This document shows positions 1 through 64,000 of a stretch of DNA of 64,000 nucleotides, piece after piece. The DNA is taken from the NCBI GenBank assembly GCA_019218315.1, contig JAHUUI010000002.1:186001-250000 (forward strand), in the 5' to 3' direction. Position numbers and translations under genes: made by a program. Numbering within the stretch: the first letter of the stretch is position 1; the number at the start of each line of letters is the position of its first letter. The notes beneath the pieces were generated by a model. That model searched no databases. It saw only the letters and a list, made by a program, of their open reading frames with translations, and was not told the origin of the DNA. This DNA comes from Cardiobacteriaceae bacterium TAE3-ERU3 (GTDB taxonomy: Bacteria; Pseudomonadota; Gammaproteobacteria; Cardiobacteriales; Cardiobacteriaceae).

Positions 1-805
1 CCCCCTCGGGCAGACGCTCTTTGATACGGCTGGTCAGTTTATCGATTTCGTGCGGCTCGTAGCGGCCGGTTTTGTTCAGTGCGACAATCAAGGGTTTGCC
101 AAATTCGTCGAGCCGGGCAATCGCTTGATTGTCCGAGGCGGTGACGTCCTGATCGAGAACATAAACAACGAGATGGACGCGACGCGTGGCGTTTAAGACG
201 TCTTCCTCAAGGCTTGGCAGTACTTCCGCTTGATTGGTGCCGGGCATGTCGTAGAGGGTTAACCCGAGACCGTCGCCAGCGTCATAGTGGTAACGCTCGA
301 TACGCGTGGTAGAACCACCAATAATCGAGGTATCGATACGCGCGTCAGGCAGGATGGTCTGAATCAACGAGCTTTTGCCGGTGCTGATTTTGCCGAAGAG
401 TGCCACTTCAAGCGTTGCGGGTGGGTCGTCACTGGCGGCTTGTGTAAGATCGGCTTGTACTGCAGAAACATCAACGCCCTGCGCCTGCGCTTTGTCGAGC
501 TTTGCTTGTACATCTTCAATGCGTAGCGGTTCGCGCTTGGCTTTTTTCTCAAGCGGCTTACGCCTGCCGACCGTCCAGATGCGGTATACCAACCCAACAC
601 CGAGCGCTGCAATCACTATGACGCCGATACCATATACAGCAAGGAAGCCACTCGGTGTATTTTGCAGACGATCCCAAACGCGGAACGCAACGTCGGTAAA
701 CTGGAAAATCAGCAATAAGACGGCAAGAACTATCAGTACCGTGAGCAGAATAAAGACTTTACGCAACAGCCCTACCGCGTCTGTTGCCGATTTATTATCC
801 GCCAT
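1..805 (-). CDS. Membrane-anchored GTPase, C-terminus cut by window edge
   Basis: 268 residues are visible and the frame stays open to the left edge, so the protein is partial. Two hydrophobic segments (about 15-37 and 53-75) precede a basic linker and a GTPase domain. The G1 loop GKISTGKSS lies at 138-146, G3 DMPG at 186-189 and G4 NKTG at 244-247, where glycine replaces the usual aspartate of NKxD. The protein is probably tethered to the inner membrane with the G domain in the cytosol. It is the last gene of a run with the thioesterase and tsaB, whose stop it overlaps by 11 bases. It belongs to the Era/Der-like TRAFAC superfamily, but I do not recognise the exact family and assign no specific function. 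Confidence 0.75.
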   Translation of the reverse strand, partial: MADNKSATDAVGLLRKVFILLTVLIVLAVLLLIFQFTDVAFRVWDRLQNTPSGFLAVYGIGVIVIAALGVGLVYRIWTVGRRKPLEKKAKREPLRIEDVQAKLDKAQAQGVDVSAVQADLTQAASDDPPATLEVALFGKISTGKSSLIQTILPDARIDTSIIGGSTTRIERYHYDAGDGLGLTLYDMPGTNQAEVLPSLEEDVLNATRRVHLVVYVLDQDVTASDNQAIARLDEFGKPLIVALNKTGRYEPHEIDKLTSRIKERLPEG

Positions 806-1199
806 GTTGCTGCTCCTTGAGTTTGGCCACTGTCGCGTCCGGTACCGCACAGACCTTGCGTTCCTGATAGTCAAAGCAGACCATCAAGGTACCGGCTGTA
901 GCAACAGTTTTCTCGCCTTTGCTGACGCGGTAATGCAAGGTAAAGCGTGTGCCTTTCAGCGCTCCTACCCAGACGTTAAAGGTCAGTTCGTCACCAAGAA
1001 AGGCTTCGGCAAGGTAATCAACTTCGAGATGGCGCATAATCAATGCTGCGCCACCGCAGTCGAGTTCGCTAAAGCCGAGCGCACAAAGGAAGTCGCAGCG
1101 CGCCTGATGCAATAAGGTGATTAGGCGATCGTGGCCGAGGTGGCCACCGTAGTTGATGTCGCCGACTCGGACGGCAAGCGTGGTAGCAAAAGTATTCAT
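795..1199 (-). CDS. Hotdog-fold acyl-CoA thioesterase family protein
   Basis: A 134-residue single hotdog domain of the 4HBT type, related to YbgC and FadM. The N-terminal strand and helix carry the family pattern RVGDINYGGHLGHD, in which the D-x-N-x-x-GH region normally forms the active site. The expected activity is hydrolysis of an acyl-CoA or acyl-ACP thioester in the cytosol; the sequence does not give the substrate. Its start overlaps the tsaB stop by four bases (ATGA type), and its stop lies inside the GTPase gene, so the three genes look translationally coupled. Confidence 0.8.
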   Translation of the reverse strand: MNTFATTLAVRVGDINYGGHLGHDRLITLLHQARCDFLCALGFSELDCGGAALIMRHLEVDYLAEAFLGDELTFNVWVGALKGTRFTLHYRVSKGEKTVATAGTLMVCFDYQERKVCAVPDATVAKLKEQQHGG

Positions 1200-1870
1200 G
1201 ATTGTACGACCTCATCGCGTAAGTAACGCAGGGTAACGCCATCCCAAGCTGGTTGCCAGGTTCCGTGGTCAAGCAGGTCAAATGCATCGACTGCTTCGGG
1301 CAAAGCGTCTGGCTGCAAGGGTTTGCCTAATTGCTGTATAAACGGATAAACGCAACCCGGCCCGGCGAGATAGTCCGCACTACTAAGCCAGTCAGCGGGG
1401 ATGTCTTCCGGCGCACAGAGGCAATCATCACCGAGTGCGCTAATTTTGCCGTCAATACAGTGGTAAAAACCAGCATAAACCTGATTCATTCGTGCGTCGA
1501 GCAAGGCGAGTACGCGGCCGTTGCCGTGCTGGCGGGCTGCACTGGCGGCAAGCAAGGCAAGGCTCGATATGCCAAGCAAGGGTATGTCCTGCGCACAGCC
1601 CATACCCATCGCCACAGCTGCGCCAACGCGCAAACCGGTGAAGGCACCAGGACCAGCACTGACGACAATTCCACTAATATCGTTCATGGTCAGGTCGGCA
1701 GCCTTGAGCAAAGTGTCAGTAAGCGGCAAAACCACTTGGGTATGCTTGCGCTCATCATGCTCAATCTGCTGCTCGCGCACGCCTTTATGGCGCAGAGCAA
1801 TCGAGCAAGATGGGGTCGCTGTGTCTATGGCGAGCAAAGTCGCATTTTCATCGGGCATCATGGCGTTCAT
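1196..1870 (-). CDS. tsaB: tRNA threonylcarbamoyladenosine biosynthesis protein TsaB
   Basis: A 224-residue TsaB (YeaZ) protein of the actin-like ATPase fold. It is the scaffold partner of TsaD and TsaE in making t6A37 on tRNAs that read ANN codons. Family signatures are LLAIDTATPSCSIAL near the N-terminus and GPGAFTGLRVG at about 92-102. The first 23 bases lie inside the end of yoaA; ATGs at 1861 and 1858 are alternative starts, and none has a clear Shine-Dalgarno. The yoaA-tsaB pairing is the same as in E. coli. Confidence 0.93.
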   Translation of the reverse strand: MNAMMPDENATLLAIDTATPSCSIALRHKGVREQQIEHDERKHTQVVLPLTDTLLKAADLTMNDISGIVVSAGPGAFTGLRVGAAVAMGMGCAQDIPLLGISSLALLAASAARQHGNGRVLALLDARMNQVYAGFYHCIDGKISALGDDCLCAPEDIPADWLSSADYLAGPGCVYPFIQQLGKPLQPDALPEAVDAFDLLDHGTWQPAWDGVTLRYLRDEVVQS

Positions 1871-3833
1871 GGTAATTAAAAAAGCGTTCTACAATAGCAA
1901 ATTGGCTGGTTCGTGTCATGCGTGGCAGGCTGTCAAGAAATACTTTACCGTAACCTTTGCTGCTTAAGCGTGGATCAGCAATCATCAGCACGCCATAATC
2001 GCGGCTGTCGCGGATCAGGCGACCGACGCCCTGCTTAAGGGTAATCACAGCTTGCGGTAGGCTATCGTGCATAAATGGTGACAGCCCCTTTTCTTCGAGC
2101 AATTGATGGCGTGCACGAGTGAGCGGATCATTGGGCACAGCAAAAGGTAATTTGTCTATCACCACACAAACTAGCGCTTCACCACGCACATCCACACCTT
2201 CCCAGAAACTCGATGTACCAAGCAAAACTGCGCGTTCAGCACGGCGAAAATCGGCAAGCAGCTTGCCTTTCGGTGCTTTACCCTGCACAAACAAATTAAA
2301 ACCACTGTCTTTGAGTTGACGCTCGGCAACGTACAAAGCACGATAGCTAGTAAAGAGCAAAAATGCTCGACCACGGCTGCGTTTAAGCAGCGGCAACGCT
2401 GCATCTATGACTGCTTCGGTATAATCCCGCGCATTAGGTTGCGGCATATTGGCGGGATGATAAAGGACCGCCTGCATACGGTAGTCAAACGGGCTATCAA
2501 GTTGCAGGGTTGGTACGTCCGACGGTAAGCCAAGCTCACGGATGAAGTGGGTGAACTGCCCACCAACCGCGAGAGTCGCTGAAAGAAATGCCCAGCTTGC
2601 CTCACTCTGCCGTATCCAGCTGGCAAAGCGCCCTGCTGCATTGACTGGCGCAATGCACAGCATGAAACCACGTGACTGAGTATCAAGCCAGCGGGCTTCA
2701 GCAACTGCATTAACTGCAGGCTCTTCTCCCACCTCTTTAGCCTCGGCTACTTGCTGCTTTTCTTTTCGCGCAATGAATGCAGCGAGCGTATCTGCCATTT
2801 CATCAAGCCGCCCACTGACGTTAGCAAGCAGCTTACCACGTGATTGCTGTACGCCAAGCGCTTTTTGTGCTGCGTGCAAAGCTTCTTCAAGCTTGAATAG
2901 TGACGCCCAAAAATCTCTAAGTTCATCAAGTGCTGCGCCATCAAAGCGTGCTTCCCCATGGCGATTGACGCTGAGCAGCGTATCTTGTGCCGCTTTGTAT
3001 AGTGCTTTGACAGAGTTGCGTGCTTCAACAGCATCAGGCGCTTCACTGAGCACAGCCTCTTCGGCATCTTTGTGCCAAATAGCGAGCTGACGAAACGACA
3101 GACGCTTGCCGAGAAACTGGACGGCTGTATTAGGCAGATGGTGCGCTTCATCGATAACAAATGCGTCAATATCAGGCAAAATTTCTGCAAAACCTTCGCT
3201 TTTCAGCGCAAAATCAGCGAGTAGCAAGTGATGATTGACGACGACAATATCTGCTTCCTTAGCCTTTTGTCGCGCCTGTTGGACGAAGCATTCCTCAAAA
3301 AAATCACAGTCACGGCCAAGACAGTTATCAGCGGTGCTGGTTACCATATCAAGAATTGGAGAATCCTCTGGTACACCTTCTAATCCAACCAAATCACCAT
3401 CACGGGTTCGTTCAGCAAATTTTCCGATAGCAGCACGGTATTGCTTTTCTTTGAGGTCAGCAGGATCGCTTTGCTCAAGCTGGCTGAAATGATAATGGCA
3501 GAAATAATTACGCCGCCCTTTGAGCAAGGCTGCTTTAGCTGTGCTGGTTAGCACTTTACGCGCCAACGGTAAATCATGCTGGAAAATTTGCTCTTGCAGA
3601 TTTTTGGTAGCAGTCGAAACCAGCACTTTCTGCCCACTTGCAAGCGCTGGTAAAAGATAGGCGAAAGTCTTGCCGATACCAGTTCCTGCTTCAGCGACCA
3701 AAACACCGCCTTGCTCTAGATTATCAGCAATCGCCCCGGCAAGCTGTTGCTGACCGGGGCGAAGTTGATAGCCTTGTACGGCGCTGGCAAGCGCCCCACT
3801 CTCTGAAAAAAGAGCGGTAGTGGCTTTACTCAA
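1848..3833 (-). CDS. yoaA: DinG-family ATP-dependent helicase YoaA
   Basis: A 661-residue XPD/DinG-type superfamily 2 helicase with an iron-sulphur domain. The Walker A region AEAGTGIGKT is at 47-56, the DEAH box at 228-231, and the four probable cluster ligands are Cys112, Cys171, Cys176 and Cys182. E. coli YoaA partners the chi subunit of DNA polymerase III in replication-fork repair. The start is TTG, immediately after the TAA of the upstream lipoprotein gene with no spacer; no ATG lies near the conserved N-terminus, and the length matches the family. The position before tsaB supports YoaA rather than DinG. Confidence 0.9.
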   Translation of the reverse strand: MSKATTALFSESGALASAVQGYQLRPGQQQLAGAIADNLEQGGVLVAEAGTGIGKTFAYLLPALASGQKVLVSTATKNLQEQIFQHDLPLARKVLTSTAKAALLKGRRNYFCHYHFSQLEQSDPADLKEKQYRAAIGKFAERTRDGDLVGLEGVPEDSPILDMVTSTADNCLGRDCDFFEECFVQQARQKAKEADIVVVNHHLLLADFALKSEGFAEILPDIDAFVIDEAHHLPNTAVQFLGKRLSFRQLAIWHKDAEEAVLSEAPDAVEARNSVKALYKAAQDTLLSVNRHGEARFDGAALDELRDFWASLFKLEEALHAAQKALGVQQSRGKLLANVSGRLDEMADTLAAFIARKEKQQVAEAKEVGEEPAVNAVAEARWLDTQSRGFMLCIAPVNAAGRFASWIRQSEASWAFLSATLAVGGQFTHFIRELGLPSDVPTLQLDSPFDYRMQAVLYHPANMPQPNARDYTEAVIDAALPLLKRSRGRAFLLFTSYRALYVAERQLKDSGFNLFVQGKAPKGKLLADFRRAERAVLLGTSSFWEGVDVRGEALVCVVIDKLPFAVPNDPLTRARHQLLEEKGLSPFMHDSLPQAVITLKQGVGRLIRDSRDYGVLMIADPRLSSKGYGKVFLDSLPRMTRTSQFAIVERFFNYHERHDAR

Positions 3834-4748
3834 TTAATTGCCAAGTGATGCCGCTTTTTCTGCTGCTGCAATTGCGCCTTGGTTATCTCCAAGCGACTTG
3901 CGAGCATTAGCAACCAGCGCCCAACTCTTCTTCATTATATTATTATCACCACCGACTTGCACGGCTCGACCTGCAAAAGTCTCGGCATCCTTGTAACGAC
4001 CTTGGTGATAGCGAATATTGGCTATATCATAGAGGATTCTAGCATCCTGTGGCGCAATGCGCTGTGCATTTTCAAGATACGCTACTGCGCCATCTCGATC
4101 ATCTTTATTAAGTGCAGCATGTGCTTTTTTAATTAAAGCCTTTACAGGTGTCTCACCTTCCGCTGGTGCTGCTGGCCGTTGCGGTGGAGTAGCACTAGCC
4201 ACTTGCTGGCTTTGGTTAGCAGCTTGGCTATCATTTGTAGCATCATTACTATTGGTAACAGGGGCGGGTGTAGCCGTATTAGCAGCTATATTTGTATTGG
4301 TTGGCCGTGTTTCCACTGGGCGGACCGGCTGAGCCTGATTGCTGTTTTGCTGATTCAGCTGCTGACCCTGAGCATTATTGACCTGCTCAGCACTTGCATT
4401 ATCCTGAGTCACTTGTGGTGCAACTGACCAGCCATCATCATTGGGTTGTGCCGAAGCTGCTTGCACGGTCGCTGGCTGGCTATACGGCGATTGTGCCGCT
4501 ACTTCTATACTTTGCTGAGGCTGCTGCGGCGCAACTCGTACTGGCTGCTGTGGTGCCACTGGTTGTGCAACACGGGCCGGGGTCGGTGCTACAGCCTGAC
4601 CTCGAGTCATATGGATTTGCCCTACTGGTGCACGACTTGGCTGATAGTGATTGGAATTCAGCGCTGTAATCGGGGCGGTAGCGCTGCCATACATGCAACC
4701 GCTTAACAAGACAGCACTGCATGCTACGCTAGGCCATAGTTTTTTCAT
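3834..4748 (-). CDS. lpoP: TPR outer-membrane lipoprotein, probable PBP1B activator (LpoP-like)
   Basis: 304 residues from the ATG preceded by GGAG nine bases upstream. A short lipoprotein signal peptide ends in lipobox LSGC (Cys18). A long Gln/Asn/Ala/Pro-rich, presumably disordered linker (about 40-195) follows, then roughly 105 residues of tetratricopeptide repeats. The gene follows the PBP1B gene by 57 bases. In Pseudomonas aeruginosa, the TPR lipoprotein LpoP is the activator of PBP1b and has this same architecture and association. The inference is that this protein crosses the peptidoglycan from the outer membrane and stimulates PBP1B. The architecture is seen directly; the LpoP assignment rests on architecture and neighbour. 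Confidence 0.65.
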   Translation of the reverse strand: MKKLWPSVACSAVLLSGCMYGSATAPITALNSNHYQPSRAPVGQIHMTRGQAVAPTPARVAQPVAPQQPVRVAPQQPQQSIEVAAQSPYSQPATVQAASAQPNDDGWSVAPQVTQDNASAEQVNNAQGQQLNQQNSNQAQPVRPVETRPTNTNIAANTATPAPVTNSNDATNDSQAANQSQQVASATPPQRPAAPAEGETPVKALIKKAHAALNKDDRDGAVAYLENAQRIAPQDARILYDIANIRYHQGRYKDAETFAGRAVQVGGDNNIMKKSWALVANARKSLGDNQGAIAAAEKAASLGN

Positions 4749-4805
4749 TCGTGGGTTCTCCAACTTGAGTTGAGTAAAGTGCACAACATTCTAACGTTAT
4801 ATGAA

Positions 4806-7238
4806 CTAATTGCCAAACCAGCCATTTGTATTACCATTATTCGTACTGCCATTATTTTGATTATTGTTACCACCATCATAGCTTGGTGCAGGCGTCCAAC
4901 CACCATATCCTCCTTCAAAGATAGGCGCAGACTGCATTTCATAATACAGATTCTCTTCATTTGGATTTGTATAGCGAGTATCTAAATTAATGCAGCTCGT
5001 ATAAGTAGTAGGTTGAGATCCGTTAATAAAGGGAAGTGTCAACGTTCGGCTTGCGGGGCACTGACTGCCGGCAAGCTGACCTGTTTGCTTGTCAATCGTG
5101 TAATCAACGATACCGGATGGCTTCGTCACATTAAGCGGCTTAAGTGGCAACTTTTTCATGATGTCCGCCCAAATACGCAGGGCTCCATTGCCACCACTTA
5201 ATTTGGTTGATTTGTTCTGATCATTACCGACCCAAACCACGGATAGAATATTTCCTGTATATCCAGCAAACCAGCTATCGCGATAACTATCGGTGGTACC
5301 TGTTTTACCAGCAATATTCATATTTTCAGGAATTTTTTCGTATGCAGCACGAGCAGTACCACGGCGCGGAATTTCCTGCATCGCAGTATTAATTAAATAG
5401 TACGGACCAGGCTCGATAGCTTTCGTATTGCTCAATGGGAAACGCTCAATAATGCTGCCATCTTTAGTTGTAATCTCTCGGATTGTGCGCAAAGGCGTGT
5501 AGTACCCGCCATTTGCAAATGTTTCATAAATTTGTGCGACTTCCAAAGGAGTCATTTGAACAGCACCAAGCGAGACAGAAGGATAGGTAGGCAAATCATC
5601 ACGCGCACCCAAGCGCTTCATCGTACCAATCACATCATCCATACCCAATGCCAACGCCAATCTGGCTGTTGGAATATTGTATGACTTAACTAATGAATCG
5701 ATGAGTAATACTTCACCGTGATTACGGTGGTCATAATTTTTTGGAGACCAAATTTCCCCGCCCATATTATAAGACATAGGGCTATCATCGAGCTTCGTAG
5801 CCAAAGTATAGAGCTGAGGCCATTCCAATGCACTGAGGTAAATCATCGGTTTGATCAATGATCCAATTTGCCGCTTTGCAGACAATGCACGGTTAAAGCC
5901 TTGTTCGCCAGGGTTTCGCGAACCAACCAGTGCCAATATCTCTCCATTGGTACTGTTTACGACTACAGCTGCGCTTTGCAAGAAATTAGATTTAAGACCT
6001 TTATTTTTCTCAAGCACCGGTAAGCCTTCGGTAATGCCATTTTGCGCATCTTCTTGAGCAAGTGGATCCAAGGTTGTAAAGATATTCAGCCCTTCTTCGG
6101 TTAAATCTTCCTGACTGTAGTGCTGATACAGTTGTTTAAAGACCATTTCAACAAATGCTGGATAACGTAAGCGCTCACGAGTTCGCTCAACTTTTACTAC
6201 ATCCAGTGGTAAAGACTTCGCCAACTCTGCATCTTGCTCACTAATTAATCCCCTTTCGACCAATACATCAAGGATCAAATTACGGCGCTTAAATGCATAT
6301 TCAGAATGTAAGCGCGGATCTGCAAGCCCTGGTTCGCGCACCAACGCAAGCAAGGTGGCAATTTGATGTAAATTAAGTTCATTGAGTTTCTTATCAAAGA
6401 AATACTCGCTAGCGAGACCAAAGCCGTGGATCGCTCTACTGCCATCTTGAGCCAAATAAATTTCATTTAGATAGCCTTCGAGAATATCTTCTTTGGTAGC
6501 GTGTGTCTCCAACGCTAAAGCCATCAGCATTTCTTTAATTTTACGGCTCAGTGTTGGTTCGTTGGTCAAATAATGGTTTTTAATGAACTGCTGGGTTAAT
6601 GTACTTGCCCCTTGATAACCACTTTTCTTAATAAAAGTAATGTAAATAGAGCGAACGATCCCCTTAGGATCAATACCCGGATGCCGCCAGAAATTCTGGT
6701 CTTCTAGAGCAATCAAACCGTCGATCAGAACTGGTGGTACTTCGTCGAGGTTGACCAAAATCCGGTCTTCATTATGCTTCGGATAGATTGATGCAATTTT
6801 AAGTGGATTGAGCTTTTCAATGACTTCTGGTTCCAGAGTAGTCAGGTTCATCAATGAGGCTACTTTCCCGCCCTCAAAAGTAACTTCGATTTTACGCGCA
6901 ATGCGTGGCCCATCCCAAAAGATAAACGGCAGTACGTAGAATGTAACTTTGTTTTCCTGAACCGCGTATGTTCCGGGTGCGACAGGCTCACTGACTTTAC
7001 GATACTCAAGCATTTCAAGCTCTCGAGTCAGATCTTCCGAATTGACATCAGCACCTCGATATAGCTCAAGTGGCCGCGCGTATACCCGTGCCGGCATTGA
7101 CCATAATGCACCACCGAGGTCTTCGTCAGATAGTTTGTACTGCCGATCAAGGTGGACCGCATAAAATACTGCGACGACTAAGCCAAATAAGCAGATGGCA
7201 ACGAGCAAATAGAATGTATTACGAATCAGTTTGAGCAC
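4806..7238 (-). CDS. mrcB: Bifunctional penicillin-binding protein 1B
   Basis: An 810-residue class A PBP that polymerises lipid II and cross-links the glycan strands in the periplasm. It has a short cytosolic tail, one membrane helix (about 8-28), a UB2H-like regulatory region (about 45-130), then a GT51 domain with catalytic EDQNF at 179-183 and GASTLTQQ at 210-217. The transpeptidase motifs are SLIK (Ser460), SYN 519-521 and KTGTT 644-648. The start is GTG at 7238 behind a strong AAGGAG. The last 35 residues are rich in Asn and Gly, a tail I do not associate with E. coli PBP1B. The next gene encodes the LpoP-like lipoprotein. Confidence 0.93.
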   Translation of the reverse strand: MLKLIRNTFYLLVAICLFGLVVAVFYAVHLDRQYKLSDEDLGGALWSMPARVYARPLELYRGADVNSEDLTRELEMLEYRKVSEPVAPGTYAVQENKVTFYVLPFIFWDGPRIARKIEVTFEGGKVASLMNLTTLEPEVIEKLNPLKIASIYPKHNEDRILVNLDEVPPVLIDGLIALEDQNFWRHPGIDPKGIVRSIYITFIKKSGYQGASTLTQQFIKNHYLTNEPTLSRKIKEMLMALALETHATKEDILEGYLNEIYLAQDGSRAIHGFGLASEYFFDKKLNELNLHQIATLLALVREPGLADPRLHSEYAFKRRNLILDVLVERGLISEQDAELAKSLPLDVVKVERTRERLRYPAFVEMVFKQLYQHYSQEDLTEEGLNIFTTLDPLAQEDAQNGITEGLPVLEKNKGLKSNFLQSAAVVVNSTNGEILALVGSRNPGEQGFNRALSAKRQIGSLIKPMIYLSALEWPQLYTLATKLDDSPMSYNMGGEIWSPKNYDHRNHGEVLLIDSLVKSYNIPTARLALALGMDDVIGTMKRLGARDDLPTYPSVSLGAVQMTPLEVAQIYETFANGGYYTPLRTIREITTKDGSIIERFPLSNTKAIEPGPYYLINTAMQEIPRRGTARAAYEKIPENMNIAGKTGTTDSYRDSWFAGYTGNILSVVWVGNDQNKSTKLSGGNGALRIWADIMKKLPLKPLNVTKPSGIVDYTIDKQTGQLAGSQCPASRTLTLPFINGSQPTTYTSCINLDTRYTNPNEENLYYEMQSAPIFEGGYGGWTPAPSYDGGNNNQNNGSTNNGNTNGWFGN

Positions 7239-7249
7239 ATTGACTCCTT

Positions 7250-8026
7250 CTAAACGGCAACTGGTGCAGGAATGGCGGGATGATGCTGATAGTTTTGCAG
7301 ATGAATATCATCAAAGCAGTAAGTATCTATAGAATCAGCTTTATCGAGTTTTATTTGTGGCAGAGGCAAAGGTGTTCTAGCCAATTGAGTCTTCGCCTGA
7401 CTGAGGTGGTTTTGGTAGAGATGGACGTCCCCACCAGTCCAGACGAACTCACCGGGTAATAAATCTGCTTGCTGAGCCATCATCATTGTTAGCAAGGCAT
7501 AACTTGCGATATTGAATGGTACCCCGAGAAATACATCTGCTGAACGCTGGTACAACTGGCAAGACAACTTGCCATCAGCAACATAAAATTGAAACAACGT
7601 GTGACACGGTGCAAGCGCCATTTGCTCAATTTCACCAACGTTCCACGCACTGACGATCATTCGTCGTGAATCAGGGTTATTGCGGATCTGCTCTAGTACA
7701 TCTTTAATCTGATCGTGTCCATCCCAGTCACGCCATTGCTTACCATAAATGGGGCCTAAATTGCCTTGTTCATCAGCCCATTCATCCCAAATTCTGACGC
7801 CGTGTTCTTTAAGGTAAGAGATATTGGTATCACCGCTGAGAAACCACAGCAGTTCGTGCACAACGGATTTAAAATGAACGCGCTTGGTGGTCAAAAGTGG
7901 AAATGATTCACTTAAATCAAAACGGAGTTGACGCCCAAATACCGACAATGTTCCCGTGCCGGTTCGGTCATTTTTTGCATGACCTTTATTAAGGATATCA
8001 TCTAGTAAATCAAGATAGCTTTTCAC
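7250..8026 (-). CDS. thyA: Thymidylate synthase
   Basis: A 258-residue ThyA that methylates dUMP to dTMP using methylenetetrahydrofolate. The catalytic cysteine is Cys141 in [19 protein letters not shown] at 121-129 and the DVHLYQNH stretch are the phosphate- and folate-site motifs. The length is close to the usual 264. The start is GTG, inside the last 17 bases of lgt, the same lgt-thyA order as in E. coli. The 11-base gap to the PBP1B gene suggests continued cotranscription. Confidence 0.95.
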
Positions 8027-8804
8027 GAGTCACCGGTCTAAAGAATAAGTACAAACCAAAAATAATCATTGGCAATGAAAGCAATTGCCCTTCTGTCAGC
8101 CAATCAAAGGCAATATAGGAAATATGAGCATCCGGCACGCGGAAAAACTCAACAAAGCTACGGAAAATGCCATACCAGAGTAAAAATAGACCAGATACTC
8201 TGCCCAAAGCCCTATTGCGGGACGAATAAATCCATAAGATTGCGAAAAGAACCAAGCCTTCGAGTGCTGCTTCATAGAGCTGGGAAGGATGGCGTGGCTC
8301 AGGACCGCCATTAGGGAATACGACACCCCACGGCACATCTGTCACCTTGCCCCACAACTCGCTATTTATAAAGTTACCAATGCGACCAAAAAACAGACCC
8401 AAAGGCACCAATGGTGCAATGAAGTCCGTTACTTCGAAAAAACGTAGGTGATATTTTTTACCAAATAGGAGACAAGCCAGCATGACGCCAAGCAAGCCAC
8501 CGTGAAAAGACATTCCACCTTCCCAAATTTTGAGTGGATAGAGCCAATCTTGCGCCCAGTACTGCGTACCGTAAAAAAGTACGTACCCAATTCGTCCGCC
8601 GAGAATAACCCCGAGCATGGCATAAGTTGCCAAAGAATCTATACAGCCTTCTTGCTGCCAAGTAGCATTGCTTTGTCTTCCAGCTCGACTTTTAGCCAAT
8701 ACAATGGCTAATAAAAAACCAAGCACGTACATTAAACCGTACCAAGTTGGTTTAACTGGTCCCAGTTCAAAAATATAAGGGCTGAAATTAGGGTGGAGAA
8801 TCAT
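8010..8804 (-). CDS. lgt: Prolipoprotein diacylglyceryl transferase
   Basis: A 264-residue inner-membrane enzyme that transfers diacylglyceryl from phosphatidylglycerol to the lipobox cysteine of prolipoproteins. It has about seven hydrophobic segments. The Lgt signature is visible as [13 protein letters not shown] in the middle of the protein, with [10 protein letters not shown] near the N-terminus and HPSQLYEA further on. No Shine-Dalgarno stands out before the ATG, but the N-terminus matches the family. Its substrates in this window include the LpoP-like protein, BamB, PqiC, the YgdI-like protein, the DUF2799 protein and possibly TamA. Confidence 0.95.
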
Positions 8805-8911
8805 ATTATGAAAAAATTACGTTGAAACAAAGGCTGTAGGAGCTGGGCAGATAGATTGAGTTAATCACCAGAGACACCTACAAGGTGTGTTAAAAAATGC
8901 GTGAGTATACG

Positions 8912-8944
8912 ATAAAACCCGACACTGCAATACACAGTGTCGGG
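8912..8944 (-). terminator. Intrinsic terminator after fbaB
   Basis: A perfect 10-bp stem (8918-8927 pairing with 8935-8944, loop of 7) followed on the minus strand by a run of four T. It lies 12 bases past the fbaB stop and closes the lapA-to-fbaB run. The 105 bases from there to the lgt start must hold the lgt promoter; I cannot place it with confidence. Confidence 0.8.
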
Positions 8945-8956
8945 AAATCCATTACA

Positions 8957-10012
8957 TTAAGCAATGGTGACTTTTTCGTCGAGATAAACGTCCTGGACTG
9001 CATGAAGCAAGTTCACACCTTCATCAAATGGCTTCTTGAAGCACTTACGACCAAGAATTAGCCCCATACCACCAGCACGCTTATTAATAACGGCTGTACG
9101 TACAGATTCGGCCAGGTCATCTTTACCACCGGCTGCACCGCCTGAGTTAATCAAGCCGAAACGCCCCATATAGCAGTTAACCAACTGGTAGCGCGTCATA
9201 TCGATTGGATGATCGCCTGACAATTCGGTATAAACACGATCATCAGTGTAGCCAAATCCGATGTCACGGAAACCACCGCTCAGTGTGGCCTGCTTCTGCT
9301 TAACGATATCTGCACCAATTGTCACCGCGAGATGGTTGGCTTGACCAGTAAGATCATCAGCAGTGTGATAGTCCACACCATTATGCTTGAATGCCGGGTT
9401 GCGAGTATAAGCCCACAATACAGTAACCATGCCAAGTTCGTGTGCACGTGCAAAAGCATCAGCTACTTCTTGGATCTGATGGCGTGAATTTTCTGCACCA
9501 AAATACACAGTTGCACCAACTGCAATTGCACCCATATCAAAAGCCTGATCAACGGTTGCAAACATGTCTTGATCGTGCAGACCTGGAGTGGTCAATGTTT
9601 CATTGTGGTTAAGCTTAACCATGAATGGGATTTTGTGTGCGTATTTACGTGAAACACTTGCGAGCACACCAGCAGTTGAAGCAACAGCATTACAACCGCC
9701 TTCAATAGCTAGCTCAACAATATTTTTTGGATCAAAATAACGTGGATTTGCAGCAAAAGATGCGCCTGCAGAGTGCTCAATACCTTGGTCTACCGGCAGG
9801 ATTGATACGTAGCCAGTACCGCCAAGACGGCCATGATCTAGCAGCTGCTGGAAAGATCGCAATACTGCCGGAGAACGGTCTGTGTCACTGAAAACACGAT
9901 CGATATAGTCACTGCCTGGCAGATATAGATCGTCTTTACGGACTTTTGTGCATGTATAGCTCAATAAAGATTCCGCTTCATTACCCAAATATTCTTCAAC
10001 TGATTTAGACAT
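8957..10012 (-). CDS. fbaB: Class I fructose-bisphosphate aldolase
   Basis: 351 residues from the ATG preceded by AAGGAG at seven bases; it aligns end to end with E. coli FbaB (DhnA family). It cleaves fructose-1,6-bisphosphate through a Schiff base. Conserved blocks include [31 protein letters not shown], the lysine-bearing GADIVKQK and the phosphate-site block INSGGAAGG. No class II aldolase occurs in this window. The gene is last in a co-directional run, 10 bases after the SH3-domain gene. Class I aldolases of this type are often gluconeogenic in enterobacteria; which direction dominates here cannot be read from sequence. Confidence 0.93.
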
Positions 10013-10022
10013 TTGATTCTCC

Positions 10023-10697
10023 TTAAAAATCATTGAATGTCGAACGGCGACGAGCACTACCCAGCAAACTGAGCAGCCAAAAGGTCACCATACCTCCCAA
10101 CACCAAAGCACCACCAATAATCATTTGACGATGGCGGCCCTGCTCGGAGAGTCGGGTATTTTGCTGAGTAAGCTGCAAGTTCGCCTGCTCAAGGCTTACT
10201 ACCTTGTCCTGCAATTCACGGTTAAGTGAATCTATCTGCACAACATTTTCTGATGCACGCTGCAGACTGAGCAGCTCATCTCTACTACGTTGTGCTTGTT
10301 CTTTGGCTGCGTTTAGTTCCTCGCGTAGACGCAGATTCTCTTCCGAGGCTTGCTCACCACTATTTTGAATATTATCGAGTGTTTCACGGGTTGCCTGTAG
10401 AGATTGGCGCTGTTGTTCAAACTGAGATCTTATACTTGGCTGATCTGTGAGATTACGCGTCAGTACCCAACCTTCGACGTCAGCACTACGAATGCGTGTG
10501 TATTCACCATCAGCACTTTCTTCTATGCGTTCAACCGGGCTACCAGCAACTAAAGTACCGCTAAAGCCTGCATTGCGAGTGGGTCCACTTTGTACCCCTG
10601 TGCGTAAATCATCGGTAATCCATGCCTGCTCAGCAAAACCCTGTGCTGAGAAAAAACATGCCAGCGCAATTGTTGCGCAAATCAGTTCACGTTTCAT
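10023..10697 (-). CDS. SH3-domain membrane protein of the YgiM/TIGR04211 type
   Basis: 224 residues: cleavable signal peptide (about 1-22, ending FAEQA), a bacterial SH3 domain (about 24-85), a long coiled coil (about 90-185) and a C-terminal membrane helix (about 192-212) with a short basic tail. This is the layout of the YgiM family, periplasmic proteins anchored by a C-terminal helix whose SH3 domain may bind cell wall. The function is not established. The start overlaps the end of the preceding gene by 11 bases. Confidence 0.8.
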
Positions 10698-11427
10698 ATT
10701 TTAACTTTATCAATCCCTGCCAAAGTGCTCTTTTCCTGTTAGGCTCAATCAAGCAACAGTATGGATGCGGTAAGCATCTTACTCGAACTTCACGCCCATG
10801 CCAATCAATCATGACGCTATCCTCAGATTGACTCTGCCCTGTAAGATTGAGCCAAGTCAGGCCAGAAAAGGTAATTATCTCTTTTATTGAACTTGGTAGC
10901 GCTACATTAAGTGGTGAGACTTCTTTTTCGGGAAGACTTAAAAACTCAAATTTTTGCGCTTGATATAAATGCAGTAGCATCAAACAATCATCCAAACCGG
11001 CTGAGGCGCATGCATTTTCCAGTAACTGCATTTCAGATTCATCTCGCCAATGATTCCAACTCTGATTTTGCCGCCATGGTAATGGAAAAAACCACGCATA
11101 GCTTACTGCTTGATCATAAACCATCGTGCCATGGCCAGTAAGCTCCACGCCCGAAGCAAGCGTAATCTTTTCTGCCGATATCTGCGCATGAGCTGTAGCG
11201 CGCTCTTTTTGAGGGGTATCTGCTACGTCTGCATATTGACGACTTTGCGGCAGAACAGCTGCGGGCTTACTTGACGCAGCAATCGTCTGCTGGCTGCCGG
11301 ACAATACTTGCTCAGCATCTGTAGAAAACCTATTCTCACCACGCGGCAGCCAATAGCGCAAACCGAGCATGGCATGCGCAAGTTGCCTCGGAGATACATT
11401 TTCTCTCTTCAACTGATGAGCTTTCAT
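10687..11427 (-). CDS. Unknown protein, possible divergent DNA polymerase III psi (HolD-like)
   Basis: 246 residues with no signal peptide or membrane helix; AAGG lies seven bases before the ATG. The N-terminus has a short helical block (SPRQLAHAMLGLRYWLPRG), then a low-complexity linker (about 40-90), and a C-terminal domain rich in Trp and Cys that ends in the pattern LPHPYCCLIEPNRKRALWQ. The helix plus Trp/Pro/Arg start and the Leu-Pro...Lys-Arg..Trp ending recall the long HolD-like psi subunits of pseudomonads. This is a resemblance from memory and may be wrong. It lies between pssA and the SH3-domain gene. The reading frame is well supported by spacing and overlap. Confidence 0.5.
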   Translation of the reverse strand: MKAHQLKRENVSPRQLAHAMLGLRYWLPRGENRFSTDAEQVLSGSQQTIAASSKPAAVLPQSRQYADVADTPQKERATAHAQISAEKITLASGVELTGHGTMVYDQAVSYAWFFPLPWRQNQSWNHWRDESEMQLLENACASAGLDDCLMLLHLYQAQKFEFLSLPEKEVSPLNVALPSSIKEIITFSGLTWLNLTGQSQSEDSVMIDWHGREVRVRCLPHPYCCLIEPNRKRALWQGLIKLKYET

Positions 11428-11439
11428 CTACAGCCTTGA

Positions 11440-12183
11440 TCAATATCCACGCTTCGATCTTTTACGACGCAACCTGAATAAGCTCCATACTGGCCCGTGC
11501 AATGCATACAAAGTAAAGAATACAAAAAGAACCAAAGAAGGCTCTAAAAACAGCAAGGCAATTAGTACGATCGGGAGAACAGCTTTAGAAAAAGGAATAC
11601 GCCCTTCCAGCTTTACTGTTTTGAAACTATAAAACTTGATATTACTGACCATTGACACTCCCACCAGGACAACAAGGATCACAGCCAAGAGCGGGTAATG
11701 CATCCAGTCCAAACTATAGCGCTCACCTACCCATACAAATGATGCAACAACTGCCGCAGCAGAAGGGCTAGGCAAGCCAACGAAAAATGCTTTATCGACC
11801 TGCTCTACCTGCGTATTGAATCTCGCTAATCGCAAGGCAGCACAAGCTGCATAAACAAAAGCAGCCATCGACCCTAGCTTTGAAGGCAAAACCGGATCAT
11901 GAATTGACCCAAAAAGTGCCCACTGATACATCAATATCGCAGGAGCAACACCGAAAGAAATTAGATCTGAGAGTGAGTCATACTGCACGCCAAAAGCAGA
12001 TTCACTTTTGGTCCAGCGTGCAACACGGCCATCAAATCCATCAAAAATCATGGCAATAAAAATTAATGCTGCCGCATGGCTAAAACGGCCATTTAATGCT
12101 GCGAGTATTGCGTAAAACCCACAAAATAACGCAGCTGTAGTAACAAGATTTGGTAGTAAGTAAATAGTCTTGTAATTCTTCAT
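11440..12183 (-). CDS. pssA: CDP-diacylglycerol-serine O-phosphatidyltransferase
   Basis: A 247-residue integral membrane CDP-alcohol phosphotransferase that makes phosphatidylserine, the precursor of phosphatidylethanolamine. The CDP-OH-P signature is intact at about 48-76: DGFDGRVAR, then FGVQYDSLSDLISFG, giving the D-x2-DG-x2-AR-x8-G-x3-D-x3-D pattern. The following YDSLSDLISFGVAP identifies the membrane-bound (Bacillus-like) PssA subfamily rather than the soluble enterobacterial enzyme. There are about eight hydrophobic segments and a basic C-terminal tail. The start shares one base with the pyrF stop (TAATG). Confidence 0.92.
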   Translation of the reverse strand: MKNYKTIYLLPNLVTTAALFCGFYAILAALNGRFSHAAALIFIAMIFDGFDGRVARWTKSESAFGVQYDSLSDLISFGVAPAILMYQWALFGSIHDPVLPSKLGSMAAFVYAACAALRLARFNTQVEQVDKAFFVGLPSPSAAAVVASFVWVGERYSLDWMHYPLLAVILVVLVGVSMVSNIKFYSFKTVKLEGRIPFSKAVLPIVLIALLFLEPSLVLFVFFTLYALHGPVWSLFRLRRKRSKRGY

Positions 12184-12893
12184 TATTTGACCTCTGAGTT
12201 GGTTGTGAGTTCATCGATGATGCGTACCAGAGCAGCATAAGGATCATCAGCTTTACTGACAGGCCTTCCAATCACAAGATAATCACTACCTTGTATGCAA
12301 GCCTGTGCTGGCGTAACAATGCGCGCCTGATCATCTCGCGCCGCCCACGATGGACGTATTCCTGGGGTCACTGTAAGAAAGCCCTCACCATGAGCTGACT
12401 TAACTTGCCCTGCTTCAAGCGCAGAGCAGACCACACCATCAAGCCCAGCTTCGGCGGTCAATGCAGTGAGAAACTCCACCTGTTCGGCGATACTTCTACT
12501 GTTGCCCAATGATTGCCACGACTCAGCATCCATACTGGTCAAAATTGTCACCGCAATCAAGAGTGGTGGCTTAGCCTTCCCTGCTAATGCTCGCTTGGCT
12601 GCTTGCAGCATAGCCGATCCACCTTGTGCGTGCACATTCACCATCCAAACACCCAAATCTGCAGCTGCTTCTACAGCTTCGGCAACTGTATTGGGAATAT
12701 CGTGAAATTTTAGATCCAGAAAAACATCGTGGCCACTATCGTGTAAGGCTCGGATGACTTTCGGGCCGCAGCGTGTAAAAAGGGATTTCCCCACTTTGAC
12801 CCGACAAAGTTCCGGAGGAAGCTTTTCTGCGAGGCGCATAGCAGCTTCATAATCAGCTACGTCAAGCGCAACAATAATATTCTTGGGCAACAT
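12183..12893 (-). CDS. pyrF: Orotidine 5'-phosphate decarboxylase
   Basis: A 236-residue TIM-barrel enzyme that converts OMP to UMP, the last step of pyrimidine synthesis. The catalytic cluster is FLDLKFHDIPNT (Asp60, Lys62, Asp65), and the phosphate-binding VTPGIRP and VIGRP segments lie near the C-terminus. The length is normal. AGGA lies six bases before the ATG. The lapB-pyrF order is the same as in E. coli. Confidence 0.95.
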   Translation of the reverse strand: MLPKNIIVALDVADYEAAMRLAEKLPPELCRVKVGKSLFTRCGPKVIRALHDSGHDVFLDLKFHDIPNTVAEAVEAAADLGVWMVNVHAQGGSAMLQAAKRALAGKAKPPLLIAVTILTSMDAESWQSLGNSRSIAEQVEFLTALTAEAGLDGVVCSALEAGQVKSAHGEGFLTVTPGIRPSWAARDDQARIVTPAQACIQGSDYLVIGRPVSKADDPYAALVRIIDELTTNSEVK

Positions 12894-12911
12894 AGTTGTT
12901 CCTGTTAATTC

Positions 12912-14051
12912 TCATCGTTGTTCGACTTTCAATTCAAGTGCGGCTGTAAAACTGCTCCACTCAAAACAAGCTGGACAGTGCCAGCACTGATGCTGCTGGC
13001 GAAATCCACAAACCTGGCACTGATATACAGTTTGCGGCTTAATTGCGGCCATTATCTCTTTTCCGCGTACAGCTATATCGACGCCGAACTGCAAACAAGC
13101 CCAAATCAAAAGTGGACTATCTGTTCGTTCCAGAGCTTTGGACAACACCGCCACCGCTGCATCGGTACGCTCAATGCTTTTTAGCGCATCAGCAATAGCG
13201 ATGATCAACCGCGCCTTATTACTATTATTGCCCAGTTCGCACAGCCACTCGCGATACTCTTCCTCACGATCAAGCGCCTGATAAGCTTTCGTCATCATCG
13301 GTAAAGCATCTGGTAAATGGACTTCTGATTGCTGGGCAATTGACTGCAATGCGTGAAGTGCTTGAACATATTGCCCATCTTCTAAAAAATACTTTCCCAA
13401 CAAGACATTGGATCGAACGCAACCAGCATCACGTTGTAAAGCAGCCTTAAGCAATCTTAGTGCAGCTTCAGCATTCCCTTTTGCGCGGGCTTCAACTGCT
13501 TGCTCACAGTCGTAATTGGCCAAAGCTGCTGATTGATCACCATAGCCACTTGATTGCCAACGCTCGGCCAATTCCCGAGCTTGCTGCCAATTCCCTGTAC
13601 GCTCATACAACCCGAGCAGCACTTCCATCACCCTCTGCTGAGGGCGCGTATCCATCAGTGATTCAAATATGTCCTGAGCTTGGGCAAACATACCTGCATA
13701 GCGATAATCTTCGCCAAGTTCAAAAAGAATATCGTACTTTTGCAATGACCCCGGATCTGCCTGCTGCTCTAATTGCTTATGAAGGTGCAATGCACGATCC
13801 ACCTCTCCACGCCGGCGAAATAACCTGCCTAAGGTGAGCTGATTCTCAATAGTTTGATGATCGAATTCGGCAATAGCGACGAAAATTTCTACCGCTTTAT
13901 CCGTCTGATCATTGAGCAAATAGCTTAATCCATCAAAATAGGCTGCTCGAGACCGATCATGACGCAACAGGCGCGCCTCTCGGCGCATAGCCACCCACCA
14001 TCCACTCCACGCAGCAAATGGTAATAAAAAAATAACCAGCCACTCGGCCAT
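12912..14051 (-). CDS. lapB: Lipopolysaccharide assembly protein LapB
   Basis: 379 residues: an N-terminal membrane anchor (about 4-20), TPR repeats through about residue 330, and a C-terminal rubredoxin-like zinc finger built from CQVCG and CWHCPAC. In E. coli, LapB (YciM) is the adaptor that brings LpxC to FtsH and so limits LPS synthesis. The start shares one base with the lapA stop, so the pair is coupled. Length and layout match the 389-residue E. coli protein. Confidence 0.92.
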   Translation of the reverse strand: MAEWLVIFLLPFAAWSGWWVAMRREARLLRHDRSRAAYFDGLSYLLNDQTDKAVEIFVAIAEFDHQTIENQLTLGRLFRRRGEVDRALHLHKQLEQQADPGSLQKYDILFELGEDYRYAGMFAQAQDIFESLMDTRPQQRVMEVLLGLYERTGNWQQARELAERWQSSGYGDQSAALANYDCEQAVEARAKGNAEAALRLLKAALQRDAGCVRSNVLLGKYFLEDGQYVQALHALQSIAQQSEVHLPDALPMMTKAYQALDREEEYREWLCELGNNSNKARLIIAIADALKSIERTDAAVAVLSKALERTDSPLLIWACLQFGVDIAVRGKEIMAAIKPQTVYQCQVCGFRQQHQCWHCPACFEWSSFTAALELKVEQR

Positions 14052-14353
14052 TATGATACAGCCGATTCAGCCTCGTACTGTGATTTAACCGCTTCGTGAT
14101 GTGCTTCGCGGTGTTCACGATCCAGCTGAGCTTGTAGTTTTTTGGCACGGCCACGCCAAAACAGCACTTTTACACCAAACACGAGCAGGGTAAACAATGC
14201 ACCACATAGGAAGCTCAACACCATGACAACAACCAGTGGCAAATCACGCTCACCAAACAAGTAGTTAAATGCCACATCATTGCTGTTAAACAGACCCATC
14301 AATGCGAAAACAATGCCTAATGCAATAACAATAATATAGCCAAGCAATTTCAT
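14051..14353 (-). CDS. lapA: Lipopolysaccharide assembly protein LapA
   Basis: A 100-residue protein with two membrane helices (about 3-22 and 40-65) and a cytosolic coiled-coil tail, the DUF1049/LapA layout. It acts with LapB in control of LPS assembly at the inner membrane. AGGGAAAG precedes the ATG. It heads the run lapA-lapB-pyrF-pssA-unknown-ygiM-like-fbaB; the 205 bases upstream to the dapB stop are AT-rich and probably hold its promoter, but I see no convincing -35/-10 pair. Confidence 0.88.
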   Translation of the reverse strand: MKLLGYIIVIALGIVFALMGLFNSNDVAFNYLFGERDLPLVVVMVLSFLCGALFTLLVFGVKVLFWRGRAKKLQAQLDREHREAHHEAVKSQYEAESAVS

Positions 14354-14558
14354 AATCTTTCCCTTTTAGTTGGTGATACTTATATCTATTTTGCCATGAA
14401 TTCTAACAGCCCGTCGGGCAAAACAGAAACTGCTTCTTTTTCAATAGCAGATACCCTACCGCCGTCTATTTTGTAAAATCTTGTCGCTGAATATCCTAAG
14501 CTACCAAACAGTAAGCAACCTTAAGACTACATAAAATAGATAAACCATGTTTTACCTA

Positions 14559-15371
14559 TTAATCATTAAAGCCAAGCACATCGGCCATGGAGTACAGGCC
14601 AGCTGGTTTACCAGATAGCCACATCGCCGCCTGTAACGCACCTCGTGCAAAAATACGACGATCATTGGCCCGATGGGTCAACTCTATTCGCTCATCTGCA
14701 CTGGTAAAATAGACGGTATGCTCACCGATGATTTCGCCTGCACGTATCACTGCAAAGCCAATATCCTCCCCGCCACGACGATGATGGTATGGATAAACTT
14801 TTCGTTCAGCGAGGTCATCTCCCTGTGCTTGTGCAATTGCCTCACCCAAGCGAAGCGCAGTACCAGAAGGGGCATCGACTTTATGCTGATGATGCAGTTC
14901 CAAAATATCAGCATGCCACTGGGATTTATCTAGCACTTTTGCGACCTGGCGGCTAATCTCAATCAGAACATTAACCCCTACACTGGTATTAGCTGCAAGA
15001 ATAATTGGAATATCTTGAGCGGCTTCTTCTATCCACTTTTTTGCCTTATCCGAAAAACCTGTCGTGCCAATAACCAAAGGCTTACGCAACTTACGGCACA
15101 CTGGGAGTAGTTCCAACGTTGCTTCTGGGCGCGTAAAATCAATCACGACATCACTTGAAGCGCAAAATGATTCAAGATTGCTTGTTGCACGGACATTCCC
15201 GGCATCCACTTTACAGACATCCGTAATTTTTTGCCCCGCCCATTCATGGTCACGACGAACAAATCCTGCTGCTATTGCTAGTGCTGAATGCTCAGCAGCC
15301 AATTGAGCAATCACCAACCCCATTTTTCCGTTGATATTGTGAATACCGCATTTCAGATTTTGTTCTGACAT
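14559..15371 (-). CDS. dapB: 4-hydroxy-tetrahydrodipicolinate reductase
   Basis: 270 residues from the ATG that aligns with the family N-terminus; an upstream in-frame TTG would add 18 residues without good reason. It reduces the DapA product in the lysine/diaminopimelate pathway. The catalytic block ELHHQHKVDAPSGTA is intact, as are FTRPEATL and the C-terminal RIFARGALQAA. The N-terminal nucleotide-binding loop reads GIHNINGKMG, so the first glycine of GxxGxxG is asparagine. It stands divergent from the Smr-domain gene. Function is probably retained, with cofactor preference open. Confidence 0.92.
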   Translation of the reverse strand: MSEQNLKCGIHNINGKMGLVIAQLAAEHSALAIAAGFVRRDHEWAGQKITDVCKVDAGNVRATSNLESFCASSDVVIDFTRPEATLELLPVCRKLRKPLVIGTTGFSDKAKKWIEEAAQDIPIILAANTSVGVNVLIEISRQVAKVLDKSQWHADILELHHQHKVDAPSGTALRLGEAIAQAQGDDLAERKVYPYHHRRGGEDIGFAVIRAGEIIGEHTVYFTSADERIELTHRANDRRIFARGALQAAMWLSGKPAGLYSMADVLGFND

Positions 15372-15506
15372 ATCTATCTTTCTTTTCCCTTGCTGGACCA
15401 ATAATCCCTTGTGATCAAATTTCAATATTGCCGCTCATTAATACGGTTCGGCATATAGAGAACCCTACTGGTATCATAAACAGTATCATGACAAAACTGA
15501 ACAAAA

Positions 15507-16007
15507 ATGAGTAAAAAAACAGACTCTGATTTTTCCAGCTTGATCGGCCACGTAAAGCCCATTAAAAAACCTGATATTGCGCCATCATTTGGCCGCCAGC
15601 CGCTACGCAAAATCAAGCGCCGTATGCGCCATCGCGAAGAAATTCGCTACCGCGAAAACATACAACTCAGCCATAATTTTGACCGTATCAGTGCTTTGCT
15701 ATTCCATCAAATGTGCCAAGGTCGGGCTCATTGCAGCGAGTATATCGATCTTCACGGTATGTACGTCAGTGAGGGCGTCAATTACTTACGAGATTTGATT
15801 GATATGCGCCGCAATCGACGCTTGACCTGCTGGCATGTTGTCCATGGAAAAGGAAGCCGCAGCCCTCAATACGATCGTGCGCCATTAAAACATGCAGTCA
15901 TCGAACTGTTACTCAACCATCCCGCTATTGCGGCAATTGCTTCAGTTCATGACAGTGACGGCGCCAGTGGCGCCGTCATCATTGCATTACAGCCACAAAC
16001 GGCTTAA
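15507..16007 (+). CDS. Smr-domain protein, SmrA/YdaL type
   Basis: 166 residues: a basic N-terminal half (about 1-75) rich in Lys and Arg, then a C-terminal Smr domain. Domain signatures are IDLHGMYVSEG at about 81-91, VVHGKGSRSP at about 111-120 and the closing DGASGAVIIALQ. Stand-alone Smr domains are nucleases or RNA/DNA-binding modules; in E. coli, SmrB cleaves mRNA at collided ribosomes. The short N-terminus and the HGKGS form point to the SmrA/YdaL branch. It is isolated on the plus strand and converges with pgk (8-base gap) with no terminator visible between them. Confidence 0.85.
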   Translation: MSKKTDSDFSSLIGHVKPIKKPDIAPSFGRQPLRKIKRRMRHREEIRYRENIQLSHNFDRISALLFHQMCQGRAHCSEYIDLHGMYVSEGVNYLRDLIDMRRNRRLTCWHVVHGKGSRSPQYDRAPLKHAVIELLLNHPAIAAIASVHDSDGASGAVIIALQPQTA

Positions 16008-16015
16008 TTAACGCG

Positions 16016-17176
16016 TTAGTCCAGGATCGCAACACCTGGCAAAGTTTTACCTTCCAGATATTCGAGCATTGAACCACCGCCTGTCGAGACGTAATCGATT
16101 CTGTCTTCAAGGCCAAACTCACTGATTGCAGCGATGGTATCGCCACCACCAGCGAAGCTAAATCCGCTGCTTGCTGCAATCGCCTCACCCAGTGCCTTTG
16201 TACCAGCTGCAAATGGAGCCATTTCAAACACCCCAACAGGACCATTCCAAACAATGGTTTTTGCTTCTGCAACCGTCTCAGCATAGCGCTTGGCACTTTC
16301 TTCGCCGACATCGAGAATAAGCTCATCATCGCCAACGTCATCAACACTACACGTGCGGTATTCGCTGTCTTCACTGAATGACTTTGCGACGACAACATCC
16401 GTCGGCAACAACAAATTCACACCATTTTTTTGCGCCTGCTCCAGCATCGCTTTGGCTTCATTGAGCAAATCTGGCTCATAAAGTGATGCGCCAACCGAAT
16501 GCCCCTGAGCAGCAAGCAGTGTATTGGTAATACCACCACCCGGAATCAAAACATCCACTTTTTCAAGTAGCGTTTTTAAAACCATCAATTTAGAAGAAAC
16601 TTTGGACCCACCGACAACGGCAACCATAGGACGATCAGGATTATGGAGGAGTCGTTCGAGAGTTTTAACTTCTTTTTCCACCAGCAATCCAGCACAAGCT
16701 TCAGGTGCAAACTTCGCCACGCCATGAGTTGATGCCTGAGCGCGATGGACAACACCAAAGCCATCACTGACGAATACATCACATAAAGCAGCGTATTTTT
16801 TCGCCAGTGCTTCATCGTCTTTTTTCTCGCCCTTATTGAAGCGGACGTTTTCAAGCAACACGACCTCACCAGCTGCTACTTCTGGTGCTTGTTCAAGATA
16901 ATCTTTGATTAACTTAACGTTTTGCCCCAGTAATTTACCGAGATGCTCGGCAACAGGTTTAAGGGTAAATGCTTCATCGTATTCCCCTTCAGTTGGGCGA
17001 CCTAGATGTGCCATGATTAAGACTGCGGCACCAGCATCAAGGGCTTTATTGATGGTTGGCAAAGCTGCCTGGATGCGCACATCACTGGTAATCTCACCGT
17101 CTTTAATGGGCACATTTAGATCCAGGCGCATCAATACACGCTTACCAGAAAGATCAACATCAGAAAGTGTTTTCAT
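16016..17176 (-). CDS. pgk: Phosphoglycerate kinase
   Basis: A 386-residue two-lobed kinase transferring phosphate from 1,3-bisphosphoglycerate to ADP. The N-terminal substrate signature [12 protein letters not shown], the [11 protein letters not shown] loop, [10 protein letters not shown] and the nucleotide-site GGGDTIAA are present; the length is usual. AGGAGA stands before the ATG. An intrinsic terminator lies between gapA and this gene, so pgk probably has its own promoter in the 110 bases upstream or relies on readthrough. Confidence 0.96.
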
Positions 17177-17290
17177 GTCTTCTCCTGTATGAATTGCTTC
17201 AAAATTGGCTTAATCAGAGAAGCGTTCCCTGTGCCGAACAGAGTATCTGATAGGCACTGAAATCACTTCCCCGATTCAACTATCCAATGA

Positions 17291-17318
17291 GAAAAAAGGC
17301 CGGCATATGCCGGCCTTT
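17291..17318 (-). terminator. Intrinsic terminator after gapA
   Basis: A perfect 24-base palindrome at 17295-17318 with a GC-rich core (GGCCGGCAT and complement), followed on the minus strand by a run of six T. It begins 12 bases past the gapA stop. It is one of the clearest hairpins in the window and separates tkt-gapA from pgk. Confidence 0.85.
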
Positions 17319-17330
17319 ATGCTTTGCTTG

Positions 17331-18350
17331 TTACTTAGCGTTGATAAACGCTTTGGCAGTATCAAGCATGCGGTTTGAGAAGCCCCACTCATTGTCGTAC
17401 CAAGACAGTACTTTGACCAAACGGTCACCAATAACGCGAGTTTCAGCCGCATCAACAGTTGAAGAAGCTGGGCAATGGTTGTAATCGATTGAAACCAATG
17501 GCTCTTCACTGAAATCAAGCACTTCAGCAAGTGAATCATCACTGTTTGCTGCTTTCTTCAGGATGCGGTTAATCTCTTCACGAGTGACGTCTTTCTCAGC
17601 AGTGAAAGTAAGGTCTACCAGTGAAACGTTGTTGGTTGGTACACGAATAGCCATACCATCCAGGCGGCCATTCAATTCAGGTAATACCAAACCTACAGCT
17701 TTTGCAGCACCAGTTTTGGTTGGGATCATTGACATCGCAGCAGCGCGCGCACGGCGCAAGTCACTGTGTGGCGTATCAAGGATACGCTGATCGTTAGTGT
17801 AAGCGTGAACAGTGGTTACCAAACCACTTTCAATACCAATTTTCTCATGCAGAACTTTGGCCAAAGGCGCAAGGCAGTTTGTTGTGCATGATGCGTTTGA
17901 TACGACTTGCATATCGCCAGTAAGCGTGTCTTCGTTAACACCATAAACGATAGTTGCGTCAACATCATTAGCACCTGGTGCAGAAAGCAGTACTTTCTTC
18001 GCGCCACCTTCGATGTGCGCCATGCTCTTGGCTTTGCTGTTGAAGATACCAGTACATTCAAGTACCAGCTCTACACCAAGCTCGCCCCAAGGAATATCAG
18101 CAGGATTTCTTTCGCTAAATGTTTTGATGCTATGGCCATCAATCACGATATCGTCGCCATTTAAGCTGCAATCGTGGTTGAAGCGTCCATGAGTTGAATC
18201 ATATTTCAGCAGGTGCAGACGAGTCTCGCCGTCATCCAAGCTGTTGATAGCTACTACTTCAAATTCAGACTCCAGTCCACGCTCATAAATAGCGCGCAGA
18301 ACACAGCGACCGATACGTCCAAAACCGTTAATTCCAATTTTTACAGCCAT
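17331..18350 (-). CDS. gapA: Glyceraldehyde-3-phosphate dehydrogenase, type I
   Basis: 339 residues from the ATG behind GAGGAAGG. It oxidises G3P with NAD and phosphate. The Rossmann start [10 protein letters not shown], the catalytic SNASCTTNC and the C-terminal [12 protein letters not shown] are intact. The NAD-binding loop reads [20 protein letters not shown], with asparagine rather than aspartate in the AIN position; this is seen in some NAD- or dual-specific GAPDHs, so cofactor choice is not certain. The gap to tkt is 34 bases without a terminator, so cotranscription with tkt is likely. Confidence 0.94.
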
Positions 18351-18384
18351 ACTTCCTTCCTCTTTAGTTATCACCAAAATGATA

Positions 18385-20370
18385 TTATAACAAATCGAGC
18401 GTCTTGGCTATGACATTCTCGACAGTAAATCCATACTCTTTAAACAACTCTTCAGCTGGTGCTGATGCGCCAAAGCAATCAATACCAATAACCGCACCAC
18501 GCTCGCCAACTAAGCCTTGCCACAGCGCGCTGACACCTGCTTCAATCGCCAACTTAGGTACATCACCACCGAGTACTTCACGGCGATATTGTGCATCTTG
18601 TTTCATAAACAAATCGTAGCATGGCACTGATACGACACGGATTTTTTTACCCTTCTTACGCAGTGCATCTGCAGCATCAGCAGCAAGAGCCACTTCAGAT
18701 CCTGTAGCAATTAATACCGCGTCAGGCTGTTCATCGGTACTCAAAACATAACCACCACGATAAATGGCATCAATTTGTGCTTCGTCACGTGCCTGTGACG
18801 GTAAGCCTTGGCGCGACAATGCAAGTGAACTTGGCATATCACTCTTGATAGATGCATGCCATGCAGCCAAAGTTTCAACGTCATCACAAGGCCGCCATAC
18901 ATACATATTTGGCATTAAACGCAGTGATGAAACGTGCTCAATTGGTTGGTGAGTCGGGCCATCTTCGCCCAGACCGATAGAATCGTGGGTTAAAACGTAA
19001 ACTACCGGTTGCTTCATCAATGCTGATAAGCGCATGGCATTACGCATATAGTCGGAGAAAACGAGGAATGTTCCACCATATGGGCGAATACCACCATGCA
19101 AACTCATACCGTTCATCATCGCGGCCATGGCAAATTCACGTACACCGTAATGGATGTAGTTGCCCGCAAAATCACGTGGTTTGATTGCTGCACTGTGCTT
19201 GTGCGACGTGTTATTAGAACCACTCAAATCTGCTGATCCACCTAATAGGCCCGGCACAAAAGGTGCAATGACTTCTAATGCTTGCTCTGAAGCTTTGCGC
19301 GTTGCTACTTTTGCGCCAGCGGCTTGCTTGTCTTTCAATGCCTGCTTGACAGCTTGATCAAGCTGATCAGAAAGCTTGCCTTCAATGGTTTCTTGATAGC
19401 GCTCGGCTAATTCTGGATAAGCTTTAGCATAAGCATCAAATGATGCTTGCCATTCTTTCTGCCAATTTTCGCCTCTTTCACGTAGATCAGCAACTTCATA
19501 AGCACCCTCAGGAACACTAAATTTGCCTTCCGGCAATTCAAGTGCTGATTTAACTTTACTGATTTCTTCATCACCAAGTGGTGCGCCATGGCTTTTTGCA
19601 GTGCCTGCCAAATTTGGAGAACCAAAACCAATCACTGTCTTACAAATAATCAATGACGGACGGTTTTGTTCTTGCTTTGCATTGTTGATCGCTTGATCAA
19701 TTGAATCAGCATCATGCCCATCAACTGAATCAATGACCTGCCATCCGTATGCTTCAAAGCGCTTGGCGACATCTTCACTATACCAAGGCTCAATTTCACC
19801 ATCGATTGAAATACCGTTTGCATCGTAAAGAACAATCAGTTTGCCCAAGCCCAATGTGCCGGCAAATGAACAAGCTTCATGCGAAACACCTTCCATCAAG
19901 CAGCCATCACCAACAAAGCAGTAAGTGTAGTGATCGACAATCTTATGCTGATCACGGTTGAACTGTGCCGCTAAATGTTGCTCAGCCAAAGCCATACCAA
20001 CGGCATTTGCAATACCCTGACCTAATGGTCCCGTGGTCGTTTCTACACCCGGAGTTTCATCAACTTCTGGGTGACCAGGTGTCTTGCTGTGCAACTGGCG
20101 GAATTGCTTGATTTCATCCAAAGAAAGATCAAAGCCAGCCAGATGCAGCAAGCTGTACTGCAGCATGGAAGCGTGCCCATTGGACAGCACAAAACGGTCT
20201 CGATTATGCCACTTCGGGTCTTTAGGGTTTACACGGATGTGCTTTTGCCACAAAACCGTTGCCATATCCGCCATACCCATTGGCGCACCCGGGTGACCTG
20301 AATTTGCCTGCTGTACCGCGTCCATACTCAAGGCACGAACAGCCCCTGCCATTAACTGATGTTCAGTCAT
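18385..20370 (-). CDS. tkt: Transketolase
   Basis: 661 residues from the ATG with GGAG upstream. It is a thiamine-diphosphate enzyme of the pentose phosphate pathway. The ThDP motif [18 protein letters not shown] starts at about residue 154, and [23 protein letters not shown] and [16 protein letters not shown] are all present. The length matches E. coli TktA. It follows prc by 17 bases and precedes gapA, giving a short carbon-metabolism run. Confidence 0.95.
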
Positions 20371-20387
20371 ATTTTTCTCCACAATAA

Positions 20388-22526
20388 TCAAGCTGCTTTA
20401 GGTGTTGCATGCGCTTGCAGCATCACCAGAAAATCATAAAAAATGTTCAATGCTTCATAAAGCGCCACATCGGGAACGAACTGCTCTTTGTCATTCTCGT
20501 CTTTAGCATATTCATTGCGCTTTTCAATATCACTTTTGCGTTTAGCGTCAGCCTCCAAGCTTGGCACACTGTCGCGCTGAGCCGCTTCGTAGGCATCACT
20601 ATAACGCTCCCAATCCTGATACTCTTGCTGTCTCTTCTCAAGATTGAGAGACCACATTGACTTATCGTTCTCAGCGGTTACCTTACGTACATACTCCTGA
20701 TAACGCGACAGCGCAGGATCATTAGCCATACGCTTGACATGGCGTTCCTCAACCTCAGCTAATACTTCAGGGGTAATATTGCCGGCCGGAGTAAACTCAC
20801 TTGGGCGGACATGCTTCCATTTCATCGCATGCTTTTCAGACTGCTCACCAACGACATCCAAACCAAGCCCTTCTGGCATTGCAATATCTGGCGCAACACC
20901 TTTCAACTGCGTACTGTCCCCATTAACGCGATGGAACATTGCGATGGTGAATTTGAGCTTACCCAATGCAGTACTATTTTTAGAGACAAAACGATTGAGA
21001 TCAATCATCGTCTGAACGGTGCCTTTACCAAAAGTATTACTACCGATAACAATCCCACGCTGATAATCCTGTATGGCTGCAGCAAAAATTTCAGAAGCAG
21101 AAGCAGAGTAGTGGTCAATCATGACAGCTAATGGCCCTTCATAAACAGCGCCCGGTGTTTCATCAACTTCTTCACGAACACTCCCATCGGTATTGGATAC
21201 CGACACCACTGGCCCTTGATCGATAAACAATCCAACAGTCTGTACCGCTTCGTAGAGTGAACCGCCACCATTACCACGCAGATCGACAATGATACCGTCA
21301 ACCCCATTATCTTGTAGTTCCAATAACAATCGCTCAACATCTTTACTGGTACTGCGGAAATCCTTTTTGCCGAGCTGGGCGGCATTAAAGTCCATATAAA
21401 AAGATGGTAAACGGATCACGCCAATACGCTTTTTAATGCCCTGCTCTTCGACTTCTTCAACATAAGCTTGCGCACCTTGGTCTTCAAGCTTGATTTCTTC
21501 GCGCTTAATAATAACCTCTTTTGCACCACCAGAACTTTTAACCGGTTCAATCAGCAAGCGAACGAAGCTTCCTTTTTTTCCGCGAATGAGCTTCACCGCC
21601 TTATCAAGTCTCCAGCCAACAATATCGACCATCTCACCATCTTCACCCTGTGCAACGCCGATGATCTGGTCACGAATATGTAACTTCCCACTTTTTGCAG
21701 CTGGACCACCCGGAGTCAGCTCACGAATAGTTACCTTTTCGTCGTCAACGCTCAGTACCGCGCCAATACCTTCCAACGAAAGGCGCATATTGATATCAAA
21801 ATCTTCACTGACGCGTGGAGAAAGATAATTTGTATGCGGATCAAAACGCGTAGTGATGACATTTAAAAAAATATCGAAAACATCATCACTGGTTGTTTGA
21901 CCAAGGCGTTTATTCGCACTTTTATAACGCTTGGTCAACGTCTCAACCGCTTCTTCTTCACTTTTATCCGAGAGAATTTGGCGAATGATTTGGTCGGTCA
22001 AGCGCTCTTCTTGATAAGCCGTCGCATCTTCTAGTGTTTTAGGCCATTCACGATTATTTTCTTGATGGAAAGGAGGAATATAGACTTCTTTATCCGTATT
22101 GAGATCAAACGGCTGCTCCAGGCGCCGCAGCGTCCATTGATTCATGGCGTCTGCTCTTTTCCGATAACGCTCAAACATATCAAATGCAGTGCGAATACGC
22201 TGCGTATTAATTGGGGTCAGAAAGTGATCGCGATTTGCAGAAAATTCTTCAATATCACTCTGCAAAAAATAGGTATGAGCAGGATCTAGCGCATTGAGAT
22301 AATCATCAAAAACATCAGCAGACAATCCTTCTAACTGAGCATCTTGATAATGGTGCTCTTGCAGCAATTTAAGCGACAGCAAAAAGGCTTTTTCATATTT
22401 CTCACTGACGCTCAAGGGGGCAAACTCAGTAGATGAATCTGGATCAGATGCAGTAACTGCCTGTGCCTGCAAAAGATTCACGCCCATTGAGATCACGGCC
22501 ATCAAGGCCAGCCATTGTATTCGCAT
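20388..22526 (-). CDS. prc: Carboxy-terminal (tail-specific) protease Prc
   Basis: 712 residues from the ATG with GGTGA eight bases upstream. A signal peptide (about 1-24) directs it to the periplasm. An N-terminal helical domain is followed by a PDZ domain (about 235-320) and the S41 serine protease core: the nucleophile lies in [11 protein letters not shown] and the lysine of the Ser/Lys dyad in [14 protein letters not shown]. coli Prc (682 residues) trims FtsI and degrades peptidoglycan hydrolases such as MepS with NlpI. An NlpI gene is not in the window. Confidence 0.92.
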
Positions 22527-22553
22527 CAAGTATCACCGCAGTTGAAGAGGCGC

Positions 22554-23264
22554 CTATGCTAGCACAGCTTCTACCCAGCGCGGAACCTGAACGCCAGCCT
22601 TACCGTAATAACCTTGATCAAATCTTGCCGCGCTGCCTGATGGTGCAAGGTTAATCTCAACACAAAGCGCCCCTGCTTCTTTCGCCAATTGGGCAAATCC
22701 CGCAGCTGGATAAACAACGCCAGAAGTACCAATGGCTGCAAAAATATCCGCATGTTGCAAAGCTTCTGACGCTTGATCAAGGAAATATGGAATTTCGCCG
22801 AACCAAACAATATCAGGCCGTAATGCCCTCAAAGCGCCACATTTTGGGCACGCGACATCAGGGCTACAATCCTCCCGCCAATCAAAAACACTATCGCAGG
22901 AACTGCAATACATTTTAAGCAACTCGCCATGCATATGTAATGTTGTCGCGCCAGCGCGTTCATGCAGGTTATCAACGTTCTGTGTAATCAAAGTTAAAGA
23001 AACATGCGACGCGTTTTGCAACTTGGTCAGCGCCAAGTGTGCTGCATTTGGCTGCACGGACGGGTCAAATAACTGTCGACGGCGTGCATTGTAAAAATTA
23101 TGTACCAATTGAGGATCACGCATGTATCCCTCGGGTGTAGCAACGTCTTCGACCCGGTGGTTTTCCCATAACCCGTCACTAGAGCGGAATGTTGCCAAGC
23201 CGGATTCAGCTGAAATACCAGCACCAGTTAAAACAACAATATTTTTAACCGCGTCGCACATCAT
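22554..23264 (-). CDS. cobB: NAD-dependent protein deacylase (sirtuin)
   Basis: A 236-residue sirtuin. The NAD site GAGISAESGLATFR is at 14-27, QNVDNLHERAG and the catalytic HMHGEL follow, and the zinc knuckle is CSSC...CPKC. Tyr58 and Arg61 (YNAR) form the Tyr-x-x-Arg pair that marks desuccinylase/demalonylase activity in SIRT5-class enzymes, so it probably removes both acetyl and succinyl groups from lysines. An ATG three bases further in is an equally good start. The start overlaps the DUF423 gene by 20 bases. Confidence 0.92.
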   Translation of the reverse strand: MMCDAVKNIVVLTGAGISAESGLATFRSSDGLWENHRVEDVATPEGYMRDPQLVHNFYNARRRQLFDPSVQPNAAHLALTKLQNASHVSLTLITQNVDNLHERAGATTLHMHGELLKMYCSSCDSVFDWREDCSPDVACPKCGALRALRPDIVWFGEIPYFLDQASEALQHADIFAAIGTSGVVYPAAGFAQLAKEAGALCVEINLAPSGSAARFDQGYYGKAGVQVPRWVEAVLA

Positions 23265-23622
23265 TCGCGCCTTTCCATCGCCATATAGCTACTACAAGAC
23301 ATGCCCAGCCAAGCAAAATAGCGACGCCACCAATCGGGACAATATAATTCAGCCCCCAACCATAAATAGCCATGCAATATAACGCTCCACTAAACAGCGC
23401 CACGCCCAAGCACCACAACCCGGCAACAACTCGCCACCACGGCAAAACAGCCCAACCACTCAACCATAAAAGCGCAATTGTATGAACAATATGGTAACGC
23501 TGGGCCTTTTCGAAATAAATTAGTGATTCACCGTGAAGGACGCCATGCCCCATCGCAGCGCCAATAGAAACCCACGTCAAGCCACTTAATGCGCCAATTA
23601 ACAACCAATGCCGATTTTGCAT
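23245..23622 (-). CDS. DUF423 family inner-membrane protein
   Basis: 125 residues, about four membrane helices. The family pattern of a short loop GAAMGHGVL followed by FEKAQRYHIVHTIALLWL is visible, matching E. coli YgdD. The function is unknown. It heads the pair with cobB and stands divergent from hisN across an 81-base gap. Confidence 0.85.
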   Translation of the reverse strand: MQNRHWLLIGALSGLTWVSIGAAMGHGVLHGESLIYFEKAQRYHIVHTIALLWLSGWAVLPWWRVVAGLWCLGVALFSGALYCMAIYGWGLNYIVPIGGVAILLGWACLVVAIWRWKGANDVRRG

Positions 23623-23703
23623 GTTTTTTCCTCGTTTTTTGTATCGTATTACCGACTAAAGATCCCTATAATTCATCACAGATAGTCAATCATTGAGTCT
23701 GAT

Positions 23704-24480
23704 ATGCCGAATCCTGCTGAATTACTGCCCTTCGTCCACTTACTTTGCGATGAAGCTGCGAAGATTACACTTAATCATTTTCGCCAAAGTATCGATGTGA
23801 TGCAAAAAAAAGATGCGTCGCCAGTTACCATTGCTGACCAAAACACAGAAGCCATGCTACGCAAGCAGATACTAAAAAAATACCCGAATCACGCCATTAT
23901 TGGGGAAGAGTTTGGATTGAGTGGAGGTGGCGAATGGCAATGGGTCATTGATCCTATTGATGGAACCCGTAGTTTTATCAGCGGGTTTCCAACCTATGCA
24001 ACTTTGATTGCCTTGCTACACCATCAGCAACCAGTACTCAGCGTTATAGACATGCCTGCACTCGGAGAACGCTTTGTTGCGATAAAAGATCGGCCTACGA
24101 CATTAAATGGCCAAAGCATCTCTGTCTCCAGTATAGACACTTTGAACAACGCCAAACTACAAAGCACCGATCCCGGCATGTTTACCCAGCAGCAATGGCA
24201 AAAGAGACAACAGCTCGCCAAGAACGTAGCACTTGATCGCTTTAATGGTGATGGCTACCTTTATGCCATGCTCGCAGCCGGATGGATTGACTTGGTTGTT
24301 GAAGCGGATCTCAAACCACACGACTTCCTACCGCTTTTACTGATTGTCGAACAAGCTGGCGGTATGATTACTGATTGGTCGGGCAATCCGCTCACAGCAG
24401 AAAGCGATGGTGAGGTAATTGCCGCAGCAACTTCTGCGCTACATCAAGCCGCACTCAAGCAACTACAATCCACCAACTAA
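23704..24480 (+). CDS. hisN: Inositol-monophosphatase family phosphatase, probable histidinol-phosphatase
   Basis: A 258-residue Mg-dependent phosphatase of the IMPase fold. Metal ligands are in GEEFG (67-71) and DPIDGTRSF (83-91), with a further aspartate in LKPHDFLPL, where the common W of the WD motif is H. The form WVIDPIDGTRSFISG is characteristic of the HisN histidinol-phosphate phosphatases. hisG, hisD and hisC lie 3-7 kb away, which supports a role in histidine synthesis; SuhB or CysQ are the alternatives. A TATAAT at 23667-23672 could be its -10 box, though I see no matching -35. Confidence 0.75.
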   Translation: MPNPAELLPFVHLLCDEAAKITLNHFRQSIDVMQKKDASPVTIADQNTEAMLRKQILKKYPNHAIIGEEFGLSGGGEWQWVIDPIDGTRSFISGFPTYATLIALLHHQQPVLSVIDMPALGERFVAIKDRPTTLNGQSISVSSIDTLNNAKLQSTDPGMFTQQQWQKRQQLAKNVALDRFNGDGYLYAMLAAGWIDLVVEADLKPHDFLPLLLIVEQAGGMITDWSGNPLTAESDGEVIAAATSALHQAALKQLQSTN

Positions 24481-24500
24481 TAGCAATCGTCTCGACTCTA

Positions 24501-24529
24501 TTGGGCACAAACCGCTTTTCGCTTATACT
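24501..24529 (+). promoter_or_regulatory. Candidate sigma-70 promoter for ftsY-rpoH
   Basis: TTGGGC at 24501-24506, a 17-base spacer and TATACT at 24524-24529, ending 29 bases before the ftsY ATG. Spacing is ideal and the -10 is a one-base variant of TATAAT. It was read by eye only. Confidence 0.5.
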
Positions 24530-24558
24530 GTGCGCGGTTTTACTGGGAATGGATAATC

Positions 24559-25587
24559 ATGGCATTTAAATGGCTTAAGAAGCGCAAGAAAGACACCGAT
24601 ACGGTGCAGCAGCAAGAAAATCAAACTGTTGCACAAACTGAACAGCTACCAGCCGAAGTTTCTGCTGATAGTGACAGTAAATCCGGCTATTTCCAACGCC
24701 TAAAACAAGGGCTAAGTAAAACCCGCAGCGGATTTGGCGATTTATTTCTCGGAAAAAAAACACTTGACCCTGATACGGTCGATGATTTGGAAATGCAGTT
24801 ATTGAGTGCCGATGTCGGTTTGGAAACCACCAAAATCCTCATTGATGATCTAACCAAGCGTATTGACCGTAAAGAACTTGGTGACCTTGAAGCTGTGCAA
24901 AGTGCACTGGCGCTACATATGGCTGACCGCCTTACTCCTTATGAACAACCGTTGCAAACAGCCTTAGCCAAACCATTCGTTATCCTAATGACAGGCATCA
25001 ATGGTGCGGGAAAAACGACGACTATCGGAAAGCTTGCACACCAATTTAAAGCTGAAGGCAAAAAAGTTATGCTCGCAGCCGGCGATACCTTCCGCGCCGC
25101 TGCTGTTGAGCAACTGAAAGAATGGGGAGAGCGCAACGAAGTTCCTGTCATCGCTCAGGGGCATGGCGCTGACCCCGCTTCTGTGGCCTATGACGCTTTA
25201 CAATCAGCACAAGCACGAAACATTGACGTGCTGATCATCGATACTGCCGGCCGTCTCCACACCCAAGACCACCTGATGGACGAACTAAAAAAGATTAAGC
25301 GCGTCTTACACAAACTTGACCCACAAGCCCCTCATGAAACCATGCTGGTACTTGACGCCGGAAACGGCCAGAACGCACTGCGCCAAGCGATGCACTTTCA
25401 TCAAGCCATGGATTTAACCGGATTAGCCATCACCAAACTTGATGGCACAGCAAAGGGTGGAATCCTCTTTGCCGTTACACATGAACTGGAATTACCCATC
25501 CGCTATATAGGCGTTGGGGAAAAAGCAGCTGATTTACGAGTATTTAACGCAAATGCCTTTGTCGATGCTTTATTATACAAAGATTGA
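24559..25587 (+). CDS. ftsY: Signal recognition particle receptor FtsY
   Basis: A 342-residue SRP GTPase that docks the Ffh-ribosome complex at the inner membrane. A short charged, Gln-rich A domain (about 1-45) precedes the N and G domains. The G1 loop GINGAGKTT is at 147-155; the DTAGRLHTQ and TKLDGTAKGG motifs follow. The A domain is much shorter than the ~200 residues of E. coli FtsY. It precedes rpoH by 16 bases. Confidence 0.95.
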   Translation: MAFKWLKKRKKDTDTVQQQENQTVAQTEQLPAEVSADSDSKSGYFQRLKQGLSKTRSGFGDLFLGKKTLDPDTVDDLEMQLLSADVGLETTKILIDDLTKRIDRKELGDLEAVQSALALHMADRLTPYEQPLQTALAKPFVILMTGINGAGKTTTIGKLAHQFKAEGKKVMLAAGDTFRAAAVEQLKEWGERNEVPVIAQGHGADPASVAYDALQSAQARNIDVLIIDTAGRLHTQDHLMDELKKIKRVLHKLDPQAPHETMLVLDAGNGQNALRQAMHFHQAMDLTGLAITKLDGTAKGGILFAVTHELELPIRYIGVGEKAADLRVFNANAFVDALLYKD

Positions 25588-25603
25588 TATTTAGGGGAAA
25601 ACC

Positions 25604-26482
25604 ATGAGCAAAACCAATTTACCAGCCAACCCTGCCGGGAAATGGTTAATTCCCAGTACAGATATTGACCAGTATATTGCCCGAGTCAGGCAAATTCCTG
25701 TCCTTGACGCGCAGGAAGAAAAGCGACTGGCTTACGAATTACAAACAGAAAACCGTATTGAAGCAGCGCAAACCCTAATCATGCACCATTTAAAATTTGT
25801 GGTGCATATTGCACGCGGCTTTAGCGGCTACGGCTTACCACTTGCTGATCTTATTCAAGAAGGCAACATTGGCCTGATGAAAGCAGTCAAGCGTTTCGAA
25901 CCAGACCATGGTGTGCGTCTGGTTTCTTTTGCCGTACATTGGATTAAGTCCGAAATACATGAATATGTCATCCGCAACTGGCGAATGGTTAAAATTGCCA
26001 CGACCAAAGCCCAGCGTAAACTGTTTTTTAACTTGCGCAGCATGAAAAAAGGCCTCACTTGGCTGAATCAGGACGAAGCGGAAAAAATTGCCAATGAACT
26101 CAATGTATCAAGCAAAGACGTCTTCGAAATGGAAAGCCGCTTACAAGGTCAAGACATCGCCTACGAACCAAGTGATGATGACGAAGAAAATCCATTTTCC
26201 CCTTCTGCATGGCTGAGTGATGATCGCATGGATCCTGCTGAAGAAAATGAACTAGCTGAAAGCTCGGCGCTAATCACCAGTGAATTGGCTAACGCGCTTG
26301 AGCAGCTGGATGATCGCAGTAGAGATATCGTCAGCTCTCGCTGGCTCAGCGATGGTAAAAAAGCCACATTACAAACTTTGGCTGAACGCTACGACGTTTC
26401 AGCTGAGCGCATACGCCAAATTGAGCAACAGGCGATGCAAACACTTAAAGCGCAGTTAGGTGCCAGTACCCTGAAACAATAA
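25604..26482 (+). CDS. rpoH: RNA polymerase sigma-32 factor
   Basis: A 292-residue group 3 sigma factor for the heat-shock regulon. Region 2 contains LIQEGNIGLMKAVKRFEP and the promoter-melting FAVHWIKSEIHEYVIRNW. The RpoH box QRKLFFNLR is exact at 137-145, which separates it from other sigma factors. Region 4 ends with a helix-turn-helix (LAERYDVSAERIRQIEQ). AGGGGA precedes the ATG. In E. coli, ftsE and ftsX lie between ftsY and rpoH; here they are absent and the two genes are adjacent. Confidence 0.95.
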   Translation: MSKTNLPANPAGKWLIPSTDIDQYIARVRQIPVLDAQEEKRLAYELQTENRIEAAQTLIMHHLKFVVHIARGFSGYGLPLADLIQEGNIGLMKAVKRFEPDHGVRLVSFAVHWIKSEIHEYVIRNWRMVKIATTKAQRKLFFNLRSMKKGLTWLNQDEAEKIANELNVSSKDVFEMESRLQGQDIAYEPSDDDEENPFSPSAWLSDDRMDPAEENELAESSALITSELANALEQLDDRSRDIVSSRWLSDGKKATLQTLAERYDVSAERIRQIEQQAMQTLKAQLGASTLKQ

Positions 26483-26485
26483 GCG

Positions 26486-26513
26486 TTGCAGGTCAACACG
26501 GGCATACTATAAT
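26486..26513 (+). promoter_or_regulatory. Candidate sigma-70 promoter for fur
   Basis: TTGCAG (26486-26491), a 16-base spacer and a perfect TATAAT (26508-26513), 30 bases before the fur ATG. The -10 sits inside a small AT-rich near-palindrome. I see no convincing Fur box over it, so autoregulation is not supported by eye. Confidence 0.55.
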
Positions 26514-26543
26514 AGTAAAAGTTTAACTTTGAGGACAAAACAA

Positions 26544-26972
26544 ATGAGCCAGCAAATAAAAAAAGCGGGATTGAAAGTGACGGGTCCAAGAATGAAAATT
26601 CTGGAAATCATGGAACGCGAAACTACGGACAACGATGTCCACCTCAGTGCAGAAGACGTCTATAAAATTCTGCTTAAAGCTGATGAAGAAATTGGGCTTG
26701 CTACGGTTTATCGCGTTCTGACTCAGTTTGAGCAAGCCGGTATTCTCAAGCGCCATAATTTTGAAGGTAACCACAGTGTTTTTGAAATTGACAGTGGCGA
26801 CCACCATAACCATCTTATCTGCGTTAAAAGTGGTAAAGTCGTAGAATTCTACGATGAAGTCATTGCACAACGTCAGAGAGAAATTGCTGAGAAATACGGC
26901 TACACACTAGAAGATCATAGCCTAATTCTTTACGGTGTTTACCAAGGTGAAGATGCAGAAGACGAAGACTAA
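26544..26972 (+). CDS. fur: Ferric uptake regulator Fur
   Basis: 142 residues from the ATG with GAGG nine bases upstream. The N-terminal winged helix includes GLKVTGPRMKIL and the recognition segment GLATVYRVLTQF; the C-terminal dimer domain has the metal motif DHHNHLIC. Cys93 is present but the position matching E. coli Cys96 is serine (ICVKSGK), so the structural CxxC zinc site is incomplete; pseudomonad Fur proteins also lack this pair. The C-terminus is acidic. It probably represses iron genes when Fe(II) is bound. Confidence 0.92.
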   Translation: MSQQIKKAGLKVTGPRMKILEIMERETTDNDVHLSAEDVYKILLKADEEIGLATVYRVLTQFEQAGILKRHNFEGNHSVFEIDSGDHHNHLICVKSGKVVEFYDEVIAQRQREIAEKYGYTLEDHSLILYGVYQGEDAEDED

Positions 26973-26997
26973 CCACCCGAGATAACCTCTGCAAAAG

Positions 26998-27027
26998 AAA
27001 AGCCACTTTAATTCAAGTGGCTTTTTT
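26998..27027 (+). terminator. Bidirectional intrinsic terminator between fur and nif3
   Basis: An 11-bp stem (26998-27008 with 27015-27025, loop of 6), AAAAGCCACTT and its complement, followed by T on the plus strand. The A-run on the left lets the same hairpin work for the minus-strand nif3 gene, whose stop is about 90 bases away. It closes two converging units. Confidence 0.8.
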
Positions 27028-27117
27028 ATATGCGCAATTATTTTCAAAACTAAAGCCATACAAACCAAGCAGTATATTTTTTATACTTGTAAACTTTTCC
27101 GCCCTTCTTAAAGCCAA

Positions 27118-27867
27118 CTAAAACGGATTAGGCTCATCAAAAAAAGAAACTTCTAAATCAAAATCCTGCGCCAAATGCTCACCCAAGGCTCGGATACCTG
27201 CACGTTCGCTTGCATGGTGACCACAAGCGATAAACGCACAACCACTCTCTTTTGCCTCATGATATGTACGCTCGGCATACTCACCACTAATAAACAATTG
27301 CGCACCTTCATCTTTGGCTTGAATCAGAAAATCATGTGCTGCACCAGTGCACCATGCAATACGAGTGACGGACTGTTGCACATCAGCTTCAATGAGAAAT
27401 ACTGTTTCACTTGGCAGTTCGCAACGCAAAATATTCGCAATTTGTGAAGGTTCCAGTGGAGTAATTTCAGCGTGCCAAATCAAAGGCTCATCATCAGATT
27501 GCCATACGCGCTGACAGTCAAAATGGTTGGCAAATAAAATATTATTTCCAAGCTTTGGATGTTGATCAAGTGGAATATGATAAGCGAGCAAATTAACTTG
27601 CTTGCTGAGTAAAGCTGCAACACGGCGTTGCTTCATACCTGTGATCTGCTGCGGTTCACCTTTCCAAAAATATCCATGATGCACTAGTAATGCATCAGCA
27701 CCTACTGTACAGGCATAATCAACAGCTGCCGCTGATGCTGTGACAGCAGTCACAATTTTCTTAATCTCAGCCTTACCTTCTACCTGCATTCCGTTGACGG
27801 TAAAGTCCTTAAACTTGCTGCACTTCAAATAATCATTCAGATAATTGAGTAATTCGACACGTTGCAT
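27118..27867 (-). CDS. Nif3-like dinuclear metal-centre protein (YbgI type)
   Basis: 249 residues from the ATG two bases after the hisC stop. It aligns over its whole length with E. coli YbgI: NGMQVEGKAEIKKIVTAVTA, LLVHHGYFWKGE with the metal-binding histidine pair, YHIPLDQHP, and the closing ACGHHASERAGIRAL. YbgI forms a hexameric ring with a dinuclear iron site per subunit. The NIF3 family is linked to GTP cyclohydrolase I-like or radiation-tolerance functions in different reports; the role is unsettled. It is last in the long mla-his run. Confidence 0.88.
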   Translation of the reverse strand: MQRVELLNYLNDYLKCSKFKDFTVNGMQVEGKAEIKKIVTAVTASAAAVDYACTVGADALLVHHGYFWKGEPQQITGMKQRRVAALLSKQVNLLAYHIPLDQHPKLGNNILFANHFDCQRVWQSDDEPLIWHAEITPLEPSQIANILRCELPSETVFLIEADVQQSVTRIAWCTGAAHDFLIQAKDEGAQLFISGEYAERTYHEAKESGCAFIACGHHASERAGIRALGEHLAQDFDLEVSFFDEPNPF

Positions 27868-27869
27868 AA

Positions 27870-28943
27870 TCAAGCCTCAAGGAACATTTTAATTGCGGCA
27901 AAGCAGCGGTCATTATCCTCGGCATTACTGATCGTGACGCGTAAGCAATCACGTAATAATGGATGAACCCCATCGAGTTTTTTGACCCAAATATTTTGCT
28001 CAATCAGTGCTGCATAAATCTTTGCCGCATTCGCTATACGAAGCAGCAGAAAATTTGCTGCTGATGGCCAGACTTCTATCCCTTCCAACATTTGATATGC
28101 ACTGAGCATTCGCGTACGTTCGCGGCAAATCATTGCTGTTTGGGCGCGAATGAAATCGTCGTGCTCCAATGCAAAATCAACACTGGCAAGAGTCAGTACA
28201 TTGATGTTGTATGGTGGCTTTACCTTAGCAAAAGCATCTATCCAGTCGTCTGCACCAAAGGCATAACCAAAACGCAAGCCGGCATAGCCAATTTTGGACA
28301 GTGTACGGATAACGACAACATTGTCGTATGCTTGCGCCATGGTCGCATTTGAGTGAGATGCATACGCACCATAGGCCTCATCAAGGACAACTAGCCCAGG
28401 GGCAGCCTCAATGATATTACGTACTGCATCACTATCGAGGGCGTTCCCAGTTGGGTTATTAGGATCAGCAAGAAAAATTACCGCAGGCTGATGCTCTACT
28501 ATCGCTTTAAGCATTGCTTGTTCGTTCAAAGCAAAATCAGGTGTAGATAATGGGACACCGACATAGTTCATACCCAGCATTTCCGCACATACTTGATACA
28601 TTACGAAGGTTGGTGCTGGAGCAAGTACAGTTCTGCCTGGCTGAGCGACTGCCATCAAAATAATTTGAATCAACTCATCAGAACCATTGCCATAAATCAA
28701 AGGGCAAGCATCTGGAACATCAAACAGACGGCGCAAATGCGCATCGATTTGATCATCGCCGGGACGTGGGTAACGGTTCATTGCCACTTTATCAAGCCGC
28801 TCCAACCATGCCTGACGCAATGTTGGGTCAATATCCTGTGGGCACTCCATATCACTTAAACGCAGTGCGTTTTGTGGTAACTGCGCCACCGGATAGGCAT
28901 GCATGGCGGCAACAGCTGGCGTAACCCAATCTTTAGCACTCAT
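27870..28943 (-). CDS. hisC: Histidinol-phosphate aminotransferase
   Basis: 357 residues from the second ATG of ATGATCATG; the GAGAGG lies nine bases before this ATG but only three before the first, which overlaps the hisD stop. It is a fold-type I PLP enzyme. DPNNPTGN, VVLDEAYGAY and the Schiff-base lysine in RTLSKIGYAGLRFGY are present. It converts imidazole-acetol phosphate to histidinol phosphate, the substrate expected for the HisN-like phosphatase at 23.7 kb. Confidence 0.93.
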   Translation of the reverse strand: MSAKDWVTPAVAAMHAYPVAQLPQNALRLSDMECPQDIDPTLRQAWLERLDKVAMNRYPRPGDDQIDAHLRRLFDVPDACPLIYGNGSDELIQIILMAVAQPGRTVLAPAPTFVMYQVCAEMLGMNYVGVPLSTPDFALNEQAMLKAIVEHQPAVIFLADPNNPTGNALDSDAVRNIIEAAPGLVVLDEAYGAYASHSNATMAQAYDNVVVIRTLSKIGYAGLRFGYAFGADDWIDAFAKVKPPYNINVLTLASVDFALEHDDFIRAQTAMICRERTRMLSAYQMLEGIEVWPSAANFLLLRIANAAKIYAALIEQNIWVKKLDGVHPLLRDCLRVTISNAEDNDRCFAAIKMFLEA

Positions 28944-28945
28944 GA

Positions 28946-30241
28946 TCATTCACCTCTCAAGCGGGCAGATAAAGCGTGCGCATGTAGCCCTTCGGCGTCT
29001 GCAAGACAGGCTGCAACCGGTGATAAAGCCAGTGATGCGGCCTCAGACAACGCCATAACACTACTGCGTTTTTGGAAATCATATACGCCCAGCGGAGATG
29101 CAAAACGCGCTGTACCTGAAGTTGGCAATACGTGATTTGGCCCGGCACAATAATCACCAAATACTTCATTGGAGCGCGTTCCGACAAAAATAGCGCCCGC
29201 ATGGCGAATTTGCGGCACAATCATCGCCGCATCAGCAAGCATTAACTCAAGATGCTCAGGTGCAATGTGATTGACGACTTCAACACCCTGCTCTATATTC
29301 TTGACCAATACAGTAGCGCCACGATCAAGCAGCGAAGTACGAATAATCTTGGCGCGAGGCTGTTCGCTTAGCATTTCCTCAAGTAATGAATCAACCGCTT
29401 CGGCCAGATGCCTACTGTTGGTAACCAAAATTGACTGAGCCATTTCATCATGCTCAGCTTGTGCAAATAAGTCGGCCACAATCCAGCGAGGATCAGCGCT
29501 GTCATCAGCAAATACGACAACTTCCGATGGCCCGGCAATCATATCAATCCCGACTTTGCCAAAAACGGCACGCTTGGCTTCTGCAACGTATTGATTCCCG
29601 GGCCCGGTGATCTTATCAACCGGAGCTATAGTTTGCGTACCGTAAGCAAGTGCTGCAACTGCATGCGCCCCACCCAGTTGCCACACTTCATCGACACCAC
29701 TAAGATGCGCAGCACCAAGTACCCATGGGTTCATCTCACCGCCAGGCGCTGGAACAACCATAACCACTCGTGCCACACCGGCAACTTTAGCCGGAACAGC
29801 ATTCATAAGCACTGACGATGGATATGATGCTTTACCACCAGGTACGTAAATACCGGCACTGTCGAGGGGCTGTATTTGCTGTCCTAACGTGCTGCCGTCT
29901 TCATCCTGATAGGACCATGAAGTCAACTTTTGTGCTTCACCATAAGCACGAATTCGCTCATGCGCCACTTCTAAGGCATAACGCGCTTCATCACCCAACT
30001 CGCTCCAACAAAGTTCGAGTTTCTCAGCGGGTACACGCAACGCCGCCACACTATCTGCATCAGTAGCATCAAGCGTGCGGCTGTAATGCAACAGTGCCTC
30101 ATCACCACGCGAACGCACATCATCTATAATCTTGGCAACAGTTTGTCGCACATGCGCCTGAGTAGAGAGCTCAAGCGCCAAGCGTGCATTGAGCGGCGCA
30201 TAAAAATCAGCTTGCGTGGCGTCTATGCGGTGTAATTTCAT
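28946..30241 (-). CDS. hisD: Histidinol dehydrogenase
   Basis: A 431-residue zinc enzyme making the last two oxidations to histidine. Family blocks VPGGKASYPSSVLMNAVPA, ITGPGNQYVAEAKR, DMIAGPSEV and the general-base segment IAPEHLEL are intact, and the length matches E. coli (434). It is flanked by hisG (25-base gap) and hisC (coupled), the order found in pseudomonads and Acinetobacter downstream of murA. Confidence 0.95.
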   Translation of the reverse strand: MKLHRIDATQADFYAPLNARLALELSTQAHVRQTVAKIIDDVRSRGDEALLHYSRTLDATDADSVAALRVPAEKLELCWSELGDEARYALEVAHERIRAYGEAQKLTSWSYQDEDGSTLGQQIQPLDSAGIYVPGGKASYPSSVLMNAVPAKVAGVARVVMVVPAPGGEMNPWVLGAAHLSGVDEVWQLGGAHAVAALAYGTQTIAPVDKITGPGNQYVAEAKRAVFGKVGIDMIAGPSEVVVFADDSADPRWIVADLFAQAEHDEMAQSILVTNSRHLAEAVDSLLEEMLSEQPRAKIIRTSLLDRGATVLVKNIEQGVEVVNHIAPEHLELMLADAAMIVPQIRHAGAIFVGTRSNEVFGDYCAGPNHVLPTSGTARFASPLGVYDFQKRSSVMALSEAASLALSPVAACLADAEGLHAHALSARLRGE

Positions 30242-30266
30242 GATAATTCCAGTTATTTAAACGTGC

Positions 30267-32380
<2,114 letters not shown>

Positions 32381-32396
<16 letters not shown>

Positions 32397-32683
32397 GAGA
32401 GAAACGCTCCATTATCCAATTCATAAACGGCCAACATCTTACGCAAATGTTCACCAATATTCACCCATTGCAGTTCTATTTCTTGCTCACGTGCTTTGCG
32501 AATCAGCAAAACCAAAGCTGCTATACCAATACTGTCTGCTTTCTCTACTTTATGTGCATCAATAGTGACAGAATCAGCCGGAAAGCTAATCTGGCGGCTA
32601 CTCAAGCCCTCACAATCAGCTAGGCAAAAACTGGCTGGCAGGCACAGTGTCGTGCCCTGCCAATCATCAAAAACATTACTCAT
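32381..32683 (-). CDS. mlaB: STAS-domain protein MlaB
   Basis: 100 residues from the ATG that overlaps mlaC by eight bases; another ATG six bases upstream is possible. It is a STAS domain: VTIDAHKVEKADSIGIAALVLL holds the central beta-alpha segment with the conserved Asp-Ser pair. MlaB binds the ATPase MlaF in the inner-membrane MlaFEDB complex and is required for its activity. Sequence conservation in this family is low, so the call leans on position at the end of mlaFEDC. Confidence 0.8.
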
Positions 32684-33284
32684 TGCCATCCATACCGCGC
32701 ACTTTCTCAATCAGCCCATCAATACCAACGCGCTCTATATCACTGGCAAAGCTATTGCGGTAACTGAGCAGAATAGATACGTTTTCAAAGCTGGCATCAT
32801 AGATTTTCCATTGCCCATTTTGTTCGTGCAAGCTGAATACAATAATCGCCGGTTTTTTGCCTCGAGGAGTAACTTGCATGCGGACATCCGTCCGGTTGTA
32901 CTTATCAATACCAGAGTTACCAAGAATTTTGAACGTAGCATTGGTGTCGTATTGCTTCCAGCTGTCAGAATACAGGCGGATTAACATACTGCGAAATGCA
33001 TCGACAAAAGCATCCTGCTGAGCTGGCGTTGCTTGGTTCCAGTAGCGGCCAAGGACAATACGCGACATGATTTTGAAATCGAGATACGGCAAAATTTCAT
33101 TGTCAATCAATTTATTGAGTGCAGCACGGTCGTTGCGATACAGCTCGGGTTTGCTATTTACCTCATCAAGCAAAACAGCTGCCTGCTGCTCAACCAATGC
33201 TTCTGCACCGGCCGGATTTGGTTCGGCATGTGCGGTAAGAGAAAAACCCACAAAGGCTGCTACAGCCATCAGTATTCTTTTCAT
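32676..33284 (-). CDS. mlaC: Periplasmic phospholipid-binding protein MlaC
   Basis: 202 residues with a clear signal peptide ending LTAHAEPN. The mature part is an NTF2-like MlaC (Ttg2) domain with FKIMSRIVLGRYWNQATPAQ and RLYSDSW, the usual conserved stretch. MlaC shuttles phospholipid between the outer-membrane MlaA complex and inner-membrane MlaFEDB. A 60-base gap separates it from mlaD, the largest gap inside this operon. Confidence 0.9.
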   Translation of the reverse strand: MKRILMAVAAFVGFSLTAHAEPNPAGAEALVEQQAAVLLDEVNSKPELYRNDRAALNKLIDNEILPYLDFKIMSRIVLGRYWNQATPAQQDAFVDAFRSMLIRLYSDSWKQYDTNATFKILGNSGIDKYNRTDVRMQVTPRGKKPAIIVFSLHEQNGQWKIYDASFENVSILLSYRNSFASDIERVGIDGLIEKVRGMDGNE

Positions 33285-33344
33285 CCTTTTTTCCTCGTTG
33301 GTTAAACCATCATTATCATTAAAAAATAAATGCCGTGTCAGTTA

Positions 33345-33806
33345 CTATTTCGTCGAGATATCACTGACGAACTGCTGAATCAGGCGTTCAATGACCATTG
33401 AAGAGCCAGTATATGCAATCTGATCACCATCTTCGAGTGTGGCAATGCCGCCCCCCTCAGTAATCCCGATGTATTTTTCCCCAAGTAAACCAGCTGTCAG
33501 TACTTCTGCACTGCTGTCATTACCAAAATTGTTGTATTCAATGGATATCTCGAGGTCTACACGTGCCTGCATGCTTGCTGGGTCAAGCGTGATAGATTTA
33601 ACCTTTCCGATCTGGACACCAGCTGACGTTACAGAGGCATTTTTATTCAGGCCACTAACATCTGTAAACATACCGTAAACTGTATAAGTACTCGATGCAT
33701 GAAAGCCTCCCATGTCTGTCGTACGCAGCCCCAGAAATGCAGTTGCCGCAAGCGCGAGAATAACGAACAACCCCACCGCAACGCTGACAAAGCGATTATC
33801 TTGCAT
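33345..33806 (-). CDS. mlaD: MCE-domain lipid transport protein MlaD
   Basis: 153 residues from the ATG behind GGAGG, one base after the mlaE stop. One membrane helix (about 9-27) and a single MCE domain with the pore-loop region GLLGEKYIGI. MlaD forms a hexameric ring on MlaE that holds lipid in the periplasmic channel. The length agrees with single-MCE MlaD proteins. Confidence 0.92.
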   Translation of the reverse strand: MQDNRFVSVAVGLFVILALAATAFLGLRTTDMGGFHASSTYTVYGMFTDVSGLNKNASVTSAGVQIGKVKSITLDPASMQARVDLEISIEYNNFGNDSSAEVLTAGLLGEKYIGITEGGGIATLEDGDQIAYTGSSMVIERLIQQFVSDISTK

Positions 33807-33807
33807 A

Positions 33808-34587
33808 CTAACCTCCAAACATAAACGCAGTAAGGATGAAATCCAACCCCAGTACCGCTAGTGAACCAAGAACAACTGTTTTCGTCGTTGCAACCCCCAT
33901 ACCGCGTACGGTAGGAGATGAAGCAAAACCCTGATAAACCGCAATGGCAGATATCACGATACCGAAAATAAAACTTTTTATAACCAAGCCTTCAATCAGG
34001 TCATTATAAAGGTTAACCCCATTTTGCATCTGCGACCAGAATATACCGGCATCAACCCCGAGATTAATTACCCCGACGACATAAGCTCCACAAATCGCAA
34101 CTCCGACAAACAACATCGCCAATAGAGGCATCGCCAGTAAAGCACCCCAAAAACGCGGTACACCAACTTGACGGACGGGATCAATACCCATCATCTCCAT
34201 TGCCGCAAGCTGTTCAGTGGTTTTCATCAAGCTGATTTCAGCGGTAAATGCTGATCCCGCTCGGCCGGCAAACAATAGCGCACTGACAACAGCACCAAGC
34301 TCGCGCATCAAAGATAGCGAAACCATTAAACTCAATGATTCTTCAGCCCCAAAGCGCACAAAAATGGTATACCCCTGAAATGCGAGAACCATTCCAACAA
34401 AAAAGCCGGCAACAATAATGATCGGTAATGACAGCACACCAGCTGAAAAAAGTGCGCGAATTGCCTGAATCGGCTTGCGCCACAACTCACTCGTCCCCGC
34501 AATAAGGCGCAACAAAAACAAAGTAAAGCTGCCAATACCGCTAACGACCTCAATACATCGATCACCAAAGCGAGCTAACCATTGCAT
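33808..34587 (-). CDS. mlaE: Phospholipid ABC transporter permease MlaE
   Basis: 259 residues from the second ATG of ATGATCATG; the G-rich Shine-Dalgarno is better spaced for it than for the first ATG. It is a MlaE/YrbE permease with about five hydrophobic segments. The segment ELGAVVSALLFAGRAGSAFTAEI with the following AAMEMMGIDPVR is the family hallmark that contacts MlaF. It forms the membrane core of MlaFEDB. Confidence 0.93.
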   Translation of the reverse strand: MQWLARFGDRCIEVVSGIGSFTLFLLRLIAGTSELWRKPIQAIRALFSAGVLSLPIIIVAGFFVGMVLAFQGYTIFVRFGAEESLSLMVSLSLMRELGAVVSALLFAGRAGSAFTAEISLMKTTEQLAAMEMMGIDPVRQVGVPRFWGALLAMPLLAMLFVGVAICGAYVVGVINLGVDAGIFWSQMQNGVNLYNDLIEGLVIKSFIFGIVISAIAVYQGFASSPTVRGMGVATTKTVVLGSLAVLGLDFILTAFMFGG

Positions 34588-34589
34588 GA

Positions 34590-35390
34590 TCATTTCACCC
34601 CCAGCAAAGTATCTGAATAAGACATACCAGGATAATGATATGGCACGGGCCCATCACTTTCAGCGTGCATGAACTGATGAACCAGTGGGTCGTCAGATGC
34701 ATACAGTGCGTCGGGGCAATCATTGGCGACCACGCGCCCACCTGCAATCAAGATGATCCGATCCGCAATACGAGAAGCCTCCGCAATATCATGGGACACC
34801 ACGATACTGGTCATGCCAAGGCTATCATTTAGATCACGCACTAATCGCGCAAGCACACCGAGTGAAATTGGGTCTTGCCCGGTAAACGGCTCATCATAAA
34901 TCATCAGCTTTGGATCACGCACAATAGCACGCGCCAATGCCGCACGTCGGGCCATTCCACCAGATAATTCTGATGGCATCAAATCCCTCGCACCGAGTAG
35001 CCCTACACGCTGCAACTTCATATCAACGATGATATCTATCAATTCATCGCTCAATTTCGTTTTTTCGCGCAACGGAAAAGCCACATTTGCCCCAACCGTC
35101 ATATCGCTAAATAACGCTCCACTTTGGAACAACATACTCATATCACTGCGTAGTGCCATCAGCTGCCGCTTGCCCATGCCGTTTAAGCGTTTTCCAAGAG
35201 TTGTCACTTCACCGCAATCAACCTTTAATTGCCCGGTAATGATTTTCATCAAAGTGGTTTTACCGGTGCCACTCGGCCCCATCACTGCAATGACTTCACC
35301 AGCCGGAAAATCCACATCAATGTTATCAAAGATGATCCGTTTGCCACGGCGAAAAGTCATGCCGCGCAAGCTTGCTATTGCATCAGTCAT
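34590..35390 (-). CDS. mlaF: Phospholipid ABC transporter ATPase MlaF
   Basis: A 266-residue ABC ATPase. Walker A GPSGTGKT is at 38-45, the signature ELSGGMARR at 141-149, Walker B LMIYDEP at 162-168, and the switch VVSHD follows. The Met-Ala-Arg-Arg after LSGG is typical of MlaF. GGAGG stands before the ATG, which overlaps the end of the EVE gene by eight bases. It powers lipid movement through MlaED. Confidence 0.94.
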   Translation of the reverse strand: MTDAIASLRGMTFRRGKRIIFDNIDVDFPAGEVIAVMGPSGTGKTTLMKIITGQLKVDCGEVTTLGKRLNGMGKRQLMALRSDMSMLFQSGALFSDMTVGANVAFPLREKTKLSDELIDIIVDMKLQRVGLLGARDLMPSELSGGMARRAALARAIVRDPKLMIYDEPFTGQDPISLGVLARLVRDLNDSLGMTSIVVSHDIAEASRIADRIILIAGGRVVANDCPDALYASDDPLVHQFMHAESDGPVPYHYPGMSYSDTLLGVK

Positions 35391-35853
35391 TTACGCCTCC
35401 GAGTTTTAAAATGTGAGCCCATTGTTGCGGCGTCACTGGCATTACTGATAGTCGATTGCCTTTTTGAAGCAACGCCATGCCAGCCAAACTTGGTTCTTCA
35501 CGCATGTTTTTTAAAGCTACGAAGTTAGGCAGGTAGCGAACGCTACGAACATCAACCTGCCACCACCTTGGTGACTCCTCGCTGCTACGCGCATCAAAAT
35601 AGTGAGATTTGGTATCAAACTGGCTAGGATCCGGGTACGCAGCCCGAATCACTTCAGCAATCCCCGCGATACCTGGCTTAGGTGTTGAAGAGTGATAGAA
35701 AAACACTTGATCACCCACAACCATATCGCGCATAAAATTACGCGCCTGATAGTTACGCACACCACTCCAGCCTTCGCCCTGCTCACCACATGCTACTAGA
35801 TCATCGAATGAAAATTCATCCGGCTCTGATTTCATTAGCCAGTAAGCAGGCAC
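35383..35853 (-). CDS. EVE-domain protein
   Basis: 156 residues from a GTG with GAGG eight bases upstream; this gives the family N-terminus VPAYWLMKSEPDEFS. The PUA-like EVE domain has GVRNYQARNFMRDM, GDQVFFYHSS and the closing LQKGNRLSVMPV. EVE domains bind modified bases in DNA or RNA and are common as stand-alone genes in proteobacteria; the target here is unknown. It lies between tamB and mlaF and is coupled to mlaF, but nothing suggests a role in lipid transport. Confidence 0.85.
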   Translation of the reverse strand: MPAYWLMKSEPDEFSFDDLVACGEQGEGWSGVRNYQARNFMRDMVVGDQVFFYHSSTPKPGIAGIAEVIRAAYPDPSQFDTKSHYFDARSSEESPRWWQVDVRSVRYLPNFVALKNMREEPSLAGMALLQKGNRLSVMPVTPQQWAHILKLGGVND

Positions 35854-35914
35854 TGTACAATCCTCAAATTTCGTGACAAAAGTGCGGCATGATAGCACAC
35901 CGCACCCAAGTCAT

Positions 35915-38900
35915 TTAATTGCTTTCAAATTCGTAAATAAAGTCAATTGCATTATCTTGCCCACTTGCCGTTGCTTCGGCTTTGAGACGATCACTGAATT
36001 GATAACGAGCAATAAATTCCGTCAGTGCAGTAAAGAAATTAGACTGCATACCAACATACAGGTCATCACCAAGGTACTTACCTGCTTTCATGCCGGTTAC
36101 GCCAATATCTAAAACATCAAGCCCTGTTTCCTGCGCAAGATTATCCGGGAAGACGCCGCCTAGCGTATAGCTCGCAGCGGTTTGGAGCAATGCATCTGTA
36201 TCCGTGCCTGAATCAGGCGCACGCCCAAACAATAAATAAGAGAGAATTGCCGAATCAGGCATTGCCGGGTTTGAAGTCAGGGTTAGGTGTAAATGCTCAA
36301 CATCGCCATTAATCTGTGCACCAGCTTGAACATCTGCAATCTCACGCAATGCCAGTACTTCTACTGTAGGGTTAGCTATATTGCCACCAGAAAAGGTTAC
36401 TCGCCCGCGCTTGATATCGAGCTCTTGCCCATAAAGTTCGTAGATACCACTAGCGACTGAAATCGTACCTTCTGCTGTGATAGGACGATTCGGACGCATA
36501 AATACCGTAATACCACCAATTAAGCGCAAATTGACGTCGCTGTTGTTGAAGTAAACTTGATCGCCCAGCTCGACAGCAATACTTGCATTAAAGGGTGTCT
36601 GCGCGTTCTTGATTTTTTCCTGGGTAGATTTGTCGTCCTTGCCGACAATCACTACATCTTTCGAGACACTCACACCACCTGAAGTATCAGGTATTGATAC
36701 ACGTGCCTCTGGAATGATCACTTTCCCATCAACATTGATGCCCTGATCCGGATCTATTTTGACATCGAAACTTGGCGTCACGACAACGCGCATATTTTCC
36801 GCATCGGCGATCAACATATTCTGGCCATCAAGATTAAGATCAAGGCGTACAGGCGCTAAAGCCAGAGCGCCATTGATATCGAGGGCGCCACGTGGCGTGC
36901 CTACTTGACCATTGATATCAATTTTGCCTGTGCGTGCCGCTGAAAGCTGCAAGCGAATATCACTCAGCTCTGTTGCATATTCAGGAATAACAATATAGCC
37001 GCCAGCAAGCTCGATTTGCCCACCTACAGCAGGATTAGACGCAGCTCCTGAAAAACGTAAATCACCATTAATGCTGCCACGCATGTCACTAACCATTGGT
37101 ACGAGATAGCGGAATTCACCGATATCTGGAATATTTACTGCAAGTTGCCCATCTAGCTTGGGCGCAGAAAAGTCACTGATCCGGGTACGGAGGCTAAGTT
37201 CACCAGCATCAGCAAATGCAATGTCTGACGCTATATTTGCCTGCTGTCCCTTAAATGCGGCAATAATGTTTCCTTTGGTCAGGTCCAAGGTGACTGGAGC
37301 AGAATCCTCAGGAGCAATAACAATATTCCCGGGTGTAAAGGTGATATCAGCTTGCCCGCTCATCTGCCCATTAGCCGCAATGCGTACATCCCCTTTCCCC
37401 TGTGCAGTGATTGTTGTGCGGATCATGTCAGGTATAAATGCTGCAAAGCTTTGCGGCGATAATTTGTCAATTCGATAAGTAATTGCGGTTTGCTGATCAT
37501 GCGCTACATCAACACACAAACCCGATATCCCATCCACGAGGCAAAAATCGTCCAGTTTTTGACTTTTGGGTGATACCGCCAGAGCACTCGCTTGCTGCAA
37601 GTGCCAATTCAAGCCATCTCCGGTTGCATTAAGCTGAGTAATTTTCCCAACCCAACTATCAAGTGCTTTTAGCCCGCCTTGTGCAGCCAAATCAAGATTG
37701 AATTCCCCACCATTGGTTAAGAATTTTATAGTGTGTTGATCAAACTTGCCCTCTGTATTCAGGGCGATAGACTGCCATTGCTGACCAGCCAGCGATACGC
37801 CCGAAAGATTAATGGTATTGTTCAACGCACCACCTGTACGCAACGCGCTATCTAAGCGAACATCAGCGCTACTGATACGGTAATCCTGATACGCAATATT
37901 TTTTGCTGAAGCAGTTATATCCACTTCAGGCTGTTCAGCGTTACCTTTGATTGAACCAACAGCATCGAAAGTACCACCAAGTGGCTTGTACAGGGATGAC
38001 AAATTACGCCCTTCAATGTTGAACTTCATATCAAATTTGCCATCGGCGACACCACCGCTGACAGCAAATTTATTCTCCCCCAGGCCAACCTCCATGCCCT
38101 GCATACTGACTGAACCATTTTCCAAGATGACACTACCTTGTCCCCTCAGAGGCTCACCATTCAACGTGCCGCTGATGGATTTTATTTCTGCGTTAGCATT
38201 GAGCTTACCGGATTTTGAAATCTTCCCTTCACTGGCAATATCTGCGTTAACCTTACCTTCATAGCCGTCAACAAAGGCGCCCGGATTGAAATTTTCCGTC
38301 TTTAGATCAATAGACCAACTGATTTCAGGCTGTAAATCAGCACTTCCCGTAAGTCTGGCACGCCCATCACCCTGCTGCAAAACAAGATCAATATCATTAA
38401 CCCGCTTGGGGTTGACTCTCGCACCGCCACTTAAGCGACTTTGCGGAAAGTCACGGCCTGAGGCGATTAAATCAGTTTGGACATCTAACCCGTCGATATT
38501 ACCTTTTGCCTGTAATCCACCTTGAGCAGAGTCAAATAGTACCGCATTGCTATCGGGATCTTTATAGCGTAAGTTTTGCCACTGCAAATCTGCGTCGATA
38601 TTCGGATCATTAACTGCACCAGTCAAGCTGGCATGGCCTTTCACCGCACCACTGATCCCTGGCACCAAAGCCCCTAACTGACCAGCATCAATATCAAGCG
38701 CCAACTCTCCTCCACTTTGATCGAGCACACCGTTAGCATTAATCCGGTTATTGGCGATATTGAGTCGTAAATTCTCTGCGCGAATACCGCTGCTATCGTA
38801 ATGTACTGCGCCATTACCTTCGAGAGGGTAATCAAGCAATGAGCCACCCAGCTCATTGATGGTCATATCAGCGGCTATATCACCGTCGCTTGAGATTGTA

Positions 38901-41900
38901 CCGCTGCTGGCGATATTGGCATTGATATTTCCAGGATAGTCCGGCACAAAACGGCTTGGATCAAAATCTTTGCTATCAATCTTAATATCCCAACTTACGT
39001 CTGGCTGAATAGCCACACTACCAGTAACGTGAGCGGTACCTTTACCACTAACAAGCTGCAAATCAATATCACTGACCTGCTCTTGATTAACATGAGCACG
39101 CCCTTTTAGGCTGCTTTGTGGAAAATCTCGCCCAGATGCCGTCAACTCAGTTTGCACATTGAGCCCATCAAGATTGCCTTCTGCTTGCAGCCTACCTAGT
39201 GGTGAATCAAACAAAACAGCATCCACTTGCGTATCTGTGTAGCTCAGGTTTTGCCACTGTATGTCAGTGTCGATAGTGGGGTCATCAATGGCACCAGTAA
39301 GCGTTGCTTTACCACTCACGGCACCAGCAACACCCGGCACTAAAGCACCAAGCTGATTAGCATCAATATCTAGCGCAAGTTCACCACCACTTTCATTGAG
39401 TTCTCCATTGGCACTGATTCGGTTTCCGGCAATATTGAGCAGCAAATTATCTGCACGTATGCCATCTTTATCGAAGCGGATATCCCCATTGCCTTTGAGT
39501 GGTTGGTTTAACAGCGTACCGTTAAGCTCGTGAATCGTCGCATAAGCTGCAATTTTTCGGTCACTTGTGATCACGCCATTACTGGCAATATTGGCATTAA
39601 TATTACCCGGGTAGTCTGACGCAAAACGGCCTGGATCAAAATTTTGACTCTCAACATTGACGTCCCAAGCAATATCGGGCTTAAGTGTGACCACTCCGGT
39701 CACATGTGCTGTACCTTCGCCGCTTGTAAGCTGCAAGTCCATATTACTGATTTCAGTCTGGCTCACATCTGCACGGCCACCCAAGTGACTTTGAGGAAAA
39801 TCACGGCCAGATGCAGTCAAATCAGTGACAACATTCAGCCCTTCTAAATTACCTTTCGCTTGTAGAGTTCCTTGCTCAGACTCAAATAATACGGTCTTGC
39901 TCTCACTTTCTGTATAACTCAGGTTTTGCCACTGCAAATCTGCATTGATATTAGGATCATCAATCACGCCACTTAAAGTGGCTTTACCACTTACAGCACC
40001 CGTCATTTCAGGTACCAATGTTGCCAGCTGGGCGGCATCAATATCTAATAACAACTGACCATCGCTGTCGTTAAGCTCACCGTTTGCATTAACCCGATTG
40101 CCCGCAATATTGAGCAGTAAGTTATCTGCACGAATGCTATTTTCATCGTAATGAACAGCACCATTACCAGTAAGGGGTAAATTGAGTAACGTACCAACAA
40201 GCTCATTAATAGTGGCACTGACCGCAATTTTTCCATCACTTGCGATGACACCGCTGCTATCAATATTGGCATTAATACTACCTGGATAATCTGATACAAA
40301 ACGACCCGGATCGAATTGCTCACTGACGACATTGACATCCCAGGCAAGATCTGGCTTCAATGCAACTGCACCAGTCACATGGGCACGACCTTCACCACTG
40401 ACAAGCTGCAAGTCAATATCCCTGATTCGCTCAACAGATGCGACCGCTTTCCCTTCAACTTGAGTAGGTGGGAAATCACGACCGCTGGCTTCAGTACTGA
40501 CCAATAAATTTAATGCACTGGGCTGACCTGAAATATCCAAATCCCCATTAGAATGACGCAACAATTGCTCACCGCTATCATTGGTATAGGAAAGATCACG
40601 CCACTTCAGCGCTCCATCAATATCAAGATTACTTATATCACCACTCAACAGGAAGTGAGCATTGACATTGCCATCCACAGCCGGAGTCAAGTTATCCAAA
40701 TGCGCAGCATCAAGAATTACATTTAAGGCACTGTTACTTTCACCAAGCTCGCCAGTCGCAGTAATGGTATTTTCAGCAATATTGAGGTGGAAACCTTGGG
40801 CATTCACCCTTCCATTTGCATATCGCAGGGTACCGTCGCCATTGAGCGGGTAGCCTTGCCAACTACCTTGCAATGTATTGATCGTGAGCAAAGCATGCTG
40901 ATCCTTACTGCTTAACTCACCTTCTGTGACGACATCGGCATTAAGAGTCAGATCCAGATCTTTTTGGTAAGCGCTACCATCAATATCTCTAGCGGTTAAA
41001 CTTCCTTGCCAGCTGATAACGGGGGCGAAAGAAACCTCACCAATAAACGCCACCGTGCCGTTAAGCGTCCCAATATCAAGATGGATATCTTTCGCACCAT
41101 TGGCTGATACTTCCGCACCACCATTAATACTGGTTGCAGGAATGTCTTGCCCGGCCAATTGGGCATCTGCACTTATGGCAAGCTGCTCGAAGGGGCCAGC
41201 TGCACGTAAATACCCTTCTTCACTGGTGATGCTCTCAGCCACCGCCAGCTGCTGCCAGTCAACCTTTAAATCCAGCTGCTGCTTATCGAGTTCCACGAGG
41301 CCAGCAACTGTCGCATCAAGCTCTGCATAACCCGTTGCCGCAATATTCATGGCTGGCTTCAACACGCTCCCTGAAGCATCGATCTTGAGCTTCTGAGGCT
41401 CAGCAAGGTTGTGCACGGTAGCTTCCGCATCAAGCTTGAGCGGATAATCTTCCAAAGTTGTTAAATCCACATCCAATTGCGCATCGGCCAAATCACTACG
41501 CATCATCACCGCACTGGTAAGATGACCATGCTGGTAGCGTGCATTGAGCTCGGCGTGGTCAATCTTGATAATACTCGTGCCACTCTGTGATACAGCGACA
41601 TCATCAAGGCGTACTTCGTCAAGCACGACATCAAACGGCAAATCAATTTGTGGCAAATGCTTCGGTATACCACCAGATGTATCATCAGGCTGAGTACTTT
41701 CCTGCAGATCAATATCTGCCCCTGAAAGGAGCACTTGCGAAAATGCAACTCTTGCGGGTGAAAAGCCGCTGTCATTATCAATAATCAGCGCATCAGCGTG
41801 AGCATCAACCCCAGGACCCTGTAGCGAAAAATCTCGCCATGATTGGCGCGTCCACAAGTGCCCTTCCAGCGATGAATAGCTAATTTTGTAAGGGCTTAAC

Positions 41901-42046
41901 GCACTGATGACTCGAGGCAATTGCCGGTAGCCAGTCTCAGTCGCGGTAAAATATGCCAATAATGCAACCAGCAATAAGACGATCAACAGTAAAGTCAACA
42001 GCAGCCATTTGATTGACTTGAGTAAAAAACCAACAGTGTTTTTCAT
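35915..42046 (-). CDS. tamB: Translocation and assembly module TamB, greatly enlarged
   Basis: 2043 residues against about 1260 in E. coli. One N-terminal membrane anchor (about 12-33) is followed by a very long periplasmic beta-strand-rich region and the conserved C-terminal DUF490/TamB domain that closes with YQFSDRLKAEATASGQDNA. TamB is an AsmA-like protein that bridges the membranes and forms a hydrophobic groove for phospholipid transport, acting with TamA. The extra length comes from tandem modules: the motif SGRDFP recurs with its Asp at residues 524, 749, 974 and 1199, exactly 225 residues apart. It follows tamA by three bases, so the two are cotranscribed. The frame is open throughout, with no sign of decay. 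Confidence 0.93.
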   Translation of the reverse strand: MKNTVGFLLKSIKWLLLTLLLIVLLLVALLAYFTATETGYRQLPRVISALSPYKISYSSLEGHLWTRQSWRDFSLQGPGVDAHADALIIDNDSGFSPARVAFSQVLLSGADIDLQESTQPDDTSGGIPKHLPQIDLPFDVVLDEVRLDDVAVSQSGTSIIKIDHAELNARYQHGHLTSAVMMRSDLADAQLDVDLTTLEDYPLKLDAEATVHNLAEPQKLKIDASGSVLKPAMNIAATGYAELDATVAGLVELDKQQLDLKVDWQQLAVAESITSEEGYLRAAGPFEQLAISADAQLAGQDIPATSINGGAEVSANGAKDIHLDIGTLNGTVAFIGEVSFAPVISWQGSLTARDIDGSAYQKDLDLTLNADVVTEGELSSKDQHALLTINTLQGSWQGYPLNGDGTLRYANGRVNAQGFHLNIAENTITATGELGESNSALNVILDAAHLDNLTPAVDGNVNAHFLLSGDISNLDIDGALKWRDLSYTNDSGEQLLRHSNGDLDISGQPSALNLLVSTEASGRDFPPTQVEGKAVASVERIRDIDLQLVSGEGRAHVTGAVALKPDLAWDVNVVSEQFDPGRFVSDYPGSINANIDSSGVIASDGKIAVSATINELVGTLLNLPLTGNGAVHYDENSIRADNLLLNIAGNRVNANGELNDSDGQLLLDIDAAQLATLVPEMTGAVSGKATLSGVIDDPNINADLQWQNLSYTESESKTVLFESEQGTLQAKGNLEGLNVVTDLTASGRDFPQSHLGGRADVSQTEISNMDLQLTSGEGTAHVTGVVTLKPDIAWDVNVESQNFDPGRFASDYPGNINANIASNGVITSDRKIAAYATIHELNGTLLNQPLKGNGDIRFDKDGIRADNLLLNIAGNRISANGELNESGGELALDIDANQLGALVPGVAGAVSGKATLTGAIDDPTIDTDIQWQNLSYTDTQVDAVLFDSPLGRLQAEGNLDGLNVQTELTASGRDFPQSSLKGRAHVNQEQVSDIDLQLVSGKGTAHVTGSVAIQPDVSWDIKIDSKDFDPSRFVPDYPGNINANIASSGTISSDGDIAADMTINELGGSLLDYPLEGNGAVHYDSSGIRAENLRLNIANNRINANGVLDQSGGELALDIDAGQLGALVPGISGAVKGHASLTGAVNDPNIDADLQWQNLRYKDPDSNAVLFDSAQGGLQAKGNIDGLDVQTDLIASGRDFPQSRLSGGARVNPKRVNDIDLVLQQGDGRARLTGSADLQPEISWSIDLKTENFNPGAFVDGYEGKVNADIASEGKISKSGKLNANAEIKSISGTLNGEPLRGQGSVILENGSVSMQGMEVGLGENKFAVSGGVADGKFDMKFNIEGRNLSSLYKPLGGTFDAVGSIKGNAEQPEVDITASAKNIAYQDYRISSADVRLDSALRTGGALNNTINLSGVSLAGQQWQSIALNTEGKFDQHTIKFLTNGGEFNLDLAAQGGLKALDSWVGKITQLNATGDGLNWHLQQASALAVSPKSQKLDDFCLVDGISGLCVDVAHDQQTAITYRIDKLSPQSFAAFIPDMIRTTITAQGKGDVRIAANGQMSGQADITFTPGNIVIAPEDSAPVTLDLTKGNIIAAFKGQQANIASDIAFADAGELSLRTRISDFSAPKLDGQLAVNIPDIGEFRYLVPMVSDMRGSINGDLRFSGAASNPAVGGQIELAGGYIVIPEYATELSDIRLQLSAARTGKIDINGQVGTPRGALDINGALALAPVRLDLNLDGQNMLIADAENMRVVVTPSFDVKIDPDQGINVDGKVIIPEARVSIPDTSGGVSVSKDVVIVGKDDKSTQEKIKNAQTPFNASIAVELGDQVYFNNSDVNLRLIGGITVFMRPNRPITAEGTISVASGIYELYGQELDIKRGRVTFSGGNIANPTVEVLALREIADVQAGAQINGDVEHLHLTLTSNPAMPDSAILSYLLFGRAPDSGTDTDALLQTAASYTLGGVFPDNLAQETGLDVLDIGVTGMKAGKYLGDDLYVGMQSNFFTALTEFIARYQFSDRLKAEATASGQDNAIDFIYEFESN
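38453..40477 (-). repeat. Three in-frame 675-bp tandem modules inside tamB
   Basis: Units 39803-40477, 39128-39802 and 38453-39127 each encode 225 residues. Each runs from DFP through SGEGxAHVTG, FDPxRFxxDYPGxINANI, IRAxNLxLNIAxNRxNANG, LxLDIDAxQL, GAVxGxAxLTGA and DLQWQNLxY back to ASGR. The protein copies agree at roughly two thirds of positions by eye. A diverged unit of 223 residues precedes them (40478-41146, marker QDIP) and a partial diverged unit follows (to about 38150). This is coding duplication, not a mobile element or CRISPR. Confidence 0.9.
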
Positions 42047-42049
42047 AAA

Positions 42050-43990
42050 TCAGAGATCCAGTTCAGTACCGACATTAATGTGAAAACGGACTTTCTTACT
42101 ATTTGGCTCATTTAACCCATGAGCAATATCAATGGAGATCGGGCCAACCGGCGAGCTCCAGCGCACACCAACACCAGCGCCAACTTTGGTGTCAAATTTG
42201 TGGGTAAAGGCATCACCGGCGTCAACAAATACCGCAGCAGCCCAGTCCGGCTTAAAGTAATACTGGTACTCCAAGCCAACAGTCGCTTTATATTTACCAC
42301 CTATATTACTGCCACCACTATCACGCGGGCCGATTTGTTCGTAGCCATAGCCTCGTATCGACCTATCCCCACCAGCAAAATAACGCAGACTCGGCGGCAA
42401 CTGGCTAAAGTTGTCCGTCCACGTTGCGCCCAAGTCAGCACGTGCTGACACTGCATTTTTATCATTAAATGGATACAGCGCACGTAGCTGCAAATCCGCT
42501 TGTGCGAAAGAGACATCAGATAAAGCGCCTTTTACCGCTCCGCGCCCACCGATACCAATTTGGTAGCCTGACTTGGGGTTAATTCGGTTTGTATTCGAGC
42601 TGTAAATAACTCGAGCTTGAGGATAAGTCAGCAAAACCTTTGCGTGATCAGAACCAATCGTAAAATCTTCTATTGCACTAACCAAGGCATAACGGTGCGA
42701 CCAATTGTCCACAACAAAGTTATAACCGCCTTCGGCAAAAGCACGCGTCGTTTTATATTTATCTTCCTCACGGCTCGCACCAAGTCTAAAATAATAATAA
42801 TCAGTGGTCGGGTTTTCAGCCGGTATGCGGTAAATATTGTCGAAGCTGTACTTCCTTTGCGAGACGAAGGTTTTGCTGCTAAAAGTATGGCCACGACTGT
42901 TCACCCAGCGCCAATCAAAATCGAACTTACCGCGCACACCTTCATCAGTCGAATAGCCAATGCCAAACACATAGCGCTTGTTCTTATTCATGGTTAGCTT
43001 TGCTTCGACAGGCACCGTCTTTGTCGCTGTATCAGGTTTATTGCCAACCAAGACTTGCTGAAAGTAGCCACTACCTTGCAAATCTTGCTGCAAAACAGCA
43101 ACGTCTCTTGAAATATACGGTTCACCGGCTTTAAAACCAACAAAACGCTCTAACAAATCCTCATCTAACGGTACTTCGCTAAAATCCACATCACCAAAGC
43201 GATAACGCGGGCCACTGTCATACACCAATTCAATATCAGCTTTATTGGTTTCAGGGTTAACGTAAACGACACTACGCTCAAACTGGGATTCAAAATAACC
43301 GCGCGCTCCAGCCAGTGCCTCAAAGCGAGATTTATAGCGCTCATAGATTAGGTGGTTTAACTGATCACCCGATTTCAGTGGATTATCTTGCAACAGCTCA
43401 GCAAACTTGGCATCGCCCATGGCTTGACCTTCAAGCTTCACAGAAACCTTATCAATATGAACAGGATCATTAAGGCGAACATCATAAGAAACAATCAGGT
43501 TATTGCCCTCGAAATGTTTTTCAACTGAAACATCGACGTTGTAATACCCAAATGGTTGCTGGGATGTGGCAATTTCTTTTTGCCCATTTTCAATCAGGTA
43601 AGCAACGTAATTAGGGCGATCGACCTCTTTATCTTTGAGTTTTTCTAGCGTCAAAAACACCCGCGCATTATTGAGCTGTTCTTCGTTTTCAATACCACTT
43701 ATTTTTATATCAGAAACTGTTTTTCCGTCCAAGACATCATTTTCTTCTACTGTCTTATGACTACCAACATCTCCACCTGTATTACTCTGATCATCTTCCG
43801 CAAACTGAAGATTTTCCAAAGGATTACCTTTTTTTAGCTCAATTCGCTCAACATTTTGCGAGGACTGGCTTGCGGCTGCAGCTGTATCTGGCTGTGCGTC
43901 TTGCGAGGATAAATTTGGCAATTGCCCACCACATCCAACCACAAAAACAGGGAATAACGATAAATATAGAGCAGTATTGTGTTTCGTCAT
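42050..43990 (-). CDS. tamA: Omp85-family outer-membrane protein TamA with a lipoprotein-type signal
   Basis: 646 residues: N-terminal POTRA domains (from about 90 to 335) and a C-terminal 16-strand barrel with the Omp85 signature GGDRSIRGYGYEQIGP and a terminal strand ending in leucine. TamA pairs with TamB, the next gene. Unusually, the N-terminus is a short hydrophobic segment ending in lipobox VVGC (Cys20) followed by Gly, then about 65 polar residues rich in Ser, Gln and Asp before the first POTRA. E. coli TamA has a normal cleavable signal and no cysteine there. GGAA precedes the ATG. Confidence 0.92.
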   Translation of the reverse strand: MTKHNTALYLSLFPVFVVGCGGQLPNLSSQDAQPDTAAAASQSSQNVERIELKKGNPLENLQFAEDDQSNTGGDVGSHKTVEENDVLDGKTVSDIKISGIENEEQLNNARVFLTLEKLKDKEVDRPNYVAYLIENGQKEIATSQQPFGYYNVDVSVEKHFEGNNLIVSYDVRLNDPVHIDKVSVKLEGQAMGDAKFAELLQDNPLKSGDQLNHLIYERYKSRFEALAGARGYFESQFERSVVYVNPETNKADIELVYDSGPRYRFGDVDFSEVPLDEDLLERFVGFKAGEPYISRDVAVLQQDLQGSGYFQQVLVGNKPDTATKTVPVEAKLTMNKNKRYVFGIGYSTDEGVRGKFDFDWRWVNSRGHTFSSKTFVSQRKYSFDNIYRIPAENPTTDYYYFRLGASREEDKYKTTRAFAEGGYNFVVDNWSHRYALVSAIEDFTIGSDHAKVLLTYPQARVIYSSNTNRINPKSGYQIGIGGRGAVKGALSDVSFAQADLQLRALYPFNDKNAVSARADLGATWTDNFSQLPPSLRYFAGGDRSIRGYGYEQIGPRDSGGSNIGGKYKATVGLEYQYYFKPDWAAAVFVDAGDAFTHKFDTKVGAGVGVRWSSPVGPISIDIAHGLNEPNSKKVRFHINVGTELDL

Positions 43991-44041
43991 TTTGATTCCA
44001 AACCCCGATTTCGATAATTAAATATTGTCTTTGCTTTCACT

Positions 44042-45577
44042 CTATCCCCTCATCACCAATTGTCGGCGGCGTACACCCAGCATCCACAAAGCCATAAAAT
44101 AGCTTAAAATACCACAACCAATTAATAAAACTAAGTGGCCAATCTGCCACCAACGGCTGTGCTCCAACCACAAATGCCAATCATCCTGTAAGTACCACAG
44201 AACCATACCCATAGCAGCATTGCTCGCAAACACCTGGATGAAAAAACGCCATGAGCGTGGCATCAAATAAACGCCTCGGCTACGCAGCATAATTAGCAGC
44301 AGAGTTACATTCACTGCAGCGGAAATAGCACTCGCTGCGGCAAGCCCAACATGCGCCCAATATTGGCTCAAGATTAAGGCAAGAATGATATTAACGATCA
44401 TTGCCGTAATACCGGCCTTGACCGGTGAACGCGTATCTTGCCGCGCATAAAAAGCTGGCGCAAGAACTTTGACAACGATCCAAAAGAACGCACCAAATGC
44501 ATAGGCCCGCAAGCTCAATGTAGACATTTCCACATCATATAATTTGAACTCGCCACCATGAAATAGCGAGAGCAAAATCGTTGGCGCAAGCACGCATAGC
44601 CCCGTGGCTGCTGCACTACCAACAAGCACCCCCCAACGTAGTGACCAATCCAGCGTCGCGACATAACGCGCCTCATCTTCAACGCTGCGCATGGTACTCA
44701 AGCGAGGCAAAATTACCGTTCCCAGCGCCACACCAATCAATGCAATTGGTAGTTCTACCATTCGATCTGAATAATAAAGCCATGAAATACTGCCCGTCAC
44801 CAACATCGACGCGAGAAAAGTATTGATTAATACTGTTAGCTGCCCAACTGATGAACCAAATAAAGTCGGGATCATGAGTTTCAAAATACGCCGCACACCA
44901 CTGTGCTTCCAGCCCCATTTCGGGCGAACCAACAATCCCAGCTTCCATAAAAAAGGAAGTTGAATTAACAGCTGTGATAAGCCACCAAACAGCACCGCCC
45001 AAGCCAAGGCTAAAGGTGGAATTTCCCCATTACCGCCAGCATAAGGCCAAAGACAGGCAACGATTATCGCAACGTTAAGCAGGACGGGCGTAAATGCCGG
45101 TACTGCAAAGTGATGAAAAGTATTTAGTACGCCTCCAGCCATCGCCGTCAGTGAGATCAACATGATGTAAGGAAACATGATACGCAGCATATCGGTCGTC
45201 AGTGCAAACTGTAGCGGTTTATCGACCATACCGTAGGCCACCACAGAAACAATCACACCCGCAAAGGCAACACCAAGAACGGTAATCACCATCAGGATAC
45301 CGAGTAACGTACCCGATGTATGGCGCAGCAAATCCTTCAATTCATCAGGATGACGCGCTTTGGTTTCGGAAAATACCGGTACAAAAGCATTCGCAAAACC
45401 ACCCTCTGCAAAAAAGCGCCGCAATGTATTTGGGATACGCAACGCCGCAAAGAAAGGATCTGTTATACCGACATCAAAATAACGGGCCAATAAAATGTCA
45501 CGCAACAAACCAAGTACGCGCGACAGCATCGTCATAACCGCAATTGCAGCGGATGAACGCCAAAGTGATTTAGCCAC
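44042..45577 (-). CDS. murJ: Lipid II flippase MurJ
   Basis: A 511-residue MOP-superfamily membrane protein with about 14 helices that moves lipid II across the inner membrane. The N-terminus MAKSLWRSSAAIAVMTMLSRVLGLLRDILLARYFD carries the family arginines; FRRFFAEGGFANAFVPVFSE-type and PAFYARQDTRSPVKAG blocks follow (here RRFFAEGGFANAFVPVFSE begins at about 53). It lies between metF and tamA on the same strand and supplies substrate for PBP1B. Confidence 0.95.
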   Translation of the reverse strand: MAKSLWRSSAAIAVMTMLSRVLGLLRDILLARYFDVGITDPFFAALRIPNTLRRFFAEGGFANAFVPVFSETKARHPDELKDLLRHTSGTLLGILMVITVLGVAFAGVIVSVVAYGMVDKPLQFALTTDMLRIMFPYIMLISLTAMAGGVLNTFHHFAVPAFTPVLLNVAIIVACLWPYAGGNGEIPPLALAWAVLFGGLSQLLIQLPFLWKLGLLVRPKWGWKHSGVRRILKLMIPTLFGSSVGQLTVLINTFLASMLVTGSISWLYYSDRMVELPIALIGVALGTVILPRLSTMRSVEDEARYVATLDWSLRWGVLVGSAAATGLCVLAPTILLSLFHGGEFKLYDVEMSTLSLRAYAFGAFFWIVVKVLAPAFYARQDTRSPVKAGITAMIVNIILALILSQYWAHVGLAAASAISAAVNVTLLLIMLRSRGVYLMPRSWRFFIQVFASNAAMGMVLWYLQDDWHLWLEHSRWWQIGHLVLLIGCGILSYFMALWMLGVRRRQLVMRG

Positions 45578-45618
45578 AGGACATCTCCTGCCCTGAATGT
45601 TTTAAGAAAAGCAAAATA

Positions 45619-46467
45619 TTAGTGCCAGCCGAGGTTGTGAGCGATCGCAGTAACAGCGTCAGGTCTGTTCATGCTATAAAAATGCAGCGCAGGAACATCT
45701 TCATCTATCAACCGCGCACACAGTTCACTGACGACATCTGCCCCAAAGTCTCTCAATGCAGAAAGATCATTTTGATAAGCTTCTAGCCGCTTACGTATCC
45801 ACCGCGGTATCTGTGCACCACACATATCAGAGAATCGCGATAATTGTGTGTAATTAGTGATTGGCATAATACCTGGTACAATTGGAATATTAACGCCTAA
45901 GCGCTGCGCATCATCACGGAAGCGTAAAAACGCATCAACATTATAAAAATATTGTGTGACAGCCTCATTAGCACCCGCATTAACCTTTTCACGAAAATGA
46001 AGTAAATCTTGCTCAGGCGTTTTAGAACGTGGATGAATTTCAGGGTACGCCGCCACGTAAACATGAACAGACTGCCCCCAGCGCTCACGCACAAGTGCAA
46101 CCAGTTCACGGGCATTTAGCAAATCTCCAGCCTGATACATGCCGGAAGGCATATCACCACGAAGAGCCATAATTCGATCAACGCCCCAACTCTGGTATAA
46201 ATCGAGAATATCGACTACATCTTTTTTTTGGGCTGCGACACAAGTCAGATGTGGCATAACGGGCACATCACCTTCTTTTAAGATGCGCTCTACCGTTGCG
46301 AGTGTACGTTCACGAGTACTTCCACCTGCACCATAAGTTACCGAATAATACTCACAATTCAAGAACCTCAGTGCAGCACGAACTTCAGTAAGTTTTTGAG
46401 CACCCTCTTCTGTGGCTGGCGGGAAAAACTCACAACTAACGCGTACCGGCGGCCTAACATGACTCAT
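45619..46467 (-). CDS. metF: Methylenetetrahydrofolate reductase
   Basis: 282 residues from the ATG with GGAG seven bases upstream; an in-frame TTG directly before it is not needed. It is a FAD enzyme making 5-methyl-THF for methionine synthesis. CEFFPPAT holds the catalytic glutamate near the N-terminus, YGAGGST and RGDMPSG bind FAD, and VTQYFYNVDAF is the folate region. The length is close to the 296 of E. coli. Confidence 0.94.
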   Translation of the reverse strand: MSHVRPPVRVSCEFFPPATEEGAQKLTEVRAALRFLNCEYYSVTYGAGGSTRERTLATVERILKEGDVPVMPHLTCVAAQKKDVVDILDLYQSWGVDRIMALRGDMPSGMYQAGDLLNARELVALVRERWGQSVHVYVAAYPEIHPRSKTPEQDLLHFREKVNAGANEAVTQYFYNVDAFLRFRDDAQRLGVNIPIVPGIMPITNYTQLSRFSDMCGAQIPRWIRKRLEAYQNDLSALRDFGADVVSELCARLIDEDVPALHFYSMNRPDAVTAIAHNLGWH

Positions 46468-46498
46468 CAATTATCTCCACATCCAATGCGCACTAAAT

Positions 46499-46729
46499 TC
46501 AACGGCTAAATTCCGATGGCTCAATGTAGAGCACAGAAGCGCGGTTAATAATATATTTTTGATCATTTACATCATGGAATTCGTATGAATCATCTTTTAA
46601 TTCAGGCTTACTATCCGCGTAAAGGCGTTCACCACTGGTCAAACGTACCTCATAGAGAGAATGACTATTCAAAACACTACAACCAGCTAGCACCATCACA
46701 GCAAAAAACAACGTGATCCTTTTTTTCAT
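46499..46729 (-). CDS. Small lipoprotein of the YgdI/YgdR family
   Basis: 76 residues from the ATG at 46729. The signal peptide ends in lipobox LAGC (Cys17), followed by a DUF903-type SH3-like fold: SLYEVRLTSGERLYADSKPEL and YEFHDVNDQKYIINRASV are the conserved strands. These are abundant small outer-membrane lipoproteins of unknown function. It lies divergent from rhlB across 168 bases and upstream of metF. Confidence 0.85.
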   Translation of the reverse strand: MKKRITLFFAVMVLAGCSVLNSHSLYEVRLTSGERLYADSKPELKDDSYEFHDVNDQKYIINRASVLYIEPSEFSR

Positions 46730-46850
46730 TACGCACAGCACCTCTAAAAACTATATAGCCGATGCATTATAACATTTCCCGTGATTAGCAAGACGTTAGT
46801 TAACATTAAAATGCCCGCCACTCATACATGTAATTCCTTTTCAGTTGGTA

Positions 46851-46856
46851 TATAAT
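46851..46856 (+). promoter_or_regulatory. Candidate -10 box for rhlB
   Basis: A perfect TATAAT 41 bases before the rhlB ATG in an AT-rich gap. The region 17 bases upstream (ATGTAA) is a poor -35 match, so this is tentative. Confidence 0.3.
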
Positions 46857-46897
46857 TATAGTTTCATTACATTACACTAAGTTACCCAAACTACCCT

Positions 46898-48256
46898 ATG
46901 CCGGAAAATCATATAACCAAGGTGGCATTTAAAGACTTCGCGCTACACGATGCCATTCAAGAAGCTTTGCAAGATGCCAAGTTAACTCATGCCACCCCTA
47001 TTCAGGCCAAAACGTTACCATTAACATTGGAAGGCCATGACGTCATGGGGCTGGCCCAGACCGGCACCGGTAAAACGGCAGCATTTCTCATCGCCATGCT
47101 GCAATACCTGATGGTCAACCCTGTTCATCCTAAAGCAAAAGGACCTTGGGCAATAGTCTTGGCCCCGACTCGTGAGCTGGCAATTCAAATTAAAAAAGAT
47201 GCTGATTTACTCGGCCGCTACACAGGCTTAAAAAGTTTGGCAGTTTACGGTGGCACCAATATTGAGCATCAAAAAAACCTATTTAAAGCAGCCAATATAG
47301 ATATCGTTATCGGCACCCCAGGCCGTATCATTGATCTATACAAGCAAAAGGTTTTTCGCCTTAAAAACATAGAAGTCTGTGTACTCGACGAAGCAGATAG
47401 AATGTTTGATCTTGGCTTTATCGACGACATCCGCTACTTACTCAAGCAAATGCCTCCTGCACAAGAACGCTTAAACCTTCTGTTCAGTGCAACCATGGCA
47501 CAAAAAGTTCAAGAGCTGGCCTACGAATATTTCAACGCACCTGAAACGATCAGCATTGAAAGCGATCAGCCAACCGCTGATAACGTCACACAAGTGCTTT
47601 ACCACACAGCCAAGCATGAAAAAACACCATTGCTACTCGGAATTTTGGCACAGGAACAACCTAGCCGCAGTATTGTATTTCTTAACACCAAGCGTGACCT
47701 TGAGCGATTGAGTGTCGTCCTAGAAGCCAATGGCTACCCTAATGCAGCTTTATCCGGCGATATAGCACAGAAAAAACGCGAACAAGTCATCAAGGATTTT
47801 CAAAGTGGTAAAACAAATATTGTCGTAGCAACTGATGTTGCTGCACGTGGCTTACATATTCCCGACGTTAGCCATGTATTCAACTATGACTTACCACAAG
47901 CGGCTGAAGACTATGTTCACCGTATAGGCCGAACTGCTCGAGCCGGCGCCAGTGGTAAAGCTGTCAGCTTTGCTTGTGAAGAATATGTTTATTCATTGCC
48001 CGAAATTGAGCATTACATTGACAATAAAATCCCCGTCGAAAATATTAACGATGAATTACTTGCTGACGTAATTCCTCCTAGTGACGAGGCGCTCGCAGCA
48101 TTAAAGAGTGAGCAGCGCCAGCGTCGAGAACAAGCAGGAAATCGTGGCAACCGACGCAATGGTAACGGACGAAGCAATAATACTCGAACTGACAACCGCA
48201 AGCGTACACCTCGCCGCAACAATCGTCAAAACCAGGACAACCACGGTAATCGTTAA
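46898..48256 (+). CDS. rhlB: DEAD-box RNA helicase RhlB
   Basis: 452 residues. The Q motif PIQAKTLPL, Walker A AQTGTGKT (about 53-60), PTRELA, TPGR, DEAD, SAT and HRIGRTARAG are all present. The N-terminus (TKVAFKDFALHDAIQEAL) and overall match identify RhlB, the helicase that associates with RNase E in the degradosome. The last ~45 residues are very rich in Arg, Asn and Gly, a disordered RNA-binding tail. No neighbours are functionally linked. Confidence 0.9.
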   Translation: MPENHITKVAFKDFALHDAIQEALQDAKLTHATPIQAKTLPLTLEGHDVMGLAQTGTGKTAAFLIAMLQYLMVNPVHPKAKGPWAIVLAPTRELAIQIKKDADLLGRYTGLKSLAVYGGTNIEHQKNLFKAANIDIVIGTPGRIIDLYKQKVFRLKNIEVCVLDEADRMFDLGFIDDIRYLLKQMPPAQERLNLLFSATMAQKVQELAYEYFNAPETISIESDQPTADNVTQVLYHTAKHEKTPLLLGILAQEQPSRSIVFLNTKRDLERLSVVLEANGYPNAALSGDIAQKKREQVIKDFQSGKTNIVVATDVAARGLHIPDVSHVFNYDLPQAAEDYVHRIGRTARAGASGKAVSFACEEYVYSLPEIEHYIDNKIPVENINDELLADVIPPSDEALAALKSEQRQRREQAGNRGNRRNGNGRSNNTRTDNRKRTPRRNNRQNQDNHGNR

Positions 48257-48292
48257 AGTATTACCTTTATAGATTGAACGTAGTACCCTAGC

Positions 48293-48323
48293 AAAAAGCT
48301 GCTTCTAAACGAAGCAGCTTTTT
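48293..48323 (+). terminator. Bidirectional intrinsic terminator between rhlB and the ilv operon
   Basis: A 13-bp stem with a five-base loop (48293-48305 pairing with 48311-48323), AAAAAGCTGCTTC and its complement. A-run and T-run at opposite ends let it work on both strands: for rhlB 36 bases after its stop and for the minus-strand operon ending at 48450. Confidence 0.85.
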
Positions 48324-48449
48324 GTTATTCCCACCCTCCAATCACTCCGTACTCAACCGAAAGTAGAGATAGTTCCAACACAGCGCAGCCACGCGAAAGC
48401 CGCTTTTATGCGCGGCAAACTTACAGATCCGCTTACCAAGAACTGCTAA

Positions 48450-49012
48450 TTAATCTGTAAGTAACTGATCCCAACGCAGCAAACGCAATTCACGGTCTAT
48501 CTGGCGCAGCCTAAAATAGAGTTGCTCACGATAAAGCAGCAGTTCACGATCACTTTCAAATTGTCTGCTCTGCAGCGTTTCTTTAGCATTTTTCACCAAC
48601 TCCGCACGCTCTTGCTTCAATTCGCTTATTTCAAGAGCAGTCTCATAAATGCGCAGTCCATCTTGATATGCGACTTCTAACTCATTTTGATTAGAACAAA
48701 CAGCCATATTAAAATGCTCGCCAGTCCGCCCTACCTCATAAGCATTTTCAGCACGACAGTAGTGCTGCAAACCTTCCATCCAACCTTGCTTCCAAATTTC
48801 TTGGTTGGGTTCAATCGCATACTCTATACAAGCATCACGATGATCCGCTAAGCGCGAGATTGAATAACCACGTGATCCATCACGAAACCCAATGTCATAC
48901 CATCGGCCCAAGTGACAATCTTTTTCACTCAAGGTGGCACAGCCATAAAAAAATACACCGCACATAGGTACGGTGTATCGCATGATATTACGCAATGAGA
49001 TACGCAGTTTCA

Positions 49013-49013
<1 letters not shown>
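48450..49013 (-). CDS. DUF2799 family lipoprotein
   Basis: 187 residues. A hydrophobic N-terminus ends at GC (Cys25) in a weak lipobox FYGC. The DUF2799 pattern is clear: LSEKDCHLGRWYDIGFRDG, HRDACIEY, then GLQHYCRAENAYEVGRTGEHF with conserved cysteines, and a C-terminal coiled coil (about 110-180). The function is unknown. The ATG shares a base with the ilvC stop (TAATG), so it is read with the ilv genes although no metabolic link is evident. An internal ATG at 48983 is an alternative start. Confidence 0.8.
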
Positions 49014-50050
<1,037 letters not shown>

Positions 50051-50075
50051 TTAAATTCAATAAATAAGGTGTAAA

Positions 50076-50582
50076 TCAGAGCTCTAAGCACTTACCAGAG
50101 CCAGTCACGGCGACACCGGTCAGGCCTGTGCGGGCCAATTCACGGATATTTTCAGGTTCTATCATCGCAATAAACGCATCAAGCTTACGTGGCGACCCTG
50201 TTAACTCAACCACGAGGTTCGTTGGGCAAATATCAACTACTTTAGCGCGGAAAGTATCAGCCAGCTGCATGTAATTACCACGCGACTCAGCATCAGCAAT
50301 AATCTTGACCATCATCATCTCGCGGTCAATCAGCTCATGCTCTTCGATCTCAACCAGTTTGATCACATCAACCAGCTTATTAAGCTGTTTGTTGATTTGC
50401 TCAATTAACTGATCATCGCAGAAGGTAACTAACGTCAAGCGAGATACAGAAGGTGTTTGTGTCGGAGCAACGTTGAGGCTATCGATGTTAAAACCACGCG
50501 CAGAGAATAAACCAACAACGCGTGACAATGACCCAGCCTCATTAGCCATCAATACCGATACAACATGTCTGCGTGTCATCAT
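50076..50582 (-). CDS. ilvH: Acetolactate synthase small subunit
   Basis: A 168-residue regulatory subunit with an N-terminal ACT domain (VSVLMANEAGSLSRVVGLFSARGFNIDSL) that binds valine and a C-terminal ACT-like domain. The length matches IlvH/IlvN of the 160-residue class. The first ATG overlaps the ilvI stop by four bases; the second ATG directly after is equally possible. Confidence 0.95.
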   Translation of the reverse strand: MMTRRHVVSVLMANEAGSLSRVVGLFSARGFNIDSLNVAPTQTPSVSRLTLVTFCDDQLIEQINKQLNKLVDVIKLVEIEEHELIDREMMMVKIIADAESRGNYMQLADTFRAKVVDICPTNLVVELTGSPRKLDAFIAMIEPENIRELARTGLTGVAVTGSGKCLEL

Positions 50583-52333
50583 ACCAACACCATCCCTTCG
50601 CTAAATACCGATTTCATCTTATCGCGCCCGGCCAACAGCATATCTGCTTGGCCACCGCCAGACGGAATCATTGGATAAACGTTTTCACTTGGGTCAGTGA
50701 GAATATCGACAAACACCGTCTTGTCTTTCATTGCCACAACTTCACGCAGCTTACTCTCAAGCTCTTCTGGCTTTTCAATACGTACGCCACTGTGGCCATA
50801 AGCCTCAGCCAATTTAATAAAGTCTGGCAGCGAATCCATATAACTCATCGAATAACGCTTATCATAGAAAAACTCCTGCCACTGGCGCACCATACCGAGA
50901 TAGCCATTATTCAGGCAAATAATCTTGGTTGGGACGTTGTATTGACGAGCGGTCGTCATTTCTTGCAGCATCATCTGAATGCTACCTTCACCCGTAATAC
51001 AATAAACATCTTCATCCGGGCGGCCGAGTTTCGCACCAATTGCCGCCGGATAACCGAAGCCCATCGTGCCAAGGCCACCAGAGTTGATCCACCTACGCGG
51101 CTCGTGGAATCCAAAATATTGTGCCGCCCACATTTGATGCTGCCCCACATCTGAGGTCACGATCGCATTACCACCAGTGATCTCATAAAGTGTCTTAATA
51201 ACTCGCTGAGGTTTAATACGATCTCCCGACTCATCAAAGCCCAGGCTATCAACCTTGCGCCACTCTTCAATTTGCTTCCACCACGGCTCGATCCGTGTAC
51301 TGTCAAAGGTATCATCAGCTGTGAGACGGACCATTTCTTGCATGACCGACTTCACTGAACCAACTATTGGAATATCTACTTTGACGTTTTTAGCAATAGA
51401 AGAAGGATCAATATCTATATGAATAATTTTTGCTTTAGGGCAAAACTTTTCCAAATTTCCAGTAACACGATCATCAAAACGCGCGCCTACGGCAAACAGT
51501 ACATCACAATGGTGCATAGCCATATTGGCTTCAAAAGTACCATGCATGCCCAGCATACCGACAAATTGACGGTCATTAGCCGGATATGCGCCAAGCCCCA
51601 TCAAAGTATTGGTTACTGGCATATTCAACCGGCGTGCGAGCAGCGTCATTTCCTCGCTGGCATTGTCGATTACGACGCCACCACCTGAATACAGCATCGG
51701 TCGCTTTGCCTTTTTCAGCATTTTCAATGCTTTCTTGATTTGCCCGATGTGCCCTTCTACCGTTGGCTGGTAAGACGGAATATGAACTGGTGCATCGTCA
51801 TAATGGAATGGTGCTTCTTGCGCACTGACATCTTTAGGGATATCAATTAAAACAGGACCAGGACGACCACTACTTGCTATGTAAAATGCTTTTTTGATTG
51901 TATCCGCCAATTGATTGACGTCCTTAACCAAATAGCTGTGCTTAACGCACGGGCGAGTTATCCCTACAGCATCCACTTCCTGAAATGCATCGTTACCAAT
52001 CAAGGAAGATGGCACCTGCCCGGAGAATACAACCATAGGGATTGAATCGGCATGTGCCGTAGCAATGCCGGTTACCGCATTGGTCAAGCCCGGCCCCGAA
52101 GTGACCAGTGCTACGCCAACTTTTCCTGTTGCGCGTGCATAGCCATCAGCAGCGTGCAATGCACCCTGTTCATGGCGTGCAAGGACATGCACAATATCTT
52201 CTTGCTTATATAATGCGTCGTAAATATGTAGAACAGCTCCACCAGGATAACCGAAGACAAATTCAGTACCTTCTGCTTTAAGAGCCTCAATGATGATTTC
52301 TGCGCCGTTAAGCCGATGTTTTCTCGTCGCCAT
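50579..52333 (-). CDS. ilvI: Acetolactate synthase large subunit
   Basis: 584 residues from the ATG before TRKHRLNGAEI; 13 upstream in-frame residues begin at another ATG but look non-conserved. It is a ThDP- and FAD-binding enzyme. GYPGGAVLHIYDAL and the catalytic glutamate in ARHEQGALHAADGYARATG are near the N-terminus; GEGSIQMMLQEMTTARQYN is the ThDP motif. The 108 bases upstream to cmoM contain no obvious leader peptide with clustered Ile/Leu/Val codons, so classical attenuation is not evident. Confidence 0.95.
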   Translation of the reverse strand: MATRKHRLNGAEIIIEALKAEGTEFVFGYPGGAVLHIYDALYKQEDIVHVLARHEQGALHAADGYARATGKVGVALVTSGPGLTNAVTGIATAHADSIPMVVFSGQVPSSLIGNDAFQEVDAVGITRPCVKHSYLVKDVNQLADTIKKAFYIASSGRPGPVLIDIPKDVSAQEAPFHYDDAPVHIPSYQPTVEGHIGQIKKALKMLKKAKRPMLYSGGGVVIDNASEEMTLLARRLNMPVTNTLMGLGAYPANDRQFVGMLGMHGTFEANMAMHHCDVLFAVGARFDDRVTGNLEKFCPKAKIIHIDIDPSSIAKNVKVDIPIVGSVKSVMQEMVRLTADDTFDSTRIEPWWKQIEEWRKVDSLGFDESGDRIKPQRVIKTLYEITGGNAIVTSDVGQHQMWAAQYFGFHEPRRWINSGGLGTMGFGYPAAIGAKLGRPDEDVYCITGEGSIQMMLQEMTTARQYNVPTKIICLNNGYLGMVRQWQEFFYDKRYSMSYMDSLPDFIKLAEAYGHSGVRIEKPEELESKLREVVAMKDKTVFVDILTDPSENVYPMIPSGGGQADMLLAGRDKMKSVFSEGMVLV

Positions 52334-52441
52334 AATGTATTTTCTCTGCGGAGAATCGAAAGACATCAACATTACTGTCAGTTTGGAAAACGGTCAACCC
52401 TTAGACAGAAATAATTTTTTATTACAACAATTACAAAGGGC

Positions 52442-53218
52442 TTATGGTATAGATAATATTCTTAAATCATGAATATATCGCGCGATAGGCAAATATTCCT
52501 TCTCTGTCGACATTCCTAACTCTCGTATTATCAGCTCTTTTTCACTGTTTCTAGCACGATCCCTAGGCTTCATATAGTCGTAAAAACACCGCACCCCAGT
52601 CAGTGAATAGCGGGACAGATACCTGCCTTCAAGTAATTGATCCACTTCCTGTCGTGTCCTTGGTGATGAAGGTGTGAGTTTTGCTGCATTACGATTAATC
52701 AGGCCCTGATCAACATATTCAAAATTACCATATATATGATGAATGAAGTTCAACGCGCTACGGTTGTAATACATCAAAGAAAAAAAGCCGCCACAGGACA
52801 AGCGTACCAATATCTGATTCAAGATCGGCTCAAAATCTGCTACCCATTCCAATACCGCATGGCAACAAACACCATCATATTTCATGCCTTTTGGATAGCT
52901 ATTCTCATCAGCCAAATCACCGTGGATAATAGTCAAACGATCTTCAACCCCACACGCACATGCAGCTTCCCAAGCCTGCTTCAACAGTAGCTTGGATTGA
53001 TCAATAAGTGTGACACGACATCCTTGAGCTAAAAACCACATGGCCATTTGACCGGCGCCACCACCTGCATCGAGGATATGTAGCTCTGTTTTCTGCTCAA
53101 CAAGCTCTGCAAGATCTCTTTGCAGTACGGCTAGACGAATTACCCCTTTAGCCCGTTTGTGTATGTTTTTAATAAAATGATCACCAATTTGGTCAAAACG
53201 ATTCATCAAGGCCGCCAT
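52442..53218 (-). CDS. cmoM: tRNA 5-carboxymethoxyuridine methyltransferase CmoM
   Basis: 258 residues; the ATG at 53206 is an alternative and neither has a strong Shine-Dalgarno. It is a class I SAM methyltransferase with motif I LDAGGGAGQMAMWF. It aligns with E. coli CmoM (SmtA) across its length: NIHKRAKGVIRLAVLQRDL, CHAVLEWVADFEPIL, GNFEYVDQGL, TGVRCFYDYM and IARYIHDL. CmoM methylates cmo5U34 to mcmo5U on tRNAs reading four-codon boxes. It is isolated between ilvI and a divergent gene. Confidence 0.88.
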   Translation of the reverse strand: MAALMNRFDQIGDHFIKNIHKRAKGVIRLAVLQRDLAELVEQKTELHILDAGGGAGQMAMWFLAQGCRVTLIDQSKLLLKQAWEAACACGVEDRLTIIHGDLADENSYPKGMKYDGVCCHAVLEWVADFEPILNQILVRLSCGGFFSLMYYNRSALNFIHHIYGNFEYVDQGLINRNAAKLTPSSPRTRQEVDQLLEGRYLSRYSLTGVRCFYDYMKPRDRARNSEKELIIRELGMSTEKEYLPIARYIHDLRILSIP

Positions 53219-53425
53219 TGTAAACAACAACGCATGATTTTATACCAAATCTTGGCGAGATACCGCTTGGCATGTACCGTTATTGATCATAGCTTACAAA
53301 TACGAGCGATGTTCAAATAGTCAATATAGATGAAGCCAGATTCTCAGTAATCAGTAATACGATCACCAAGAGCCGTAAAAATGTTACCCTAGCGCTCTCT
53401 AATTACGATCCTCCTTTCAACTGCT

Positions 53426-54226
53426 ATGTGTAACCAACTTTATCCAGCTATCTATAAAGCACTTACAGACAACGACACTAACAATAAAATCAAACAAGTC
53501 TATGCACTTTACCAAGGCTATAAAGATGGGCTTTATGCAAGATCACCTAGCGAAGTAGTATCACTGACGGCACCAGGCCGACCAGAACACCCAATTTTGG
53601 TCGAGCCCAAGGACGTCCCCAGAAGACGCCTCGGTAGCAAAACTGGAATTTGCGCTATGCTTCACGCCATCGCACACATTGAATTTAACGCCATTAATCT
53701 CGCACTTGATGCTGCCTATCGTTTCCAGGACATGCCAGAAGACTTCTATGCAGACTGGCTGTTGGTTGCAAAAGAGGAAGCCTATCACTTCACCCTCATC
53801 AGTGAGCGCTTGGAGATGCTCGGCAGTTACTATGGCGCATTCCCGGCACATGATGGCTTATGGCAAGCGTGTACTGAGACAGAACATGACGTAATGGTGC
53901 GTATGGCTTTGGTGCCGCGAGTCATGGAAGCAAGAGGGCTGGATGTCACACCCGGTATACAAAAAAAATTACGCGAACACGGAGAAGAGCGAAGTGCACA
54001 GCTGCTCGATATCATTTATCGTGACGAGCATGGGCACGTCGCAATTGGTTCAAAGTGGTTCAAATACTGCTGCGCCGAGCGTGGCTTGAACTATAGAGAA
54101 ACGTTTAGTGATTTGCTCAGCAATTACTTAAAAGCCAAAGTAAGGGGTCCATTTAATATCGAAGCGCGCCTACAAGCCGGATTTGATGATTTGGAAATGG
54201 CCATGCTCGAAGATATCGCACAGTAA
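53426..54226 (+). CDS. DUF455 ferritin-like protein
   Basis: A 266-residue, mostly helical protein. The DUF455 pattern is strong: AHIEFNAINLALDAAYRF, DWLLVAKEEAYHF, PAHDGLWQAC, ALVPRVMEARGLDVTP and RDEHGHVAIG. The Glu and Glu-x-x-His positions across these helices form a ferritin-like di-metal site, so a carboxylate-bridged oxidase or hydroxylase role is plausible, but the substrate is unknown. The stop is adjacent to the stop of the converging PqiA-like gene with no room for a terminator. Confidence 0.85.
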   Translation: MCNQLYPAIYKALTDNDTNNKIKQVYALYQGYKDGLYARSPSEVVSLTAPGRPEHPILVEPKDVPRRRLGSKTGICAMLHAIAHIEFNAINLALDAAYRFQDMPEDFYADWLLVAKEEAYHFTLISERLEMLGSYYGAFPAHDGLWQACTETEHDVMVRMALVPRVMEARGLDVTPGIQKKLREHGEERSAQLLDIIYRDEHGHVAIGSKWFKYCCAERGLNYRETFSDLLSNYLKAKVRGPFNIEARLQAGFDDLEMAMLEDIAQ

Positions 54227-54712
54227 TTACAGGCGCGCCTCTATATCATTTTCGATCAGAATACCTGCAATCATCGAGATGACGACAGATACTGTAAACC
54301 AATAAATACCTGCGTGAATTTCAACTTCAACCAACACACCAAGCTTAAGAATCATCAACATCAATGCCACGACAAAAACATCGAGCATCGAGAACTTAGC
54401 CAGCTTACCCAACCACTTTTGCCAATGGACCAGAGCATTAGGAATAGACGGGTAATAAAAAATATACGCTGCCATGCCCAGCAATTTTGCAATCGGGAAA
54501 AGTACGCTGAATGCGAGTAGAATTACCCCCAACCCAAATGTTTTATCAGCCAGCAAGGCACCAATTCCGGAAAGAACACTAAACGTATTTTGTACCAGAA
54601 TCAGCTTTTTAACGGTCATCATCGGAATGATCAATCCAGCACCCAAAGTCAGCAGACCGCTAAAAATGACAAGCAGCATCAGAATACGCCATTTTTTTCT
54701 TGGTCCACTCAT
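54227..54712 (-). CDS. Short PqiA-like membrane protein
   Basis: 161 residues, four membrane helices. It resembles one half of PqiA: KTFGLGVILLAFSVLFPIAKLLG, then GKLAKFSMLDVFVVALMLMILKLG, the hallmark of the PqiA domain. There is no zinc ribbon and no partner MCE gene next to it; the pqiABC operon lies 2 kb away on the other strand. The ATG overlaps the yqiB stop by four bases. Confidence 0.82.
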   Translation of the reverse strand: MSGPRKKWRILMLLVIFSGLLTLGAGLIIPMMTVKKLILVQNTFSVLSGIGALLADKTFGLGVILLAFSVLFPIAKLLGMAAYIFYYPSIPNALVHWQKWLGKLAKFSMLDVFVVALMLMILKLGVLVEVEIHAGIYWFTVSVVISMIAGILIENDIEARL

Positions 54713-55161
54713 GCCAATACCCCAACTGCTGGAAGACCGTCCGGCAAATCATCAGGCGCAACGTTGACATTCAATCGATAACCATGACGATAGCAATAAT
54801 CAAGCCACTCACCGAGTGCCCGATTGCGCGTAACTTTGGCCTGACGCTGCTGCGTAACAGGGACTGACTGAGTATCAATCCGTGCTTCAACCAAACGAGC
54901 ATCGTGATAAACACGGATTTGATGATCCGGGGCTAAAAGTCGCCCAGCGTGATGTGGAAAATGATGGGCCAACAGCCACTCACTGGTATATGGATGCAAG
55001 CTCACACGGTGCAAATAAGCAGGTCTACGCCCTTCAGATTCCAGTACATACCACCCCTCTTGCTGAGGCAAATGCGGCAGCAAAAGGCGAAATAGCATGT
55101 AGTTATTTTCATAAAGCGCGAGTAACGACGGGTTATCACGCATAAATCGACGATGTCGCAT
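54709..55161 (-). CDS. yqiB: DUF1249 family protein (YqiB type)
   Basis: 150 residues. It matches the E. coli YqiB family: LYENNYMLFRLLLPHL near the start, IRVYHDARLVEA in the middle, and NRALGEWLDYCYRHG at the C-terminal helix. It is soluble with no catalytic motif that I recognise. In E. coli, yqiB sits by nudF and cpdA; here it pairs with the short PqiA-like gene and stands divergent from apt. Confidence 0.82.
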   Translation of the reverse strand: MRHRRFMRDNPSLLALYENNYMLFRLLLPHLPQQEGWYVLESEGRRPAYLHRVSLHPYTSEWLLAHHFPHHAGRLLAPDHQIRVYHDARLVEARIDTQSVPVTQQRQAKVTRNRALGEWLDYCYRHGYRLNVNVAPDDLPDGLPAVGVLA

Positions 55162-55352
55162 TAAACCTCCAAAAACGTTGCCTTATAATGGTGATCTGCT
55201 CAAAATAATTCAAGCAGTTTACCCATTACTACACTGCTACCGGCGCTCTTTTCCAGATAAGATTGATGCAAAAATTTACTTAGCAGATGAAACTAAGCGG
55301 CATTCAGGATAAACTGCCGCCTTTATTTTATTTTGCACAGGATACTTCAATC

Positions 55353-55871
55353 ATGGATTGGCAAGATCTCGTAATCGACATCCCTAACTACCCAAAACCA
55401 GGCATCACTTTTAAAGACATCACACCATTGCTTGCAAACGGCGAAGGCTTTCGTGCGGCTATAGAGGAGATGGCGCTATTTTGTGAGCGAGAAGACTTGC
55501 TGCCAGATGTTCTCGCTTGCCCAGAGGCACGAGGCTTTATTTTTGCTTCTGCCCTTGCGCAAAGACTCGGCATTGGCTTTATTCCTCTGCGCAAACCCGG
55601 CAAGCTACCTCGCAAAACCGCGACATTTAACTATGATCTTGAATATGGCCAAGACACTTTGGAAGTACATGCCGAGGATATCAAACCAGGTATGCGGATA
55701 ATGATGGTAGATGACGTCCTGGCTACAGGTGGAACCATGAGTGCCTGCATTCAGTTATTAGAATCATTAGGTGGCAAAGTAATCGGCGCAGCCTTTTTAC
55801 TTGAGATCCTCGAATTGAATGGTCGTAAGAAACTCAACAACATACCGGTACTCAGCCTGATTCGTGACTGA
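55353..55871 (+). CDS. apt: Adenine phosphoribosyltransferase
   Basis: 172 residues from the ATG with AGGAT ten bases upstream; a longer frame adds 22 residues without homology. It salvages adenine to AMP with PRPP. The conserved NYPKPGITFKDITPLL, EARGFIF, PLRKPGKLPR and the PRPP loop VDDVLATGGT are intact. The 191 bases upstream to yqiB hold the divergent promoters, not resolved by eye. Confidence 0.95.
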   Translation: MDWQDLVIDIPNYPKPGITFKDITPLLANGEGFRAAIEEMALFCEREDLLPDVLACPEARGFIFASALAQRLGIGFIPLRKPGKLPRKTATFNYDLEYGQDTLEVHAEDIKPGMRIMMVDDVLATGGTMSACIQLLESLGGKVIGAAFLLEILELNGRKKLNNIPVLSLIRD

Positions 55872-55999
55872 CGGTAATCATTTACAAGCGCTTAATTACA
55901 ATTTTTTGTAACCTTACGAGAACATAGCTTTACTTGTTAGCGCTTTTGCGTCTAAAATCGATGCCAGTTAATAAATGGATCATTTAGGAGAAAACATCC

Positions 56000-56662
56000 A
56001 TGCAACACAATCAAACTATTGAGCATGTTTCATCAGAAGGTATTCTCGCGAGAAACAAGGTACTACGCCAAACTTACGTACTTTTGGGGATGAATGTCCT
56101 GTTTAGTGCTGTTTGTGCCTACATTGGCATGGCTATGGGCATTGGTCAAATCCCTTGGTTTGTCGCTATGATTGCACTGATTGGCCTTTCTATGGGTATC
56201 AATGCCAACCGCAACAGCGGTGTTGGCATCGTCCTACTCTTTGCTTTAACCGGCTTCTTAGGCCTCTACGTCTCTAATATCCTCAGCATGTATTTTGCTG
56301 CTGGTGCTGGTAGCGTGGTCGTCAAAGCATTGGTCGGCACCGGCATTATGTTTTTTGGCCTTTCAGCCTATGTACTGACCACAGGTAAGAACTTCACCTT
56401 CCTCGGTGGCTTCTTGTTCGTCGGTGTCATGGTTGCCTTATTGGCCGGTATTGGTGCAATGGTCTTTGGCATGACTGCATTGTCGTTGGTTGTATCTGGC
56501 GCATTCTTGCTAATCTTTGCAGGTTACGTCCTGTATGACACAAGCAATATCGTTCATGGCTATGAAACCAATTACATCGTTGCCACTCTTGGCTTATTCA
56601 TGAATATTTTCAATATCTTCCTGAGCCTGCTAAATCTGATTGGCGCGTTCAGCAACGATTAA
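56000..56662 (+). CDS. yccA: Bax inhibitor-1 family protein YccA
   Basis: A 220-residue inner-membrane protein with seven hydrophobic helices. The BI-1 C-terminal signature is visible as FAGYVLYDTSNIVHG with the acidic residues of the family, followed by ATLGLFMNIFNIFLSLL. In E. coli, YccA is a substrate and modulator of FtsH that protects SecY. GGAG precedes the ATG. The 128 bases upstream include TTTACT and TAAAAT 18 bases apart, a possible promoter. Confidence 0.9.
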   Translation: MQHNQTIEHVSSEGILARNKVLRQTYVLLGMNVLFSAVCAYIGMAMGIGQIPWFVAMIALIGLSMGINANRNSGVGIVLLFALTGFLGLYVSNILSMYFAAGAGSVVVKALVGTGIMFFGLSAYVLTTGKNFTFLGGFLFVGVMVALLAGIGAMVFGMTALSLVVSGAFLLIFAGYVLYDTSNIVHGYETNYIVATLGLFMNIFNIFLSLLNLIGAFSND

Positions 56663-56679
56663 TTTATACTTGAGCTTTG

Positions 56680-56705
56680 CCGGGCGATACCTTTGTATCG
56701 TCCGG
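56680..56705 (+). terminator. Hairpin between yccA and pqiA, possible terminator or attenuator
   Basis: An 11-bp stem with one G-T pair (CCGGGCGATAC with GTATCGTCCGG, loop of 4), 18 bases past the yccA stop and followed only by TTT. It ends nine bases before the first pqiA ATG and occupies the ribosome-binding region, so it may limit readthrough or translation of the pqi operon. Confidence 0.5.
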
Positions 56706-56713
56706 TTTCACAT

Positions 56714-57325
56714 ATGATTATTCACAACCGTATTGCCTGCCCCTACTGCGATACCATATACGATAAGAAACATCTTCAACCCAATGAATCTTTAGTATGT
56801 TCAGTCTGTCACACGACTATTGATCGTGGCGCAGCAGACTTTCGGCGCGCATTTATTTTCGCATTAACCGGCGTTATTTTATTTGTCATTGCGAATGCTT
56901 ATCCGTTTATTACAATCGAACTTGCGGGTCAACAAACTACGATCACAATCGCATCGAGCATTGATTCTCTGTTTAATAACCGATTAGACATACTCGGCAT
57001 TTTGGTATTTTTTCTGATCATCATTACGCCACTGTGGTACTTGCTTGGCGTAGTTTGGGTGGTACTGAGTTTCCGCTTTAATATTGCCATATCTTTGACA
57101 CGGCGTTTTCTGCACCTAATGACCCACCTTTCTCCCTGGAATATGCTCGAGGTATATTTGGTAGGTGTATTGGTTATGATCGTTAAAGTCATGCAAATGG
57201 CTGACATACATTTTGATTACGGATTTTGGGCCTTTTCAGCACTGATGGGGTGCTCCATTTTAGCGAACTATTACTTTGACCTTGCCGATGCGGTTACTCA
57301 TGCCTACACTGAAGAACGAGCCTGA
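56714..57325 (+). CDS. pqiA: Paraquat-inducible protein A, N-terminal half
   Basis: 203 residues: a zinc ribbon with two CxxC knuckles (CPYC at about 9-12, CSVC at about 29-32) and a PqiA domain of four helices, including THLSPWNMLEVYLVG. In E. coli, PqiA is one protein of about 417 residues with two such halves; here this gene stops and the second half starts in another frame with 26 bases of overlap. PqiA is the inner-membrane part of the PqiABC lipid transport system. A TTG upstream at 56693 is an alternative start; no Shine-Dalgarno is evident. Confidence 0.85.
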   Translation: MIIHNRIACPYCDTIYDKKHLQPNESLVCSVCHTTIDRGAADFRRAFIFALTGVILFVIANAYPFITIELAGQQTTITIASSIDSLFNNRLDILGILVFFLIIITPLWYLLGVVWVVLSFRFNIAISLTRRFLHLMTHLSPWNMLEVYLVGVLVMIVKVMQMADIHFDYGFWAFSALMGCSILANYYFDLADAVTHAYTEERA

Positions 57326-57935
57326 TACCTGCCGTGAATACGGCTTTTGTAACTGCCTCGAATGCGGTGCAGTTGTTAAGAAAGATATTACACTGTGCCC
57401 ACGTTGCCACAGCCACTTGCACAGCAGAAAACCAAAGTCGCTACAGAAATCGTGGATGTTTCTCATCACATCCATCATTCTTTTTTTCCCGGCCAACCTG
57501 CTACCGATCACTTATACAAGAACCATCGGTCAACCGGTTCAAGTAGATACCATCATGAGTAGTATTTTGTTTTTATGGCACCATGGGTCTTACGCAGTAG
57601 CCAGTATTATATTTGTAGCCAGCATCTTTACGCCATTTTTTAAAATAGCTGTATTGCTTTATTTATTAACCCACCCAGCGCCAAAACGTCCGCCTGTCAT
57701 ACAAACCAAGCTTTACCGCTTCATCCACTTTGTGGGCCGTTGGTCAATGATTGACGTTTTTGTTGTGGCGCTGCTTGGTGCGTTAGTGCAAAATAATTTG
57801 GCCAGCATTACGCCCGGTGCTGGTATCTTTGCCTTTGCGGCGGTAGTTGTCGCAACGATGTTCGCCACGGAACAATTTGATATTAGAATTTTATGGGATA
57901 AATACCGAGACTATTCATGCAAGAACCAATCATAA
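57300..57935 (+). CDS. pqiA: Paraquat-inducible protein A, C-terminal half
   Basis: 211 residues, again a zinc ribbon (CLEC at about 19-22, CPRC at about 33-36) and four helices with ILFFPANLLPI, SIFTPFFKIAVLLYLL and HFVGRWSMIDVFVVALLGALVQ, the strongest PqiA hallmark. It overlaps the first half by 26 bases in a +1 frame and pqiB by 19 bases. The two halves are each complete domains, so this looks like a stable gene split rather than decay. Confidence 0.88.
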   Translation: MPTLKNEPDTCREYGFCNCLECGAVVKKDITLCPRCHSHLHSRKPKSLQKSWMFLITSIILFFPANLLPITYTRTIGQPVQVDTIMSSILFLWHHGSYAVASIIFVASIFTPFFKIAVLLYLLTHPAPKRPPVIQTKLYRFIHFVGRWSMIDVFVVALLGALVQNNLASITPGAGIFAFAAVVVATMFATEQFDIRILWDKYRDYSCKNQS

Positions 57936-59566
57936 AAAAAAGACGCATCACCTTTCTTTGGATCATTCCAATAATTGCACTGGGCATTGGGTTATGGCTC
58001 GCATATCAGCACGTTCGAAATACCGGTGCCACGATTACTTTGGATTTTCGTACCGGCGAAGGCATCGTTGCCAATAAAACCAGAATCCGCTATAAAGATC
58101 TAGATATTGGTGTCGTTACTGGCGTTGGTTTTTCTGAAGATTTAAGCCACGTCATTGTCGAAGCACAAATGATCGCCAACGCAACGCCCCTTCTCAACGA
58201 AGACTCCAAGTTTTGGGTTGTTAAGCCACAAATTACCGCAGCTGGAGTCAGTGGGCTTTCAACACTGATATCGGGGAGTTATATTGCCCTTGATCCGGGT
58301 AGCAGCAAAGTCAGCCGGCGCCATTTTGAAGGCCTGCAACAAGCACCTGCAATACCTCTATCTGAAGATGGACAGCTGGTTCATTTGCAGTCAGCTTCAA
58401 GTGCAGGGCTGAATATAGGAAGCCCCGTTTATTATCGTGGGCTTAAAGTTGGTCAAATCACCGAAATCAATTACCAGGCCAATGCCGATCGCTTGTTTAT
58501 CAATGCATTTGTTCGTGCTCCATACGACAAGCTGATCAATACCAGCACCAAATTTTGGAATGTTAGTGGTGTCTCACTTGATGTGAGTACCAATGGTGCA
58601 AATTTGCAAATGGAATCAATCGAATCTTTATTGCTAGGTGGTATTACGTTTACCACTCCGACAACTTTTGATACCAAACGCTCTTCATCAATCAGCGAAA
58701 AAGTATTTACTTTATATGCATCTGAAAGTGCTACGGTACAGCCGCCATCATTCGAAAAACAATACTATGTATTGTACTTCGACGACAGTATTCGCGGCCT
58801 GAACAACAACGCACCAGTCGAATTTAACGGTATTCGTATTGGTCAGGTTATCGACATTCGTCTCTTGTACGATGAGAAGACACAAAAAGCAGTTCTACCA
58901 GTGTTGGTTGAAGTTGAGCCACAACGTATTGACCGTGTAAACAAGCAGGAAGGCGAAGATAATTTGTTTGCCGACTTAGTCAGTAATGGTCTGCGTGCAT
59001 CTATGGAAACGGATAGCCTTATTACTGGCAGTAAGTTCATCAAGCTATCCATGTACCCTGATGATCCAGGCTCTCTGACCGAAGACCGCTACAGTCCTTA
59101 TTTGGTTATGCCGTCACGCAGTACCGGAATCAGCCGTATTGCTGATGGTGTTGGTGAGATTATTGACAAAGTCAAAAAACTACCGCTAGACCGTATTGCT
59201 GACGAAGTAAGTGAAGTGCTCGGCGAAGGCAAGAATGTCCTTGCTGGTGCAAACTCCATTCTAAATGCACCAAATATGGATCGCCTTGGTACTGATATCG
59301 TTAAATCACTTGAAGAGTTTAACCAGACAATGAAGAGTGTCCGTGGCGTAACTCAAAATGCCACTAAAACCTTGCATACACTCAATAACAAACTTGAGAA
59401 TGTTATTACCCAGTTCGAAGACACATTATATGGCTTCAGCCCTAACTCTTCACTGTACTATACATTGCAAGAAACCTTGTCAGCCCTGAGAAAAACTGCA
59501 GATTCAGTGAACAGTGTAGCGACCAAGCTAGACAATAAGCCCAATGCCCTCATTTTTGGAGACTAA
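57917..59566 (+). CDS. pqiB: MCE-domain lipid transport protein PqiB
   Basis: 549 residues, the same length as E. coli PqiB (546). One N-terminal membrane helix (about 12-30) is followed by three MCE domains (starting at about 40, 155 and 280; motifs such as GLSTLISGSYIAL and SPVYYRGLKVGQI) and a C-terminal coiled coil (about 420-500). PqiB forms a syringe-like hexamer that spans the periplasm. The start overlaps the second pqiA half. Confidence 0.93.
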   Translation: MQEPIIKKRRITFLWIIPIIALGIGLWLAYQHVRNTGATITLDFRTGEGIVANKTRIRYKDLDIGVVTGVGFSEDLSHVIVEAQMIANATPLLNEDSKFWVVKPQITAAGVSGLSTLISGSYIALDPGSSKVSRRHFEGLQQAPAIPLSEDGQLVHLQSASSAGLNIGSPVYYRGLKVGQITEINYQANADRLFINAFVRAPYDKLINTSTKFWNVSGVSLDVSTNGANLQMESIESLLLGGITFTTPTTFDTKRSSSISEKVFTLYASESATVQPPSFEKQYYVLYFDDSIRGLNNNAPVEFNGIRIGQVIDIRLLYDEKTQKAVLPVLVEVEPQRIDRVNKQEGEDNLFADLVSNGLRASMETDSLITGSKFIKLSMYPDDPGSLTEDRYSPYLVMPSRSTGISRIADGVGEIIDKVKKLPLDRIADEVSEVLGEGKNVLAGANSILNAPNMDRLGTDIVKSLEEFNQTMKSVRGVTQNATKTLHTLNNKLENVITQFEDTLYGFSPNSSLYYTLQETLSALRKTADSVNSVATKLDNKPNALIFGD

Positions 59567-59568
59567 TA

Positions 59569-60162
59569 ATGAAACATAAATTACCTTTGATGAGCCTTAT
59601 ACTGGGGGTATCAGCTATCCTCAGTGGCTGTGCCAGCGAAACAATTACCTATCATACGTTGCGTGCTTTACCCTCAGATAACTCAATGGTGTTACCATCG
59701 AATAGTGAGCAGCCAATTATTGCTTTACGCAACCTAAGCCTACCAGGGTATTTGGACGATCAAGATATTGTCTACCTCAAAGGCAGTAGTCAAGTTGTCC
59801 ATGTCGAAGGACAACAATGGGCTGAACCTCTTTCAGAAAACCTGCGCAATATTTTTGTCGAGCGACTGAAAAATATCACAGCAAACCCACGTATTCTCGC
59901 CTTCCCGCTTGCCAACAATATCAGGCCTGAACGTATTATTGATGTACAAATCAATGATTTTGTAGCCAGCAGAGATGATAATAAACTACTCATTCGCTCA
60001 AATTGGCAAATAACCCAGCCTGGTAAAAATCAACAAACACCACCTGGGTATGAATTCAACCGAGACTATCCGCTACAAGATGACAGCATCGATGCACTCA
60101 TGCGCGGATATCAGCAAGCTACAGCTGATTTAACCACAGCAATTAGCGATACGCTAAAGTAA
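59569..60162 (+). CDS. pqiC: Outer-membrane lipoprotein PqiC
   Basis: 197 residues. A signal peptide with lipobox LSGC (Cys21) precedes an ABC-transporter auxiliary (DUF330) domain: TYHTLRALP, then DDQDIVYLKG and WAEPLSENLRNIFVERL. PqiC anchors the PqiB tube to the outer membrane. It starts two bases after pqiB and ends the operon, which a strong terminator closes. Confidence 0.92.
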   Translation: MKHKLPLMSLILGVSAILSGCASETITYHTLRALPSDNSMVLPSNSEQPIIALRNLSLPGYLDDQDIVYLKGSSQVVHVEGQQWAEPLSENLRNIFVERLKNITANPRILAFPLANNIRPERIIDVQINDFVASRDDNKLLIRSNWQITQPGKNQQTPPGYEFNRDYPLQDDSIDALMRGYQQATADLTTAISDTLK

Positions 60163-60181
60163 GCATTATTTAAAATGAATT

Positions 60182-60218
60182 GAGGGCTATTTTGACGTAA
60201 CAAAATAGCCCTCTTTTT
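60182..60218 (+). terminator. Intrinsic terminator after pqiC
   Basis: A perfect 13-bp stem with a six-base loop (60182-60194 pairing with 60201-60213), GAGGGCTATTTTG and its complement, followed by five T. It lies 19 bases past the pqiC stop. The minus strand lacks a T-run, so it is mainly one-directional. Confidence 0.88.
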
Positions 60219-60258
60219 CTCATCTGTTAACTTAGAGCAAAGAAACGACTCGCTCCAA

Positions 60259-60612
60259 TCAGATATTTTCCAAGCGCCGACCAGCACATTGTGGACTGTC
60301 TGGTGCATTCTGAATATCTTGCCATTCATCTGGGGTATATGCGTGCAGTGCCAACGCATGGATCTCTCCGCCCGAAACAGTAAGTAGCGCACTGACGCGA
60401 CTATAGATCATTTGATGCCGTGCGACGCGGCGCTTACCGGCGAAATCTTCACTTACGATAACAATTTTGAAGTGACTTTCTTTCCCCGGATAATAACCTG
60501 CGTGATTTTTTGACTCGTTTTCCAGGTCAAAATATTGGGCTGATAAATCGGCCAATGCAGACTTAATTTCTTGCGCTACGACTCCAAGCTGACTCACATT
60601 ATGCTCACCCAT
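60259..60612 (-). CDS. bolA: BolA-family protein
   Basis: 117 residues, one BolA domain: SHFKIVIVSEDFAGKRRVARHQMIYSRV is the core, with the conserved histidine (about 67) that ligates a shared [2Fe-2S] cluster, followed by HALALHAYTPDEW. The length and C-terminal extension match BolA proper rather than IbaG. It follows der by six bases at the end of the hisS-yfgM-bamB-der run. Confidence 0.9.
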   Translation of the reverse strand: MGEHNVSQLGVVAQEIKSALADLSAQYFDLENESKNHAGYYPGKESHFKIVIVSEDFAGKRRVARHQMIYSRVSALLTVSGGEIHALALHAYTPDEWQDIQNAPDSPQCAGRRLENI

Positions 60613-60618
60613 ATCTCG

Positions 60619-61983
60619 TCAGCCTTTGTTATCGTAAGGGTTATGCTTATCCCTAAAGCTGATACGCACAGGTGTACCGTCAAGCTTAAAATGTTTGCGG
60701 AAAAATTTACTCAGATATTGTTCATAAGTCGATGGAACATTGGTAGTTCGCGAACCATGAATAATGATATGAGGTGGGTTACGCCCGCCCTGATGCGCAT
60801 ATTGCAACTTAATCGGATAGCCATTAACCAATGGCGGTTGATGGCGCTTATAAGCCAGCTTGAGTGCCTCACTCAGTTTATTGGTTGATAATTCCGTCAT
60901 AGCTGCATGATAAGCGGACTTTACAGCTGGCAGCAGTTGGCGAATATTACTTCCATGAAGAGCCGAGATAAAAAATACCTTGGCATAATCGACAAAGCGC
61001 AGCTTGCGTTCAAATTGAATTTTTACCTGCTCACGATCATGCTCACTTAGGTGATCCCATTTATTGATTGCAATCACCAATGCTCGACCACGCTTAACGA
61101 TTTCACCAAGTAAATGAGCATCCTGATCAGTCACGCCTTCATGTGCATCAAGTAACAGCAAAACCACATTAGCACGCTCTATCGCATCAAGCGTCTTAAC
61201 AACACTAAACTTCTCAACCTTATCCTGCACTCTCGCACGGCGACGAATACCGGCTGTATCTATGAGTGTAAACGTTTCACCATCTTGATCTGTATAAGCT
61301 ATCGAAATAGCATCCCTCGTTGTCCCTGCGACGGGGCTAGCAACAAGGCGATCTTCACCAATCAAGCGATTAAGTAACGTAGACTTCCCTGCGTTCGGTC
61401 GCCCGACTACTGCAAGCGCAATTCCGTCTTCAGATGAGCTCTCAGTATGGAACTCATCATCAGTCAAAAAATGATCCTCACCGAGTTCATCAAGCTTCGC
61501 CGTAATAAGCTCACTCAATTTGCGCAATCCACGACGATGTTCAGCTGCTATGGCAACCATGTCACCAAAGCCTAGCGTATAAAAATCAGCCATAACAACA
61601 TCAGGATCTGCGAAATCTGTTTTGTTCACCGCAACGATCAGTGGCTTGCGAATTTTACGTAATTCCTGAACAATTTGATCATCAACGGCATTTAGCCCAT
61701 CTCGACCATCAAGCACCAAGACAACAACATCTGCTTCTTCCACAGCCGCTCTTGCCTGACTGTCCACACGATAATCGATTTCAGCCTCTTCATCACGCAA
61801 CAACCCACCTGTATCAACGATGCGGCACTGGCGGTCATTTAAAACGGCGCTGCCATAATTTCTATCGCGAGTCAGCCCCGGCATATCACTGACGATTGAA
61901 TCTCTCGTTCTCGTCAGCGCGTTAAAAAGTGTTGATTTACCGACATTAGGTCGACCAACCAAAGCAATCAGAGGCAAACGCAT
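60619..61983 (-). CDS. der: Ribosome-assembly GTPase Der
   Basis: 454 residues from the ATG giving MRLPLIALVGRPNVGKST; an upstream ATG at 62052 would add a 23-residue polar extension and sit five bases after bamB, so it cannot be excluded. Two tandem G domains, each with its own GRPNxGKST, DTxG and NKxD (NKTD in the first, NKWD in the second), and a C-terminal KH-like domain. It acts in 50S assembly. Confidence 0.94.
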   Translation of the reverse strand: MRLPLIALVGRPNVGKSTLFNALTRTRDSIVSDMPGLTRDRNYGSAVLNDRQCRIVDTGGLLRDEEAEIDYRVDSQARAAVEEADVVVLVLDGRDGLNAVDDQIVQELRKIRKPLIVAVNKTDFADPDVVMADFYTLGFGDMVAIAAEHRRGLRKLSELITAKLDELGEDHFLTDDEFHTESSSEDGIALAVVGRPNAGKSTLLNRLIGEDRLVASPVAGTTRDAISIAYTDQDGETFTLIDTAGIRRRARVQDKVEKFSVVKTLDAIERANVVLLLLDAHEGVTDQDAHLLGEIVKRGRALVIAINKWDHLSEHDREQVKIQFERKLRFVDYAKVFFISALHGSNIRQLLPAVKSAYHAAMTELSTNKLSEALKLAYKRHQPPLVNGYPIKLQYAHQGGRNPPHIIIHGSRTTNVPSTYEQYLSKFFRKHFKLDGTPVRISFRDKHNPYDNKG

Positions 61984-62057
61984 CTGAGGTTCTTTTCTTT
62001 CCCAGCCAATCGCCTGATCGGTCCCATCTATGGATTCTGTCATATTACTCATTCATT

Positions 62058-63215
62058 TTATTGTGGCTGTACAGCAACGACGTCGCCATCAGCAAGTTGC
62101 CAAACAATAGCGCTTTGGCCAATGTAAGGGGCGCCAAGCGCATTGGTATCGCCAATACGCGTTTGGCCAATCAAATTTCCATTGTTGATATTGAGCCAAT
62201 GAAGGTAGCCTTCACCATCGACGCTACCAACTCGCCCAGGGATCGCTACCATAGGGGAAAGATAACGGCCTTCTAGTTGGTCATTATGCCAACGGATATC
62301 ACCATCACGCTGATTTATGGCATAGATATGATCGATACCATCGTGCAAAAAAAGCGCATCCGGGGACATTGCAAAATCATCTGCAGTGGACACTTGAGGT
62401 TGAGACCAAACTACCTGACCACTTTGCAGATCTACAGCAAATGTATTGGCCTGATAGGCTGAACCAAACATAATTCCTTGATTGATTTTTGGTGTTGCAT
62501 CGATATCTACCAAGCGCTGTATATCATTATATCCTTCACCAACCGCTACGCGCTGCTCTGCGACAGGGAAGCCAGATGCCTGATCAAGAACAATAAGTCG
62601 ACCGCTGTCAGTCGTGATAATCACCACACCACCGCCCACAACCGGTTCAGCATAACCCCTAACGCTGAGTTGTGGCTCACCGATTCTATACTGCCAACGC
62701 TGGGTGCCATCTGTAGTGCTATAAGCATAAATACTGCCTTCACCAGTACGCACAATCACCATATCCCCAGCCAATGCAGGACGCGCCAAAACAGCACCGC
62801 CTACATTTGTACGCCACGTAATACTGCCATCGCTGCTATTGAGTGCCAGTAATTCTCCATTGCGTGTAGCAGCAAAAAGCTGCCCATTACCATAGCGAAC
62901 ACCAGCTGTAATTTCTAGATCCAAATCGCGGCTAAACTTTTTGCTCCCACTGCGTAAATCATATGCTGCCAAAATGCCATCAGCACTGATCGCATAAACC
63001 GTATCAGCGCTACCATCTGGAGCAAGTGCAAGTGAAGCTGTATCACCACCCTCACCAAGGCTATCTGACCAAAGCACAGCTGTTTGAAGACTCGCATCTA
63101 TTGCAGGCAAAGGCTTTGCAGCTGGTCTATTGTCTTCACCGAGGAAGAAATTGGCAGGTGAACAAGCACTCATTAGTGCTGCGCACACCATCAATGGTAA
63201 AACGGAAATACGCAT
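62058..63215 (-). CDS. bamB: Outer-membrane assembly lipoprotein BamB
   Basis: 385 residues from the ATG with AAGGAG eight bases upstream. Lipobox MSAC (Cys18), then an eight-bladed PQQ-like beta propeller with repeated blade motifs such as LLALNSSDGSITWRTNVGG and IYAYSTTDGTQRWQYRIG. BamB binds BamA in the outer-membrane protein insertion machine. It starts one base after the yfgM stop. Confidence 0.94.
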   Translation of the reverse strand: MRISVLPLMVCAALMSACSPANFFLGEDNRPAAKPLPAIDASLQTAVLWSDSLGEGGDTASLALAPDGSADTVYAISADGILAAYDLRSGSKKFSRDLDLEITAGVRYGNGQLFAATRNGELLALNSSDGSITWRTNVGGAVLARPALAGDMVIVRTGEGSIYAYSTTDGTQRWQYRIGEPQLSVRGYAEPVVGGGVVIITTDSGRLIVLDQASGFPVAEQRVAVGEGYNDIQRLVDIDATPKINQGIMFGSAYQANTFAVDLQSGQVVWSQPQVSTADDFAMSPDALFLHDGIDHIYAINQRDGDIRWHNDQLEGRYLSPMVAIPGRVGSVDGEGYLHWLNINNGNLIGQTRIGDTNALGAPYIGQSAIVWQLADGDVVAVQPQ

Positions 63216-63216
63216 A

Positions 63217-63849
63217 TTATTTCTCCTTCTCAGTATTAACGGCAAGTTCACCTTCTAGTGCTGCGACTTGAGCTTGAATAAACCCTGACTCATCCGGATT
63301 ATCACGCAAAGCTTGCTTATACGCATCCAAAGCTGCTTGTTGCTCTCCTTGGTTCTGCGCGATAACTGCATTTAACAACGGAATTTGACGTTCGTATGCA
63401 CTGCCTTTGAGTGCCTGCAATGTTTGCTTTGCAGCACTGTAGTCTTGCTTGGTGATATGTATTTGTGCCAATTGCCAGTTTGCCGTCTGAGAAACTAGCG
63501 CATCATCACTTTTTGCAGCCAAATCATAATAATTTTGTGCTTTATCCAGCTGATTGTCATTGCTATACGCAGCCGCCATCAACAGTGAAGCAAGAGGCTT
63601 AAGATTTCCATCTTCGATTTTTGCATAGGTTGCCTCAGCCTTATCCAGCTCATCAGCAGCCACTGCTTCGTTCAACGCAATTACTTGAGCAGATACTTCG
63701 CCAGCAATATGCTGTTGTTTATTCTTCCACCATTCGTATCCTGCAATCACAACAATTGCCAGGACAATGCCGCCGATGATCGCTAGCCCATAACGCTGTA
63801 ACCACGCTCTGACCAACTCCCCTGTTTCTTCATCTGTACGGTCAATCAT
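63217..63849 (-). CDS. yfgM: YfgM family TPR membrane protein
   Basis: 210 residues: a short cytosolic start, one membrane helix (about 22-42), then TPR-like helical repeats in the periplasm. TGELVRAWLQRYGLAIIGGIV is the family N-terminus. E. coli YfgM associates with the SecYEG translocon and PpiD as a chaperone for exported proteins. It lies between hisS and bamB in the usual order. Confidence 0.9.
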   Translation of the reverse strand: MIDRTDEETGELVRAWLQRYGLAIIGGIVLAIVVIAGYEWWKNKQQHIAGEVSAQVIALNEAVAADELDKAEATYAKIEDGNLKPLASLLMAAAYSNDNQLDKAQNYYDLAAKSDDALVSQTANWQLAQIHITKQDYSAAKQTLQALKGSAYERQIPLLNAVIAQNQGEQQAALDAYKQALRDNPDESGFIQAQVAALEGELAVNTEKEK

Positions 63850-64000
63850 TCTCTACTCCTTGTAATACCTCGACCAAGCCCGCTTCGCTGTGTTGGGTTT
63901 GCTCACCAGTACGTAGGTTTTTTAATGTCACTACGCCCTCAGCACGCTCGCCATCGCCCATTATCATTGCAAAAATTGCACCTGATTGATCGGCTTTTTT
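63842..64000 (-). CDS. hisS: Histidyl-tRNA synthetase, C-terminal end only
   Basis: 52 residues before a TGA that overlaps the yfgM start by eight bases; the frame is open to the right edge. KKADQSGAIFAMIMGDGE and GVVTLKNLRTGEQ are the closing strands of the anticodon-binding domain of HisS. The order hisS-yfgM-bamB-der confirms the identity. Confidence 0.88.
   Translation of the reverse strand, partial: KKADQSGAIFAMIMGDGERAEGVVTLKNLRTGEQTQHSEAGLVEVLQGVEND

Follow-up and report, generated by a model that had tools for sequence, protein, structure and literature searches.

TamB of Escherichia coli K-12 (1259 aa; TamAB structures 9xdc and 9xdd) is a close described counterpart of the protein analyzed here. 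The E. coli protein has been modelled at 178 Å, or 246 Å when stretched, compared with 268 Å for YhdP, and whether it is long enough to reach TamA is unsettled (PMC11014939). In simulations, lipids are bound by the TamB groove (PMC12800296). The passages on TamB length in Heinz et al. 2015 report a consistent length with a few very long exceptions (PMC4494059), and the passage on Deinococcus DR_146T reports two tamB motifs (PMC5382914); those passages describe no tandem array, copy-number ladder or growth mechanism for the long TamBs. Eukaryotic RBG bridges (VPS13, ATG2) are built from a unit of five strands and a crossover loop. Among them, VPS13C and VPS13D contain central internal duplications of groove units of about 500 residues, which are composed of five-strand units and have been dated to before the last eukaryotic ancestor, and Levine remarked that domain number versus contact width in eukaryotic bridges "has yet to be studied" (PMC7613979). 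The question addressed here is how bridge-like lipid transporters gain length, and whether that length tracks the gap spanned.

In this study, we analyzed a stretch of 64,000 nucleotides (hereafter the window) from Cardiobacteriaceae bacterium TAE3-ERU3 that encodes a TamB of 2043 aa. It resembles E. coli TamB in its curated family, its tamA neighbor and its C-terminal domain, but carries five copies of an element that E. coli TamB, 784 residues shorter, has once (the preliminary description had correctly put the E. coli protein at about 1260 residues). As in VPS13C and VPS13D, groove units have been duplicated internally in the center of the protein; in contrast to them, the units have 14 predicted strands, which sets them apart from the five-strand and crossover-loop unit, the duplication occurs in one species of a family, and the crossover is still readable. 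Central duplication is already established for eukaryotic VPS13 bridges (PMC7613979), whereas in TamB it is apparently new as far as the open literature goes: searches there turned up no description of TamBs with tandem modules or with ladders of copy number. We think it quite likely that this TamB conducts lipids and that its periplasmic beta-groove gained length when a hybrid of two older modules, A and B, was amplified to give three additional in-frame modules, each of 225 residues.

Identity and genomic context of tamB

The features of the locus are listed in Table 1. The preliminary description had identified the long reading frame as TamB, and this was well supported: the product exceeded the curated cut-off of NF047952, the NCBIfam equivalog model for AsmA-like superfamily TamB, it carried the PF04357 domain at the end expected to dock on TamA, and a tamA-family gene, the usual partner, lay directly upstream. 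A hydrophobic stretch inside residues 1-36, found by reading the sequence, would correspond to the inner-membrane signal anchor of TamB. Judging from its sequence, the 2043-aa protein is a genuine, orthologous and functional-looking TamB. Downstream on the same strand were an EVE-domain gene, mlaF, mlaE, mlaD, mlaC and the gene for an mlaB-like STAS protein. The order murJ-tamA-tamB-mlaF-mlaE was common to Rappaport israeli, Dichelobacter nodosus, Cardiobacterium hominis and one MAG. The mla genes likewise adjoin tamB in Veillonella, where genetics supports opposite directions of phospholipid traffic for the two (PMC10665443).

Table 1. Coordinates of tamB, its modules and its neighbors in the window
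Feature	Position	Strand	Evidence
mlaB-like STAS protein	32381..32710	-	PF13466 STAS_2
mlaC	32676..33284	-	PF05494
mlaD	33345..33818	-	PF02470
mlaE permease	33808..34593	-	PF02405
mlaF-like ABC ATPase	34590..35390	-	ABC_tran; order kept in Cardiobacteriaceae
tamB, five-module form, 2043 aa	35915..42046	-	uninterrupted ORF; NF047952 ATportTamB 938.2 bits (cut-off 825)
TamB (DUF490) C-terminal domain, residues 1719-2041, expected TamA-docking end	35924..36892	-	Pfam PF04357, E 1.1e-60
module M5, residues 1173-1397, ancestral module B	37856..38530	-	profile match continuing into conserved C-terminal part
module M4, residues 948-1172, added hybrid	38531..39205	-	as M2; exact 225-residue register with M3
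module M3, residues 723-947, added hybrid	39206..39880	-	as M2; exact 225-residue register with M2
module M2, residues 498-722, added hybrid	39881..40555	-	without counterpart in congener; first half B-like, second half A-like
module M1, residues 275-497, ancestral module A	40556..41224	-	profile match; module alignment
hydrophobic N-terminal membrane anchor, residues 1-36	41939..42046	-	sequence by reading: MKNTVGFLLKSIKWLLLTLLLIVLLLVALLAYFTAT
tamA, 646 aa, partner Omp85 protein	42050..43990	-	Pfam Omp85, POTRA, POTRA_TamA_1; NF047950 491.8 bits, under the 625 cut-off

An array of five 225-residue modules

The array covered residues 275-1397 (window positions 37856-41224, minus strand); the span proposed earlier, 38150-41146, lies inside it but is too narrow. 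The motif SGRDFP started at residues 521, 746, 971 and 1196, which places the marker Asp codons at 524, 749, 974 and 1199, at the previously described spacing of 225 residues, and the diverged copy said to lie 223 residues before Asp 524 was recovered as GQDIP (Asp 301). Self-comparison, suggested at the outset as a check, revealed a gapless match of TamB to itself at offset 225 over 675 residues, with a score of 1946 compared with a maximum of 53 for shuffled sequences. Thus, the periodicity is real and far beyond chance. Tandem Repeats Finder reported no repeat in the tamB region, which is explained by its longest period of 500 and by the divergence of the copies.

The preliminary description had regarded the modules as exact and their duplication, on account of high similarity, as recent. 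The first view holds for the spacing, which keeps an exact 225-residue register, but not for the sequences, since M2-M4 were only 59-66% identical to one another in protein (about 67-69% in DNA). The second had to be given up: where residues were identical among M2-M4, the same codon was used in 42-50% of cases against a random expectation of 37-38%, so that silent positions are near saturation. Retention of 59-66% protein identity while silent sites are nearly saturated indicates purifying selection. On the other hand, the view that the modules arose by in-frame tandem duplication was upheld.

Mis-joining of copies during assembly, mentioned earlier as an outcome that would overturn the finding, deserves almost no credence, and nothing in its favor was found. 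About one third of bases differ between the copies, no stop interrupts the frame, and the assembled contig measures 564 kb; copies so different would not be collapsed or multiplied by an assembler, which makes such an error very unlikely.

Comparison with relatives and origin of the added modules

Two diverged modules, A and B, were present in all 11 other Cardiobacteriaceae genomes examined, compared with five in the window species (one genome). Thus, the concern that related genomes might all have the same TamB length did not materialize. In nine two-module genomes of the family the orthologous TamB was full-length (1355-1413 aa), whereas in one other (G006) tamB was broken into two frames. 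The sole congener examined had a TamB of 1368 aa, that is, 2043 minus 675, or exactly three modules fewer, and cutting 675 residues at about position 489-513 of the window TamB gave a near-gapless end-to-end alignment with it. The earlier view that roughly three extra modules account for the size was therefore accurate to the residue, with the nearest relative as reference.

Module alignment indicated that the first halves of M2, M3 and M4 resemble B (M5) and their second halves resemble A (M1). For the first half, the AU test rejected a grouping with M1 (p=0.047), or with M1 and the A module of the congener (p=0.008), and accepted a grouping with M5. For the second half, a grouping with M5 was rejected (p=0.0002) and one with M1 was retained (p=0.26); however, the second-half tree placed the added modules between A and B, outside the A clade, and A parentage of M2-M4 should thus be considered "not rejected" rather than proven. 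Crossover of B with A of the sister chromosome predicts the order A, (B then A), B, which fits the observed modules. We therefore suggest that in the ancestor of Cardiobacteriaceae module A would already have been followed directly by a diverged module B, that unequal crossing-over between A and B would have created a third, hybrid module with a front from B and a back from A, and that this hybrid would then have been amplified to three copies, which diverged over a long time under purifying selection.

With regard to timing, orthologous modules of the two congeners were 36-42% identical, below the 59-66% found among M2-M4. Accordingly, the duplication event postdates the divergence of the two congeners, provided that M2-M4 were not kept alike by gene conversion. 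It is nevertheless old, as the silent sites are close to saturation.

Predicted structure and length of the groove

AlphaFold2 modelling of M2 and M3 (12 aligned rows) predicted 14 strands per module at a pLDDT of 91.9, with short helical turns splitting each 225-residue unit into blocks of 6 and 8. The model of M1-M5 (pLDDT 83.2) contained 70 consecutive, unbroken strands, 14 in each of the five modules; given its pTM of 0.43, the overall shape, curvature and straightness of this model are tentative. The antiparallel consecutive strands expected of the beta-groove (beta-taco) of TamB were thus predicted throughout the array, in line with the previous expectation that the added modules lengthen the groove. 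The three added modules comprise 42 predicted strands; at 4.8 Å per strand, these would extend the contour of the sheet by no more than about 20 nm, and scaling by residue number from the 178-246 Å of E. coli TamB gave an added length of about 10-13 nm.

Searches with Foldseek and VIA-align returned general beta-sheet matches only (ApoB, barrels): the best fold matches were ApoB100 beta-sheets, and the match to the LPD-3 complex was weak (E 0.037). Sequence comparison instead led to TamB, with a single module aligning to the E. coli structure 9xdc at residues 378-598.

TamB arrays in other families

A class survey of TamB lengths led to further long TamBs. In family f70, a unit of 90 residues was present in 2, 4, 8, 10, 13 or 16 copies, and TamB length followed approximately 1023 + 91 x copies, no protein deviating by more than 14 residues. 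This unit and the second half of the 225-residue module are homologous; it comprises about six strands on the model, and its profile had a single match in E. coli TamB. The f70 arrays resemble the window TamB in growing by tandem groove units, but differ in independent origin, unit length, a graded series of 2 to 16 copies and variation between species of one genus. Copy-number variation, which the preliminary description had surmised between strains, is therefore real between congeneric species, namely in genus g79 (8, 10, 13 and 16 copies), although this genus belongs to another family than the window species. Two other f70 genomes had arrays of 71- and 112-residue units, in which central copies were 95-96% identical in DNA and near-end copies about 55-67%, a pattern that recent growth from the middle appears to have left. 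A further mosaic array with periods of about 102, 162 and 264 was found in TamB of family f80. Some of the array-bearing genomes outside Cardiobacteriaceae are fragmented, and individual copy numbers there are provisional. Two long frames from the survey (G305 and G171) were without internal repeats, and an over-long start probably accounts for their extra length.

The 71- and 112-residue units had four and six strands, respectively, as counted by eye. An even strand count would keep the antiparallel direction, and this may hint at a structural rule for unit addition. Such arrays might also have grown neutrally: unequal crossing-over readily occurs in a tandem doublet, added units of unchanged strand parity would fold harmlessly, and length would drift without much functional consequence. 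The occurrence of several independent arrays with unit lengths of 71, 90, 112 and 225 favors this possibility, as does the greatest similarity among central copies, which slippage predicts. However, neutral drift is difficult to reconcile with the purifying selection on M2-M4 or with the retention of exactly two modules in 11 of the 12 Cardiobacteriaceae species, and we consider it a rather doubtful explanation overall.

Function of the lengthened TamB and its relation to YhdP and YdbH

With regard to the lengthened, lipid-conducting groove that we favor, comparison with E. coli TamB suggests that the N-terminus would sit in the inner membrane and the C-terminus would dock on TamA, and that phospholipids would pass to the outer membrane along one continuous hydrophobic groove. 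The 42 added strands could then give this groove extra reach, slack or bend. That lipids are conducted, and that the greater length has such a mechanical effect, is what we infer by analogy; the analysis itself shows the anatomy, the orthology, the number of modules relative to other family members, their hybrid make-up, their age and the predicted fold.

Profile searches found neither YhdP nor YdbH over the cut-off in any of the 12 Cardiobacteriaceae genomes, whereas 248 of the 276 genomes examined in the class had YhdP over the cut-off. As YhdP and YdbH were undetected in the family, TamB may be the chief member of the TamB/YhdP/YdbH trio of bridges there, or the only one. This raises the question of whether module number has been selected for a wider envelope, or for a TamB that serves as a full-span bridge where YhdP was lost. 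First, the modelled lengths of the E. coli proteins given above, with TamB shorter than YhdP even when stretched, are compatible with such compensation. Second, the f70 genera g229 and g232, which have full-length YhdP matches, had short TamBs of about 1050-1300 aa, and the genera g79 and g225 (8-16 units) were without such matches. Third, TamBs of at least 1900 aa were confined to genomes lacking YhdP (3 of 10 versus 0 of 118), although this tail represents two lineages and the threshold was picked afterwards. However, overall TamB length did not differ with the presence of YhdP (p=0.42); for this comparison, as for the tail, lengths were copied by hand from the class survey. A general link between TamB length and YhdP loss was accordingly discarded, only the extreme tail being different. 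In addition, family f80 has an array yet retains YhdP, and the two-module Cardiobacteriaceae likewise are without YhdP. Thus, selection of module number for envelope width or YhdP loss is only a tentative possibility.

Because TamB takes part in protein assembly as well, the added groove may have uses other than the lipid role. A longer groove could act as a chaperone for strands of autotransporters or other outer-membrane proteins; a beta-strand can fit into the groove, and TAM is an assembly factor for some outer-membrane proteins (PMC5719984). In addition, three autotransporter domains were over the cut-off in the window genome. However, there were two such domains in the two-module congener and three in another two-module relative, so the number of clients showed no clear contrast with module number and the proposed link was rejected. 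We regard protein clients as an improbable reason for the lengthening, and lipid conduction through a longer groove is still the reading that we prefer.

Implications

Comparison of the window TamB with that of the congener captures growth of TamB inside a single genus, and the recombination event can still be read from the sequence. Together with the graded f70 series of 2 to 16 units, the five-module TamB makes the question of bridge length testable in bacteria. It is conceivable, though for now we would not bet on it, that TamB is a lipid bridge whose length can evolve and be tuned, in which parity-keeping modules are gained and lost through unequal crossing-over and their number is selected for envelope geometry or for the loss of YhdP. 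If this were true, the five-module form and the forms with 8 to 16 units would provide a ready test of bridge length against membrane separation.

Repeat arrays in TamB proteins of other bacteria

Analysis of TamB arrays built from a 90-residue unit revealed that those of another bacterial family (f70) arose independently and form a natural length ladder, with 16 copies at locus L178, 13 at L177, 10 each at L130 and L131, 8 at L179, 4 at L185 and 2 at L187. We also found arrays of 71- and 112-residue units at two further tamB loci (L182 and L183), whose central copies were 95-96% identical in DNA, suggesting that these arrays grew very recently, outward from the middle.

Coordinates of features discussed in this section
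Feature	Location	Strand	Remark
TamB arrays, 71- and 112-residue units	L182, residues 400-1250; L183, residues 567-1800
tamA-tamB, EVE-domain gene and mlaFEDC(B)	window 32381-43990	-	gene order
tamA	window 42050-43990	-	lipobox-like VVGC near N-terminus

The Tam system and its genomic context in Cardiobacteriaceae

A complete mlaFEDC(B) set was located directly downstream of tamA-tamB, with the EVE-domain gene in between, and this order was kept in several Cardiobacteriaceae. In Rappaport israeli, tamB consisted of two frames (390 and 1051 aa), reflecting either a genomic frameshift or an assembly error. With regard to the other two lipid bridges of E. coli, neither YhdP nor YdbH had a match over the cut-off in any of the 12 Cardiobacteriaceae genomes, whereas across the class YhdP was found in 248 of 276 genomes.

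Finally, the N-terminal sequence of TAE3-ERU3 TamA (MTKHNTALYLSLFPVFVVGCGGQ) included the lipobox-like motif, and a linker of approximately 70 residues preceded the first POTRA domain. Because this motif was absent from the readable TamAs of seven other Cardiobacteriaceae members and of the congener (the closest relative in the family), the genome encoding the long TamB may also, judging from sequence, encode a lipoprotein TamA, a candidate that would resemble TamL of Bacteroidota in this respect.
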